Shown one piece after another: positions 1 to 48,498 of a stretch of DNA of 48,498 bases (its first letter is position 1; every line of letters starts with the position of its first letter). The notes beneath the pieces are model-generated. The model did no database searches, was not told the origin of the DNA, and saw only the letters and a program-made list of their open reading frames with translations. The position numbers were made by a program, and so were the translations under genes. The stretch comes from a virus: IMG/VR virus record IMGVR_UViG_3300028394_000113, positions 1 to 48,498 of that record; one strand, given 5' to 3'.

Positions 1-19
1 GGCATCAAAGGCACAGGCA

Positions 20-44
20 AAATAAAAAGGGGACCGAAGTCCCC
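20..44 (-). terminator. Rho-independent terminator with UUCG loop
   Basis: Read on the minus strand, GGGGAC-TTCG-GTCCCC (44-29) forms a perfect 6-bp stem with a UUCG tetraloop, followed directly by TTTTTATTTT. It lies 6 nt past the stop codon at 50-52 and so ends the leftward two-gene unit. Confidence 0.9.
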
Positions 45-49
45 TGTGT

Positions 50-271
50 TTACTCAGTTCTTCCCCATTTCGCTTTAATCAAATTCTGATCCAAGTGCAT
101 TTTGAGTGACCTGCATTTTGATTCATACTCTTGAATCGCGCAACGCACTTGCCTTATCCAATTATGCGCTTTAGGGTTGCTCTCTCTTAAAGCATAGAGT
201 TGAAAGTTGGTCAAACTCATTGCAAACTCTTCTTCTGTTTTTTCGTCAAACAATTCTAATTGTGTCCACAT
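50..271 (-). CDS. Small hypothetical protein, second gene of left-end unit
   Basis: This gene encodes 73 residues starting MWTQLELFDEKTEEE. I do not recognise the family. It is predicted mostly helical, with an acidic N-terminal patch (DEKTEEE) and a basic C-terminal half containing two Cys-free amphipathic helices. The ribosome site GGAG sits 8 nt before the ATG in the leader TGGAGAATGCAA, and the same 12 bases precede the neighbouring gene. It is the downstream member of a leftward pair and is followed by a strong terminator. Its position next to the late control region suggests a small early or accessory protein, but nothing in the sequence shows a function. Confidence 0.7.
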   Translation of the reverse strand: MWTQLELFDEKTEEEFAMSLTNFQLYALRESNPKAHNWIRQVRCAIQEYESKCRSLKMHLDQNLIKAKWGRTE

Positions 272-298
272 TTTGCATTCTCCAGTTAGTTGAGTAAG

Positions 299-314
299 AC
301 CGCATCTCTGCGGT
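299..314 (-). other. Intercistronic hairpin (GAGA loop on minus strand)
   Basis: ACCGCA (299-304) and TGCGGT (309-314) form a perfect 6-bp stem; on the minus strand the loop is GAGA, a GNRA tetraloop. It lies between the two left-end genes, with no T-run, so it is more likely an mRNA stability or processing element than a terminator. Confidence 0.5.
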
Positions 315-337
315 TTCGGCTACTAAAGCCTCATCAG

Positions 338-592
338 TCACTCTGTTGAGTATGGATATTTATCTAATTGATATTTTTTAGGCGCGACTGCATCACGCAT
401 CACAGTCAACTCATCAGCTTTAGCCTCATCTTGCTCGATAGCCTCGCGCACCATCATGTGACAGTAGTTAAGAGTAAACACCATCATTCGCCATGCCTCT
501 GAGCTATTGCTCATGGACTCTGCTATTTCCATCAGTTGGTCAATTGAACTAGGGGTCTTGAATAAATCAGATTTGATAATCGGGTTTTTCAT
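338..592 (-). CDS. Small hypothetical protein, first gene of left-end unit
   Basis: This gene encodes 84 residues starting MKNPIIKSDLFKTP. An ATG 12 nt upstream (602-604) is in frame, but its ATGGAG supplies the GGAG ribosome site for the ATG at 590-592, so I chose the second start. The protein is predicted all-helical with a Met-rich middle (MEIAESMSNSSEAWRMMVF) and an acidic stretch. I do not recognise the family. It is transcribed leftward from the extended -10 promoter at 638-646 with a leader of about 40 nt, and is followed by an intercistronic hairpin and the second gene of the unit. Confidence 0.65.
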   Translation of the reverse strand: MKNPIIKSDLFKTPSSIDQLMEIAESMSNSSEAWRMMVFTLNYCHMMVREAIEQDEAKADELTVMRDAVAPKKYQLDKYPYSTE

Positions 593-637
593 TGCATTCT
601 CCATTTCTGCTCTGCACTATTGCGTCGCATTGGAATT

Positions 638-646
638 AGTATAACA
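638..646 (-). promoter_or_regulatory. Extended -10 promoter for left-end unit
   Basis: On the minus strand TGTTATACT (646-638) matches the extended -10 form TG-N-TATAAT at all but one base. No good -35 hexamer is seen, as is usual for extended -10 promoters. Transcription would start near 631, about 40 nt before the first leftward gene. Confidence 0.6.
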
Positions 647-745
647 CAAACTTTACATATACGGGGCTAGGCATACGACCCCCACCCCCCAGATTCCCAA
701 ATGGGTCCCCCCCGCGTCCTATACACCAAGACTTGCATAAATAAC

Positions 746-754
746 TGATATACT
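746..754 (+). promoter_or_regulatory. Possible extended -10 promoter for a small RNA
   Basis: TG-A-TATACT fits the extended -10 pattern with one mismatch in the hexamer. Start near 761 would give a transcript of about 100 nt ending at the terminator 836-861. No -35 is seen at the right spacing, and the hexamer overlaps an inverted-repeat arm (753-759), so the call is tentative. Confidence 0.4.
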
Positions 755-760
755 TCTCAA

Positions 761-861
761 AGTCGCGGAGTCACCACGTGACATGAGAAGCCCCGCAAGG
801 GGAACGGTGTATCTTGCAGTTGCCTCTCCTCCTTTAGACCCCCACCCCGGGGTCTTTTTTT
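761..861 (+). ncRNA. Candidate structured small RNA with anti-SD-like segment
   Basis: From 5' to 3' the segment holds hairpin GTCAC-CAC-GTGAC (770-782), hairpin CCCC-GCAA-GGGG with a GNRA loop (791-802), an unpaired pyrimidine-rich stretch (813-835), and a terminator (836-861). CCTCCTTT at 828-835 is like the anti-Shine-Dalgarno end of 16S rRNA and is complementary to the AAAGGAG ribosome sites used by this phage. Longer-range repeats (721-727 with 806-812, 753-759 with 784-790) would extend the fold if transcription began further upstream. No open reading frame of useful size covers it. Function is inferred only. Confidence 0.45.
836..861 (+). terminator. Rho-independent terminator
   Basis: AGACCCC (836-842) pairs with GGGGTCT (849-855), 7 perfect base pairs with a 6-nt C-rich loop, and is followed by an unbroken T-run to 861. 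It sits in non-coding DNA with no gene just upstream on this strand, which is the main reason to suspect a small RNA here. Confidence 0.8.
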
Positions 862-903
862 ATCCCTAACTTTGTACATAGGTGTTTTCCCTAATACCCC
901 CCG

Positions 904-918
904 GGTAGGAATCCTACC
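904..918. promoter_or_regulatory. 15-bp palindrome, candidate operator
   Basis: GGTAGGA-A-TCCTACC is a perfect 7-bp inverted repeat about a central A. It lies just upstream of the -10 element at 938-943, where a -35 would be, so a bound regulator could control the terminase operon. The HTH protein encoded at 44480-44818 is one candidate binder; that link is inference. Confidence 0.5.
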
Positions 919-934
919 TCCCTATCAAAATACG

Positions 935-943
935 TGGTATATT
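935..943 (+). promoter_or_regulatory. Extended -10 promoter for packaging and head operon
   Basis: TG-G-TATATT (935-943) is an extended -10 element with five of six hexamer matches. Transcription would start near 950, about 25 nt before the first gene. No -35 hexamer is visible; the palindrome 904-918 occupies that area. Confidence 0.5.
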
Positions 944-974
944 TCGTCAACTTTGGAGTGCCACTTCCCTCCCA

Positions 975-1523
975 ATGCAAGACTTAATTCCAGAAATAGA
1001 CTCTCATGTTCCGCTCCCGGCGTCTGCCGTTGACGCTATGCCCGAGCTGTCTCCGCGTGAAGAACTGGAAATGCGTGCAAGGACTGTTAAGCTTATAGCG
1101 GACCTAACAAACACGCCAATTGAACCAAATGAAGACGAACGCCAGCAGGCGGTAGAGATTGCCCAGAGCATGATGGGCGATCAAAAGCAAGTACCCACTC
1201 TGTCTACGTATCCAAACGCAACGATAGCCTATCTTGCGGGAATGGTGGCGCAGCACGACACTATGGTCGTGAAAGAGTTAGCTGACTTGAAGAAATTTGT
1301 GGTAAACAAGCTGGTGGCGGAGACCGATCACCCAGATGCCAAGGTGCGGCTCACTGCCTTACGTGCTTTAGGAGAAGTAGACGGGGTAGACGCCTTCAAG
1401 AGACGCTCTGAAATCACGCACAAACAACAATCTATGGAAGAAGTTGAGAAAGAACTGCTTGAAACCCTTGCCAAACTGGAAAAACGCACTGTTGACGTAC
1501 AGATGGTAGAGGTTGTACGGTGA
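975..1523 (+). CDS. Putative terminase small subunit
   Basis: This gene encodes 182 residues directly upstream of, and overlapping by 4 nt, the terminase large-subunit gene. That position, size and a helical, highly charged composition fit a DNA-recognition small subunit that selects viral DNA for packaging. The C-terminal third (about 130-175) is a probable coiled coil (KRRSEITHKQQSMEEVEKEL), as used for oligomer rings in this class. No Walker motif is present. The ATG lacks a close ribosome site (the only GGAG is about 18 nt upstream), so a later start such as 1038 or 1072 cannot be excluded. The assignment rests on context more than on a motif. Confidence 0.6.
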   Translation: MQDLIPEIDSHVPLPASAVDAMPELSPREELEMRARTVKLIADLTNTPIEPNEDERQQAVEIAQSMMGDQKQVPTLSTYPNATIAYLAGMVAQHDTMVVKELADLKKFVVNKLVAETDHPDAKVRLTALRALGEVDGVDAFKRRSEITHKQQSMEEVEKELLETLAKLEKRTVDVQMVEVVR

Positions 1524-3037
1524 AAGTCAGTAGAGAACAGATTGAAACCCTAAAAAACCTCCTGCCAACAGCGTCAGCAGATGAAAAACGCAAGATTCTT
1601 GAGCTTATTAGGGTCTGGGATGCCCAATCTGTGCAGAATTTTGGTAAAGAGAGCCTCCTAGAGTTTGCAGATCACGTGTATCCCGGCTATAAAGTGGGTC
1701 CACACCACCGTAGACTAGCTAAAATCTTTGAAGACATAGCAAATGGCAAGAAAAAGCGAGTCATTGTCAATATTGCACCCCGTCATGGCAAGTCTGAACT
1801 GATTTCTTACCTAGCACCAGCATGGTTTTTGGGTAAATTCCCGCATAAGAAGGTCATTATGGCCTCCCACACGGCTGATTTGGCGGTAAATTTTGGTCGT
1901 AGAGTGCGAAATTTGGTGGGAATGGACAGCTATAAAGACATTTTTCCTACCGTAGAACTGCAATCTGACAGTAAATCTGCGTCAAGATGGGGTACAAATT
2001 CAAACGGCGAATACTTCGCTATTGGTGTTGGCGGTGCTTTGGCTGGTCGCGGAGCTGATCTTTTCATCATTGATGACCCACATTCTGAGCAAGACGCTAA
2101 AACTGGGCGAGCTGACGTCTTTTTACCTGCTTGGGAATGGTTTCAGTCTGGCCCTCTTCAACGTCTGATGCCTGGTGGCGCTATTATTATTGTGATGACA
2201 CGGTGGTCAAAGCTAGATTTGACTGGTCAGATAGTTAGTCAGATGGGTCGAGAAGAAGGTGTAGATGGTTGGGAGATCGTTGAGTTTCCTGCAATCCTGA
2301 ACGAGAAACCCCTGTGGGGTGAGTTCTGGACTATTGAGGAATTACTGTCTAAAAAGGCTGGTATGGACGTGCGTTACTGGGAAGCCCAGTATATGCAGAA
2401 CCCTGTATCAGAAGAGGGCGCTCTAATAAAGAGGGAGTGGTGGCAGATATGGGATCAGGACAAACCACCTCCCAACTGCGAGTTCATCATCATGAGTCTT
2501 GACGCCGCCCAAGAAACAAACAACAGGGCTGACTACAACGCCTTGACAACGTGGGGCGTCTTCTTCAATGAAGAGTCAAAGAACTACAACATTATCCTGC
2601 TCAACGCTATAAAGAAACGTATGGAGTTTCCAGACCTTAAAAAGATGGTGCTGGACGAGTACAAAGAGTGGGAACCAGACGCTTTTGTAGTGGAGAAGAA
2701 GTCTAACGGAGCAGCACTGTATCAAGAGTTTAGACGTATGGGCGTGCCCGTAGGAGAGTTTACGCCGGGTAAAGGACAGGATAAGATTGCCCGTGTGAAT
2801 GCTGTCTCTGATTTGTTCTCTTCAGGGATAGTGTGGGCACCAGACCGCAGATGGGCAAGAGAAGTTATTGAAGAGTGTAACGACTTTCCAAGCGGTGCAA
2901 ACGATGACTTGGTTGACTCAACCACACAAGCTCTAGCACGTTTTCGTCAGGGGGGTTTCATTAGGTTACCAAACGATGAACCTGATGAAGTTGAGTATTT
3001 TAAAAGTAGCCGCAACGAGCGGTACTACACGGTTTAA
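1520..3037 (+). CDS. Terminase large subunit (packaging ATPase-nuclease)
   Basis: This 505-residue protein is the motor that translocates DNA into the prohead at the portal and cuts it. The ATPase half shows Walker A at 86-92 (APRHGKS), Walker B at 181-187 (LFIIDDP) and a coupling segment near 225-232 (VMTRWSKL). The RNase H-like nuclease half has the expected acidic residues D327 (SLDAAQ), E392 (VVEKKSNG) and D462/D463 (GANDDLVDS). The C-terminal DDLVDSTTQAL pattern is typical of the large phage terminase group with the psiM2 ORF9-like C-terminal domain. It begins at a GTG inside the stop of the upstream gene (GTGA overlap), so translation is probably coupled. Length is normal and all key residues are present. 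Confidence 0.95.
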   Translation: MKVSREQIETLKNLLPTASADEKRKILELIRVWDAQSVQNFGKESLLEFADHVYPGYKVGPHHRRLAKIFEDIANGKKKRVIVNIAPRHGKSELISYLAPAWFLGKFPHKKVIMASHTADLAVNFGRRVRNLVGMDSYKDIFPTVELQSDSKSASRWGTNSNGEYFAIGVGGALAGRGADLFIIDDPHSEQDAKTGRADVFLPAWEWFQSGPLQRLMPGGAIIIVMTRWSKLDLTGQIVSQMGREEGVDGWEIVEFPAILNEKPLWGEFWTIEELLSKKAGMDVRYWEAQYMQNPVSEEGALIKREWWQIWDQDKPPPNCEFIIMSLDAAQETNNRADYNALTTWGVFFNEESKNYNIILLNAIKKRMEFPDLKKMVLDEYKEWEPDAFVVEKKSNGAALYQEFRRMGVPVGEFTPGKGQDKIARVNAVSDLFSSGIVWAPDRRWAREVIEECNDFPSGANDDLVDSTTQALARFRQGGFIRLPNDEPDEVEYFKSSRNERYYTV

Positions 3038-3046
3038 GGACACAAA

Positions 3047-5551
3047 ATGGCAACAAGTTCAATGGACAAAGGTTTGTACGCAGCTCCTCTTGGTATGGAG
3101 CAAGAGATGGATGCTCCTATTGAGATTGAAATTGAAGACCCTGAGTCAGTAAGTATTGGCATGGGTGACATAGAGATTGAGCTTCAGCCACGTAAGCAAT
3201 CAAAGGGTAAAGATTTTGATGCCAATCTTGCTGACGAAATGGACGATGGAGATTTAGATTTACTTGGGTCTGAGTTAGTTTCTGACTTTGAAAAAGACGT
3301 AATGGATCGCAAAGATTGGATCAAAACTTATGTTGATGGCTTGAAACTGTTGGGCTTGCAGTACGAAGATCGAACAGAGCCTTGGCAAGGGGCTTGTGGA
3401 GTGTTTCACCCGATGTTGACAGAGAGCGTTGTACGTTTTCAAGCAGAGGGGATTATGGAAACATTCCCAGCAATGGGTCCAGTCAAAACAAAAGTTATTG
3501 GTGAAGAGACACGCGATACAGAAGAAGCTGCTATACGTGTACAAGATGATATGAACTATCAACTCACTGAGGTGATGACTGAGTATCGTCCTGAACATGA
3601 GAAGCTCTTGTGGTCACTACCCCTTACAGGTTCTGCGTTTAAAAAGGTCTACTATGATCCGAGTAAGGGCCGTCAGGTCGCGGTGTTTATTCCAGCAGAA
3701 GACATTGTTGTGCCGTATGGGGCAAGTAATTTGGAGACGGCAGAACGCGTAGCACACGTTATGCGTAAGACCGAGAACGAGGTCAAGAAGTTACAAGAAG
3801 CTGGGTTCTATCGTGATGTTGACTTAGGTGAACCCGGCTATGACATGGACGATATCGAGAAGCAGAAGGCCGAAGAAAGCGGCATGTCTGCTATACAAGA
3901 TGATCGCTATCGCATTCTTGAAATGCACGTTGATTTGGATTTAAAAGGGTATGAGCACAAACGCAAGGGTAAAGAAACAGGGATTGCTTTACCTTATGTA
4001 GTCTCTTTAGATAAAGCAACTAATACTATATTAGCCATTAGGAGAAATTGGTATGAAGGAGACGAACTTCACCTCAAGCGACAACACTTTGTCCACTATC
4101 AGTACATCCCCGGATTCGGGTTCTACGGGTATGGTCTTATCCATCTTATCGGGGGCTATGCCAAGTCCGCCACCATGCTCATTCGACAGTTGGTGGATGC
4201 GGGCACTTTATCAAACCTACCCGGTGGCCTCAAGTCCAGAGGACTTCGCATCAAAGGAGACGACACCCCCATCCAGCCCGGAGAGTTTAGAGACGTAGAT
4301 GTCCCAAGCGGATCAATCAGAGACAACATATTACCGTTGCCATACAAAGAGCCGAGTCAGGTTCTGTTTGCTCTATTCCAAAACATCGTAGAAGAAGGTC
4401 GCTCGTTTGCTTCGTCGGGCGATATGAACGTGTCTGATATGAGTGCGCAAGCTCCAGTCGGTACAACTCTGGCGTTGTTAGAGAGACAGTTAAAAGTGAT
4501 GGGAGCAGTTCAAGCCCGCATTCACTTTACGATGAAGCAAGAGTTCAAACTTTTGAAAATTATCATTGCTGACTACACGCCTGATGAGTATGAATATGAG
4601 CCTGTAGACGGAGACCGTAAAGCCAAAAAGTCTGATTACGACATGGTGGACGTTATCCCCGTTAGTGATCCGAATGCAGCAACGATGGCGCAGAAGATTG
4701 TGCAGTACCAAGCAGTTATGCAGTTAGCTCAACAAGCTCCGCAGTTGTACGACTTGTCAATGTTGCACCGCCAAATGATTGAAGTGCTTGGCGTTAAGAA
4801 TGCAGACAAGTTAGTCAAGACAGAAGACGACGCCATACCTGTAGACCCTGTGTCTGAGAACCAAGCGTTACTTACTATGAAGCCTGTCAAAGCGTTCATT
4901 GAGCAGAACCATCAGGCCCACATCCAAGTGCATATGGCGGCGATCCAAGACCCCAAGATTCAACAGATGATGCAGATGAACCCGCAGGCGCAAGCAATCA
5001 TGGCAGCAGCTATGGCTCACATCAACGAGCATATGGCTCTGGAGTACCGCAAACAAATTGAGACGCGTATGGGCATGTCGTTACCCGGCGAAGAAAATAA
5101 CAAAAAGATCACCCCTGAACAAGCGGATGAGATTGCTGTTATGTCAGCGCAAGCAGCTCAACAAATTCTTCAGCAGAACCAACAACAAGCTCAACAACAG
5201 CAGGCTCAACAACAGATGCAGGACCCATTGGTTCAGATGCAGATGCAGGAGTTGCAGATCAAGCAGGGCGAGTTGCAGCTTAAACAGCAGAAGCAACAAA
5301 TTGATGCTGCGGCGAAAGCGGATCAGATTCGCGTTGAAGAGGCTCGTATTGAAGCCCAAAAAGAAATTGCAGCTATGCAAGTTGGTGCACAAGCCGCTGC
5401 AAATAAAGATAAAGCAGCGAGACAGCAAGAGACTGAAGGGATGCGTTTGGGCATTGACGCTGCCAAACACAAAGCGCAAATGGCTGTACAACAAGCCGCG
5501 CAAAGAGCTGCGCAAAACACCGGTAAACCACCAAATAAGGAGAATAGATGA
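3047..5551 (+). CDS. Portal protein
   Basis: This 834-residue protein would form the dodecameric ring at the head vertex through which DNA enters and leaves. It follows the large terminase gene, starts after an AAGGA site and has the segment WQGACGVFHPMLTESVV near residues 109-125, which I recall in many P22-type podovirus portals. An acidic N-terminal tail (1-85) comes first. The last 135 residues (about 700-834) are a Gln/Ala-rich probable coiled coil with runs such as QQNQQQAQQQQAQQQ, like the helical barrel of P22 portal that reaches into the head. The low-complexity end creates long false reading frames in other frames. The stop overlaps the next start (ATGA). Confidence 0.9.
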   Translation: MATSSMDKGLYAAPLGMEQEMDAPIEIEIEDPESVSIGMGDIEIELQPRKQSKGKDFDANLADEMDDGDLDLLGSELVSDFEKDVMDRKDWIKTYVDGLKLLGLQYEDRTEPWQGACGVFHPMLTESVVRFQAEGIMETFPAMGPVKTKVIGEETRDTEEAAIRVQDDMNYQLTEVMTEYRPEHEKLLWSLPLTGSAFKKVYYDPSKGRQVAVFIPAEDIVVPYGASNLETAERVAHVMRKTENEVKKLQEAGFYRDVDLGEPGYDMDDIEKQKAEESGMSAIQDDRYRILEMHVDLDLKGYEHKRKGKETGIALPYVVSLDKATNTILAIRRNWYEGDELHLKRQHFVHYQYIPGFGFYGYGLIHLIGGYAKSATMLIRQLVDAGTLSNLPGGLKSRGLRIKGDDTPIQPGEFRDVDVPSGSIRDNILPLPYKEPSQVLFALFQNIVEEGRSFASSGDMNVSDMSAQAPVGTTLALLERQLKVMGAVQARIHFTMKQEFKLLKIIIADYTPDEYEYEPVDGDRKAKKSDYDMVDVIPVSDPNAATMAQKIVQYQAVMQLAQQAPQLYDLSMLHRQMIEVLGVKNADKLVKTEDDAIPVDPVSENQALLTMKPVKAFIEQNHQAHIQVHMAAIQDPKIQQMMQMNPQAQAIMAAAMAHINEHMALEYRKQIETRMGMSLPGEENNKKITPEQADEIAVMSAQAAQQILQQNQQQAQQQQAQQQMQDPLVQMQMQELQIKQGELQLKQQKQQIDAAAKADQIRVEEARIEAQKEIAAMQVGAQAAANKDKAARQQETEGMRLGIDAAKHKAQMAVQQAAQRAAQNTGKPPNKENR

Positions 5552-5742
5552 ACTCACAAGCGCTTACATATCTCCTCAAAGAAATTGACAAGTTACGCGA
5601 GGATCAAGCTATTTTTTTAAACGGTGGTGGCGCTAAAGATTTCGCCGAGTACCGGCACGTTTGCGGAGTTATTCGGGGTCTAACTCATGCAGATCAAATT
5701 GTCAAAGACCTTGCGAAAAAACTGGAGTATTCCGATGACTGA
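5548..5742 (+). CDS. Small helical protein downstream of portal
   Basis: This gene encodes 64 residues (MNSQALTYLLKEIDKL...) predicted to be two helices with coiled-coil character and a central Gly-rich turn (NGGGAKDF). The start overlaps the portal stop in an ATGA arrangement, with AAGGAG 5 nt upstream. The end overlaps the co-chaperonin start by 8 nt. Short helical proteins at this place recur in related aquatic phages as far as I recall, but have no known function. A minor head protein or an assembly factor is possible. Confidence 0.75.
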   Translation: MNSQALTYLLKEIDKLREDQAIFLNGGGAKDFAEYRHVCGVIRGLTHADQIVKDLAKKLEYSDD

Positions 5743-6145
5743 ATTTGATGTCGCTGCGGTAGATTTGTCTGGCATTCTTAACACGAGTGCAGAGGATAAA
5801 GCGAAGCAGTTGCCTGATCCTAAAACCTTTCGACTTCTGTGCGTTGTCCCTGAAGCAATGGAAGAGTTTGCAGATAGTGAAATCGGTATTGTTAAATCAA
5901 ACCAATCCATGCACTATGAAGAAGTACTGACCCCAGTACTATTTGTAGTAAAGCTAGGCCCTGACGCCTATACAGACACTGCCCGGTTCCCTAGTGGGCC
6001 GTCGTGCAAGGAAGGTGACTTTGTCATCGTCCGTCCCAATTCAGGAACCCGCCTGAAAATTCATGGTCGTGAATTCCGCATCATTAACGATGATTCGGTT
6101 GAAGCGGTTGTGGAAGATCCCCGTGGTATTACACGAGCAGCATAA
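5735..6145 (+). CDS. GroES-like phage co-chaperonin
   Basis: The 136-residue product resembles the 10-kDa co-chaperonin that caps GroEL and is comparable to T4 gp31 or RB49 CocO in role. The C-terminal part VLFVVKLGPDAY, then GDFVIVRPNSGTRLKI, then EFRIINDDSVEAVVED follows the GroES order of beta strands, including the GD(I/F)V(I/V) turn and the final 'I...D/E I.A/V V' strand. A flexible segment at about 42-64 contains GIV (51-53), matching the GGIVLT mobile loop that binds GroEL. I chose the ATG at 5735 because GGAG lies 7 nt before it; a reading frame opening at 5687 has no such site. It lies between portal and scaffold, so its likely client is the capsid protein. An extra N-terminal extension of about 30 residues is unlike bacterial GroES. 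Confidence 0.8.
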   Translation: MTEFDVAAVDLSGILNTSAEDKAKQLPDPKTFRLLCVVPEAMEEFADSEIGIVKSNQSMHYEEVLTPVLFVVKLGPDAYTDTARFPSGPSCKEGDFVIVRPNSGTRLKIHGREFRIINDDSVEAVVEDPRGITRAA

Positions 6146-6155
6146 GGAGTAACAC

Positions 6156-7151
6156 ATGGCAACGCAAAAGTTTGAAGATACCTACGAGTTTCCCGATGAG
6201 AAAGCAGAAAAAGCTGCTGAAGAGAAATTTGAAGTTGAAATTGAAGACGACACCCCAGAGGAGGATCGTGGTCGCAAGCCCATGAAGGAACCTGTTGAGG
6301 AAGTGACTGACGAAGAGTTAGCCACTTATGACGAAAAAGTCCAAAAACGAATTAAAAAGTTTACACGTGGATACCATGATGAACGTCGCGCCAAAGAACA
6401 GGCGTTTCGTGAACGTGAAGCTGCGGAAGACTTTGCTAAACAAGTTTTTACAGAAAACAAACGCCTACAACAACAGCTTTCTACAGGTAGCGAAGCCTAC
6501 ATTGAACAGTCCAGATCCGCTGCTCAAATTGAGTTAGATGCCGCCAAAGAGAAGTACAAAAAGGCGTACGAAGCTGCTGATCCAGACACAATTGTTGCAG
6601 CGCAAGAAGCAATTGCCAGAGCTACCCTCAAGATTGACCGCGCCGAAGGTATGAGGCCAATTAAGAATGAGGAAAAAGAATATCAACCTCCCGCGCGTCA
6701 GGCAGAAGAGCCTCCACGTGTATCGCCCCGCACTCAAAAGTGGGTTGATCGCAACAACGATTGGTGGGGAATTGACGACGAAATGACTATGACTGCAATG
6801 GGAATTGACAGAAAGTTACAAAAAGAGTATGGTGCGGATTATGTAGGTACTGAAGAGTACTTCAAAACCATCGACAAAACGATGCGCAAAAGATTTCCTG
6901 AACACTTTAATAGTGACCAGAGCTACGAGGAAGACGATCCGCCTCCTAAGAAAAGGGCGTCAGAACCGGAAGAGGAGTATGAAGATACACCACGCCGTGC
7001 AACACGAATTACTTCACCTGTAGCACCTGCTACACGGAGTACACCGCCTAATCGTATTCGTTTGAAAGCATCAGAAGCCGCAACTGCGCGTCGCCTTGGG
7101 GTGCCCATCGAAGAATATGCTAGACAGGTTGCTTTACTTAGAAAAGGATAA
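6156..7151 (+). CDS. Putative capsid scaffold protein
   Basis: This gene encodes 331 residues, located between portal and capsid genes where podoviruses carry scaffold genes. The N-terminal 60 residues are strongly acidic (EVEIEDDTPEEDRGR), about 60-165 is a charged coiled coil (KKFTRGYHDERRAKEQAFRE), and the C-terminal part is basic (RRATRITSPVAPATRSTPP and KASEAATARRLGV). An acidic start, long helix and basic C-terminal capsid-binding segment are the usual layout of scaffold proteins, which are expelled or cleaved after prohead assembly. The ribosome site AAGGAG is clear. There is no sequence motif that proves the role. Confidence 0.7.
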   Translation: MATQKFEDTYEFPDEKAEKAAEEKFEVEIEDDTPEEDRGRKPMKEPVEEVTDEELATYDEKVQKRIKKFTRGYHDERRAKEQAFREREAAEDFAKQVFTENKRLQQQLSTGSEAYIEQSRSAAQIELDAAKEKYKKAYEAADPDTIVAAQEAIARATLKIDRAEGMRPIKNEEKEYQPPARQAEEPPRVSPRTQKWVDRNNDWWGIDDEMTMTAMGIDRKLQKEYGADYVGTEEYFKTIDKTMRKRFPEHFNSDQSYEEDDPPPKKRASEPEEEYEDTPRRATRITSPVAPATRSTPPNRIRLKASEAATARRLGVPIEEYARQVALLRKG

Positions 7152-7154
7152 AAA

Positions 7155-7625
7155 ATGGAAACTACCAAAACTGAAAAATCGCAAAATCGCTTGGATCGTG
7201 CGTTGGATAACCGTCAAGTTATGCAACGACCAACTTCATGGCGCGCGCCAGAGTCTTTACCTTCTCCAGATGATAGGTCCGGTTGGGCACATCGCTGGAT
7301 TCGTGTCAGCATATTGGGTAGCAGTGATCCATCAAATATCTCATCTAAGTTACGTGAGGGATATGAACCCTGCAAAGCAGAGGACTATCCAGAACTCATG
7401 ATGCACGCTTCCACTGACGGTCGCTTTAAAGGCAATATTGAAATTGGTGGGCTAGTACTTTGCCGTATCCCAGCTGAGTTTATGGAGCAACGTGACACTC
7501 ACTTTGCAAAAATGAATAAGGCGCAAATGGATTCTGTAGACAACACCTACATGAAAGACAATGATCCACGGATGTCAAAATTCGCGGAAAGAACGTCCAA
7601 AGTAACATTTGGCACAGGTACTTAA
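7155..7625 (+). CDS. Conserved-looking head-region protein of unknown function
   Basis: This 156-residue protein sits between the scaffold and head genes, with AAGGA ahead of the ATG and only 3 nt after the previous stop. It has aromatic and charged patches such as WAHRWIRVSILGSSDPSNIS and YMKDNDPRMSKFAER. I recall similar proteins beside scaffold and capsid genes in many uncultured aquatic podoviruses, annotated only as hypothetical. It may be a minor head component or assembly factor. No catalytic motif, membrane segment or signal peptide is seen. Confidence 0.7.
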   Translation: METTKTEKSQNRLDRALDNRQVMQRPTSWRAPESLPSPDDRSGWAHRWIRVSILGSSDPSNISSKLREGYEPCKAEDYPELMMHASTDGRFKGNIEIGGLVLCRIPAEFMEQRDTHFAKMNKAQMDSVDNTYMKDNDPRMSKFAERTSKVTFGTGT

Positions 7626-7647
7626 ATTTTTTTAAAAGGAGTCTTAA

Positions 7648-8490
7648 ATGGCTTATCCCGCTGTATCAGCTCCGTATGGGCTGTTGCCGCAGAACTTAAT
7701 TGGTGGTCAAGTATTTGCGGGTTCTACCCGTATGTACCCCATCCAGTACGGTTATGCAACCAACATCTTCTATGGTGATTTTGTTGTACTATCCCGTGGT
7801 AATGTAACCCGCGCTTCAGTTTCCACTGGCACTGGTTTAAACCAAACGGTTGGTATTTTTCTGGGCTGCACATTCACCAATCCTTTAACTAAGCAAAAGC
7901 AATTCAACCAATACTGGCCTGCAAGTACCCTCGCGGGTGACTGCCAAGCCTATGTATTGGACGACCCCGATGCTGTGTTTAAAGCGGTTGTATGTTCCGC
8001 CACTACTGTTGTTGCTTCTGCTGCTATGGCTATGATTGGTACTAACCTATCTGCCATTAACAATACGGGTAGCACAACCACTGGCAATTCTGCTAACGCA
8101 GTTTTAGCTCCTTCAGCTACTCCTGTAACAACCACCTTACCTTTGCGTTTGGTTGGCTTGGTACAAGAATCTGCTATTTCAGTAAGCGCAACTGGCTCTT
8201 CATCTTCTACAACGATTACCTTAACTGGTTCTGGTTTGCCTAGCGCAATCCCTGTTGGAACAGATGTAGCCTACGTTGCAGCAAATGGGCAAATCATTCA
8301 AACAGGTTCTTTTGTAACTACCGCAGCAGCCGCTGCCGACACATCAGTTACGATTAACGCTGCGATTGCAGTCCCCGGCAGTGTTACAGCTATCCCTAGC
8401 GCTTCCACTATTGTGTTCATCCAGTATCCTGAAGTCTTGGTTAAGTTTAACCAAGCATTGCATGGTTACTACTCTGCCACTGGCGCATAA
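7648..8490 (+). CDS. Putative head decoration or structural protein
   Basis: This 280-residue protein lies just upstream of the major capsid gene behind AAAAGGAG. It begins MAYPAVSAPYGLLPQNLIGG, a start I recall from structural proteins of aquatic phages, and is rich in Ala, Thr, Ser and Val with predicted beta strands throughout. Residues about 125-175 and 190-260 are Thr/Ser/Ala-rich low complexity, consistent with an exposed beta region. Abundance of favoured codons and a strong ribosome site suggest high expression. A capsid-stabilising or decoration role is inferred from the position. Confidence 0.65.
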   Translation: MAYPAVSAPYGLLPQNLIGGQVFAGSTRMYPIQYGYATNIFYGDFVVLSRGNVTRASVSTGTGLNQTVGIFLGCTFTNPLTKQKQFNQYWPASTLAGDCQAYVLDDPDAVFKAVVCSATTVVASAAMAMIGTNLSAINNTGSTTTGNSANAVLAPSATPVTTTLPLRLVGLVQESAISVSATGSSSSTTITLTGSGLPSAIPVGTDVAYVAANGQIIQTGSFVTTAAAAADTSVTINAAIAVPGSVTAIPSASTIVFIQYPEVLVKFNQALHGYYSATGA

Positions 8491-8501
8491 GGAGCAACTA
8501 A

Positions 8502-9413
8502 ATGGCTATTTCACGCGCACAACTACTCAAGGAACTCTTGCCCGGACTGAATGCTTTGTTTGGTATGGAGTACGCTCGCTACGGCGAGCAACACAAAGAG
8601 ATCTACGAAACAGAGACCTCTGAGCGTTCTTTTGAAGAAGAAACCAAACTGTCTGGCTTCTCAGCCGCACCTGTCAAAAACGAGGGTTCTGCCATCGCTT
8701 ATGACAATGCTCAAGAGGCATGGACTACCCGCTACAACCACGAAACCATTGCTTTGGGTTTCTCAATCACTGAAGAAGCGATTGAAGATAACTTGTACGA
8801 CAGCTTGTCTGCTCGCTACACCAAAGGTCTGGCCCGTGCTATGGCGTATACCAAGCAGGTTAAAGCTGCTGCTACTCTTAACAACGGTTTCTCTGCCGCT
8901 TATGTCGGTGGTGATGGCGTTGCTTTGTTTAGCACTGCTCACCCCTTGGTTAACGGTGGAACCAACTCCAACCGTCCTTCCACTGCTGCTGACTTGAATG
9001 AAACTTCGTTGGAAAACGCTGTTATTCAAATCGCCGCATGGACAGACGAGCGTGGTTTGTTGATCGCTGCCAAGCCCAAGAAGTTGATTGTTCCCGCTGC
9101 ATTGCAGTTCGTGGCTACCCGCCTGTTGGAAACCAACCTCCGTGTTGGCACTACCGACAACGACATCAATGCTCTGAAGAACAACGGTTCTATCCCTGAA
9201 GGCTACACCATCAACAACTACTTGACCGACACAAACGGCTGGTATTTGACTACTGATGTGCCCAACGGTCTGAAACATTTTGTTCGTTCACCCCTTGCTA
9301 ACAGCATGGACGGTGACTTTGATACCGGCAACGTCCGTTACAAAGCCCGCGAGCGTTACAGCTTTGGTTGGTCTGACCCATTGGGAATGTTCGGTTCCCC
9401 CGGTTCGTCCTAA
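8502..9413 (+). CDS. Major capsid protein (Mu gpT-like)
   Basis: This 303-residue protein should be the HK97-fold shell subunit. Features matching the Mu-like gpT capsid group include the early acidic helix (YETETSERSFEEETKLSGF), an aromatic/charged strand (AWTTRYNHETIALGFSITEEAIEDN), the Ala-rich spine region and the signature LFSTAHPL near 145-152, then a C-terminal beta part (YKARERYSFGWSDPLGMFGS). The start follows AAGGAGCAACTAA. It is followed by a strong terminator, as expected for a highly expressed gene, and preceded by scaffold and portal genes. Size is normal, with no obvious N-terminal cleavage domain. Confidence 0.88.
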   Translation: MAISRAQLLKELLPGLNALFGMEYARYGEQHKEIYETETSERSFEEETKLSGFSAAPVKNEGSAIAYDNAQEAWTTRYNHETIALGFSITEEAIEDNLYDSLSARYTKGLARAMAYTKQVKAAATLNNGFSAAYVGGDGVALFSTAHPLVNGGTNSNRPSTAADLNETSLENAVIQIAAWTDERGLLIAAKPKKLIVPAALQFVATRLLETNLRVGTTDNDINALKNNGSIPEGYTINNYLTDTNGWYLTTDVPNGLKHFVRSPLANSMDGDFDTGNVRYKARERYSFGWSDPLGMFGSPGSS

Positions 9414-9423
9414 AAAGACTGAG

Positions 9424-9449
9424 AAGGGGGCCTTGTGCCCCCTTTTCTT
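9424..9449 (+). terminator. Rho-independent terminator after capsid gene
   Basis: AAGGGGGC (9424-9431) pairs with GCCCCCTT (9437-9444) around a CTTGT loop, followed by TTTTCTTTT. It lies about 10 nt after the capsid stop codon and should end or reduce transcription there. Confidence 0.85.
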
Positions 9450-9461
9450 TTGGTGTATATT
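9433..9461 (+). promoter_or_regulatory. Possible promoter for the minor virion gene block
   Basis: TATATT (9456-9461) is a good -10, with TTGTGC (9433-9438) 17 nt upstream as a poor -35 that overlaps the terminator hairpin. Start near 9468 would give a leader of about 80 nt with strong secondary structure. Confidence 0.4.
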
Positions 9462-9467
9462 GAACAC

Positions 9468-9548
9468 ATTCCGAGATTCATCGGCGTATCAAACAGGCTC
9501 GGCTGACCTCATGCAGATTGATACGCTACAACGCATGGAGAATTAAAC
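9468..9548 (+). promoter_or_regulatory. Structured mRNA leader (cis-regulatory RNA candidate)
   Basis: Three helices can be drawn. CCGA (9471-9474) pairs with TCGG (9481-9484). GCGTATCAA (9484-9492) pairs with TTGATACGC (9518-9526), 9 perfect base pairs sharing base 9484. Inside the latter, AGG-c-TC (9495-9500) pairs with GACCT (9505-9509) around GGCT, with one bulged C. The ribosome site GGAG (9537-9540) is left free just 3' of the fold, before the ATG at 9549. The layout is that of a regulatory leader, but its signal, if any, is unknown. Confidence 0.55.
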
Positions 9549-10040
9549 ATGGGATTCGCAACTCACCTTGGCCCTTGGTTGTTGGGCACTGTTAAAAACA
9601 CAACTGGCACTACCGCTGGCACTATCCGTAACATGGGCGCGACTATGGTTGCGCAATCTAAATCCATTTTGTACACGGACGTTACGGCAGGTACGGTTGC
9701 TTTTACAATCCCTGCTGGTTCGCAAATTGTAGACGCTACGTTTAATACCACTGTTGCATATGCAACAACAACTCCTACATACGCCCTTTTTGTTAACGGT
9801 GTTGCAATCAACACAGCAGCTAACGGTAGCGTATATACAAACACAGGTATTGTTAACTTGTTGCTTGGCAATAACAACGCCGCAGGCGCAGTATTGTGTA
9901 ACAACGTAGGTACAGGCGACGCAATCATTACATTTACACAGGCTAACGTCACCGCCACCTCTGGTGCTGGTTTCTTGACTGTGAGATATATTGTAAAAGA
10001 CAGCGACGGTTCTGCTAATCCAAGCAACACTCAACAATAA
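9549..10040 (+). CDS. Putative virion surface protein, beta-rich
   Basis: This 163-residue protein begins MGFATHLGPWLLGTVKNT, and is otherwise an alternation of Thr, Val, Ala and Gly strands, consistent with a compact beta-sandwich. It follows the capsid gene and its structured leader, and I recall the opening sequence from similar positions in aquatic phage genomes. A role as a head decoration or collar protein is plausible. There is one Cys (in AVLCNNVG), no signal peptide and no enzyme motif. Confidence 0.7.
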   Translation: MGFATHLGPWLLGTVKNTTGTTAGTIRNMGATMVAQSKSILYTDVTAGTVAFTIPAGSQIVDATFNTTVAYATTTPTYALFVNGVAINTAANGSVYTNTGIVNLLLGNNNAAGAVLCNNVGTGDAIITFTQANVTATSGAGFLTVRYIVKDSDGSANPSNTQQ

Positions 10041-10085
10041 TTAATCATGGGGGCTTCGGCCCCCTCATAACAGGAGATTAATTAT
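10037..10085 (+). other. UUCG hairpin inside an inverted repeat covering the next start codon
   Basis: GGGGGC-TTCG-GCCCCC (10049-10064) is a very stable hairpin without a T-run. It is enclosed by ATAATTAAT (10037-10045) and ATTAATTAT (10077-10085), a perfect 9-bp inverted repeat. The 5' arm covers the stop of the upstream gene, the 3' arm covers the first two bases of the next ATG, and the AGGAG site is in the internal loop. It could tune translation or act as a weak terminator. Confidence 0.55.
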
Positions 10086-10377
10086 GCAACAGACAGACGT
10101 AAAAGCAGCGCACTTAACTGCCGCTGGTTCTTTTATATTAGGACGCACACGCCTCAAAGGTATTGTGGTCAGCCCTAAAGCTTCAACAGCCGCAACATTT
10201 GAGATTCGTGATGGCAGCGCCACTGGCGCTGTGCTGTTTACGATGGACATTGCCAGTGTTACCACACCCGTGAACTTCAGCATCAATATACCCGGTGAAG
10301 GTATTTTGGCAACTACAGGACTGCACCTGACAACCAGCGTTGGTACTGTTGTGGGCATTGAAGTGTTCTATGGCTAA
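10084..10377 (+). CDS. Small beta-rich virion protein
   Basis: This 97-residue protein (MQQTDVKAAHLTAAGSF...) has regularly spaced hydrophobic strands and Gly turns, ending in VGTVVGIEVFYG, suggesting a single small beta domain. AGGAG lies ahead of the ATG. It overlaps the next gene by 8 nt (ATGGCTAA). From position, in a block of post-capsid structural genes, it is probably a minor virion protein. I know of no function for proteins of this type. Confidence 0.7.
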   Translation: MQQTDVKAAHLTAAGSFILGRTRLKGIVVSPKASTAATFEIRDGSATGAVLFTMDIASVTTPVNFSINIPGEGILATTGLHLTTSVGTVVGIEVFYG

Positions 10378-10693
10378 GTCCCCAGCATGGCAACGCAAGG
10401 AAGGGAAGAATCCGAGCGGAGGCTTAAACGCCAAAGGTCGGGCTTCCTACAACGCAGCGAATCCCGGGAAGCCGGGGCTAAAAGCTCCTCAACCCAAGGG
10501 CGGCAGCAGGCGAGACTCCTTCTGCGCCCGTATGAAAGGGATGAAAGCGAAATTGACGAGCGCAGAAACCGCAAGGGATCCAGATTCGAGGATTAACAAG
10601 AGCCTACGGGCTTGGAACTGCGCTGATGGCGGGTATGTAACGGAGGCTGATGGCTGTGCTACCAGCGGCAGAACGAAGGGTAGGTTTGTATGA
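10370..10693 (+). CDS. Small basic protein of DUF6321 type
   Basis: This 107-residue, very basic protein begins MAKSPAWQRKEGKNPSGG and continues LNAKGRASY and then SFCARMKGMKAKLTSAETARDPDSR in separate conserved blocks. I recall this pattern as the DUF6321 family of phage and virus proteins of unknown function. The start at 10370 overlaps the upstream stop by 8 nt; a TTG start 30 nt earlier is less likely. Its C-terminus (EADGCATSGRTKGRFV) resembles the RADG-GKTRG tail found on the proteins encoded just downstream. Two conserved-looking Cys (in SFCARM and WNCADG) could bind metal. Probably virion-associated or DNA-binding; unproven. Confidence 0.7.
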   Translation: MAKSPAWQRKEGKNPSGGLNAKGRASYNAANPGKPGLKAPQPKGGSRRDSFCARMKGMKAKLTSAETARDPDSRINKSLRAWNCADGGYVTEADGCATSGRTKGRFV

Positions 10694-10896
10694 CTGAGCA
10701 AACAGACACCGTAAAAAACGTGTTAGACATCGTGGCAGTATTTACCACGCTTGGCACATTTTTGGATTTACTTACTCCTGTATTCGGCTTGATCGGTGCG
10801 GTAGTTGGTGTCATGCGCATCTACGAGATGGCTACAGGTAAAGAGTTTTCCGCACTGTGGCGCAAAAAGAAAGACGACGATGCCAGCGACAAGTAA
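10690..10896 (+). CDS. Small membrane protein, possible holin-like
   Basis: This 68-residue protein has a continuous hydrophobic region at about 11-45 (VLDIVAVFTTLGTFLDLL, then VFGLIGAVVGVMRIY), which could be one long or two short membrane helices, and ends in a charged tail (WRKKKDDDASDK). Size and layout match small phage holins such as T7 gp17.5, which let endolysin through the inner membrane. It lies far from the lysis cassette at 25.8-27.5 kb, however, so it may be a virion or ejection-related membrane protein instead. The ATG overlaps the upstream stop (ATGA), and the end overlaps the next gene. Confidence 0.6.
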   Translation: MTEQTDTVKNVLDIVAVFTTLGTFLDLLTPVFGLIGAVVGVMRIYEMATGKEFSALWRKKKDDDASDK

Positions 10897-11395
10897 AAAG
10901 CAAAAAACCTTTATGGATGCTGTGGCCCATAACCCAGCGTTTGCAAAGAAAGTTGGAGTCCCCCAATCTGTGGGCAAAGACTTCAGTGAGGCTAGCAAAG
11001 GCATGAAGTTTGGTAGCGCACCTAAAACACGCGCAAATTCCCAGTCAATCAACAATCCTAAAACCAATCAAGGTGGACAGGAACTTTTTAAAAAAGGTGG
11101 AACTATGGCAACGAAAATGAACCCCGGCTTTATGGCGATGATAGCTAAGAAAAAAGCTGGAACCAGCAAAATGGCTGCTTTTGAAAAGTCTGGTAAAGAT
11201 GTTGAAATGAAGGGCGTGAAAGAAGGCTCTAAGGCTGACATGGCTATGGACAAAAAGCAAATGACGATGAAAAAAGGCGGCGCTGCTAAGAAGATGGCTT
11301 CTGGTGGTTCAGCTTCTGCTCGTGCTGATGGCGTTGCCACTAAAGGCAAAACCAAGGGCAAAATGCTCGCTAAAGGCGGCAAAGCTTACTGCTAA
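10880..11395 (+). CDS. Basic low-complexity protein with C-terminal RADG-GKTKG tail
   Basis: This 171-residue protein starts MPATSKKQKTFMDAVAHNP, a short N-terminal module reminiscent of DUF3008-like phage proteins (KKQ..FM...A..P.FAKKVG.P). The rest is rich in Lys, Met, Gly and Ala (KKGGAAKKMASGGSASARADG). The C-terminus carries ARADGVATKGKTKGKM and then AKGGKAYC, the tail shared with the next genes, and ends in Cys. An internal ATG at 11105 after a GGTGGA site could give a shorter second product. The start overlaps the upstream gene by 17 nt. The composition is protamine-like and would bind nucleic acid; function unknown. Confidence 0.65.
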   Translation: MPATSKKQKTFMDAVAHNPAFAKKVGVPQSVGKDFSEASKGMKFGSAPKTRANSQSINNPKTNQGGQELFKKGGTMATKMNPGFMAMIAKKKAGTSKMAAFEKSGKDVEMKGVKEGSKADMAMDKKQMTMKKGGAAKKMASGGSASARADGVATKGKTKGKMLAKGGKAYC

Positions 11396-11407
11396 AAGGA
11401 GCCAATC

Positions 11408-12361
11408 ATGGCAAGAGCAAAAGATTTAGCGGGTCTGGCCGCACTTGGTTTTCTTGGGTACAAGTTATCTCAGCAAGGCAAGGGTGAGGATTCAACCTCC
11501 ACTCGGGCAGCGCGTCCTGAGTCCACAGAGACTCGGGAAGAGCCACGCCGTAAGATTACCGACTACATAAAGAAGGCTCCCGAAGACGAAAATGGTAGCG
11601 TGCAAAGTGATGTGTTAAAAGCACTTACAGTCCCCAAAGCAGCGCCAAACGACAAAGCGCCTAGCCAAGGCGTTCTCCCACCAAAAACGGTAACGCCGCC
11701 TAAAGTAAAGCCAAAAGCTAAGGATCCAAACTATAGTAACGAAGGCCGTAACTCTGTTGCGCCAGCTGCTTCAATATCCGCAGACGCTATGAAAAATGCG
11801 TCTCGCGCAGCAGCGCGTAGAGCTAATTTATCCCCCATAGATCAAATCCCCGGACAAGATAGAAGCGGTCCAACAGGTGGTGAACGTGTCAGCGGCACTG
11901 AACTTAGTCGCAATCTTTCAAACACGGCGGCGGCGTTGACCCCGTTGACTGGCGGAGCATCAAAAGTTGCTACTGAATTTGCATTAGGTAACCGTGCGGC
12001 AAAAGCGGCTACAGCCGAAAAATTAAGCCCTGCTGGTCAACGCCTAAAGAACATGGAAGAAATTCGCAATGTGGCTATGCCCGGACGAAGAGATGCTGTA
12101 ATGAATCCTTTGGCCCATGCTGGCGGTCCAAAAATGATGGAAAAAATTGCAGCACAAGAAGGTCGTGCTATTGAAGCTGAAGCCCGCGTCGCAGCGGCAC
12201 AAGCAGCGCGGGAAGCAAAAACACTGAATCCAAATGCTTGGCTTGCTGGCCCAAAAGGTATGGCTGAAAACTTTCGTAGGGGTGGGGCAGTCAAGATGAC
12301 CGCTTCCCGCCGTGGTGACGGTATCGCTTCACGTGGCAAAACACGTGGCAAGATTTGTTAA
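11408..12361 (+). CDS. Basic protein with N-terminal hydrophobic helix and RGDG-GKTRG tail
   Basis: The 317-residue product starts after AAAAGGAG. Residues 5-20 (KDLAGLAALGFLGYKL) form a short hydrophobic or amphipathic helix. The middle (about 25-130) is a Pro/Lys/Glu-rich probably disordered linker. Residues 130-290 are Ala-rich helices (AAQAAREAKTLNP). The last 26 residues, GGAVKMTASRRGDGIASRG followed by KTRGKIC, carry the tail motif shared with neighbouring proteins and end in Cys, like the gene before it. I do not recognise a family. Probably a virion-associated protein of the same set. Confidence 0.65.
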   Translation: MARAKDLAGLAALGFLGYKLSQQGKGEDSTSTRAARPESTETREEPRRKITDYIKKAPEDENGSVQSDVLKALTVPKAAPNDKAPSQGVLPPKTVTPPKVKPKAKDPNYSNEGRNSVAPAASISADAMKNASRAAARRANLSPIDQIPGQDRSGPTGGERVSGTELSRNLSNTAAALTPLTGGASKVATEFALGNRAAKAATAEKLSPAGQRLKNMEEIRNVAMPGRRDAVMNPLAHAGGPKMMEKIAAQEGRAIEAEARVAAAQAAREAKTLNPNAWLAGPKGMAENFRRGGAVKMTASRRGDGIASRGKTRGKIC

Positions 12362-12370
12362 GGAAAAATC

Positions 12371-12835
12371 ATGGCAACTAAATTTCCCCCCGGACAAGAC
12401 ATGGAGAACATCTCCCCTAAAGATTTAGAGGAGGCTAAGAAGTACACCAAAGAACGTAAGGCGTACAAAGATTCTTCCAAAATTGGGTCAGATGACGACG
12501 ACGAAAATTATGGGCATGAAAGCCGTGGACAAGAAGCCGGTGTTGGAAAACGTCTTGTTTCTACAGCGTTTAAAGGTGCTGGTAAAGCGTTTGAGAAAAT
12601 ATTTGAAGCTAACGAGTATTTGGACAAAAAGTACGGCGAAAACGTCCCTGAGAATGAGCAAACAAAAGCTGGACGCCGAGCTTTGTTTGGCGAAAAGCCT
12701 GAAGTGCAAACAAAAGCCGCAAAGTATGTAACCAATACTCTGGGTAAACACTCTTATGCCAAAGGTGGCATGACAGCTTCCAGTCGTGCAGATGGTTGTT
12801 GCGTCAAAGGCAAAACTCGCGGAAAGATGGTGTAA
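12371..12835 (+). CDS. Small protein with C-terminal SSRADG-GKTRG tail
   Basis: This 154-residue protein (MATKFPPGQDMENIS...) has an acidic patch (SDDDDENYG), a helical centre (AFKGAGKAFEKIFEANEYL) and the C-terminal tail AKGGMTASSRADGCCVKG then KTRGKMV. The tail is nearly identical to that of the next gene although codons differ. It starts after AAGGA and is followed, 2 nt after its stop, by a second 154-residue gene. The body is not obviously related to the neighbours, so the tail appears to be a shared module on different bodies. Confidence 0.7.
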   Translation: MATKFPPGQDMENISPKDLEEAKKYTKERKAYKDSSKIGSDDDDENYGHESRGQEAGVGKRLVSTAFKGAGKAFEKIFEANEYLDKKYGENVPENEQTKAGRRALFGEKPEVQTKAAKYVTNTLGKHSYAKGGMTASSRADGCCVKGKTRGKMV

Positions 12836-12837
12836 TC

Positions 12838-13302
12838 ATGGCAACTAGACCAAGACGTGGGGATGATTTAACACCACTTGAAGGTGGTGGCGGCGGTGCT
12901 GGTGTTAGCGGTACTAAGTACAGCAACATGCCTTCTTTTAAGGGCAATGCCAACATAATGGATGACCTTAAAAAACTTACTAAAGACACGTCTCATCTCA
13001 AGGGCGGTGCAAAAAAAGCAACTGAACTAGCAACTGATCGCGCAATAAACAGGTTAGCTGTAAGAGCCACAGGCGCAGCAGGTGCAGGTGCAGCCGCCAA
13101 AACCCTGAGCGGCAAAGACGCTGTTGCAGATGACAAATCTAAAGAATCTGATGACTACGAAGATATGAGCGGGGCTGTTGACATAGATGTCTCAAACCCT
13201 ACTGGCGTTGCTGGCAGGGGTATGAAAAAAGGTGGTATGACTGCATCCTCACGTGCTGATGGTTGTGCTCAACGGGGTAAAACCCGTGGAACGGTGATCT
13301 GA
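12838..13302 (+). CDS. Small protein with C-terminal SSRADG-GKTRG tail
   Basis: This 154-residue protein starts at the ATG 2 nt after the previous stop (MATRPRRGDDLTPLE); an in-frame opening 42 nt upstream lies inside the previous gene and is not used here. It has a Gly run (GGGGGAG at 16-22), Ala-rich helices (RATGAAGAGAAAK), an acidic stretch (DYEDMSGAVDID) and the tail KKGGMTASSRADGCAQRG then KTRGTVI. No strong ribosome site is seen, so translation may be coupled. Its stop overlaps the next ATG (TGATG). Function unknown. Confidence 0.68.
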   Translation: MATRPRRGDDLTPLEGGGGGAGVSGTKYSNMPSFKGNANIMDDLKKLTKDTSHLKGGAKKATELATDRAINRLAVRATGAAGAGAAAKTLSGKDAVADDKSKESDDYEDMSGAVDIDVSNPTGVAGRGMKKGGMTASSRADGCAQRGKTRGTVI

Positions 13303-13580
13303 TGATGGCCTCTCGTGGCATGGGCGCAATCAACCCCAAGAAGATGCCGGGGAAAAAAGTCATCCACCGTAAAGACAAACCACAAGATGTGGATATGTAT
13401 GCGGAGGGTGGCAAGGTCAATGCTGCGGGAAATTACACCAAACCAAGTCTGCGTAAGCGGATTGTGTCTCAGGTTAAGGCAGCGGCAACACACGGTACTG
13501 GCGCAGGTCAGTGGTCGGCAAGAAAAGCGCAGTTGGTAGCTAAGAAATACAAGGCTGCTGGCGGGGGATACAGAGATTGA
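13302..13580 (+). CDS. Small basic phage protein with WSARKAQL motif
   Basis: This 92-residue protein (or 91, since a second ATG follows at once) has an N-terminal MGAINPKKMPGKKVIHRKDK segment, the GG-containing link MYAEGGKVN, then GNYTKPSLRKRIVSQVKA and GQWSARKAQLVAKKYKAAGG. I recall the NYTKP / GQWSARKAQL / GGGY pattern from small proteins of cyanophages and other aquatic phages of unknown function. It is strongly basic and helical. The start overlaps the upstream stop, and the stop overlaps the TTG start of the next gene (TTGA). Probably part of the same functional set as the RADG-tail proteins. Confidence 0.7.
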   Translation: MMASRGMGAINPKKMPGKKVIHRKDKPQDVDMYAEGGKVNAAGNYTKPSLRKRIVSQVKAAATHGTGAGQWSARKAQLVAKKYKAAGGGYRD

Positions 13581-13810
13581 AAGCGCCGCAGACTTCCCTT
13601 AAAAACTGGGGTGACCAAAAATGGAGAACCAAAAGTGGTAAAAAATCTTCTGACACAGGTGAAAGATACCTTCCTGAAGCTGCGATCAAAAGTCTTAGCC
13701 CTGCTGAGTACGCTGCGACAACACGTGCAAAACGTGCTGGCAAAGCTAAAGGGAAGCAGTTCGTAGCTCAACCCAAAACAATCGCAAAGAAAACGGCAGG
13801 ATTTAGATAA
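13577..13810 (+). CDS. Small basic protein of DUF5872 type
   Basis: This 77-residue protein is read from a TTG that overlaps the previous stop, with a GGGGGA site about 10 nt upstream. The blocks LKNWGDQKWRTKSGK, GERYLPEAAIKSLSP, YAATTRAKRAGKAKGKQF and QPKTIAKKTAGFR match, as I recall, the DUF5872 family of phage and large-virus proteins, whose function is unknown. One quarter of the residues are Lys or Arg. It ends with TAATG into the connector gene. The trio DUF6321-like, WSARKAQL-type and DUF5872-like within 3.5 kb is notable. Confidence 0.7.
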   Translation: MKAPQTSLKNWGDQKWRTKSGKKSSDTGERYLPEAAIKSLSPAEYAATTRAKRAGKAKGKQFVAQPKTIAKKTAGFR

Positions 13811-14754
13811 TGGCAAACACTTCCGGTGCAACCAGCTTTAACCTTGACCTCACTGAGCTGGTCGAGGAGGCGTTTGAACGCGCTGGTGGTGAGCTTCGCA
13901 CCGGATATGACCTGCGTACAGCTAGACGCAGTTTAAACATCATGTTTGCTGACTGGGCAAACCGTGGCATTAACCTCTGGACAATTGAGACCGGCATAAT
14001 TAATCTTGTTCAGGGGCAGAACACCTACCCGCTGCCTAACGACACCATTGATTTACTTGAGCACGTTATACGTACTGGTGGCAACGTAGCCGCAACTCAG
14101 GCTGACTTAAGTATCACTAGGATTAGTGTTTCTACCTATGCCACGATACCCAACAAGATTCAACAAGCCAGACCTATTCAGGTTTGGATTCAACGCTATA
14201 ACGGACAGACTTCTCCTGTAGCCGCTACGCTGACAACAACAATTACATCTACAAGTACATCTATTGTGCTGAATGATGTAACGGGCTTACCCGCCGCTGG
14301 GTTTGTCAAAATTGATAACGAAATTATCAATTACAGTTACATCACACAGAATACAAACGCTGTCACGGGGACTTTGTATAACTGTTTCCGTGGTCAACAA
14401 AACACAATTGCAGCGGCGCATACGGCTGCGGCTACCGTCTATTGGCAGCAAGTTCCAGCAGTCACCGTTTGGCCTACCCCAGACAATGCACAGACCTATC
14501 AATTTGTGTATTGGCGCTTGCGACGCACCCAAGACGCAGGCGGCGGTGTCAATATCATGGATGTGCCTTTCAGGTTTATCCCCTGTATGGCGGCTGGCCT
14601 GTCGTATTACATCGCCGCAAAGATTCCAACTGGCGCAGAGCGTATCCCATTCCTTAAGTCTCAGTATGACGAGGCGTGGGAGCTTGCCGCCTATGAAGAT
14701 CACGAGAAAGCTGCTTTGAGACTTGTACCCCGTCAAACCTACATTGGGAGGTAG
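13810..14754 (+). CDS. Head-tail connector / tail tubular A-like protein with inserted beta module
   Basis: This 314-residue protein has the helical N-terminal core of podovirus adaptor proteins (LTELVEEAFERAGGELRTGY, then ARRSLNIMFADWANRGINLW) and the C-terminal helix-rich part (PFLKSQYDEAWELAAYEDHE) that would dock on the portal. Residues about 139-212 look like an inserted beta domain (TSIVLNDVTGLPAAGFVKID...YNCFRGQQNTIAAAHTA). The same module pattern occurs inside the 817-residue tail protein encoded at 27519. The assignment to a gp11-of-T7 or gp4-of-P22-like adaptor is by layout. The start overlaps the previous stop (TAATG). Confidence 0.75.
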   Translation: MANTSGATSFNLDLTELVEEAFERAGGELRTGYDLRTARRSLNIMFADWANRGINLWTIETGIINLVQGQNTYPLPNDTIDLLEHVIRTGGNVAATQADLSITRISVSTYATIPNKIQQARPIQVWIQRYNGQTSPVAATLTTTITSTSTSIVLNDVTGLPAAGFVKIDNEIINYSYITQNTNAVTGTLYNCFRGQQNTIAAAHTAAATVYWQQVPAVTVWPTPDNAQTYQFVYWRLRRTQDAGGGVNIMDVPFRFIPCMAAGLSYYIAAKIPTGAERIPFLKSQYDEAWELAAYEDHEKAALRLVPRQTYIGR

Positions 14755-14756
14755 TC

Positions 14757-15146
14757 GTGGGTAATCGTTACGCCTCTGGCAAGAATGCAATTGCTGAGTG
14801 TGATCGGTGTGGGCAGCGGTTTAAACTGAAGATTCTGAAGACCGAGATCATTAAGACAAAACAATATAACTTGTTGGTTTGTCCTGAGTGTTGGGATCCA
14901 GATCACCCTCAGTTGCAGTTGGGGATGTACCCTGTAGACGACCCACAGGCTTTGAGAAATCCTAGACCTGACCGCAGTTATGTGATTTCAGGTTTACTGG
15001 CAGATGGTGAGTTGGGTGGTGGTAGCCGAATCTTTCAGTGGGGCTGGAATCCCGTTGGTGGAGCAAGTGGGTTTGACACTCTTTTAACACCAAATAACTT
15101 GGTGTTGGCGGTAGAAATTGGTACAGTAACGGTTAGCGTAACTTAG
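14757..15146 (+). CDS. Zinc-ribbon virion-block protein
   Basis: The 129-residue product is read from a GTG behind GGGAGG. Cys15-x2-Cys18 (CDRC) and Cys42-x2-Cys45 (CPEC) form a clear zinc-ribbon or rubredoxin-like knuckle pair, followed by a Pro/Asp-rich link (DPDHPQLQLGMYPVDDPQ) and a hydrophobic beta C-terminus (NLVLAVEIGTVTVSVT). It lies between two connector genes, so a structural role in the neck with a metal-stabilised fold is more likely than DNA binding. Similar small Cys-knuckle proteins occur at this site in related phages, as far as I recall. Confidence 0.7.
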   Translation: MGNRYASGKNAIAECDRCGQRFKLKILKTEIIKTKQYNLLVCPECWDPDHPQLQLGMYPVDDPQALRNPRPDRSYVISGLLADGELGGGSRIFQWGWNPVGGASGFDTLLTPNNLVLAVEIGTVTVSVT

Positions 15147-15155
15147 GAGTTCAAG

Positions 15156-15320
15156 ATGGACACAAAGCAGGTAAAAAAGATTGCTGACACAGAGGTGAAA
15201 GCCCATGAGAAGCGTATGCACAAGATGGCAAAAGGCGGTGTTACAGGCGAAGCCATGCAGAAATATGGTCGCAACATGGCTCGTGCTATGAACCAACGCG
15301 GCAACGCAAGGGGTAAATAA
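15156..15320 (+). CDS. Very small basic protein (54 aa)
   Basis: ATG at 15156 behind TAGGAG opens 54 codons to the TAA at 15318-15320: MDTKQVKKIADTEVKAHEKR, then MHKMAKGGVTGEAMQKYGRN and MARAMNQRGNARGK. It is helical, with strong Lys/Arg/Met content and an AKGGV element like those in nearby proteins. The stop overlaps the next ATG (TAATG). The good ribosome site, tight packing and a sequence style shared with neighbours argue that it is real although short. Confidence 0.75.
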   Translation: MDTKQVKKIADTEVKAHEKRMHKMAKGGVTGEAMQKYGRNMARAMNQRGNARGK

Positions 15321-15586
15321 TGGCTAAATTCAGCGACAAACGAATGGGCAAAGAAGTTGGCAATGCCGCTGTCTACGCCAAACCGCACACCATGACTGGC
15401 AAAGCTGTGGGTATTGAACCCAACCCCGGCAAAATGCCAAACCGCAGCAAAGCCGACACAGTCAACATGAGCATTGGCGCTATCAGCAAAGCTGCTGGCG
15501 ATGAACAAGTCAAGACAACTGGTATCAAAATGCGTGGTACTGGCGCGGCTACCAAAGGCTTAATGAGTAGAGGCCCGATGGCATGA
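15320..15586 (+). CDS. Small basic virion-block protein
   Basis: This 88-residue protein (MAKFSDKRMGKEVGNAAVY...) is basic with Gly, Lys and Ala in excess and ends GIKMRGTGAATKGLMSRGPM. I recall the KTTGIKMRGTGAATKG ending from small proteins of aquatic phages. It overlaps both neighbours (TAATG at the start, ATGA at the end), so its translation is coupled to the connector gene that follows. No domain is recognised. A head-tail joining or DNA-packing role is possible. Confidence 0.7.
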   Translation: MAKFSDKRMGKEVGNAAVYAKPHTMTGKAVGIEPNPGKMPNRSKADTVNMSIGAISKAAGDEQVKTTGIKMRGTGAATKGLMSRGPMA

Positions 15587-16320
15587 ACTACACGACGTTG
15601 TATAACACGATTCAGACATACACGGAGAATCAGTTCCCCGATGTATACCTTGCGAGCGGGAGTACTGTATCTGCAACCACGCAGATCAATACCTTCATCA
15701 CGCAAGCTGAACAACGTATATACAACTCAGTTCAGTTCCCGTCTATTCGTAAGAGCCAATACTCCCCAATTACTGCAAACAACAAGTACATATCTTTACC
15801 GAATGACTTCTTGTCTGTTTATTCCTTGGCGTTGGTAACGGGTGTAACTAATGCAAACTTGGATACAGGCACGTTTGAGTACTTACTCAACAAGGATGTG
15901 AACTTCATCAGGCAAGCATACCCAACCCCAAATGACACGGGCGAGCCAAAATACTATGCTTTGTTTGGCCCAACAATTCTCAATTCAGCAATTACAACTG
16001 AGTTGTCTCTTATTCTTGGCCCAACACCTGATGCTACGTATTACGTAGAGTTGCACTATTACTACTATCCCGAGTCAATCGTCACGGCAACTACAACTTG
16101 GCTTGGTGACAATTTTGACACCGTCCTGTTGTATGGCGCACTGGTAGAAGCTGCAACCTTTATGAAGGCCGAGACCGACATGGTGGCTTTATATAATGGA
16201 AAATACACGGAAGCTCTTGCACTGGCTCAACGCCTTGGTGACGGACTAGAAAGATCTGATGCGTATCGTAGTGGACAGTATCGTCAAGCGCCTTTGCCGC
16301 AGAATAACGGGGTGCGTTGA
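15583..16320 (+). CDS. Head-tail adaptor protein
   Basis: This 245-residue protein has an N-terminal helical region with FITQAEQRIYNSVQFPSIRK, a beta-rich middle (YISLPNDFLSVYSLALVTG) and a C-terminal helical part with FDTVLLYGALVEAATFMKA and ALAQRLGDGLERSDAYR. This order (helix with 'A E x R I', beta core, then an 'LLYGAL.EAA.F' helix) is typical of phage connector proteins that join portal and tail. The start overlaps the upstream stop (ATGA). It is likely to act with the 314-residue connector encoded just upstream. Confidence 0.75.
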   Translation: MNYTTLYNTIQTYTENQFPDVYLASGSTVSATTQINTFITQAEQRIYNSVQFPSIRKSQYSPITANNKYISLPNDFLSVYSLALVTGVTNANLDTGTFEYLLNKDVNFIRQAYPTPNDTGEPKYYALFGPTILNSAITTELSLILGPTPDATYYVELHYYYYPESIVTATTTWLGDNFDTVLLYGALVEAATFMKAETDMVALYNGKYTEALALAQRLGDGLERSDAYRSGQYRQAPLPQNNGVR

Positions 16321-16745
16321 TGGCTTTTACAGGCAACTTCTCCTGCAATATCTTTAAGACTGGGTTGATGAACGGCACATTCAACTTTACTTCGGGAACA
16401 TTCTATATTGCACTTTATACCAATGCAGCCACGCTTGATGCGTCTACCACGGCTTATACAGCTACGGGCGAGGTTGTGGCTTCTGGGTACACGGCTGGTG
16501 GGTTGGCACTCACGATTGCGCAAACTCCCACGGTAGGCAACTCAGGCAGCACCGCCTATATCTCGTTTGACAACGCGGCTTGGACTTCGGCACTAACCGC
16601 TCGCGGTGCTTTGATTTACCAAAGTGGCGGCGGAAACCCCGCAGTTTGCGTACTTGATTTTGGCGCAGATAAGACTTCAACTGCAACATTCACGGTACAG
16701 TTCCCCGCTGTATCAAACACTTCAGCAATTATAAGGATAGCGTAA
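16320..16745 (+). CDS. Tail-region beta protein, paralog A
   Basis: This 141-residue protein (MAFTGNFSCNIFKTGLMNG) has the core pattern GTFYIALYTNAATLDASTTA, then YTATGEVVASGYTAGGLALT. The gene at 16946 encodes the same pattern (TLKAALYLTTATINAATTVYTVTGEV.G..YTAGG), so the two are paralogs separated by a 63-residue gene. The fold should be a small beta-sandwich. Position at the start of the fibre region suggests a collar or tail-fibre component. The ATG at 16320 overlaps the previous stop (TGATG). This general type is common in aquatic phages. Confidence 0.7.
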   Translation: MAFTGNFSCNIFKTGLMNGTFNFTSGTFYIALYTNAATLDASTTAYTATGEVVASGYTAGGLALTIAQTPTVGNSGSTAYISFDNAAWTSALTARGALIYQSGGGNPAVCVLDFGADKTSTATFTVQFPAVSNTSAIIRIA

Positions 16746-16936
16746 TGGCACTTGTAACCACAACCAAAGGCGACATGGACGACTCTCTACTTGAAAAAAA
16801 AGAGGGTTCCGTTGATAATGACAACGAGTACACAACTTGGGTTGAGTATTGGTTAGATGGCGAACTTGTCCACCGTTCGGCACATGTTCAGTTAAAGAAA
16901 ACCGTAACGCTCACTAGCTCAGTGGCATCTTTTTAA
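16745..16936 (+). CDS. Small acidic-start protein between tail paralogs
   Basis: This 63-residue protein (MALVTTTKGDMDDSLLEKKE) has an acidic first half (EGSVDNDNEYTTWVEYWLDG) and a beta-like second half. It lies between two paralogous beta proteins and overlaps the upstream stop (TAATG). I recall similar short proteins in this place in other aquatic phages. A small binding partner or connector for the paralogs is possible. No motif identifies a function. Confidence 0.65.
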   Translation: MALVTTTKGDMDDSLLEKKEGSVDNDNEYTTWVEYWLDGELVHRSAHVQLKKTVTLTSSVASF

Positions 16937-16945
16937 GGAACTATC

Positions 16946-17437
16946 GTGGCAAACACCCAATCAATGTGCACTTCGTTCATGAGCGAGCTAATGCTTGGTC
17001 AACACCAGCTTGGCACTTCAACGCTTGTCTCTCGCACCAGCCTAACCTCGCCAACTACAGATACTCTTAAAGCGGCTTTGTATTTGACGACAGCGACAAT
17101 TAATGCGGCAACCACTGTTTACACCGTAACAGGCGAAGTGTCTGGCACTAACTATACCGCTGGTGGTATTACCGTAACAAATGCAACAGCGCCAACCTCA
17201 ACCAACACATCGGCGACAGCGGGCGTGGCGTATTGGACGCCTTCAGCTAGCTTTACTTTTACAACAGTGACTTTGGCAACGGCGTTTGACTGCGTGTTGT
17301 TGTACAACTCGACTCAAAGTAATAAGGCCATCAGCGTTCACACGTTTGGCTCACAGACTATTACGGCGGGTTCGTTTTCGCTCACAATGCCTGCAAACAC
17401 AACATCAGCAGCGTTAATTCGCTTGGCTACAACTTAA
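16946..17437 (+). CDS. Tail-region beta protein, paralog B
   Basis: This 163-residue protein reads from a GTG behind AAGGA. Its middle and end match paralog A at 16320: an ALYLTTATINAATTVYTVTG strand pair, YTAGG turn, a Trp-containing strand and a closing strand SLTMPANTTSAALIRLATT (compare SAIIRIA in A). The N-terminal 30 residues differ (MCTSFMSELMLGQHQLGTS), and may be the attachment part. It probably assembles with paralog A or replaces it at a different virion site. No enzyme motif is present. Confidence 0.7.
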   Translation: MANTQSMCTSFMSELMLGQHQLGTSTLVSRTSLTSPTTDTLKAALYLTTATINAATTVYTVTGEVSGTNYTAGGITVTNATAPTSTNTSATAGVAYWTPSASFTFTTVTLATAFDCVLLYNSTQSNKAISVHTFGSQTITAGSFSLTMPANTTSAALIRLATT

Positions 17438-17458
17438 CTCGAAGCGGTGTAGGCCGTA

Positions 17459-17938
17459 ATGTTTGGCATATCCGCATTTGCAGAAGCTCCATTTTCTGCG
17501 CTCAATCAGACGTTAGTATCTACTCCGCTGACGGGGGTATCTGCGAATGGGGCGGTTGGGACTGTTTCTCGCGGGGCTACGTCATTTGCGTTGTCAGGAG
17601 TTGCGGCTTCAGGTCTTGTTGGGGTAATAACTTACGAACAAGGCCCAGCGCTTTCTAACGATGCGGCAGCAGGCTTAGTTGGCACAGTTGCTCCCAGTAT
17701 CACGGTTGCGCTATCAGGTGTGTTTGCATCTGGGGCGGTTGGTACGGTATCTTTTGTAAAAGATTTTGCGTTAACAGGAGTTTCAGCATCAGGAAATGTT
17801 GGAACCGTTGTGGCTTTAAAATCATTTGCTTTGTCTGGAGTTCAAGCAAGCGGGAGTGTTGGAACTGTTTTTCCCGTTTACTGGATTTTGGTCAATACTT
17901 CTCAAACATCCAACTGGGTTTTAGTTGAGACAGATTAA
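17459..17938 (+). CDS. Tail protein with six 20-residue repeats
   Basis: The 159-residue product has a short N-terminus (MFGISAFAEAPFSALNQ), then six repeats with an exact 20-residue period from about residue 23 to 142, each of the form (A/P)L(S/T)GV.A.G.VGTV. Repeat 3 is degenerate (ALSNDAAAGLVGTV). The C-terminus is WILVNTSQTSNWVLVETD. Regular 20-residue beta repeats fit a fibrous trimer or beta-helix in a tail spike or fibre. No strong ribosome site precedes the ATG. The 60-bp DNA period could allow repeat gain or loss by recombination. Confidence 0.7.
   Translation: MFGISAFAEAPFSALNQTLVSTPLTGVSANGAVGTVSRGATSFALSGVAASGLVGVITYEQGPALSNDAAAGLVGTVAPSITVALSGVFASGAVGTVSFVKDFALTGVSASGNVGTVVALKSFALSGVQASGSVGTVFPVYWILVNTSQTSNWVLVETD
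17525..17884 (+). repeat. Six tandem 60-bp coding repeats
   Basis: Six imperfect tandem units of 60 bp encode the LSGV.ASG.VGTV repeat. Units begin at 17525, 17585, 17645, 17705, 17765 and 17825. DNA identity between units is lower than protein similarity, so the array is old and kept by selection on the protein. Confidence 0.75.
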
Positions 17939-17946
17939 GGATACAT

Positions 17947-18912
17947 ATGGCTTTAGTTCTTGCAGACCGCGTAAAAGAAACCACCACTACAACTGGTACG
18001 GGAACTATTACGCTTGGCGGCGCTTCCACAGGGTTTCAATCCTTTGCAGTAGTTGGTAATGCCAACACAACTTACTACACCATCGCAGCCCAAATAGGCA
18101 ACGAGTGGGAGGTGGGCATTGGCACATACACCGCTTCGGGAACGACCTTGGCTCGGACAACTGTTTTAGCAAATAGCTCAGGAACACAGCCTACAGCACT
18201 TTCGTTTTCTGCTGGCACTAAAGATGTTTTTGTAACCTACCCTGCTGGCAAGTCAATTAATCTTGACGCTTCTGGCAACTCTACTGCTCTAGGCGTTCCG
18301 GTCTCTGCGACTCTGACCAACGCAACTGGTTTGCCAATATCCACTGGCGTGTCTGGGCTTGGCACAGGTATAGCTACGTTTTTAGGCACACCTTCAAGTG
18401 CCAATCTTGCTGCCGCTGTAACAAATGAAACTGGCACTGGCTCTTTGGTATTTGCTACAAGCCCAACTCTTGTAACTCCTATTTTGGGTACGCCAACTAG
18501 CGTTACATTGACTAACGCAACAGGTCTTCCAATATCCACTGGCGTCAGTGGCTTAGGCGCTAACGTAGCAACTGCTTTAGCTGTAGCCGTGGGAACTGCT
18601 GGCGCTCCTGTTATCAATGGCGGTGTATTAGGAACACCAAGTAGCGGAACAGCAACTAACTTAACGGGATTGCCCTTGTCCACGGGCGTGACTGGCACTC
18701 TTCCAGTAGCTAACGGCGGCACAAGCTTGGCTACCCTAACAGCCAACAACGTCATCTTGGGCAACGGTACATCTGCTCCTTTGTTTGTAGCGCCCAGTAC
18801 GAACGGCAATGTACTGACAAGCAACGGTACAACTTGGCAATCAACCGCGCCTGCGGCTTCTGGTGTATCTCAAGCGAAGGCAACGGCAATCGCAATGGTC
18901 TTTGGTTTTTAA
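17947..18912 (+). CDS. Tail fibre protein with repeated TNATGLPISTGV modules
   Basis: This 321-residue protein starts after AAGGA. Residues 1-105 form a beta head domain (ADRVKETTTTTGTGTITLGG and VTYPAGKSINLDASGN). After that come two copies of LTNATGLPISTGVSGLG and a related LTGLPLSTGVTGTLPVANGG, typical of fibrous tail-fibre shafts. The DNA repeats share 17 identical bases (18334-18350 and 18529-18545). GVTGTLPVANGGT also occurs in the S74 fibre encoded at 24348, so the two fibres share a shaft element. Likely a side fibre or its adaptor. Confidence 0.75.
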   Translation: MALVLADRVKETTTTTGTGTITLGGASTGFQSFAVVGNANTTYYTIAAQIGNEWEVGIGTYTASGTTLARTTVLANSSGTQPTALSFSAGTKDVFVTYPAGKSINLDASGNSTALGVPVSATLTNATGLPISTGVSGLGTGIATFLGTPSSANLAAAVTNETGTGSLVFATSPTLVTPILGTPTSVTLTNATGLPISTGVSGLGANVATALAVAVGTAGAPVINGGVLGTPSSGTATNLTGLPLSTGVTGTLPVANGGTSLATLTANNVILGNGTSAPLFVAPSTNGNVLTSNGTTWQSTAPAASGVSQAKATAIAMVFGF

Positions 18913-18921
18913 GGAATTATC

Positions 18922-19314
18922 ATGGCAAATCCAAATCTTTTCGCCGCGACCACAGCGTCAGGCACAACAACTTATTACACCCCTTCGGGTACAGCCGCAG
19001 TTGTTCTTGTGCCCAACGCCGCGTCGAGCGGTCAGGTGTTTAAGATCAATCAGATTGTGGCGGCTAACACCACGGCTACCGCAGCAAATGCGACTGTGGC
19101 TGTGTATAGCAACGGCGCTGTAGCTCAAGGTTCTGCCCCGTCGGGCGGTACTGCATACCCTATTGTGTCTGCTGTATCTGTGCCTGCTAATGCTTCGCTA
19201 ATTGCAGTTGACAAAACAACCGCTGTCTACCTGATGGAAGGTACGTCAATCTCAATCACTTCAGGTACAGCCAGCGCAATTACATACACAATCTCCTACG
19301 AAGTCATCAGTTAA
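18922..19314 (+). CDS. Small beta-rich virion protein
   Basis: This 130-residue protein (MANPNLFAATTASGTTTYY) consists of Ala/Thr/Val/Ser-rich strands and ends TSISITSGTASAITYTISYE. It is similar in size and style to the 97- and 163-residue beta proteins at 9.5-10.4 kb and may be a small jelly-roll-type domain. AAGGA precedes the ATG. Its place between two fibre genes suggests a fibre cap, collar or decoration protein. There is no recognisable functional motif. Confidence 0.65.
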   Translation: MANPNLFAATTASGTTTYYTPSGTAAVVLVPNAASSGQVFKINQIVAANTTATAANATVAVYSNGAVAQGSAPSGGTAYPIVSAVSVPANASLIAVDKTTAVYLMEGTSISITSGTASAITYTISYEVIS

Positions 19315-19325
19315 GGTGTAGCACC

Positions 19326-20483
19326 ATGAGTATGCGCTACCAAGGAGGGTTTTTAACGGCTTCATACTTTCCGTTGCTGGTTCCTGACGCGCCTACGATT
19401 GGCACAGCTACGGCTTCCGCTGGTCAAGTGTCTACAACATTTACAGCGCCTGCTAATATAGGTGGTGGCGCAATCACTTCGTACATTGCTGTTGCTAAAG
19501 ACTCTTCAAGTGGCGCAGTGTTTACAAACACTGGCGCATCTTCACCTATTGTTGTGACTGGACTTACAAATGGAAATACATATACAGTAACCGTAGCCGC
19601 AACAAACGCTTATGGGACTGGCCCAAGAAGTGCGGCAAGTAATAGTGTTACTCCCGTTTATTCAGGGCCTTCTACTGTCGAGTATCTTGTAGTTGCTGGC
19701 GGTGGTGGTGGTGGTAATAGGGTATATAGTGCTGCTGGTGGTGGTGGTGGTGCTGGTGGCTATAGAACAGCATCAGGATTTTCTGTTGCATCTGGTTCTC
19801 CCATTACAGTAACTGTTGGCGCTGGTGGCGCTAGTCAAGTAAGCGGTAATGATTCTGTTTTCTCTACTATTAGTTCTGCTGGCGGTGGTAAAGGTGGATT
19901 TTACACAGGAGGTGGAACTTCTAACGCTAGTGCTGGTGGTTCTGGGGGTGGCGGTAACGGGTCAAATACTGGTGACAATGTTGCTGGTGCTGGAAATACG
20001 CCATCAACATCCCCATCACAAGGTAGCAATGGCGGTAATGGATTTAATAGTTCAGATTTTTCTGCTGGCGGTGGCGGCGGTGCTTCTAATGTTGGTTCTG
20101 CTGGAACAATAAATACAGGTGGAAGTGGTGGAGGGGGTACAGCATCATCTATTTCAGGTTCATCAGTAACTTATGCTGGTGGCGGTGGTGGAGGCAGAGG
20201 TTCTAATAATGTAGGTAGCGCTGGAACTGGTGGTTCTGGTGGTGGCGGCAATGGTGGGAGCCAATCATCAGGTTCTAACGCTACAACAAATACTGGTGGT
20301 GGTGGTGGTGGCGCAGCAGGTGGCGGGACTTATGTAGGAGGATCAGGAGGTTCTGGTATTGTGATTATTCGCTACGCTGACTCTTTTTCTGCTGCCTCTG
20401 CAACTACAGGCTCTCCAACAATAACAGTGGCTGGAGGCTATCGTGTGTATCAGTGGACTTCTTCTGGTTCAATTACCTTCTAA
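19326..20483 (+). CDS. Fibronectin III plus glycine-rich adhesin (tail fibre tip) 1
   Basis: This 385-residue protein has an N-terminal stub (MSMRYQGGFLTASYFPLLV), one fibronectin type III domain at about 20-118 (PDAPTIGTATASAG ... GLTNGNTYTVTVAATNAYGT) and a long glycine-rich domain from about 119 (VEYLVVAGGGGGGNRVYSAA) with many GGGGGG blocks and short loops. Such glycine-rich domains make polyglycine-II sandwiches that present variable loops to the host surface, as in the S16 gp38 adhesin. It is a paralog of the next gene. It is likely a receptor-binding component. Confidence 0.78.
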   Translation: MSMRYQGGFLTASYFPLLVPDAPTIGTATASAGQVSTTFTAPANIGGGAITSYIAVAKDSSSGAVFTNTGASSPIVVTGLTNGNTYTVTVAATNAYGTGPRSAASNSVTPVYSGPSTVEYLVVAGGGGGGNRVYSAAGGGGGAGGYRTASGFSVASGSPITVTVGAGGASQVSGNDSVFSTISSAGGGKGGFYTGGGTSNASAGGSGGGGNGSNTGDNVAGAGNTPSTSPSQGSNGGNGFNSSDFSAGGGGGASNVGSAGTINTGGSGGGGTASSISGSSVTYAGGGGGGRGSNNVGSAGTGGSGGGGNGGSQSSGSNATTNTGGGGGGAAGGGTYVGGSGGSGIVIIRYADSFSAASATTGSPTITVAGGYRVYQWTSSGSITF

Positions 20484-20492
20484 GGACTAGAT

Positions 20493-21419
20493 ATGCCTAA
20501 TTATTCTGGTATTTGGACACGTACACAGCAGATGCAAGCCAAAGGGCAAAGTCTTTGGCCTGCCGCCATTTTAGTTGAATACCTAGTTGTTGCTGGCGGT
20601 GGCGGTGGTACATCTGCATTTGGCGGCGGAGGCGGCGCTGGTGGATTTAGAACCGCATCAGGCTTTGCTGTTTCTATTGGTTCAGCAATTACTGTCACAG
20701 TTGGCGCAGGTGGCGCAGGGGGTGCGGCGGCTATACAAAGCCAAGGCTTTGTTGGAAATGATTCTGTTTTTTCTTCTATTACCTCAACAGGTGGTGGCTA
20801 CGGCGGAGTTCAGGGTCAATCTGGCGGCACAGGAACTGGCGCTGGTGGTTCTGGTGGTTCTGGCGGCGGTGCTAGTTACGCTCAAAGCGTAGGTTCTGGA
20901 AATACGCCATCTACAAGCCCATCTCAAGGAAACAATGGCGGTGGAAGTGTTTTTTCTGGGGCTTTTGGTGGTGGCGGCGGCGGCGGCGCAAGCGTTGTTG
21001 GAGTTGATGGAACAGCTTCTTCTGGTGGTAATGGGGGCGCTGGTACTGCCTCATCAATTACTGGGTCAAGCGTAACTTATGCTGGTGGTGGGGGTGGAGG
21101 TACTTATTACTCTGGTGGCCCATATACTCCGGGTACTGGTGGCGCTGGCGGGGGTGGAAATGCTGGAGCGTATAGCACATCTTCTCCAGTAGGAAATACT
21201 GGTGGAAATGGAACTGCAAATCTTGGCGGAGGCGGCGGTGCGGCTATGCGCGGAAGCGATAATGCTTTTGACTATAAAGCTGGTGGCGCAGGCGGTAGTG
21301 GTGTAGTCATCATTTCATCCCCTGTAGCGGCGGCATCAACCACAGGATCACCTACAGTCACAACCAGCGGCGGCAACACCATCTACACATTTAACTCCTC
21401 CGGTTCAATCACATTCTGA
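20493..21419 (+). CDS. Glycine-rich adhesin (tail fibre tip) 2
   Basis: This 308-residue protein has a 25-residue N-terminus (MPNYSGIWTRTQQMQAKGQS) followed by the glycine-rich adhesin domain (VEYLVVAGGGGG...AGGFRTASGFAVSIGSAITV). It shares with adhesin 1 the elements GNDSVFSSI, GNTPSTSPSQG and GSSVTYAGGGGGG, so the two arose by duplication. The GIWT.TQQ......WP start also occurs near residue 27 of the 690-residue adhesin downstream, which suggests a common docking peptide. Probably binds the cell surface. Confidence 0.78.
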   Translation: MPNYSGIWTRTQQMQAKGQSLWPAAILVEYLVVAGGGGGTSAFGGGGGAGGFRTASGFAVSIGSAITVTVGAGGAGGAAAIQSQGFVGNDSVFSSITSTGGGYGGVQGQSGGTGTGAGGSGGSGGGASYAQSVGSGNTPSTSPSQGNNGGGSVFSGAFGGGGGGGASVVGVDGTASSGGNGGAGTASSITGSSVTYAGGGGGGTYYSGGPYTPGTGGAGGGGNAGAYSTSSPVGNTGGNGTANLGGGGGAAMRGSDNAFDYKAGGAGGSGVVIISSPVAAASTTGSPTVTTSGGNTIYTFNSSGSITF

Positions 21420-21427
21420 GGCACAAC

Positions 21428-21772
21428 ATGGCACATTTTGCACAAGTAGAAAACGGCATCGTCACCCAAGTTATTGTGGCTGAACAAGATGTTATTGACT
21501 CTGGCTTGTTTGGTACAGGCTGGGTTCAGACTTCATACAACACACATGGTGGTCAGCACCCTGAAGGTCGTCCACTGCGTAAGAACTACGCTGGTGTAGG
21601 TTTTACCTATGATGCCCAACGTGATGCATTCATCCCTCCACAGCCATATGCTTCTTGGTTGCTAGATGAGCAGACTTGTCTGTGGAATGCCCCAACACCA
21701 ATGCCAACAGACAACAAGCGTTACACATGGGATGAGCCAACAACATCATGGGTTGAGGTGATTAATGTCTAA
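21428..21772 (+). CDS. Tail-fibre-region protein with KNYAG.G.TYD motif
   Basis: This 114-residue protein starts MAHFAQVENGIVTQVIVAEQ and contains QTSYNTHGGQHPEGRPLRKN, then YAGVGFTYDAQRDAFIPPQP and YASWLLDEQTCLW. I recall this protein type from many cyanophages and other aquatic phages, where it is encoded among tail-fibre genes and is often annotated only as hypothetical or tail fibre-like. Its role may be fibre assembly or attachment. GAGG lies before the ATG, and the end overlaps the next gene by 8 nt. Confidence 0.75.
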   Translation: MAHFAQVENGIVTQVIVAEQDVIDSGLFGTGWVQTSYNTHGGQHPEGRPLRKNYAGVGFTYDAQRDAFIPPQPYASWLLDEQTCLWNAPTPMPTDNKRYTWDEPTTSWVEVINV

Positions 21773-23837
21773 TCAGTACCCCGGCGGGATCATCACCAAG
21801 AACCCAGCGACTCCGACTGGGCCTTACGAAACAGGTGCGGCTCCCGGCATTTGGACTCTGACCCAACAAGCTGGTTATAAACAGCAAGGGGTATGGCCTA
21901 TTGCGGGAAATGCTGTGCCTTATATTGAAGATATGTTCCAAACTTATCTTTATACGGGTAATGGCACTACAAACACAATAACCAATGGCATTGATTTGTC
22001 TACGAAAGGTGGCTTGGTTTGGATGAAAAGCCGTAGTAACGCTTTTTATCATGGTCTTTATGACACAGTAAGGGGTACTGGAACAGGTACATCTCTTTAT
22101 TCAAATACAACTGAAGCACAAGGAACAAACTCTACAAACCAAAATTTAACTGCTTTTAACACTACTGGTTTTACGCTTGGTGCAACATCATCAACCAATG
22201 CAATTAACGGTAGTGGCGATTCACTTGTCTCATGGACATTCCGAGAGCAGCCTAAGTTTTTTGATGTTGTGACGTATACGGGGGATGGTGTTGCGGGTAG
22301 AACTGTTGCACATAATCTTGGTTCAACGCCGGGATGTATTATTGTCAAGAATACCAGTGCTTCTGGGGATTATTGGAATGTTTATCATAGAAGTCTTGGT
22401 GCAACTAAAGCCTTGTTCTTAAATGACACACAAGCCGCAGGAACATATGCTAATGTCTGGAACAACACAGAACCAACTTCTACAGTTTTTTCATTAGGCA
22501 CATCTGGAGAAGTAAATAGAAATGGAAATTCGTTTGTCGCCTACCTATTCGCCCATGACGCAGGAGGCTTTGGCCTGACGGGTACAGACAATGTGATTAG
22601 CTGTGGGACTTGGACTGGTAACACAACGGTAAATCTTGGATATGAACCACAATGGGTGCTAATTAAAAGAACGGACTCTACTAGCAATTGGTTTCTTTTA
22701 GACGTAATGCGTGGTTGGACAGCAGGGGGTATTTTAAACTTTCTATTGCCAAATTCTTCAGCGGCTGAATCTACAGATGCACAGCCATATTTGACCCTAA
22801 ACTCAACTGGTTTTGCCCCCGGTTCAGATACCTATTTTCAAACCGGAACATTTATCTACATAGCCATACGCCGTGGCCCGATGAAAGTGCCTACTACGGG
22901 TACGAGTGTGTTTGACCCAGAGGCGTACACTGGAAATAGCACGTCTGGGCGAGTGATTACAACAAGCAATCTTCCAGATTTAACAATTACAAAAGCCAGA
23001 CCCTCTGGATCTTATTGGCCTGTGTGGTTTGACCGACTGCGAGGTGGCGCTCAGATTTCCAGCAACAACACAGACGCTGAAACGGCGCAAGCTAGCAACT
23101 ATGCTGGTTACATTTCTGCCTATGGCAATTTAGGTTACACACTTACCAGCGGCAGTGGAGGACTTGGATCGTTAAACGATCCGCAAGCGTATATTGGCTA
23201 TGCGTTTAGCCGAGCCCCGTCGTTTTTTGATGAGGTTTGCTATACAGGTACGGGAAGTACAAGGACTGTGACGCATAACTTAGGCGTTACACCTGAGTTA
23301 GTAATAACAAAATCTAGGTCGCAAGCATTGGGTTGGGTAGTTTGGACTACTAGTTTAACAAGCACAAACTATTGGATTCGTCTTGATGACACAATGGCTC
23401 AAACAAATTCACCAACTGGGTATGGCGGAACTTTTTCAGCTAGTAATTACACCATTGCTAACGCAGGCCCATACAATGCATTAAATAATACTGGGTCAAC
23501 TTACGTTGCCTACCTCTTTGCAACTTGCGCTGGTGTTTCTAAGGTAGGTTCATACACAGGCAACGGTTCAACACAGACTATCAACTGTGGTTTTACGGGC
23601 GGAGCAAGGTTTGTACTTATCAAACGTACTGACTCAACTGGCGATTGGTACGTTTACGACACGGCCCGTGGCATGACGGTGTTGACAGACCCGTACTTGT
23701 GGTTAAACAGCGCAAACGCTGAAGTGGCTACGCTAGGCTCTGTGACCACCGTTGCTACGGGCTTTGCGCTTAACTCAACCATTTTGGCGGCTATCAACAC
23801 AAACGCGGCAAGTTATATTTTTCTCGCAATCGCATAA
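21765..23837 (+). CDS. Large adhesin with six about 105-residue repeats
   Basis: This 690-residue protein has an N-terminal segment with GIWTLTQQAGYKQQGVWPIA (about 27-47), followed by six repeats beginning near residues 57, 165, 276, 382, 487 and 591. Each starts with a '(Y/W)TG(N/D/T)G' strand and continues with a 'P..(V/L)I.K....W.V......' pattern (for example EPQWVLIKRTDSTSNWFLLD and PELVITKSRSQALGWVVWTT). I recall such units as the DUF7483-like repeats of aquatic phage structural proteins. Probably a long receptor-binding fibre of strung beta domains. Repeats 3 and 6 share IKRTDST..W and are closest to each other. Confidence 0.75.
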   Translation: MSNQYPGGIITKNPATPTGPYETGAAPGIWTLTQQAGYKQQGVWPIAGNAVPYIEDMFQTYLYTGNGTTNTITNGIDLSTKGGLVWMKSRSNAFYHGLYDTVRGTGTGTSLYSNTTEAQGTNSTNQNLTAFNTTGFTLGATSSTNAINGSGDSLVSWTFREQPKFFDVVTYTGDGVAGRTVAHNLGSTPGCIIVKNTSASGDYWNVYHRSLGATKALFLNDTQAAGTYANVWNNTEPTSTVFSLGTSGEVNRNGNSFVAYLFAHDAGGFGLTGTDNVISCGTWTGNTTVNLGYEPQWVLIKRTDSTSNWFLLDVMRGWTAGGILNFLLPNSSAAESTDAQPYLTLNSTGFAPGSDTYFQTGTFIYIAIRRGPMKVPTTGTSVFDPEAYTGNSTSGRVITTSNLPDLTITKARPSGSYWPVWFDRLRGGAQISSNNTDAETAQASNYAGYISAYGNLGYTLTSGSGGLGSLNDPQAYIGYAFSRAPSFFDEVCYTGTGSTRTVTHNLGVTPELVITKSRSQALGWVVWTTSLTSTNYWIRLDDTMAQTNSPTGYGGTFSASNYTIANAGPYNALNNTGSTYVAYLFATCAGVSKVGSYTGNGSTQTINCGFTGGARFVLIKRTDSTGDWYVYDTARGMTVLTDPYLWLNSANAEVATLGSVTTVATGFALNSTILAAINTNAASYIFLAIA

Positions 23838-23846
23838 GGAATCATC

Positions 23847-24329
23847 ATGCAAATCAGAATCAGAGAAACAGGCGCAGTTGTATTTGACAGCGAGTTTCGC
23901 ATCTACGCCCAAACACAGGGAGCCGTTTTTGGCACACCCTTGACCGAGGAGTTTATTAATCAGTACGGTGGCGACATTGTCTTTGAAGGCCCACAAGCTA
24001 CAGGCGGCACGGTCTATCAGTACAGCCAACGCTCTGGCGTAGAGCAGCTTGAAGGTAAGTGGTACACCAAGTACATCCTTGGCCCAGTGTTCACAGACGG
24101 AGAAACAACAGCCGTTGAGCAGGAAACTGCCTACAAAGCAATGAAAGACGCAGAGCAGGCTAAATCTATACGCAACTCACGTACAGAAAAGCTCAAAGAC
24201 AGCGACTGGACACAGATTGCCGACAGCACTGCTGATAAAGTGGCGTGGGCTACATACCGTCAAGCACTGCGCGACATCACGGCGCAAGCAGGTTTCCCTT
24301 GGACAATTGACTGGCCTGTCGTACCATAA
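23847..24329 (+). CDS. Tail assembly chaperone-like protein
   Basis: This 160-residue protein has a beta-rich N-terminal half and a C-terminal segment RNSRTEKLKDSDWTQIADS, then WATYRQALRDITAQAGFPW and TIDWPVVP. The R...L..SDWTQ....W..YRQ.LRD...Q.GFPW...WP pattern is the hallmark of the phage tail assembly chaperone group (Phage_tail_APC type), whose members sit next to tail-fibre genes and help fibre folding or attachment. It lies between two large fibre genes, which fits. AAGGA precedes the ATG. Confidence 0.78.
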   Translation: MQIRIRETGAVVFDSEFRIYAQTQGAVFGTPLTEEFINQYGGDIVFEGPQATGGTVYQYSQRSGVEQLEGKWYTKYILGPVFTDGETTAVEQETAYKAMKDAEQAKSIRNSRTEKLKDSDWTQIADSTADKVAWATYRQALRDITAQAGFPWTIDWPVVP

Positions 24330-24347
24330 CCCCCATAAGGATAAATC

Positions 24348-25841
24348 ATGAGCAGTACATATTCAAACAGCCTTCGGGTCGAGCTTATTGGCTCTGGCGA
24401 CCAAGCCGGTACATGGGGAACCACTACCGACAACAACTTTGCCTATATTTTTGATTCGGCAATTGCGGGGATTAACACGGTAACGGTTACCTCAGTAAAC
24501 CAAGCTCTGACGTATATAAACGGTCCAACGTCCACTGCGGCACTGAATCAGTCTATTTACGCCATTTTAAAATTTAACAGCGCGGCTGCGGCCTCTGCTA
24601 TCTACGCCCCGCCTGTATCTAAGCAATACATCATATGGAACAACAGCAGTTTTACAATCACCATTTACAACTCAACCGTTATTGGTAACACAACTGCTGC
24701 CGGTGCTGGGATTGCTATTGCAGCTGGCGGTAAGGTCATGGTTTGGTCAGATGGGACAGACTTCTATGATGTCCAAGCCCAAAGCTTTACCGGTGTATTG
24801 CTTGGAGCCAACGGCGGTACAGGTGTAGCAAACACAGGCAAAACAATCACGCTTGGTGGCAACCTAGTAACCTCCGGCGCGTTTGCAACAACACTTACAT
24901 CGACCGGCACAACAACAGTTACTTTACCCACTACGGGTACATTGGCTACATTGGCTGGCACAGAAACGCTAACCAATAAAACAATCAACGGGGCAAGTAA
25001 CACAATTACCAATGTCAGTTTGGCATCGGGCGTGACAGGAACGCTTCCTGTTGCCAATGGTGGTACGGGAACCACTTCTCCTAGCATTGTTGCAGGATCA
25101 AATATCACAGTAAGCGGCACGTGGCCCAATCAAACCATAAACTCTACAGCTAGTGGTGGTGGCGGTACTGTTACTTCTGTTAGTGGTACAGGTTCAGCTA
25201 ATGGGTTTTCTTTAAGCGGTACTGTAACTTCAACAGGTAATTTAACATTAAGCGGTTCACTTAGTAGTATTACCCAGAATGTAGGTATAACGGATGGAGT
25301 TGGAATATATACTGGAGGTGCAACTGGCTTTATATTTGGAAACAGTAGTCAAGGTTATCCCAACGCTGTTATTCCTCCAAGTCCCGCTACTTACACTCTT
25401 GGTCGAAGTGGGCAGACTTGGTCAACAATTTATATTCAAACCGCTGCGGTTGTTGGTTCTGATGAACGAGATAAAATTGTCCTTGGCCCAACTCTTGGAT
25501 TAGAGTTTATTACTCGGTTAGAGCCGGTACAGTACAAATTAAAAGTTGGTGGGTATGATGTAAAAGTTATTCCAGATACTAACCCTCCAGAATTCGATAA
25601 CACCCCAATTCCGGGACGTCGTATTCACTATGGAATGTTGGCCCAACAAGTTAAATCCGTTATTGACGAGTTACAACTTCCAGATTTTGGGGGTTGGGTT
25701 TCTAAAACCCCCGCAGACCCCGAAGCAGAGCAGGCATTACGGTACGAGGAATTTATTGCTCCTATGATTAAATCAATTCAAGAACTTAAAGCACTGGTTG
25801 ACGCACAAGCAGCGCGTATCGCCATACTTGAGTCTAGATAA
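24348..25841 (+). CDS. Tail fibre with C-terminal S74 self-cleaving chaperone
   Basis: This 497-residue protein has an N-terminal attachment region (about 1-150, starting MSSTYSNSLRVELIGSGDQA), a Thr/Gly-rich fibrous shaft with ASGVTGTLPVANGGTGTTSP (about 225-245), and a C-terminal intramolecular chaperone of the peptidase S74 type. The catalytic pair is visible as S371 and K376 in SDERDK, followed by LEFITRLEPVQYKLK, HYGMLAQQVKSVI and a C-terminal coiled coil (IKSIQELKALVDAQAARIAI). In this family the chaperone trimerises the fibre and then cuts itself off at the Ser. The mature fibre would end near residue 370. Confidence 0.85.
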   Translation: MSSTYSNSLRVELIGSGDQAGTWGTTTDNNFAYIFDSAIAGINTVTVTSVNQALTYINGPTSTAALNQSIYAILKFNSAAAASAIYAPPVSKQYIIWNNSSFTITIYNSTVIGNTTAAGAGIAIAAGGKVMVWSDGTDFYDVQAQSFTGVLLGANGGTGVANTGKTITLGGNLVTSGAFATTLTSTGTTTVTLPTTGTLATLAGTETLTNKTINGASNTITNVSLASGVTGTLPVANGGTGTTSPSIVAGSNITVSGTWPNQTINSTASGGGGTVTSVSGTGSANGFSLSGTVTSTGNLTLSGSLSSITQNVGITDGVGIYTGGATGFIFGNSSQGYPNAVIPPSPATYTLGRSGQTWSTIYIQTAAVVGSDERDKIVLGPTLGLEFITRLEPVQYKLKVGGYDVKVIPDTNPPEFDNTPIPGRRIHYGMLAQQVKSVIDELQLPDFGGWVSKTPADPEAEQALRYEEFIAPMIKSIQELKALVDAQAARIAILESR

Positions 25842-25846
25842 AACAT

Positions 25847-26515
25847 GTGGATCCTCTCAGCATCCTCTTTGCCGCTAACGCTTGCGTTGCTGCTATCAAG
25901 CAGGGGTGTAAGCTTTACAAAGACGCTAAAACGTCTTTCATGGAGATCAAGAAGACTGTCGATGAGGTTGCATCAGATGTCAAAGCAGTCAGAGGATTCT
26001 GGGCAAAGCTCTTCGGAACAGCGCCCACCACAAGCTCCAAGCCTGTGGCGAAAAAGAAGGAAGCCTACGTTGCCGTTGACGAAACCCAAGTCATGGCAGA
26101 CATTGTTGTCCAACTTTCGACGTTCTTTAAGTTGCAAGAACAACTTGCTGACCACATAAGGGAAGAGGAAGAGAAGAGCAGAACTGTCTACGACCCCGAT
26201 GCTAACTTAATGGAAGCCGCCCTGAAGCGGGTGATGGCTCAAGACCAGATGGCGCTGTTGGAGACGGAGATCAGAGAGGCGATGGTGTACGGCGCTCCAA
26301 AAGAGATGGGGGCTTTGTATTCCAAAGTGTTTGATATGCGGGATGTCATCAAGATCGAGCAGGACAGGGCAAGGAAGAAACGGGATGATGAGTCATGGCA
26401 ACGCAAAGAGGAGGAGCGGCTCCTAAAAGAAAGGCAGGCGTATCTGCTGGCGACTATCCTATTCCTCCTATATATGTGGTTGCTCCTCGGCCTCTTAAGC
26501 AGGATTGGGAAATAG
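25847..26515 (+). CDS. Coiled-coil protein with C-terminal membrane helix (lysis block)
   Basis: The 222-residue product reads from a GTG 5 nt after the fibre stop; the ATG two bases earlier opens a different frame that I reject. It has an N-terminal hydrophobic helix with two Cys (DPLSILFAANACVAAIKQGC), a charged coiled coil (about 85-200, KIEQDRARKKRDDESWQRKE) and a C-terminal membrane helix (about 200-217, LATILFLLYMWLLLGLL). The last 121 nt overlap the next gene in another frame. Position before holin and endolysin suggests a membrane-acting lysis protein or a spanin-like role, unproven. Confidence 0.7.
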   Translation: MDPLSILFAANACVAAIKQGCKLYKDAKTSFMEIKKTVDEVASDVKAVRGFWAKLFGTAPTTSSKPVAKKKEAYVAVDETQVMADIVVQLSTFFKLQEQLADHIREEEEKSRTVYDPDANLMEAALKRVMAQDQMALLETEIREAMVYGAPKEMGALYSKVFDMRDVIKIEQDRARKKRDDESWQRKEEERLLKERQAYLLATILFLLYMWLLLGLLSRIGK

Positions 26516-26700
26516 TCATGGGTTGGATTGCCGCTTGTTTGCTTATAGTAGCGCTGTTACCTCTCCTTGGGATGTTGTATCTGGATGTGCTAGAAACAAA
26601 GCACGAAGCCAAGATTCAGATTGAAAAGATGGAAAAACTGCGTAGAGAAATTGAAAAGGAAAAACGAGATGATTCCAATAGTCGCATCCCTCCTAGGTAG
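26395..26700 (+). CDS. Small membrane protein with coiled coil, spanin-like
   Basis: This 101-residue protein has a basic, Pro-rich start (GDYPIPPIYVVAPRPLKQDW, 19-38), a membrane helix at about 42-63 (MGWIAACLLIVALLPLLGML) and a charged coiled coil at 64-91 (KIQIEKMEKLRREIEKEKR). This order is like the inner-membrane spanin (Rz) of other phages, but no Rz1 lipoprotein is evident. The first 121 nt lie inside the previous gene. An ATG at 26518, right after the upstream stop and with GGGA upstream, is an alternative start giving 60 residues. I keep the longer form because I recall the PLKQDW segment in related proteins. Confidence 0.6.
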   Translation: MATQRGGAAPKRKAGVSAGDYPIPPIYVVAPRPLKQDWEIVMGWIAACLLIVALLPLLGMLYLDVLETKHEAKIQIEKMEKLRREIEKEKRDDSNSRIPPR

Positions 26701-27178
26701 CCTTGCCCAAAACGGCCTTACGCTGCTGTCGTCTGCTATCCAAGCCAAGGGCAAAGAGGTGGTTGAGAACACACTTGGCGTGAAAATCCCCGACAACCCA
26801 ACCGCAGAAGATGTCAGTAATCTGCGCCAGCTTCAGTTTGAGCATGAGGAAAAGCTCCTTGAATTGGGTATTGAGAAAGCCAAGCTAGAGTTAGCTGAAC
26901 TTGATCTATTGGCAAAAGCTGCACAAAACGATGCCGACAACATTACCGACCGCTGGGAATCGGACATGGCTTCTGACTCTTGGTTGTCTAAGAACATCCG
27001 ACCCATGAGCTTGATTGCTATCTTTTCTGGCTATTTCCTGTTTGCCATGATGTCAGCTTTTGGGTACAACGCTAATGAGTCCTACGTCACTTTATTGGGT
27101 AACTGGGGAATGCTGATTATGGGTGCTTACTTTGGCGGCAGGACTGTTGAGAAACTTGCAGAAATGAGGAAGAAATGA
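26669..27178 (+). CDS. Holin of the 3-TM superfamily type
   Basis: This 169-residue protein starts at the ATG behind AAGGA (an earlier in-frame opening at 26621 lacks support). Its N-terminus (MIPIVASLLGSLAQNGLTLL) is a weakly hydrophobic helix, 50-95 is a charged helix (HEEKLLELGIEKAKLELAEL), and two clear membrane helices follow near 113-133 and 140-158 after the SWLSKNIRPMS segment. This layout, with SWLSKN before the helices, matches the holin group also seen in gene transfer agents. It would permeabilise the inner membrane and release the endolysin encoded just downstream, with which it overlaps by 4 nt. Confidence 0.8.
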   Translation: MIPIVASLLGSLAQNGLTLLSSAIQAKGKEVVENTLGVKIPDNPTAEDVSNLRQLQFEHEEKLLELGIEKAKLELAELDLLAKAAQNDADNITDRWESDMASDSWLSKNIRPMSLIAIFSGYFLFAMMSAFGYNANESYVTLLGNWGMLIMGAYFGGRTVEKLAEMRKK

Positions 27179-27516
27179 GCCTTAACACTGAACAAGCTGC
27201 ATTTTTGCTGGACATGTGTAAGCTAATCCAGTACGCTACAGACCAAGGGTTTGTGGTGACCGGCGGGGAACTGGCCCGTACACCCGAACAACAAGCCATT
27301 TATTTTAAGACGGGGCGTTCCAAGACCATGAATTCCATCCATCTAAAACGGTGCGCCATAGATTTGAATTTTTTCAAGGATGGAAAGATCATTTGGGATA
27401 AAGCAATCCTTGCTCCACTAGGTGCGTATTGGGAGTCCCTGTATCACAAGAACCGCTGGGGCGGCAACTTTAAGTCTTTGGTGGATTGCCCTCATTTTGA
27501 GCGTAATGTAGGTTAA
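27175..27516 (+). CDS. Endolysin, M15-family peptidoglycan peptidase
   Basis: This 113-residue protein is a compact zinc peptidase of the L-alanyl-D-glutamate or D-Ala-D-Ala type that cuts the cell-wall peptide. Zinc ligands are H56 and D63 in SIHLKRCAIDL and H107 in DCPHFE, the standard HxxxxxxD...H set. The N-terminal helix and GELARTPEQQAIYF follow the family pattern. No signal peptide or wall-binding domain is present, so it would need the holin encoded just upstream. ATGA overlap with the holin gene indicates coupled translation. Confidence 0.88.
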   Translation: MSLNTEQAAFLLDMCKLIQYATDQGFVVTGGELARTPEQQAIYFKTGRSKTMNSIHLKRCAIDLNFFKDGKIIWDKAILAPLGAYWESLYHKNRWGGNFKSLVDCPHFERNVG

Positions 27517-27518
27517 AG

Positions 27519-29972
27519 ATGCCCTTACAAAAATTGCAATTCAGACCCGGTGTAAACAGAGAAAGCACCACGTATGCCAATGAGGGCGGGTATTACGCAT
27601 CCAACAAAATTCGGTTTCGTTCTGGTCAACCAGAAAAAATTGGCGGTTGGGCAGCTGATATTGGAACAAATAATTCTGCCTTAAAACCAACTACGGGAAA
27701 GATTTGGGGTGTCTGTCGTGCGTTGTGGAACTGGCTTAACCTGTCAGGTTACAACTTGTTGGCTCTTGGTACAAATTTAAAATATTACATTCAAAACGGT
27801 ACAAACGGTCCATACTTTGACGTAACGCCAATACGTACAACCACTTCAGCAGGGGAAGTTACCTTTGCCGCCTCTACTGGCTCAACAACAATTACCGTTA
27901 CCGACGCAGGTCATGGCGCGCAAACTGGCGACTTTGTAACTTTTAGCGGCGCTATTGCTCTAAGCACTCAAACATATACAGCAAATGCGGGTACAGATAA
28001 AATTACTTTTACCACAGCGCTTGCAAATGGGACAACACTACAGTTATTTACAACAAGTGCAGCGCCAGCGGGTCTGGCAACCGGCACTACCTATTACGTT
28101 GTTAACAGCGATACGCCAACAGCCTCTTGTAAGCTTTCACTAACCTCTGGCGGCGTTGCAATTGACATAACTGGAACGGGTACAGGCACTCAAACTTTTG
28201 CGCTTACGACAGGGATAACAGCCACCATACTTAACGCTGAGTTTCAAATTACATATCTATCAAGCAATACATACTCTATAACATCTCTAGTTGCAGCTAC
28301 TGCAAACGACTCAGGCAATGGCGGAGCGTCCGTAATTGGCACTTATCAGATCACAACAGGTAACGCAACTTTTACTCAGAACGTAGGTTGGGGCGCTGGT
28401 ACTTGGGGCGGTATTGTTGTGGGTACAGCTACCACTGCGGTATCGGGCGGCACGCTGTCAAACTCCAATACTACGGTAACCGTAACTTCAACAACTGGGT
28501 TTTCTACGCCAACTGGCACTCTGTTGATTGACCAAGAGACAATTACCTACACTGGTACAACAGGCACAACATTTACAGGGTGTACTCGCGGAGTCAACGG
28601 CGCGGGTTCCGGCGCGGCTGCTACTCATACAAACGGTACAGCAGTTGTTCAGTCAACCACATTTACTGGTTGGGGCGCTGCGGCTCCTGCTGGTCAAGGT
28701 ATTGGTCAACAGCTTCGTACATGGAGCCAGTCAAACTTTGGCGAGGACTTAATCTTTAACCCCCGTGGCGGTGCGCTGTATTACTGGGCAGTTAATTCTA
28801 CTAACCCAACGATTTTTGATAGGGGTACTATCCTCACTACCGGCGATACTCCAGATATTTGTAACTTTGTCATGGTGTCGGATGCCTCACGTTTTGTTAT
28901 CTGCTTTGGTGTAAACGACTATGGCTCCGCCGTACAAAACCCTATGTTGGTGCGCTGGTCAGACCAAGAAGACTTTACGCAGTGGACACCATCTATTACT
29001 AACCAAGCAGGCAGCTACACACTTAGTCACGGCTCACAAATTGTCACCGCTATACAAACTCGCCAAGAAATCTTGGTGTTGACTGACTCTGCCGTTTACT
29101 CCATGCAGTACCTTGGCCCACCGTATGTATGGGGATTCCAAATTCTTGGCGACAACATATCTATTGTTGGGCCAAATGGAGCAGCAACCGCTAACAACAT
29201 AACATACTGGATGGGTACAGACAAGTTCTATATGTACTCTGGTCGCGTTCAAACGCTTCCATGTACTTTGCGTGAGTATGTTTACAACGACATAAACTTA
29301 AACCAATCCTTTCAGTTTATGGCTGGTACTAACGAGGGCTACAGCGAAGTATGGTGGCAGTATTGCTCTGCCACCTCCGACGTAATTGACCGATATGTTA
29401 TATACAACCACCTGGATAACGTCTGGTACTATGGCGACTGGGCTAATTACACCGGCACGGCCTACCAAGGGCGCACTGCATGGTTGGATAGCGCTTTACG
29501 TGCAAATCCAATGGCAGTTACATACGGCGTAGCTGGCGGCAGTACAAACGCACTACTTGTGTACCATGAAAATGGGGTAGACGACGGTACAGTCAATCCA
29601 TCGAATCCTATTGTGGCGCAGGTAACCTCATCTGATTTTGACATTGGGGACGGGCACAACTTTGGTTTTGTGTGGAGGTTAATTCCTGACTTGACCTTTG
29701 ACGGATCAGAAGTAAATCAACCAGTAGCCATGTTCACGGTGCTTCCCCGTACCAACCCCGGTGCGCCATATGGTGACTCAAACAACCCAGATGTTGTGAG
29801 TGCGCAGAACTATCAAAACACCAGAACCTATGCCGTCCAAGAGTTTACCCAACAGGTGTATGTCAGAATTCGCGGTCGTCAGATGGCGTTTAAGGTAAGT
29901 TCAGATGAGATTGGCGTTCAGTGGCAGTTGGGCGTACCACGGATTGACATTAAACCTGATGGTAGGAGATAA
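27519..29972 (+). CDS. Tail nozzle / tubular B-like protein with beta inserts
   Basis: The 817-residue product opens with LQKLQFRPGVNRESTTYANE, a start I recall from podovirus tail-tube (nozzle) or DNA-stabilisation proteins, and closes with VRIRGRQMAFKVSSDEIGVQ and WQLGVPRIDIKPDGRR. Trp/Tyr-rich repeats in 385-700 (for example FVICFGVNDYGSAVQ and YNHLDNVWYYGDW) suggest a beta-propeller platform. Residues about 115-285 are Thr-rich beta insertions, and about 306-378 repeats the insert module seen in the 314-residue connector (TTVTVTSTTGF...IDQETITYTG...FTGCTRG). It should form the lower tail. Confidence 0.78.
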   Translation: MPLQKLQFRPGVNRESTTYANEGGYYASNKIRFRSGQPEKIGGWAADIGTNNSALKPTTGKIWGVCRALWNWLNLSGYNLLALGTNLKYYIQNGTNGPYFDVTPIRTTTSAGEVTFAASTGSTTITVTDAGHGAQTGDFVTFSGAIALSTQTYTANAGTDKITFTTALANGTTLQLFTTSAAPAGLATGTTYYVVNSDTPTASCKLSLTSGGVAIDITGTGTGTQTFALTTGITATILNAEFQITYLSSNTYSITSLVAATANDSGNGGASVIGTYQITTGNATFTQNVGWGAGTWGGIVVGTATTAVSGGTLSNSNTTVTVTSTTGFSTPTGTLLIDQETITYTGTTGTTFTGCTRGVNGAGSGAAATHTNGTAVVQSTTFTGWGAAAPAGQGIGQQLRTWSQSNFGEDLIFNPRGGALYYWAVNSTNPTIFDRGTILTTGDTPDICNFVMVSDASRFVICFGVNDYGSAVQNPMLVRWSDQEDFTQWTPSITNQAGSYTLSHGSQIVTAIQTRQEILVLTDSAVYSMQYLGPPYVWGFQILGDNISIVGPNGAATANNITYWMGTDKFYMYSGRVQTLPCTLREYVYNDINLNQSFQFMAGTNEGYSEVWWQYCSATSDVIDRYVIYNHLDNVWYYGDWANYTGTAYQGRTAWLDSALRANPMAVTYGVAGGSTNALLVYHENGVDDGTVNPSNPIVAQVTSSDFDIGDGHNFGFVWRLIPDLTFDGSEVNQPVAMFTVLPRTNPGAPYGDSNNPDVVSAQNYQNTRTYAVQEFTQQVYVRIRGRQMAFKVSSDEIGVQWQLGVPRIDIKPDGRR

Positions 29973-29974
29973 GC

Positions 29975-30289
29975 GTGGGTTTAAAAAACGTAGTCCAGCC
30001 ACGCTTACCAGCAGCCCCAAATGAGTATGACCGGCAATACATGGAGCAGCTCATTAGCATTCTGCGCTTGTATTTTGCACAGCTTGACAACGCTTCTCCC
30101 GCCGTGTTTGCCTCTCAGAACGTAGGTACTACCGACGTTGTTACTGCACTGACTTGTGCACAACCCAACTTCAACACTCCGGGCCTGTTTGTGGTTAGCC
30201 TGCCAACCCAAGCCGATCTTGCCAACCTTCGCGCAGGCGACATCTACTACGACACCACTGCCGCCAATGTTTTGAAGATCAAAGTGTAG
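29975..30289 (+). CDS. Small tail protein downstream of nozzle gene
   Basis: This 104-residue protein reads from a GTG behind TAGGAG and begins VGLKNVVQPRLPAAPNEYDR, then QYMEQLISILRLYFAQLDN. The P..P.EY...Y...L...L..Y..QLD start is one I recall from small virion proteins of aquatic phages encoded near the tail genes. The C-terminal half is a small beta segment (TQADLANLRAGDIYYDTTAA), reminiscent of tail-fibre tip inserts. It probably completes the tail. It is the last gene before a promoter-like gap. Confidence 0.65.
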   Translation: MGLKNVVQPRLPAAPNEYDRQYMEQLISILRLYFAQLDNASPAVFASQNVGTTDVVTALTCAQPNFNTPGLFVVSLPTQADLANLRAGDIYYDTTAANVLKIKV

Positions 30290-30318
30290 TTGTCCAGAAA
30301 CACTCAACATGATACGAT
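30290..30318 (+). promoter_or_regulatory. Promoter for the ejection-protein block
   Basis: TTGTCC (30290-30295) and TACGAT (30313-30318) are separated by 17 nt, with TG at 30310-30311 in the extended -10 position. Each hexamer matches consensus at four of six bases. It lies in the 56-nt gap between the small tail gene and the first ejection-protein gene; the start would be near 30325. Confidence 0.5.
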
Positions 30319-30345
30319 CAACCACCCCTATATAAAGAGGCAAAA

Positions 30346-32037
30346 ATGAGCCTACAGCTTGCAGCCCAACACCTTTCCCATCAAGGCCGTGGTGGCGATT
30401 CCACGCTTGTACACATGTCGCCCCGTGAGGTCAAAAGCCTCAATGATTTGGCAATGGCGCATGGTGGTCAACTGTCTATTAACCCACAGACGGGATTACC
30501 CGAAGCTGGCTTTCTTTCATCCATTTTGCCTATGGTGGCTGGTGCTGCCTTGATGGCGGCTGGTGTTCCCGCTGGTTACGCTGCTCTTGGTGTTGGTGCG
30601 GGTACAGCACTTATGACCGGCAGTTTGCAAAAAGGTTTGATGGCTGGCTTGGGCGCTTATGGTGGCGCTAACTTAGGTGAAGGTTTGTTAGCTAGTGGTA
30701 CTGATGCCGCAGTAGCATCAGCCCCAGAAGTTGCCGCAGCGCAAGCAAATGCTGCAACTCAAATGCAAAATTTCTACGACCCAGCAGCCCAAGCATTCAA
30801 GCCCGGTGGTTTAGAAGCCGTCCAAAAGGCATCTATGGACGCTTCAGCCGCTCAAACTGCCGCACGAACTGCCGCTGCTCCAGAATTTATGGACAAAATT
30901 CAAGCAATGGGCAAAGGCATTAGCTCCCTTGGTCAAGAAGGCGGATTTAGCAACCTATACCAAAACCTTGGCGGCTCGCCTATGAGCCTGTTGAAATCTG
31001 TAGGCTCTGCCGCTGCACCAGCTATTGGCGAGGCTATGACGCCTAAACAACAAGAAGCACAAAAAGGTGATGCGGATATGGGCCAGCGCTACGGGTTCTC
31101 TATGAATCCAACGCAACAAACGCAGGGCGGACAAAACCCACCCGGAACGCCCCAGACCACCACGCCGTTCCCAGCTTCCCAATTTGATTCTAGTGAGAAG
31201 CGTTACTTTACACCTTCATACACAAAGCTCACACCTGAGCAAGCCAAATTAATGTATGGGTACGCCGAGGGTGGTGTAGCGCAAGCTAATACACCACAGC
31301 CTGCCGAGCAGCCATCCCCCATGCCTCAAGAAACTCCTGCAATGCAGATGTTTAAACAGATGCAAGCGCAGCGTGCGGCTCAACCGCCAGCGCCACAAAT
31401 TGATACAACCGCTCAATACGCAGACTATTTGAAGCAAACGCGAGGTGAACCAAACCAGCTAAAAGCACCCACTGCGCCAACAACGACGGACTCTAGCTCT
31501 GAACTTATATATGACCCAATTAAACAAACATACAATAAAAATCCAAATTTTGTAGATGCCGCAGCGGTAGCGGCAAGTGACGACCCTTTGAGTCCTGAGA
31601 ACCTAGCAGGTAATTTTGCTGCAAATCACCCGGGTGTACCTTATTCACAGGTAGATCCTAAAACAGGAATATGGACGAAGTACGACAGATACGGAAACAA
31701 AATGAATGCCGACGGCGGCTTAATGGCTGCTTACGCAAGCGGCGGTATGTCTAACCTTGGCGACTACTCAGACGGCGGCAGACTGCTCCGTGGCCCCGGC
31801 GATGGCGTGTCTGATTCCATCCCTGCAATGATTGGCAAGAAGCAACCTGCACGTTTAGCCGACGGTGAGTTTGTTGTACCTGCACGTATTGTTTCTGAGT
31901 TGGGTAATGGTTCAACTGAAGCTGGCGCACGTAAGCTGTACGCAATGATGGACAGGATTCAATCTGCCCGTGGCAAGACTGTCGGCAAGGGCAAGGTGGC
32001 AAAGAACAGCCGTGCTGATAGATTATTACCAGCATGA
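30346..32037 (+). CDS. Putative internal virion / ejection protein 1
   Basis: This 563-residue protein begins with a conserved-looking segment (HQGRGGDSTLVHMSPREVKS, then NPQTGLPEAGFL), followed by a Gly/Ala/Leu-rich hydrophobic stretch at about 55-115 that could enter membranes. The middle is Gln/Pro/Ala-rich and disordered (PQPAEQPSPMPQETPAMQMF). The C-terminal part has LLRGPGDGVSDSIPAMIGKK, LADGEFVVPARIVSELGNGS and TEAGARKLYAMMDRIQ, a module I recall from many aquatic phage structural proteins. GG elements (YAEGGV, NADGGL, YASGGM, YSDGGR) recur. Podoviruses eject such proteins to build a channel across the envelope. Confidence 0.65.
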   Translation: MSLQLAAQHLSHQGRGGDSTLVHMSPREVKSLNDLAMAHGGQLSINPQTGLPEAGFLSSILPMVAGAALMAAGVPAGYAALGVGAGTALMTGSLQKGLMAGLGAYGGANLGEGLLASGTDAAVASAPEVAAAQANAATQMQNFYDPAAQAFKPGGLEAVQKASMDASAAQTAARTAAAPEFMDKIQAMGKGISSLGQEGGFSNLYQNLGGSPMSLLKSVGSAAAPAIGEAMTPKQQEAQKGDADMGQRYGFSMNPTQQTQGGQNPPGTPQTTTPFPASQFDSSEKRYFTPSYTKLTPEQAKLMYGYAEGGVAQANTPQPAEQPSPMPQETPAMQMFKQMQAQRAAQPPAPQIDTTAQYADYLKQTRGEPNQLKAPTAPTTTDSSSELIYDPIKQTYNKNPNFVDAAAVAASDDPLSPENLAGNFAANHPGVPYSQVDPKTGIWTKYDRYGNKMNADGGLMAAYASGGMSNLGDYSDGGRLLRGPGDGVSDSIPAMIGKKQPARLADGEFVVPARIVSELGNGSTEAGARKLYAMMDRIQSARGKTVGKGKVAKNSRADRLLPA

Positions 32038-32489
32038 GAGAGATTGGCAAACTAGAGTGGTTTGGGGGAAATCAAGACGCCCTCAATATGTATCGCGGTA
32101 TTGTTGCGATAGGTCACACTTGGGATGACATAGTTGATAAAGACAAAGTGCTTACTGAAAAACAAATAAATGAGGCGTTTTTAACTTGCCTTGTTTACTT
32201 CCCCGCCAATCCTTTTTACCGCCATATTCAAGAACAGATTCTTCCAATGTGGTTGACTGTTGTATCTGGGTACGCTGCTGCAAATCATTTTGAACGCGAA
32301 AAAGATCCACATGGGATTGAAATTTCCCACTCTCTTCGCTACGCTGTAGGGAACATAATTGCATACGCAATTCACGTATGTGTTGGCCCAGAAGAAGCGG
32401 CAAAGCAAATTCCAGATATGTGGAAGTCAGTTTTTTATGAGCGGTTTGATGAATACCGCAAGGAGCATTTAGATGTTGATCCCAAATAA
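32034..32489 (+). CDS. Helical protein with DDxxD motif, unknown function
   Basis: This 151-residue, predicted all-helical protein contains GHTWDDIVDKD with D31-D32-x-x-D35, then ANPFYRHIQEQILPMW and ISHSLRYAVGNIIAYAIHV. The arrangement resembles the aspartate-rich motif of helical isoprenoid-synthase folds, but no second metal-binding motif is seen and the protein is far too short for such an enzyme. I recall proteins with the same WDD.VD.D and ANPFYR pattern encoded among tail or ejection genes in aquatic phages. It overlaps the upstream stop (ATGA) and the next gene by 17 nt. Confidence 0.65.
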   Translation: MREIGKLEWFGGNQDALNMYRGIVAIGHTWDDIVDKDKVLTEKQINEAFLTCLVYFPANPFYRHIQEQILPMWLTVVSGYAAANHFEREKDPHGIEISHSLRYAVGNIIAYAIHVCVGPEEAAKQIPDMWKSVFYERFDEYRKEHLDVDPK

Positions 32490-35337
32490 ACACAACGGTT
32501 ATTTCGGTGGCGTACGCCGTCTATGTATGCCTGATGATGGCGGCGATGGCGGTGGCGGCGGTGGTAGCAGTAATACAACCTCAACATCAACTCAAACTAC
32601 TGAGTTGCCTGAGTGGGCGCGTGGGTACGCTAAAAATGTGCTTGCTAAAGGCGCGGCTCTTACCGACATCAATCAAAATCCATATCAAACATATGGTGCA
32701 AACCGCATTGCTGGGTTCAGCCCGATGCAACAGCGAGCTCAACAAGGCGCTGCCAACATGCAGACTTCTGGACAACTAGGAACCGCCACGGACTTAGCCA
32801 GTGCCGCAGGTATGGGCGCTTTAGGCACTAATTATCAAGCCGGACAATTTAGCAATCAATTTACACCCCCCACACAATTTTCTGCGTCAACTATTAAAGC
32901 CCCCGGCCTGAAAAATTACCAAATGACAGGGCCAGCAAATGTGATGTCTGAAAAGTTTGGACAACAAGCTGCTACCGATTACATGTCACCCTACATGCAA
33001 AGCGTGGTGGGTATTCAACAGCGCGAAGCTCAACGTCAAGCGGATATAGCAGGAACACAACGTAACGCTCAAGCTACACAAGCAGGCGCTTTTGGCGGAT
33101 CTCGTCAGGCTATTATGGACGCCGAAGCAGCACGTAATTTAGCAACTCAAAAGGGCGACATTCAGGCTCAAGGTTTGCAAAGCGCTTATGGGCAAGCTCA
33201 ACAACAGTTTAATGCTGACCAAGCACAGCGTATGCAAGCTGCCCTTGCTAATCAAGGTATGGGGTACAACGTAGGCTCTCAGAACTTACAAGCCAAGCTT
33301 GGTGTGCAGCAATTTGGTGCGGGACAAAATCTTCAGGCTCAACAGGCAAATGAGCAATCTCGTCAATTTGGCGCGGGTCAAGGTCTTCAGGCGGCTAGTC
33401 TCGGCGCTCAATACGGTCAATCGGCACAACAACTTGGTGAGCAATCTCGTCAATACGGCGCTGGTTTGGGTATGCAAGGCTTACAGACCGGCTTACAAGC
33501 CGCCGGTCAGCTTGGTCAGTTAGGCGGTCAGCAGTTCCAGCAAGGCATGGACATCAATAAGTTGCAAAGCGCATACGGCGGTCAACAGCAACAACAAACC
33601 CAGCGTTATTTGGATCAGGATTATCAAGATTTCCAGAACCAGCAGAACTATCCGTATAAACAGTTGGGCTTTATGTCCGACTTGGTTAATAAGATGCCGC
33701 TGGGACAACAGTCATCAAAAAGCATGTATGAGCCTCCCGGCAGCATGTTAGGTCAGGCTGCTGGTTTGGGTATGGGTGCGTTAGGATTTTCATCGCTTTA
33801 TAACTCTGCTACAAGAGGAGCAGATGGCGGCATGGTGCATGATTACGCAGGCGGCGGGGTAACAAGCCAAGCCAACAAAGACAGCATTATTGAAAATATG
33901 TATAGCATGGAGGGCCTGCAAAAAGCTAAAGAAGCCGCACTTGCCCGCCGTGATATTGATACGGTAAATGCAATTGACGAACGTATCGCTCAACTAAACG
34001 CAATACAGGCGCAGTCAGCTTCTATTAATCGTGGTCTAGGCAATGCATTTAACCAAATCCCCGAAGAACGCCAAGAAGAAATGATGGCTGGTGGCGGTAT
34101 TGTTGCGTTTGCTGATGAAGGCGCAGTTGATCTTGAAAAAATTCAACGAGAAAAAGACAGAGCGGCTTTAGGTCAAGCCTATGAAGACTTTAAAAAGGGT
34201 GCAAGAAAAACAGGCGCGGCAGCTATGGACATGGGTACGTTACCGTTTCGCGCTATTGCAGGGATAGGTGAAAGCGTAATTACTAGACCATTACGTGCTT
34301 TGGGAGTGGATATTCCGTATTTGCCTGAATCATATTACGGCGGTGATTACGCTAGTATGACTCCATACTTTGACAAATTACGTAAAGAAGAAGGCTACAC
34401 CACAGGTTTAATGGACCCATTTAATTCGTCTGAAAAAAAATCTAGCATAACTAACAAGCCTCAGCCAAAAGGTGCTGGCGCACGGTCTACCCCTTCTTTT
34501 ATTGCGAAAGACGCGCCAGAAGAAAAACCTGCGTCAAAACAAAAAAAACTTAGTCCTGCCATAAATAAAGCCGTTACAGAAATGGCTGAAAAACAGGGCG
34601 TACCTAAAGATGAATTCATGGACGCATTTAATCAAATGCGCGACAAATTACAAGCCGAAAGTAAAGAGGACCTCAAGGGGTTGCAAGATCTAATAGACAA
34701 ACAATCAGGTAAATCCAAAGAAATTAAAGATCAAGCGCTTGGTAAAGCGTTGGCTGAATTTGGTTTTAATATGGCAGCTCAAGCTTCTAAAAGGGGTAGA
34801 GAAGGATATGGTCAGGGATTTGCTGGTCTATTAGGAAGTGCTTCCGCTGCTAGTCCCATACTTGCCGCATCTGCTGCCGAAAGCCAAAAACTTGCCGCTG
34901 CCGCTGATGAGAATGATATGAAACTGCAAATGGAACTGCGTAAATTCAATATTGCCACACGTAAGAACGATTCTGCAACTGCAATGCAGCACGCCACAAA
35001 TATGCGTCAGTTGCAGCAAAGCCAAGAAACAATTCAGTTACAACAAGCTCAACTTGCTGAAACTATCCGTAACCATAAGATAACTGAAGGTTTGACTGGT
35101 GCGCGTATCAATGCTTCTGGTAACGCGTATAGCACCGCAATTATGAGAACAAAGAGTAATATAGCGATCAACGCCCAAAAGCAAGCCGCAAAAGATTGGG
35201 CTGATCCGTTCAAAGGACGGGAGTTGAAACAACAATACCCATCGCAGAAAGCGTATGCAGGGTCGTTGTACAACGATATGTGGTCGCAAGCGATGCCTCA
35301 ATTGGAATTGATTGGCACTAAGTCAGCCGAGGAGTAA
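32473..35337 (+). CDS. Putative internal virion / ejection protein 2
   Basis: The 954-residue product starts behind AAGGAG. A glycine run near 23-30 is followed by TELPEWARGYAKNVLAKGAA and then a long Gln/Gly/Ala-rich region (about 185-400) with repeating units such as QSRQFGAGQGLQAASLGAQY and EQSRQYGAGLGMQGLQTG, an elongated, probably helical rod. GADGGMVHDYAGGGV and MMAGGGIVAFADEGAV interrupt it. The C-terminal half is charged and coiled-coil-rich (KEDLKGLQDLIDKQSGKSKE; ATNMRQLQQSQETIQLQQAQ). Size and order after ejection protein 1 fit an internal core protein (compare T7 gp15), but no enzyme motif is seen. Confidence 0.68.
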   Translation: MLIPNKHNGYFGGVRRLCMPDDGGDGGGGGGSSNTTSTSTQTTELPEWARGYAKNVLAKGAALTDINQNPYQTYGANRIAGFSPMQQRAQQGAANMQTSGQLGTATDLASAAGMGALGTNYQAGQFSNQFTPPTQFSASTIKAPGLKNYQMTGPANVMSEKFGQQAATDYMSPYMQSVVGIQQREAQRQADIAGTQRNAQATQAGAFGGSRQAIMDAEAARNLATQKGDIQAQGLQSAYGQAQQQFNADQAQRMQAALANQGMGYNVGSQNLQAKLGVQQFGAGQNLQAQQANEQSRQFGAGQGLQAASLGAQYGQSAQQLGEQSRQYGAGLGMQGLQTGLQAAGQLGQLGGQQFQQGMDINKLQSAYGGQQQQQTQRYLDQDYQDFQNQQNYPYKQLGFMSDLVNKMPLGQQSSKSMYEPPGSMLGQAAGLGMGALGFSSLYNSATRGADGGMVHDYAGGGVTSQANKDSIIENMYSMEGLQKAKEAALARRDIDTVNAIDERIAQLNAIQAQSASINRGLGNAFNQIPEERQEEMMAGGGIVAFADEGAVDLEKIQREKDRAALGQAYEDFKKGARKTGAAAMDMGTLPFRAIAGIGESVITRPLRALGVDIPYLPESYYGGDYASMTPYFDKLRKEEGYTTGLMDPFNSSEKKSSITNKPQPKGAGARSTPSFIAKDAPEEKPASKQKKLSPAINKAVTEMAEKQGVPKDEFMDAFNQMRDKLQAESKEDLKGLQDLIDKQSGKSKEIKDQALGKALAEFGFNMAAQASKRGREGYGQGFAGLLGSASAASPILAASAAESQKLAAAADENDMKLQMELRKFNIATRKNDSATAMQHATNMRQLQQSQETIQLQQAQLAETIRNHKITEGLTGARINASGNAYSTAIMRTKSNIAINAQKQAAKDWADPFKGRELKQQYPSQKAYAGSLYNDMWSQAMPQLELIGTKSAEE

Positions 35338-35339
35338 AC

Positions 35340-38300
35340 GTGGCTCGATATGAGTTTAAAGCCCCTGACGGCAAAACATATTTGTTTAAAGGCCCGACGG
35401 GCCTGACTCAGAGCGATGTGGATTTGTTTGGTAAAAATTATTTTAAGGTTGAAGAACCACAAGTAATGCCTGCCCCAGTGGAAAAGAAACCGGAAACTGG
35501 CTTCATTCCATCCGTCAAACGTGGCGCAGCGCAAACCGGTATGCTGCTTGGGGATATCCTGCCTGCTATGGCTGGCAAATTAGTTGGCGCAGATGAGTAC
35601 GCCGCGAAGCAGATGCAAGAAGCTGCGAAGACCCAAGAAGAAATAGCAAAGAAATATCCTGCTGAAATAGCATCGTACACCGACATTAAAGGTATTGGCG
35701 ATGCGCTGGTGTATGCCAAAGAAGCAATTGGCGAAGCTCTGCCCTCCCTCATACCAAGTTTATTTACTGGCGGTACGGCGTCTATCTTAGGGCGCGGTGC
35801 AGTAGCGGCGGCGCAGTCTGCTGCTGAAAAAGCGGTCATGACCCAAGCTGCCAGGGGTTTAGTTGGCGAAGAATTAAAACAAGCTGCGACAAAAGCGGGG
35901 GTTCAAGCTGCACGGCAGACCGCACTTAAGTACGAAGCAGGTGGCGCGTTGGCTGGCTCTGCGGCGCAGAACATACCTGATGTTTATCAAAACATTTATG
36001 AAGCCACAGGCAAGCAAGACCTCGGTACGGCAATTGCGTTTGGTAGCTTTAACGCTGTGCTGGATGCAGTCACTCCTATTGCATTGCTACGCAAAGCCAA
36101 GCTGTCTGGGATTGGTCCTGAAGAATTAGGCGCGGCTTGGTACAAACGTGCGGGCAAGGGTGTAGCCAAAGGCTTTGTAACTGAAGGTGGTACTGAAGCG
36201 TTGCAAGAAGTATCAAGCGCAGCTGCTGAGAGTTTTGTTGACAAAAACCGAGAGTTCTTCACGCCGCAGAATTTTGAACGGTTTATCAACGCTGGATTGA
36301 AGGGCGGTCTTGGCGGTGCTGGTATTACTGGCGCTGCAGACGTAGTGCTTGGCAAAGGGCCTGAAGCCGAAGCAGAGAAGATTAAAACCAAGGGATTGGC
36401 GGATGTTGAAGTGCCTGTGGGTGCTGACTTAGGGGCAGAACCAGAACTTGCACCTGCTACAACGCAGCGTACTGTGTCCGGTTTTGAAATCTCTCCTGAA
36501 GGTGAAGCCGTTGTCCAGGCTCCTACTGGTGCGCCAGCTACAGAAGTTGATTTGCTTATACAAGACTTTAATAGACGAGCTGAAGAGATTAAGGTGCTTG
36601 AAGCAAAGAAGCAAAATGGCGCTATTACTCAAAGTGAACAGGGTTTATTAAGTGGTAAAAGAAATAAGCAAAGACGTATCAAAACCCAAATTGAGACTCT
36701 ACAAGCAACTCAAAAAGGAGCGCCAGATGTTGGACCAATTGACACCACAGCAGGTGGAACAAGCGTTCCAGTGGCTGGACAGCCCAATCCAGTCGTACCC
36801 ACCGAAGGACTTGCAAAACCTGACGGACTTGGAGTGGTTCCTCCTAGACAGGATGTTGTGCAACCTGTTGCAGGAGAAGGAGAACAGCAAGCTTCAGTAG
36901 AGAAAAGAATTAAATTTCTTGAAAACGAACTTGTTGATTGGTCACTTGTTGGTAAACGTCCCGAAGACGATCCTAGAGTACAAGCTATAGCGGATGAATT
37001 AGCCGCGCTTAAAAGTAAGCAAGTAGCTCAACCAAATTTGGTAGAAGAATCCGAAGACGTACCTGATTTTGTTGTTAGCTACGATCCGGCGACTACGCAA
37101 AAAGAAATTGATGAAATAAGTGCGACGCTTAAAGACCCAACACTTGGTATAAGACAACGTGAAGCATTAGAAGAGCGCCTTGATGAATTGTTGGGTAGAC
37201 AAACAACTGAAGAAGCGCCTGTAGAAGAAGCACCCGTAGAAGAAGAAATACCTACAGAAACGCAAAAAGCACCAGCAATAGAGGTAGCCCCCGAACAACG
37301 GGAAATGTATGACGAGACTCGGGAGTACCACAATGGTATTGAGCCTGACACCCGTCTACACCTGCCTGAGTTTGATGCGTTAGCGCCCAAACAACAACAA
37401 GTTTACTTTGAAGCACTTACCGATAACAGTCAAGCTGCGCACGATGTTGCGGCTGAAAGATTGTCTGGTTACTTAGCTGAAACGCAGAACATCCAACCTG
37501 AAGGTGTACCTAAGACTAAACCACTGCCTAAGTTTGTTGAAGATCAGCTTGACAAGAACAACGCCACAGCTTTCCTAAACTACCTACGTACTTCTGCACA
37601 AGACCCCGTACATAGAGCAATTGCACAAGCGCTTTACAAACTAAAGCTCGACACAAAAGTTGAAATTGTGCAAGGTTTGCCAAACAACCGTCCCGCTGAG
37701 TACGACCCCAAGACCGATACGGTCCGGGTGACCAAAGAGGGACAGACAGAGACTGTCTTACTACATGAGTTTGCGCACGCGGGGACCATACGCGTGTTAA
37801 ACAATTTTGAAGAAAGCACGGGTAGGTTGTCTCAAAAACAAGAAGACGGCGCAGTGCATCTTGATTACTTGATGGGTAAAACACAGCCATTGTTAGGGCA
37901 AAAGTACCCCGCTGCGTATAAGAACGTATACGAGTTTGTAGCCTATGCCGTGACTGACCGCGCATTTCAAAAAGAATTGCAACGTATTCAAATCCCAGCT
38001 AGTGATTCACTGTGGGGTCAGGTCAAAGACGCATTGTCTAATTTTGTAAAAGCTGTTGCCCAAGTACTTGGCATTCCAGATACTGTTGAAGCACGCAATG
38101 CGCTTATTGAAACCTTTGGCGCATTTGAATACGTTATGTCTGCTCCAAAGGGCGGCATTCAAATGGCTCCCCTGCCTACTGAAACAAAACAGGCAGAGAC
38201 ATATGACGAGTCAACACTGTCAGATGAACAACTTGCAGCACAAGCTGAGTCTGAAGTTCAGCTAAAAGAACATACCGCTAAGTCATTCTTGCGTAATTTG

Positions 38301-41300
38301 TTTACCAAAAAGGGCGGTCATTGGGCAGCTACTATGTTTCAAAACGAACGCTACCCATTAAAGGTAGCGGAAGACCGTGCAAGGTTGTTTGGTTTACTTA
38401 AACGTATTGGGCCTGATCTAAACAATGTATATGGGCAGATCACACGTTCTGCTGGTATGGCTGTTAATCTGTATGACGAGTATTTACGCAACGCAACTGA
38501 AGAAACCCATGCAGCCGTAGAAGCATACGCAAAGAAATCTGGATTGACCATCAATGAAGCATTAGGTCGTCTTCACATTATTTTGGAAGCGCGGCATGAG
38601 CCTGAGCGCCGTCGGGTCAAGTACATAAAAACTAAGCCGCTTGAGAACGATAGCAAACGTATAAAGTTTGAAGGTAAAGAATACTCTGCTGAAGGCTTTA
38701 GAGAAGCGGTGATGCGCGATTTAGCGCAACCATCTTATGAAGTCACGTCAGACATGACGCAAGAACAGATCAACGCGTTGGATGAAAAGCGCAAAGAACG
38801 TGCGCTTGACCTACGTGCCATGCTGGATAAGGTTGTTGACGATAATACATTTAACGCAAAGCAGATAAACGGTAAGCCAACTACGCTTGAAATGTTTAAC
38901 CAAAACAATGCAATGTACAACGTCATTGCGAACCGTACACCGCGCCAAATTGCTGCAATCCTTAAAGAGCGCGTAACACCTCAGACAGAAAAAGAAGTTG
39001 AGGCAGTTGTAGAAGCCCTACGTAAAGTTAATAAACAGACGCAGACGTTGAACAAGATGGCAAACTACCATTCACAACCTGCGTCAAACGTGATTGACTT
39101 CTATGGTTTCCAGAATTATGTGCCGTTTAAAGGGCGTCCGGGCTTTAGGCAGATTGACGAAGAGTTCAACATTGACTCACGCCGTATTGGTGGCGACTTG
39201 CAAGAAGGCCAGAATCCTTTTGGTGGGCGAGAGTCAGAATCTGAAAACCCATTACTCCAATCCCTTGCGGATGGCGCGTCTGCTGCTATGCGTGCAGGGC
39301 GTAAGGACTTGACTTTGGCAATCAAAAATGCTGTCCTTGCTAAGTTGCTCATAGGTAGGGTAAAAGACAAGATCAAATTTGAAGATCGCTTTTTAGGTAA
39401 TCTTGATAAAAAAGATATTGGTGGGGATAACAAAATATTCCATTACAACGCCGATGGAACAATTGACGTCATTGAACTCAATGATCCTAAACAACGCGAA
39501 GCCATTCGCCGTTCATACAGAACAACGCAACCGTTGATTGATATTGCTAACTCCATTACAAGTGGTGTTGGGCAGATGCACACACGGTATAACCCAGCGT
39601 TTGCGCCAATGAACTTTGTGCGCGACGCATTGACTAACGCCTTTACGCTTGGCGCTGAACTTGGACCAGCTAAAGCAGGGCAGTTGTTGACTGCTGTTGC
39701 ATCAGATGTAGCTGGTGGTGGTATGGCTAAGTCCGTACGGTTCTCAAACTTGTATGCAAATGGTAATTTTGACAAGATAAAAGAGCTTGCCGCCAAAGAT
39801 CAATACTACGCTGACTTGCTTGACTATATACAGTTAGGTGGCAAGGTGTCATACCTGCAAGGTCTTGCTGCCAAGGGTGCGCTTGATGGTCTGATGAAAG
39901 AGATTGGGCGCAGTGGTATCTTGCGTAAGAAAGACCAAGTAGACAAGTTCATTGATATCTATAACGACATGTTTGAATTGTCTAGTCGCGCTGCTACGTA
40001 TCGTATGTTGAAGGATCAGTTCTTTGCCGAGAACAAGTCAAGTGGCAAATTCAAGAACGATGCTGATGCGTTGGCTGACGCTAAGTCTCAGGCAGTTGAA
40101 TACGCCAAGAACCTAGCCAACTTTGAACAGGTGGGTCGTTGGGGTAAGGGTGCTGGCGCATTGTTTATGTTCTTCCGTCCAGCTGCCACAGGCGCAGTCA
40201 GGGCTATTGAAGCGTTAGCTCCAGCTTTTCGTTTACTACCCCCGGGTATAGGTGGTTTTAATGAGGCGGCTTTTAGAGAAGAAGCTGTAGCACAAGGGCG
40301 TACTCCAGAACAGATTGACAAAGCTGTTAAGCAAATGATGCAAGAGGCGAAGAACTCTGCGGCTATGGCTACAGGTCTAATTGGTACAGGCGTAGCCATG
40401 TATTACATGGCACTGATGATGGCGGAAGATGACGATCAAGGTCGTAACAAGGTTGTTACAGATGACATGGCCCGTTGGACTCGCTATGCGCGATTCCACA
40501 TACCCGGCACAGACATAATTATTCAAATTCCTTGGGGCTACGGTCTTGGCGCATTTGCATCTGCTGGTGCGCAGATAGCGTCTATAGCGTCTGGCAAGAC
40601 GTCTTTACTTGATGCGTTTGGTAACATTTTGGTTACTGGGGCTGACTCATTTATGCCACTGCCAATATCGCGTATCAGCCCAATAGACAACTTCCCAGCG
40701 TTTGCAATGGATTCAGTAACACCATCTGCGTTCCGTCCGTTCTTTGAATATGTAATGAACTTAGACGGTCTGGGGCGTCAAATATATAACAATCGTCAAT
40801 CACGGTTTGGCGATGCTTATACAGGTGGCGACAACATCCCAGAGATATACAAGAAAGCCGCTAGAGAATTGTTTGATGCAACAAATGGCGCGGTGGACTG
40901 GAGTCCAAACACAATGTACTTCTTTGCCAGCAATTATTTTGACGGTATGGCAAAGATGGCTTCAAGCGCAACAAACGTAGGTTTGACTGTGGCTGGGGCA
41001 AAAGAATTCGATCCAAAGAATGATATAGCATTCCTTAGTAGCTTTATTGGATCTAAATCAAACATTGATGCCCGTGAATTTAGTAGCATTGAGAAACAAG
41101 TCAAGGGGATGGAGCAGCGCATCAATTCACTTAAAGACCGCCCAGAACAATTGGAAAAATTCATGGAGGCCAACCCCACTGCCTATCCTGCGGTGCAGTT
41201 CTATAACATGCAAGTTAATGGAACGCTGCGCGAAATACGTGCTGCTGCTAACCAAGTTCGTGCAAACAAAGATTTAACCATCATGGAACGCAAGGAGCAG

Positions 41301-41381
41301 CTCAAGGAGCTAAATGACATGTCTAACTTGGTTAAACATAGGTTGGTTGAAGCATTTGATATGCTCGACGTCAAGCCCTAA
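35340..41381 (+). CDS. Giant polyvalent ejection protein with HExxH zincin motif
   Basis: This 2013-residue protein reads from a GTG behind GAGGAG and should be the largest internal virion protein. N-terminal residues 1-30 form a small module (YEFKAPDGKTYLFKGPTG). Residues 130-330 are Ala/Gly-rich helices. Residues 380-720 are charged, partly coiled coil, with acidic repeats near 625. A metallopeptidase-like domain lies near 770-870, with H809-E810-F-A-H813 and a likely third ligand E865 (VYEFVAYAV). The C-terminal third (NPAFAPMNFVRDALTNAFTL; a hydrophobic helix near 1678-1696; FIGSKSNIDAREFSSIEKQV) resembles the LPD38-type region of phage polyvalent proteins. It may help cross the cell wall. 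Confidence 0.75.
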   Translation: MARYEFKAPDGKTYLFKGPTGLTQSDVDLFGKNYFKVEEPQVMPAPVEKKPETGFIPSVKRGAAQTGMLLGDILPAMAGKLVGADEYAAKQMQEAAKTQEEIAKKYPAEIASYTDIKGIGDALVYAKEAIGEALPSLIPSLFTGGTASILGRGAVAAAQSAAEKAVMTQAARGLVGEELKQAATKAGVQAARQTALKYEAGGALAGSAAQNIPDVYQNIYEATGKQDLGTAIAFGSFNAVLDAVTPIALLRKAKLSGIGPEELGAAWYKRAGKGVAKGFVTEGGTEALQEVSSAAAESFVDKNREFFTPQNFERFINAGLKGGLGGAGITGAADVVLGKGPEAEAEKIKTKGLADVEVPVGADLGAEPELAPATTQRTVSGFEISPEGEAVVQAPTGAPATEVDLLIQDFNRRAEEIKVLEAKKQNGAITQSEQGLLSGKRNKQRRIKTQIETLQATQKGAPDVGPIDTTAGGTSVPVAGQPNPVVPTEGLAKPDGLGVVPPRQDVVQPVAGEGEQQASVEKRIKFLENELVDWSLVGKRPEDDPRVQAIADELAALKSKQVAQPNLVEESEDVPDFVVSYDPATTQKEIDEISATLKDPTLGIRQREALEERLDELLGRQTTEEAPVEEAPVEEEIPTETQKAPAIEVAPEQREMYDETREYHNGIEPDTRLHLPEFDALAPKQQQVYFEALTDNSQAAHDVAAERLSGYLAETQNIQPEGVPKTKPLPKFVEDQLDKNNATAFLNYLRTSAQDPVHRAIAQALYKLKLDTKVEIVQGLPNNRPAEYDPKTDTVRVTKEGQTETVLLHEFAHAGTIRVLNNFEESTGRLSQKQEDGAVHLDYLMGKTQPLLGQKYPAAYKNVYEFVAYAVTDRAFQKELQRIQIPASDSLWGQVKDALSNFVKAVAQVLGIPDTVEARNALIETFGAFEYVMSAPKGGIQMAPLPTETKQAETYDESTLSDEQLAAQAESEVQLKEHTAKSFLRNLFTKKGGHWAATMFQNERYPLKVAEDRARLFGLLKRIGPDLNNVYGQITRSAGMAVNLYDEYLRNATEETHAAVEAYAKKSGLTINEALGRLHIILEARHEPERRRVKYIKTKPLENDSKRIKFEGKEYSAEGFREAVMRDLAQPSYEVTSDMTQEQINALDEKRKERALDLRAMLDKVVDDNTFNAKQINGKPTTLEMFNQNNAMYNVIANRTPRQIAAILKERVTPQTEKEVEAVVEALRKVNKQTQTLNKMANYHSQPASNVIDFYGFQNYVPFKGRPGFRQIDEEFNIDSRRIGGDLQEGQNPFGGRESESENPLLQSLADGASAAMRAGRKDLTLAIKNAVLAKLLIGRVKDKIKFEDRFLGNLDKKDIGGDNKIFHYNADGTIDVIELNDPKQREAIRRSYRTTQPLIDIANSITSGVGQMHTRYNPAFAPMNFVRDALTNAFTLGAELGPAKAGQLLTAVASDVAGGGMAKSVRFSNLYANGNFDKIKELAAKDQYYADLLDYIQLGGKVSYLQGLAAKGALDGLMKEIGRSGILRKKDQVDKFIDIYNDMFELSSRAATYRMLKDQFFAENKSSGKFKNDADALADAKSQAVEYAKNLANFEQVGRWGKGAGALFMFFRPAATGAVRAIEALAPAFRLLPPGIGGFNEAAFREEAVAQGRTPEQIDKAVKQMMQEAKNSAAMATGLIGTGVAMYYMALMMAEDDDQGRNKVVTDDMARWTRYARFHIPGTDIIIQIPWGYGLGAFASAGAQIASIASGKTSLLDAFGNILVTGADSFMPLPISRISPIDNFPAFAMDSVTPSAFRPFFEYVMNLDGLGRQIYNNRQSRFGDAYTGGDNIPEIYKKAARELFDATNGAVDWSPNTMYFFASNYFDGMAKMASSATNVGLTVAGAKEFDPKNDIAFLSSFIGSKSNIDAREFSSIEKQVKGMEQRINSLKDRPEQLEKFMEANPTAYPAVQFYNMQVNGTLREIRAAANQVRANKDLTIMERKEQLKELNDMSNLVKHRLVEAFDMLDVKP

Positions 41382-41599
41382 GACACGCGCCAAACACGTA
41401 TACCAAGAACACCGTCTTCAGTGATGGTATGTATTTTTACCTTCACTTCGCTTTTCTTTGCCGCATTATCAGCCGCATACGTCAAGTATGCAGGCTTCAT
41501 AGTCGGTATAAAGAAGCTATCCCCCACCAGCATGGCTGGATAGGGGAACAACCATACTGGCTCGTCGTAAGGCTTACTCGCTGACGACAGCTTCTTCAT
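41378..41599 (-). CDS. Small phage protein, DUF7303-like
   Basis: The 73-residue product (MKKLSSASKPYDEPVWLFPY) has the pattern GDSFFIPT, then AADNAAKKSEVKVKIHTITE and DGVLGIRVWRVS. I recall this 'GDSFF.P...AA.......T...G.RVWR' type from many short phage proteins of unknown function, often encoded beside replication genes. It overlaps the end of the primase-polymerase gene by 26 nt, so translation is probably coupled. Its stop codon overlaps the stop of the convergent 2013-residue gene. Confidence 0.75.
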   Translation of the reverse strand: MKKLSSASKPYDEPVWLFPYPAMLVGDSFFIPTMKPAYLTYAADNAAKKSEVKVKIHTITEDGVLGIRVWRVS

Positions 41600-44423
41600 T
41601 TAGCGGGAAGAGATGAGTCATGTCCATTTCAATTTCGTAAGCTTGAATGTTTGTTGTGCCAAACGCATCCTTCCAGCCAGACGCCATCTGCTTACGTATC
41701 TTGCCCTTGAGAGTGCCGCGTCGTGTCAAGTTGGATTCAAACTCCCTCACCCCTAGCTTAATATCTTTAAGATATGTCTTCATGGCAGATGTAGAGATAT
41801 AGATTTTTCCCTCATCAACTTCGGCGCGGATGTATAGCGCCTGTTTTGGCTCGGTGGACGTACGCCCATCTTTTATGACCAATGCAGACTGAATGTATTT
41901 ATTGATAAAGTCACCAAGGATGTCTTCGTAGGCGCTGGTCTTGTCCTTAGACTTTCCGTTGATTGTGTCCATGATGCCTTGACCAACCACACCAATGATG
42001 CGGTCTAGGTCAAAGTTAAACAACCCAAGGCGGTTACCGTCTTCCCCTGCCACTCTCGTTACTGCCAATACGTTGGCAATGAAGCGGTACTCAGCGTTGT
42101 CTGTATAGGCACGGCTGTAGTCAAGGTACTCGTTACGAATACGCTTTTTAACTTCAGTCAATTTTTGTTCGTACAAGTCTTTAATGTAGACTGGGCCAGC
42201 AAACCCGTAGTTGAACTTCAATGGTTCAAACATTAGTAGACCCCGCGCCATGTTCAACTCATATCCTGGTTCTGACGGGCGTGGAACCTCTGGTTCAATA
42301 ATTCGTACATCCTCTGGGTTAGTGTTTGCTTTGTATAGCGCAATAATGTCTTTGAGTGGCGTATTTGTTGTGATGACTGCCAACAAGTTTGTAACAAACG
42401 ACATTTCACGTTCTTGATTTACCGAAGCCTGAAGCCGTAGCTTGGGCGCACCAGATGAGACGTTGTACGCCACATGCGAAACAACCTTGCCGTCCGTGTT
42501 CGACTGCTCGTCCATACCAAACAAAATGTTTTTGCAGGTAATCATCCTTTGCATAAGAGCGTTCTGCGTTGCATCAAAGACCGCCAAGTTCTCGCAGTTA
42601 CCCCAAATACTCAATGCGCCATTTAACGCACCAGTCTTGCCGTTACCAGCCTCACCAAACAAAGAATAGATAGCACCGTTGACATTGGTAAACTGCATCA
42701 ACGGGGAAGCCAAACCGCACAGCACGGCGAAAGCATGGTACTCATAACCGTGGTCATTGAACATTTGAATAGCTTTCTTCCACTCGTCAAATGTGCCTTT
42801 CTCTTCAATATTTTTTACAACATTCTTTGCCATCGGGGAAGGTGGGCAGTAGCGTTCTTCACCATCTGCCATGTACTCCGTTGTCCCTAGTACAAACGAC
42901 TCATTGTTTTCTGTCCATCCTTGTTGCATTCTCATAATACTTGCCCTTTGTGTTTGCATTAAAAAGTCCATCCACTTTGTGATGTAGCTGGACACCATCG
43001 GGGCATGGCGTTGGTCAAAGTTGATGCCTTGAAATAAAAGCGCAGACTTCAACCTATCCACTGCCCCAACATCTTTGAGTGGGAGTAAAAATTCACGGGT
43101 TGGGTCTATTGGTAGCACCGCCCGCATTACCAAGCATTCCCCATCGTGTGGACTAAATACCCTTTGTGTTGGGAAGAAGTCCACAGCAGAAATCATTTCT
43201 GGGGGGTCTTGGACCATTCCTTTTTTTGTTGCTCTGGGAGATGGTTGGAAATAGATTCCTCCATTGACCCCCCTAGAGAAGGGGTAGAGGGCGTCGGGGA
43301 AGAAAGGAATTTTTTCGGTATTCGCTTCGACCCGAATTGATTTCTGCGTATCTGTTTGTTGTTCATCAGGCTCTCTGTCAGTGGGCTGTTGTGCGGTTCT
43401 AAGGATTTTGCCAAGCTCGATAGGCCCACGTTTTCCAAACTTTCCGGCGTAGGCGCATCCCTTGCATCCTCCTGCATTGGTTTTCTCAAAGGCGTCGCAA
43501 CTGAATGACCAATCGACTTCAAGGGATTGGGCTGATTTTCGTTCAGTCTCTTCCCAAGAATATTTTGGGTGGTCTTCGGACATGATATGTATGGCAGTAC
43601 TGCCATCATGACACCGAGTGGCGACAGATATTCCAGCGTACCAGATCGGCTCTGGACAACTAGCGGCGTTTTCAAGGATGTATTTAATTTGTCCACAACC
43701 ATTCCCTTCTAGACTAATTTGCGCAATGCGCATGAAGTCATATTCAAAATTGTCTTTACGTTTTTCGTAGATAGCTTTGGTGTCAGGGTCAAGCCCTTTT
43801 TCAACCTTCTTCAGATCAAACGGCAATACAACTGCACCAAATCGTTCAGTCCAATATTCAAACGAAGTTGGTTCAGTATCCTGAATTACTTCAACAGGTA
43901 GTGGCTCGCCCTTTAGATTACGAGACCCGGGCACTCTAAGAACACGGGCTAAATCTGCTGTGACTGTCTCATCAATTTGCAGGCCATTGTCAAGACAGAA
44001 TGCCTTAAACTTTTCAGCATATGGCTTCCAATCCTCGGCAGATACTTCATCATCAAAAGGCCAGTATGCGTGTATACCGCGCCCAGAGTTAACAATAATT
44101 GGTGTAGGTAAGTCAGTGTTGTCTACAAACTTTTGTAGCGCAATTAACCCATCTTCCCATTCGGCGTAAGGCTTCCCCTCGCCGCAGTCTAAGTCAACGA
44201 AAAAAGCGCGCATGAAAATACAACCTGCCGCCTTACGTTCGTAACCCTCAAATGTCCCCAGTGCAAAGAATGTGTTGTAGTTGTCTTTGTCAAAAGCTAC
44301 CATCTGCTCAATGGCGCTATCAATGTCATCAACAAACCGTGGCTTTACGCTCTTATCTTTGATACCTACTACACAAATGTTGCCCTGCGTTGGCAATACT
44401 TTCTCAAAAAATTGTTTATTCAT
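41574..44423 (-). CDS. Primase-polymerase fused to helicase-like ATPase
   Basis: This 949-residue protein combines an archaeo-eukaryotic-type primase-polymerase domain with a helicase-like domain. The catalytic D77-L-D79 lies in FFVDLDC, S113-GRGI-H118 in VNSGRGIHAYW and R160 in LARVLRVPGSRN. A Cys cluster follows (C309, C320, C323), probably zinc-binding. The ATPase half has Walker A at 590-597 (GEAGNGKT) and Walker B near 633-639 (ILFGMDE), similar to the DUF927-type helicases. It would prime and unwind phage DNA at the fork. No strong ribosome site precedes the ATG, and a terminator-like hairpin lies 11 nt upstream, so expression may be attenuated. Confidence 0.85.
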   Translation of the reverse strand: MNKQFFEKVLPTQGNICVVGIKDKSVKPRFVDDIDSAIEQMVAFDKDNYNTFFALGTFEGYERKAAGCIFMRAFFVDLDCGEGKPYAEWEDGLIALQKFVDNTDLPTPIIVNSGRGIHAYWPFDDEVSAEDWKPYAEKFKAFCLDNGLQIDETVTADLARVLRVPGSRNLKGEPLPVEVIQDTEPTSFEYWTERFGAVVLPFDLKKVEKGLDPDTKAIYEKRKDNFEYDFMRIAQISLEGNGCGQIKYILENAASCPEPIWYAGISVATRCHDGSTAIHIMSEDHPKYSWEETERKSAQSLEVDWSFSCDAFEKTNAGGCKGCAYAGKFGKRGPIELGKILRTAQQPTDREPDEQQTDTQKSIRVEANTEKIPFFPDALYPFSRGVNGGIYFQPSPRATKKGMVQDPPEMISAVDFFPTQRVFSPHDGECLVMRAVLPIDPTREFLLPLKDVGAVDRLKSALLFQGINFDQRHAPMVSSYITKWMDFLMQTQRASIMRMQQGWTENNESFVLGTTEYMADGEERYCPPSPMAKNVVKNIEEKGTFDEWKKAIQMFNDHGYEYHAFAVLCGLASPLMQFTNVNGAIYSLFGEAGNGKTGALNGALSIWGNCENLAVFDATQNALMQRMITCKNILFGMDEQSNTDGKVVSHVAYNVSSGAPKLRLQASVNQEREMSFVTNLLAVITTNTPLKDIIALYKANTNPEDVRIIEPEVPRPSEPGYELNMARGLLMFEPLKFNYGFAGPVYIKDLYEQKLTEVKKRIRNEYLDYSRAYTDNAEYRFIANVLAVTRVAGEDGNRLGLFNFDLDRIIGVVGQGIMDTINGKSKDKTSAYEDILGDFINKYIQSALVIKDGRTSTEPKQALYIRAEVDEGKIYISTSAMKTYLKDIKLGVREFESNLTRRGTLKGKIRKQMASGWKDAFGTTNIQAYEIEMDMTHLFPLNEEAVVSE

Positions 44424-44433
44424 GATCGCAGAG

Positions 44434-44460
44434 ACAAAAACGGCGGGGGGTTACCCCGCC
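44434..44460 (-). terminator. Terminator or attenuator between HTH gene and primase gene
   Basis: On the minus strand GGCGGGG (44460-44454) pairs with CCCCGCC (44448-44442) around a TAACC loop, followed by GTTTTTG. It lies after the HTH gene and ends 11 nt before the primase start, leaving little room for another promoter, so it may set the ratio of upstream to downstream gene expression. Confidence 0.7.
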
Positions 44461-44479
44461 AACAAATGGAATAGCTTAT

Positions 44480-44818
44480 TCAGCTCGCTTCGTGTTCTAA
44501 AGTAGACTTGATAGGACGACCAACCATATCCCTCAAATACTTTTTAGCGTCACGTAGGTTCCTGCACGGCAGAATACCTTTTTTTAAATCCTCCTCTACA
44601 AGAGAAATAAATATTTCAATCCTTGGACGTTTTCTAGGACGTATAGCCCCGCCTCTAAACCATGTGTGGATGGTTGCTCGGGTAACATCAAACACTTGTG
44701 CTACGTATGCGGCTGGAAGGTTGGCGTTAATGCAAGCTTTTGCAAGATCAATCCCTAGCCGATACACACTCGTGTTATCAATCAAATCCAATAACTCGGG
44801 GCTATATCCTCTGCTCAT
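44480..44818 (-). CDS. HTH transcriptional regulator
   Basis: This 112-residue protein carries a helix-turn-helix at about 34-57 (LPAAYVAQVFDVTRATIHTW, then FRGGAIRPRKR), with a basic stretch after the recognition helix. The remaining sequence is helical (IEIFISLVEEDLKKGILPC, NLRDAKKYLRDMVGRPI) and could dimerise. Cro/CI-like binding to an operator is likely; the palindrome at 904-918 is one candidate site. It lies inside the replication operon, with its ATG overlapping the stop of the upstream gene (TAATG). With no integrase present, it is more likely a timing switch than a lysogeny repressor. Confidence 0.78.
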   Translation of the reverse strand: MSRGYSPELLDLIDNTSVYRLGIDLAKACINANLPAAYVAQVFDVTRATIHTWFRGGAIRPRKRPRIEIFISLVEEDLKKGILPCRNLRDAKKYLRDMVGRPIKSTLEHEAS

Positions 44819-45669
44819 TACTTCTTAGACCATTTCTTCAAAACGTCATTGACTTCCTCTGCCTTGGCAGGAGTAGCTTTCGCTGTCTCGCGCTTTGTAG
44901 GTTCAGGTGTGTCTGGCTGTGCGGGTGCTTCAGCTTCAACTTCAACGGCGGTTTCATCCATCTTGAACACAGTCAACTTGACTGCGTTTTCAGCGGCGAC
45001 TGACTTGCTCTGACGTGCAATGATTTCACGAGCATCAGGCAACACTGCTGACTGTGGAGAGAACAACAACTTCGGTGTAGAGGCGTTAGTATCAAACTCC
45101 ATCTTGGTCACAACGCGCCCAGCAGACACATTGTTATTAGCAAGCATCTGAATGTAGGGACGGAAAGGCCAACGACCATTTTCTTCTTTGCCAAACGCTG
45201 AAGTAGCTGGCAACACCAACTGATAGATATCACCAGCGGGGTCATTAGGCAACACAACAGCAGTGCGCCAAGACAAGCGACATGCTGACCCCATACCGCC
45301 TTGACCTGAACCCTTTACAGAGTTAGGGCAGTCAGCGCAAGCTGATGCGGGTGGCTCTTTCACATCTACGTCAGGCGTCTTAGAGTCACTAGACCAGCAA
45401 GTAGGCGCAATCTTCACACCCTTCTTGTATGTCTGACTATAGTACGTGCGTGATGCGTCATGCGCCATCTTCACAAACACGACATTCATAGAAATGTCTG
45501 TGTTAACACTTTGCTCTTTACCTCCAACAATTTTACGGAACACACGCCCTTCAATCGAAATGCGTTTATTGCCTTTTGTTGCTCCCCCTGCAACAGCGAG
45601 GGTGTCTTCATCAAGTCCGAGCTCAACGAGGTCGGACGACTGCATGATGGATGCGAGATCATTACTCAT
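44818..45669 (-). CDS. Putative ssDNA-binding protein with zinc cluster
   Basis: This 283-residue protein (MSNDLASIMQSSDLVELGLD) has a beta-rich core (RISIEGRVFRKIVGG, MNVVFVKMAHDASRTYYSQT), four well-placed Cys (C91, C111, C114, C130) that could hold zinc, and a Pro/Glu/Lys-rich tail ending VLKKWSKK. A beta core plus zinc cluster plus flexible tail, encoded between helicase and primase genes, fits a phage single-stranded DNA-binding protein. T4 gp32 also has a zinc site, but there is no clear sequence match. The start follows AAGGA on the minus strand. Confidence 0.6.
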   Translation of the reverse strand: MSNDLASIMQSSDLVELGLDEDTLAVAGGATKGNKRISIEGRVFRKIVGGKEQSVNTDISMNVVFVKMAHDASRTYYSQTYKKGVKIAPTCWSSDSKTPDVDVKEPPASACADCPNSVKGSGQGGMGSACRLSWRTAVVLPNDPAGDIYQLVLPATSAFGKEENGRWPFRPYIQMLANNNVSAGRVVTKMEFDTNASTPKLLFSPQSAVLPDAREIIARQSKSVAAENAVKLTVFKMDETAVEVEAEAPAQPDTPEPTKRETAKATPAKAEEVNDVLKKWSKK

Positions 45670-45682
45670 GATTTATTTTTCC

Positions 45683-46096
45683 TTAAACTAAACTATCACT
45701 GGTTGAACTAGCCTTGCGCACTGTTATGTCAAACTCGCGCAGGGCATTCACGCCGGACGGTAACGCCTTAGAGTCACGTCCGTTCATGAATTCTTTGAAA
45801 TTGCGTTGATGGATGCGGCGTTCAAGTAAATCAATCGAGCCTTCTGTCTCGACAAACTTTCTGAAGTGATCCCAATCAGTGCAAAAAAATCTTTCCTTGA
45901 CTGTCCTTGTGACAGTGCCATGTACTGTTTTAAGTCCATTGACATTAGCCTCATTACAAATTGCGAGCAACGCTTGTTCTAAGCGTGACATATCTTCTTT
46001 GAGTTCTTCATCTTGCGATTCGTACTCAGATTTCAGGTTCTCACGTTTGCGCCGAATTGTCAAATAGGTTTCTACTAACGCATCTGTGTCATTCAT
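45683..46096 (-). CDS. Coiled-coil early protein, unknown function
   Basis: This 137-residue protein has an N-terminal coiled coil (YLTIRRKRENLKSEYESQDE, then ELKEDMSRLEQALLAICNEA) and a C-terminal part with TRTVKERFFCTDWDHFRKFV and LERRIHQRNFKEFMNGRDSK. I recall this layout (coiled coil, 'W..F..FV', 'R.....N.K.F', 'P.GV') from many phage early proteins of unknown function, sometimes likened to Gam-type nuclease inhibitors; I cannot confirm that. AAGGAG precedes the ATG, which overlaps the helicase stop by 8 nt. Confidence 0.72.
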   Translation of the reverse strand: MNDTDALVETYLTIRRKRENLKSEYESQDEELKEDMSRLEQALLAICNEANVNGLKTVHGTVTRTVKERFFCTDWDHFRKFVETEGSIDLLERRIHQRNFKEFMNGRDSKALPSGVNALREFDITVRKASSTSDSLV

Positions 46097-47666
46097 TGAT
46101 TTCTCCTTCTTCTAGCTCTTCCCGATACAGGTCTATTAATTGTTCATGCATGTCTACTTTGTTTTGAAGCATTGTGTACATGCGTCGTTCTACCTCAGAC
46201 CCTTGGAGGTGAATTACTGTCATTTTGTTTTTCTGTCCTACACGATCAATACGTGCAATACACTGTAAATATGTCTCTACGGACATTACTGGAGACCAAA
46301 ATACTACTGTGTCAGCGGCAGTTAGGGTAACCCCGTGGGATGCGGCTTGCGGTTGAATAAGCAAAACTCGGGGGTGTGCCGTAGTCTGAAATAAATTGAA
46401 TATGGCTGACCGATTGTTTGCTGTTACGTTTCCAGAAATAATCTCATTACTGATACCACTCTTCTCCAAGTAAGCTTTTACAAGAGTCAACGTATGTTTG
46501 TACGGCACAAACACAATCACTTTATGGGGCGACTCATCAAGCACTTCATGCAGGACTGACAATCGAGGCTGGACGTCAAACTCAACTACGTTGCCATCAT
46601 CCGTGTACACAGCCCCGCCTGACAATTGAAGCAAGCGGCTAAGTGAAGCGGCGGCATTGACTGTGCTGATTGTTTCTCCAGCCGCCTGTATCTGCATCTC
46701 TTTAAGAAGTTCTCGGTAATACTTCATCGCTTGAGGCGTGAGCGGTACGATACGTGTCTGATAAGTAACTTCTGGAAGATCAAGACACTGCGCTTTTTCA
46801 TACCTGATTGCAGGCTGAAGCGCCTTATATACCGTGTCTTGTGCGTCAGGTTTTGGAACCCACTTGAACTTGTTTATTTGGCGCATTACGGTGTCTTTCC
46901 AAGCGGAGGCGTAGCGTGGCACTCCGTTGGGGTTTATGAGCTTGGCAAGCCCAAACGCATCTTCTGGTGACTGCGATGCGGGTGTACCTGTCATCATCCA
47001 AAGGTACGTATCCTTGGTCAGTACCCTAGCCAGTGTGCGCCAGCGTTTTGTAGACGTTGTCTTGTATGCGTTGGCTTCGTCAATGATGATTAAATCAAAC
47101 TTGCCTATGATTTCTTTTTCCATAACACCAACACCGTCATAGTTAATGATGACAAAATCATAGAGCCCATTGATGATCTTTTTGCGCTTTGATGTAGCAC
47201 CGTGAGCGATGCCGCACGTTCTATGCATTGCTGTTTTAAATAGATCAGCTTGCCATGCAGACTGCATGATAGATAAAGGGCAAACGACTAACACACGTTT
47301 CACGATACCCTGATTCATTAAATAGTCAGCCGCCCATATAGCCGCAGACGTTTTCCCTGTCCCTGCTTCGTTGAAACAGAAAGCGCGTTTGTTAAGCGTA
47401 AGGAACCGTGAAGTATCTCTTTGATGATCGAATGGCTGAAACATACCAGGCCAACCGTAGTCACGCTCAATAGGTGATGGAACTTTTATAGCGGATGGGG
47501 TAAGGTGTGAGAGACGTTGCATCTCATCAAGCCCCCAATGCACTACTACGTCAGCGATGCCGTTCTTTTCTTCCAGCACTTCGCTACGTTCGATGTAGCT
47601 TTTTATTGTCTGTGCAATGTCGGTAGGACATTCAAAACGCACAGCTATGTTGTTCACGATTTCCAC
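46089..47666 (-). CDS. SNF2-type DEAD-like helicase
   Basis: This 525-residue protein is a superfamily 2 translocase. Q-like entry is near HQRDTSRFL (81-89), Walker A at 99-106 (NEAGTGKT), Walker B at 193-199 (IIIDEAN), motif III MMTGTPAS (224-231), then the second RecA-like domain with motif V in QAASHGVTLTAADTVVFWSP and motif VI QCIARIDRVGQKNK. This is the SNF2 pattern common in phages, with a role in DNA remodelling, replication or recombination. It is read from a GTG behind AGGGGA. It is the first gene after the strong leftward promoter and its 183-nt leader. Confidence 0.88.
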   Translation of the reverse strand: MEIVNNIAVRFECPTDIAQTIKSYIERSEVLEEKNGIADVVVHWGLDEMQRLSHLTPSAIKVPSPIERDYGWPGMFQPFDHQRDTSRFLTLNKRAFCFNEAGTGKTSAAIWAADYLMNQGIVKRVLVVCPLSIMQSAWQADLFKTAMHRTCGIAHGATSKRKKIINGLYDFVIINYDGVGVMEKEIIGKFDLIIIDEANAYKTTSTKRWRTLARVLTKDTYLWMMTGTPASQSPEDAFGLAKLINPNGVPRYASAWKDTVMRQINKFKWVPKPDAQDTVYKALQPAIRYEKAQCLDLPEVTYQTRIVPLTPQAMKYYRELLKEMQIQAAGETISTVNAAASLSRLLQLSGGAVYTDDGNVVEFDVQPRLSVLHEVLDESPHKVIVFVPYKHTLTLVKAYLEKSGISNEIISGNVTANNRSAIFNLFQTTAHPRVLLIQPQAASHGVTLTAADTVVFWSPVMSVETYLQCIARIDRVGQKNKMTVIHLQGSEVERRMYTMLQNKVDMHEQLIDLYREELEEGEINE

Positions 47667-47760
47667 TCATTCCCCTTGACTGAATTAAGACTGCTTTACG
47701 TGCGGGGAACGCCCCGCACGGTTGACCCTGTCGCAGGGGAGACCTACCTAAATAGGCAAC
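47667..47760 (-). other. Leader of the helicase operon with stacked hairpins
   Basis: The untranslated leader contains GTGCGGGG-AACG-CCCCGCAC (47700-47719, 8 perfect base pairs), CCCTG-TCG-CAGGG (47726-47738) and CCTA-AA-TAGG (47747-47756), quoted on the plus strand. None has a T-run, so they are more likely regulatory or stability structures than terminators. The 8-bp hairpin ends 33 nt before the GTG start. Confidence 0.5.
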
Positions 47761-47855
47761 TGCCGATCAACTGACAATGGTTTTGACTATGCAATTAAGT
47801 CTACGAGCCACTCATGCCTTACGCCCGACCAAGACCAAAAACTCTTGATGATTGA

Positions 47856-47883
47856 ATTATGGAGTCTATTTTTTATTTGTCAA
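47856..47883 (-). promoter_or_regulatory. Strong sigma70-type promoter for replication operon
   Basis: On the minus strand TTGACA (47883-47878, perfect) and CATAAT (47861-47856, five of six) are 16 nt apart. Transcription would start near 47849 and run leftward through helicase, coiled-coil, ssDNA-binding and HTH genes. It overlaps the end of the HNH-like gene by no more than a few bases. Confidence 0.8.
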
Positions 47884-47884
47884 G

Positions 47885-48202
47885 TTATTTTTTCAACTTT
47901 TTTTCACGCTTGCTGGTTTCCGATACCAAAGCGCCCGATGAGTTACGTTTGAATGAACGGTTTACAGCCGCACTCTCTACACGTACACCATTGCCATTTG
48001 ACCCGCCTCGGGATAGAGCCTTGCGGTGTGCAATGTCCTTACCCTCACGAGCATCAGCAGTGCCATCACCGTTTGCATCCGTGCCTTTTTTATCCATCGC
48101 ACGGCGGGCACGCTGGCGCTCCATACGGTTAGCCAGCTCACCACGAGCCTTCTGCTGTTGGTATTCTTTTTTATATGGTCTCGGTTTGTTTACGTATGGC
48201 AT
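47885..48202 (-). CDS. HNH-like basic protein
   Basis: This 105-residue protein starts at the ATG behind AAGGAAACTAGCA; an upstream in-frame ATG at 48256 lies inside the previous gene and is less likely. It is strongly basic at both ends (YVNKPRPYKKEYQQQKARGE; SETSKREKKLKK) and contains GKDIAHRKALSRGGSNGNGV then RVESAAVNRSFKRN. The order D..H....L..GGS......V.S...N.SF resembles the HNH nuclease core of phages, but the usual D-H pair reads D-I-A-H here, so activity is doubtful. It lies next to a nuclease gene and may be an early DNA-processing protein. Confidence 0.65.
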   Translation of the reverse strand: MPYVNKPRPYKKEYQQQKARGELANRMERQRARRAMDKKGTDANGDGTADAREGKDIAHRKALSRGGSNGNGVRVESAAVNRSFKRNSSGALVSETSKREKKLKK

Positions 48203-48383
48203 TGCTAGTTTCCTTAATATGAAGAACGGAGTTTCTAGCGATACGTACCTCGACAATCGCTTTCTCTAATTGATCCATTGCAAGAATATAGTCTTCTTCT
48301 AGCAAAAAGTCATGTGCTTTTTTCAACGCTCTTTCTGCCATCATCAATGGATAGGCGTAATCTATCAACTCTTGGTTTTTCAT
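48171..48383 (-). CDS. Small helical early protein
   Basis: This 70-residue protein (MKNQELIDYAYPLMMAERAL) is predicted to be two helices (KKAHDFLLEEDYILAMDQLE, KAIVEVRIARNSVLHIKETS) forming a hairpin. AAGGAAAGATAA precedes the ATG, whose first base is next to the stop of the nuclease gene. It overlaps the HNH-like gene by 32 nt. I recall proteins of this kind near phage replication genes, with unknown function. No motif is visible. Confidence 0.7.
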   Translation of the reverse strand: MKNQELIDYAYPLMMAERALKKAHDFLLEEDYILAMDQLEKAIVEVRIARNSVLHIKETSNAIRKQTETI

Positions 48384-48498
48384 TTATCTTTCCTTATAGA
48401 ACTGGCATCGTTTTACAGGACACCAACCACATAACGGTGTAGGGTTTTCTTGCCATACGCCGTTTTCATACGAAAGGCGCAGGCGCTCAAGGTGGGGG
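48384..48498 (-). CDS. PD-(D/E)XK (Cas4/RecB-like) nuclease, C-terminal fragment
   Basis: The last 37 codons of a gene that enters from beyond the right edge read ...LRLSYENGVWQENPTPLCGW, then CPVKRCQFYKER and a TAA at 48384-48386. C-G-W-C-P-x3-C near the end is the Cys set seen at the C-terminus of phage RecB/Cas4-like PD-(D/E)XK nucleases, where it binds an iron-sulfur cluster with a fourth Cys near the N-terminus. The catalytic part is outside the window, so the identity rests on this short motif. It is probably co-transcribed with the two small genes after it. Confidence 0.65.
   Translation of the reverse strand, partial: PHLERLRLSYENGVWQENPTPLCGWCPVKRCQFYKER

Follow-up and report, generated by a model that had tools for sequence, protein, structure and literature searches.

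Four adjacent genes in the late region of a virus record of 48,498 bases (IMG/VR record IMGVR_UViG_3300028394_000113, analysed at its full length and hereafter called the window) encode proteins that close with one motif, GG..ASxR[AG]DGxxx[KR]GKT[KR]Gxxx (tag A). Why should a virus put the same ending on neighbouring proteins that otherwise look unrelated? To our knowledge, no function has been described for this tag. Podophages deliver proteins together with their DNA, but for the majority of environmental phages the sequence does not reveal which proteins these are. The late block of the window runs in the order TerL, portal, GroES-like, scaffold-like, two small genes, major capsid protein, cement-like, DUF6321 protein and the four tagged proteins, which are followed by two small basic proteins, the adaptor and the tail genes; the scaffold-like gene occupies 6156-7151. 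The features referred to below are:

3047..5551, + strand: portal protein (phrog_1216, E 2e-29), the basis of the portal tree
8502..9413, + strand: major capsid protein (phrog_371, E 1e-22; PF25209, E 2e-14), upstream border of the slot that holds the tagged genes
9549..10040, + strand: cement-like protein, so called from its position and a by-eye similarity to the annotated cement protein of phage DSL-LC04
10370..10693, + strand: 107-aa DUF6321 protein (PF19846, E 5e-19) with tail ADGCATSGRTKGRFV, the looser tag being TEADGCATSGRTKGRFV at 10640-10690
10880..11395, + strand: 171-aa tagged protein with an N-terminal 43-aa module (phrog_16759) in common with jumbo phages; tag plus extension at 11303-11392, GGSASARADGVATKGKTKGKMLAKGGKAYC
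11408..12361, + strand: 317-aa tagged protein with a hydrophobic start and a low-complexity body; tag at 12281-12358, GGAVKMTASRRGDGIASRGKTRGKIC
12371..12835, + strand: 154-aa tagged protein; tag at 12764-12832, GGMTASSRADGCCVKGKTRGKMV
12838..13302, + strand: 154-aa tagged protein of the RRGDDLTPLEGG family; tag at 13231-13299, GGMTASSRADGCAQRGKTRGTVI
13810..14754, + strand: portal adaptor protein, from its position and its similarity to the annotated Pag-Yong1 portal-adaptor and the Pam1-type adaptor of DSL-LC04; downstream border of the slot
15320..15586, + strand: 88-aa product of a single-copy gene just past the adaptor gene, with sister tag B, KTTGIKMRGTGAATKGLMSRGPMA, at the exact C-terminus (15512-15583)

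The common C-terminal peptide that an earlier note on this DNA had described was confirmed by a six-frame scan of the window, in which the full motif occurred at four sites only, all on the + strand and all at the ends of the ORFs listed above. The looser tail reported on the protein ending at 10693 was also recovered, as a weak match to the tag HMM behind a DUF6321 body, and the equivalent tail of a relative (L208) reads ADGCATKGKTKGRFV. The sister ending RGTGAATKGLMSRGPMA on the 15320-15586 protein had been overlooked. Two parts of the earlier description needed adjustment: the tag, though almost always at the C-terminus or close to it, is not strictly terminal, as protein 10880 extends beyond it, and the label of small basic proteins fits poorly the bodies of 12371 and 12838, which are barely basic (+2 and +3). 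Searches of PHROG and Pfam with proteins 11408-12361 and 12371-12835 returned no match, and an AlphaFold2 model of protein 12838, built on a 25-sequence alignment, had a mean pLDDT of 52 with two uncertain helices.

Homologous capsid protein, portal, GroES and TerL genes in the same order, together with the portal tree, place the window in the podovirus lineage of the HTVC023P type and Planktothrix phage Pag-Yong1. Its capsid protein is 70% identical to that of Pag-Yong1, for which a cyanobacterial host is on record, and 65% to that of HTVC023P. The searched passages of the literature on HTVC023P-type podoviruses do not mention a C-terminal tag. Throughout the lineage, a GroES-like co-chaperonin gene (window 5687-6145) is retained in the head gene block. 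The C-terminal part of the 13302-13580 product (window 13412-13577; WSARKAQ..YKxxGGGY, phrog_17747) recurs in pelagiphages, roseophages, HMO-2011 and cyanophages.

Compared by blastp without their tails, the bodies of the window proteins showed no similarity below E 0.4; the full proteins matched one another through the tails, down to E 2e-9. Profile-profile comparison of two body families returned a probability of 0.3% for the bodies and 97.7% for the tails. The proteins thus show no homology along their length, and the earlier judgement that their bodies are unrelated was upheld. The same is true of the many synonymous differences noticed between tails whose residues stay the same: the six window tail pairs differed by a pS of 0.55-0.79 and a pN of 0.18-0.34. 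Over 40 within-genome tag pairs from 20 genomes, the means were 0.63 for pS and 0.15 for pN, with a pS of 0.81 expected had codons been drawn independently; pS fell below 0.2 in 3 of the 40 pairs, so a few recent copies exist. Since the pairs differ at most synonymous sites and at few non-synonymous ones, the pattern is accounted for by selection on the peptide and not by a DNA signal or a recent duplication. Selection at the peptide level therefore acts on the shared tail, as the earlier note had proposed.

To establish how widely the ending occurs, a degenerate DNA pattern for RADGxxx[KR]GKT[KR]G was run on the viral collection and matched at least 120 loci. Homologues of the window structural genes were present in 118 of the 120 loci listed, and the other two were 1-kb stretches of contigs known to belong. 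Adding the loci fetched by protein 12838 gave about 200 related viral contigs, with the strict motif in at least 381 ORFs at about 200 loci; these counts refer to contigs and not to independent viruses, because many IMG/VR contigs are incomplete and related samples contributed some of them. The scan pattern contained no stop codon, and 293 of the 381 ORFs stopped exactly three residues after GKT[KR]G; in most of the others, a stretch of 10-14 residues followed the tag. Among the listed loci, blastp clustering sorted the tagged bodies into 132 groups, an upper limit given that the sequences are of low complexity and evolve fast, and 89 cluster representatives aligned only within KKGGxVSSASxRADGIAxRGKTRGxM. 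No Pfam or PHROG family was matched by 87 of these 89 representatives. The mean charge of the tag was about +7, bodies were net positive in 84% of the clusters, and only 2 of the 132 bodies contained a strong membrane-like segment.

A sample independent of the tag was obtained by drawing 80 loci with the adaptor protein. The tag was found upstream of the adaptor in all 48 loci with at least 2.5 kb of upstream sequence, in two to five copies in 46 of them, and a tag-B type gene was present in 64 of the 64 loci with enough sequence downstream. Among the listed loci, all 225 tags lay on the strand of the adaptor, 69 of 74 fell between the capsid and adaptor genes, and tag A genes stood just upstream of the adaptor gene, at a median of about 0.9 kb. 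The earlier note had conceded that a tail restricted to one full-length family, or missing from related genomes, would amount to simple paralogy. Neither situation was encountered: the 89 representatives share the tail alone, although fast divergence may hide some kinship, and the adaptor-drawn loci carry the tag throughout. The part of its interpretation that was borne out is, accordingly, a shared peptide under selection on unrelated bodies.

Twenty tag matches were found in bacterial genomes, of which those in five contigs (L204, L206, L208, L217 and L219) were convincing and the rest chance or weak; as all five contigs come from metagenome-assembled or uncultured genomes, they give no clear prophage or host signal. 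A tblastn search of 50,697 cultured phage records with the tag A and tag B peptides and protein 12838 retrieved nothing, a negative that reflects the sensitivity of short queries, since the tag of Pag-Yong1 (UMO75986.1) was missed by it and was found by reading the equivalent slot.

Other short modules were seen in and around the slot. Residues 1-43 of protein 10880 (window 10880-11008) are about 70% identical to PHIKZ165.1 of phiKZ, and this module, common to very different phages, recurs in more than 120 phage records, nearly all of them jumbo phages. DUF6321 (window 10370-10630) is found C-terminally in PHROG families whose length varies between 99 and 928 residues, and hence behaves as another shared C-terminal module. 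In many relatives, the tag core ADGIAKKGKTEGK also appears inside a gene of 60-90 residues downstream of the adaptor (L057:5518-5721 and similar), about 43 residues before the end; the equivalent gene of the window, 15156-15317, lacks it.

On a first reading the tag seemed confined to one freshwater clade, a view that was widened when two further forms of the ending, or dialects, appeared in relatives. Tag C, ending in RGxGxARxQKx[KR]IC (in summary form RGxGxARxQKxKIC), was present among loci drawn with the DSL-LC04 capsid protein, in L340 and L347, on two proteins each, in the same slot or near the portal. Tag D, RGxGAA[IL][RK]GTKFKGVF (in summary form RGxGAAIRGTKFKGVF), belongs to a marine sister group. 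A stop-anchored pattern for tag D matched at least 120 loci; as these were chosen by the tag and its stop codon, they give an estimate neither of the frequency of D nor of its distance to the end. Among the 120 listed, 119 could be assigned to the same lineage from their homologous structural genes, the tag mostly lying beside the portal; the portal gene was contained in 89, and about a quarter encoded two or three tag D proteins with different bodies. Cultured Pelagibacter phage HTVC023P, which resembles the window in its homologous portal, capsid protein and GroES and in gene order, shows the marine dialect at the ends of gp32 and gp51, and its gp30 closes with a C-like form. All dialects fit GG, a spacer, RxxGx[AV] and a basic stretch, and most add a hydrophobic end. 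A further ending, RGCGKVM..RRKxTK (L290:9847-10041 from phage 023Pt_psg01, L364 and L372), is perhaps a fourth dialect; it sits on a VYPSAYAN-module protein that elsewhere bears the marine tag.

Tag A and tag D cargo never shared a locus, the four loci scored as having both being cases in which the single-copy tag-B gene had been scored as D. In a FastTree portal tree of 119 rows, tag A formed one branch with a support of 100, including the cultured phage Pag-Yong1 on a long branch, and the labels A, C and D required 2 changes. Dialects thus track phylogeny, and their exclusiveness does not amount to a set of independent events. One N-terminal body, that of phrog_16759, occurred with two dialects: in the window group it had tag A, in L340 and L347 tag C. 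The tag was not seen in the structural region of the close relative HTVC027P, nor was tag A in about 50 loci of the DSL-LC04 type, drawn with the capsid protein of that sister phage; this indicates that a partner protein would not need the tag, and it counts against the docking reading given below.

How, then, is the shared ending best accounted for? The ending is shared, its distance to the carboxyl terminus is nearly fixed, it persists as the bodies change, and it is the same within each virus but differs between lineages; a docking peptide with a single partner that evolves alongside it would produce this pattern. A partner in the virion is suggested by the late location of the genes, among those of the head, and by the phrog_16759 module, which also opens jumbo-phage proteins annotated as virion structural. 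Our best reading, with a probability of roughly 55%, is that the tail is a C-terminal peptide for docking and address and that a component of the virion recognises it. Several unrelated, mostly disordered late proteins would bear the tag and be captured through it by one partner protein of the assembling particle. They would then become part of the virion, with the head interior or the portal vertex as the most likely location, and could exit from there with the DNA. We infer a single shared receptor, which may be portal, scaffold, capsid or adaptor, as well as entry into the prohead and ejection. Against this reading, the tag profile had no match in the PDB (nor had the adaptor or the capsid profile), and the portion of the literature consulted held no virion proteomics for any tagged protein. 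More tentatively, and at somewhat less than even odds, the tail may constitute an address code across the clade, whereby one receptor per virus reads RxxGxAx[KR]G-x7, dialects are mutually exclusive and acquiring the tail is enough to turn a gene product into virion cargo. If so, some of the most abundant aquatic phages would carry an open, swappable set of co-delivered proteins.

The genes' neighbourhood also fits a peptide that binds adaptor or portal, with the proteins acting as aids in portal-adaptor-nozzle assembly, as plugs or as clamps on the DNA end and not as free head cargo. The proximity of tag A to the adaptor gene and of tag D to the portal gene agrees with it, as do T7 gp6.7 and gp7.3, small proteins at the portal-core and adaptor-nozzle junctions (PMC11784390). 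Gene neighbourhood is, however, weak evidence for contact, and the two to six unrelated, fast-changing bodies per genome suit interchangeable cargo better than a fixed structural role, so that we hold this explanation to be unlikely. A DNA-condensing role, in which the basic, glycine-rich ending would neutralise packaged DNA like a protamine and with no protein receptor, agrees with the charge of the tag and of most bodies, but charge neutralisation needs no invariant Asp and Thr, no near-fixed distance to the C-terminus and no mutually exclusive dialects. Of the three functions put forward in the earlier note (prohead address, DNA-condensing tail and docking peptide), the spacing, the acidic Asp and the lineage-specific dialects favour docking or address over plain condensation, which we regard as quite improbable.

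Very little weight goes to a tag directed at the host, which, once made or delivered, would bind one of its proteins, membranes or proteases. C-terminal peptides are common as recognition signals in bacteria, and hydrophobic stretches open some window-type bodies; nevertheless, a single deep portal clade, with both a cyanophage and freshwater phages among its members, keeps the tag, dialects change with the phylogeny of the viruses, and strong membrane-like segments are nearly absent. The least probable account, to our mind, is paralogy or gene conversion, with the tails as recent copies of one DNA segment or the proteins as one family whose bodies have diverged beyond recognition. It draws on the three pairs with low pS, on the mean within-genome pS below that expected for independent codons and on the low-complexity, fast-diverging bodies that make 132 clusters an upper bound on unrelated families. 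Against it, most pairs have changes at the majority of their synonymous sites, certain bodies, namely DUF6321, phrog_16759 and RRGDDLTPLEGG, are clearly separate modules, and one body occurs with two dialects.

The preferred reading of a docking and address peptide has precedents in well-studied phages. In T4, the capsid targeting sequence (CTS) of IPI, IPII and IPIII is a short peptide and the sole conserved part of highly diverse late proteins (PMC3012670, PMC7697877), and the tag is likewise a short conserved peptide on otherwise diverse proteins of one phage. The T4 sequence differs in being N-terminal, about 10 residues long and removed by the head protease, whereas the tag lies at or near the C-terminus, spans about 25 residues and has an unrelated make-up. 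As the tag is C-terminal, we do not claim membership in the CTS family; by analogy, the tag would work like it. The N-terminal signal of P1 DarB is a terminal stretch sufficient to carry a foreign protein into the phage capsid (PMC9024508), but it was described on one protein, and a tag shared by several unrelated neighbours is not reported there. T7 gp6.7 and gp7.3, small podophage virion proteins located at the portal and adaptor and ejected at infection (PMC11784390), are two fixed proteins per virion with no multi-copy tag set; the likeness would be one of analogy. DUF6321 (PF19846) and phrog_16759 resemble the tag as short modules that recur at protein ends in unrelated phages and are also found in the tag slot, but they have other sequences and a much wider phage range, and here they are bodies that bear the tag and not the tag itself. 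A docking tag would be a C-terminal counterpart of the T4 capsid targeting sequence, and its natural dialects would allow the receptor to be mapped.
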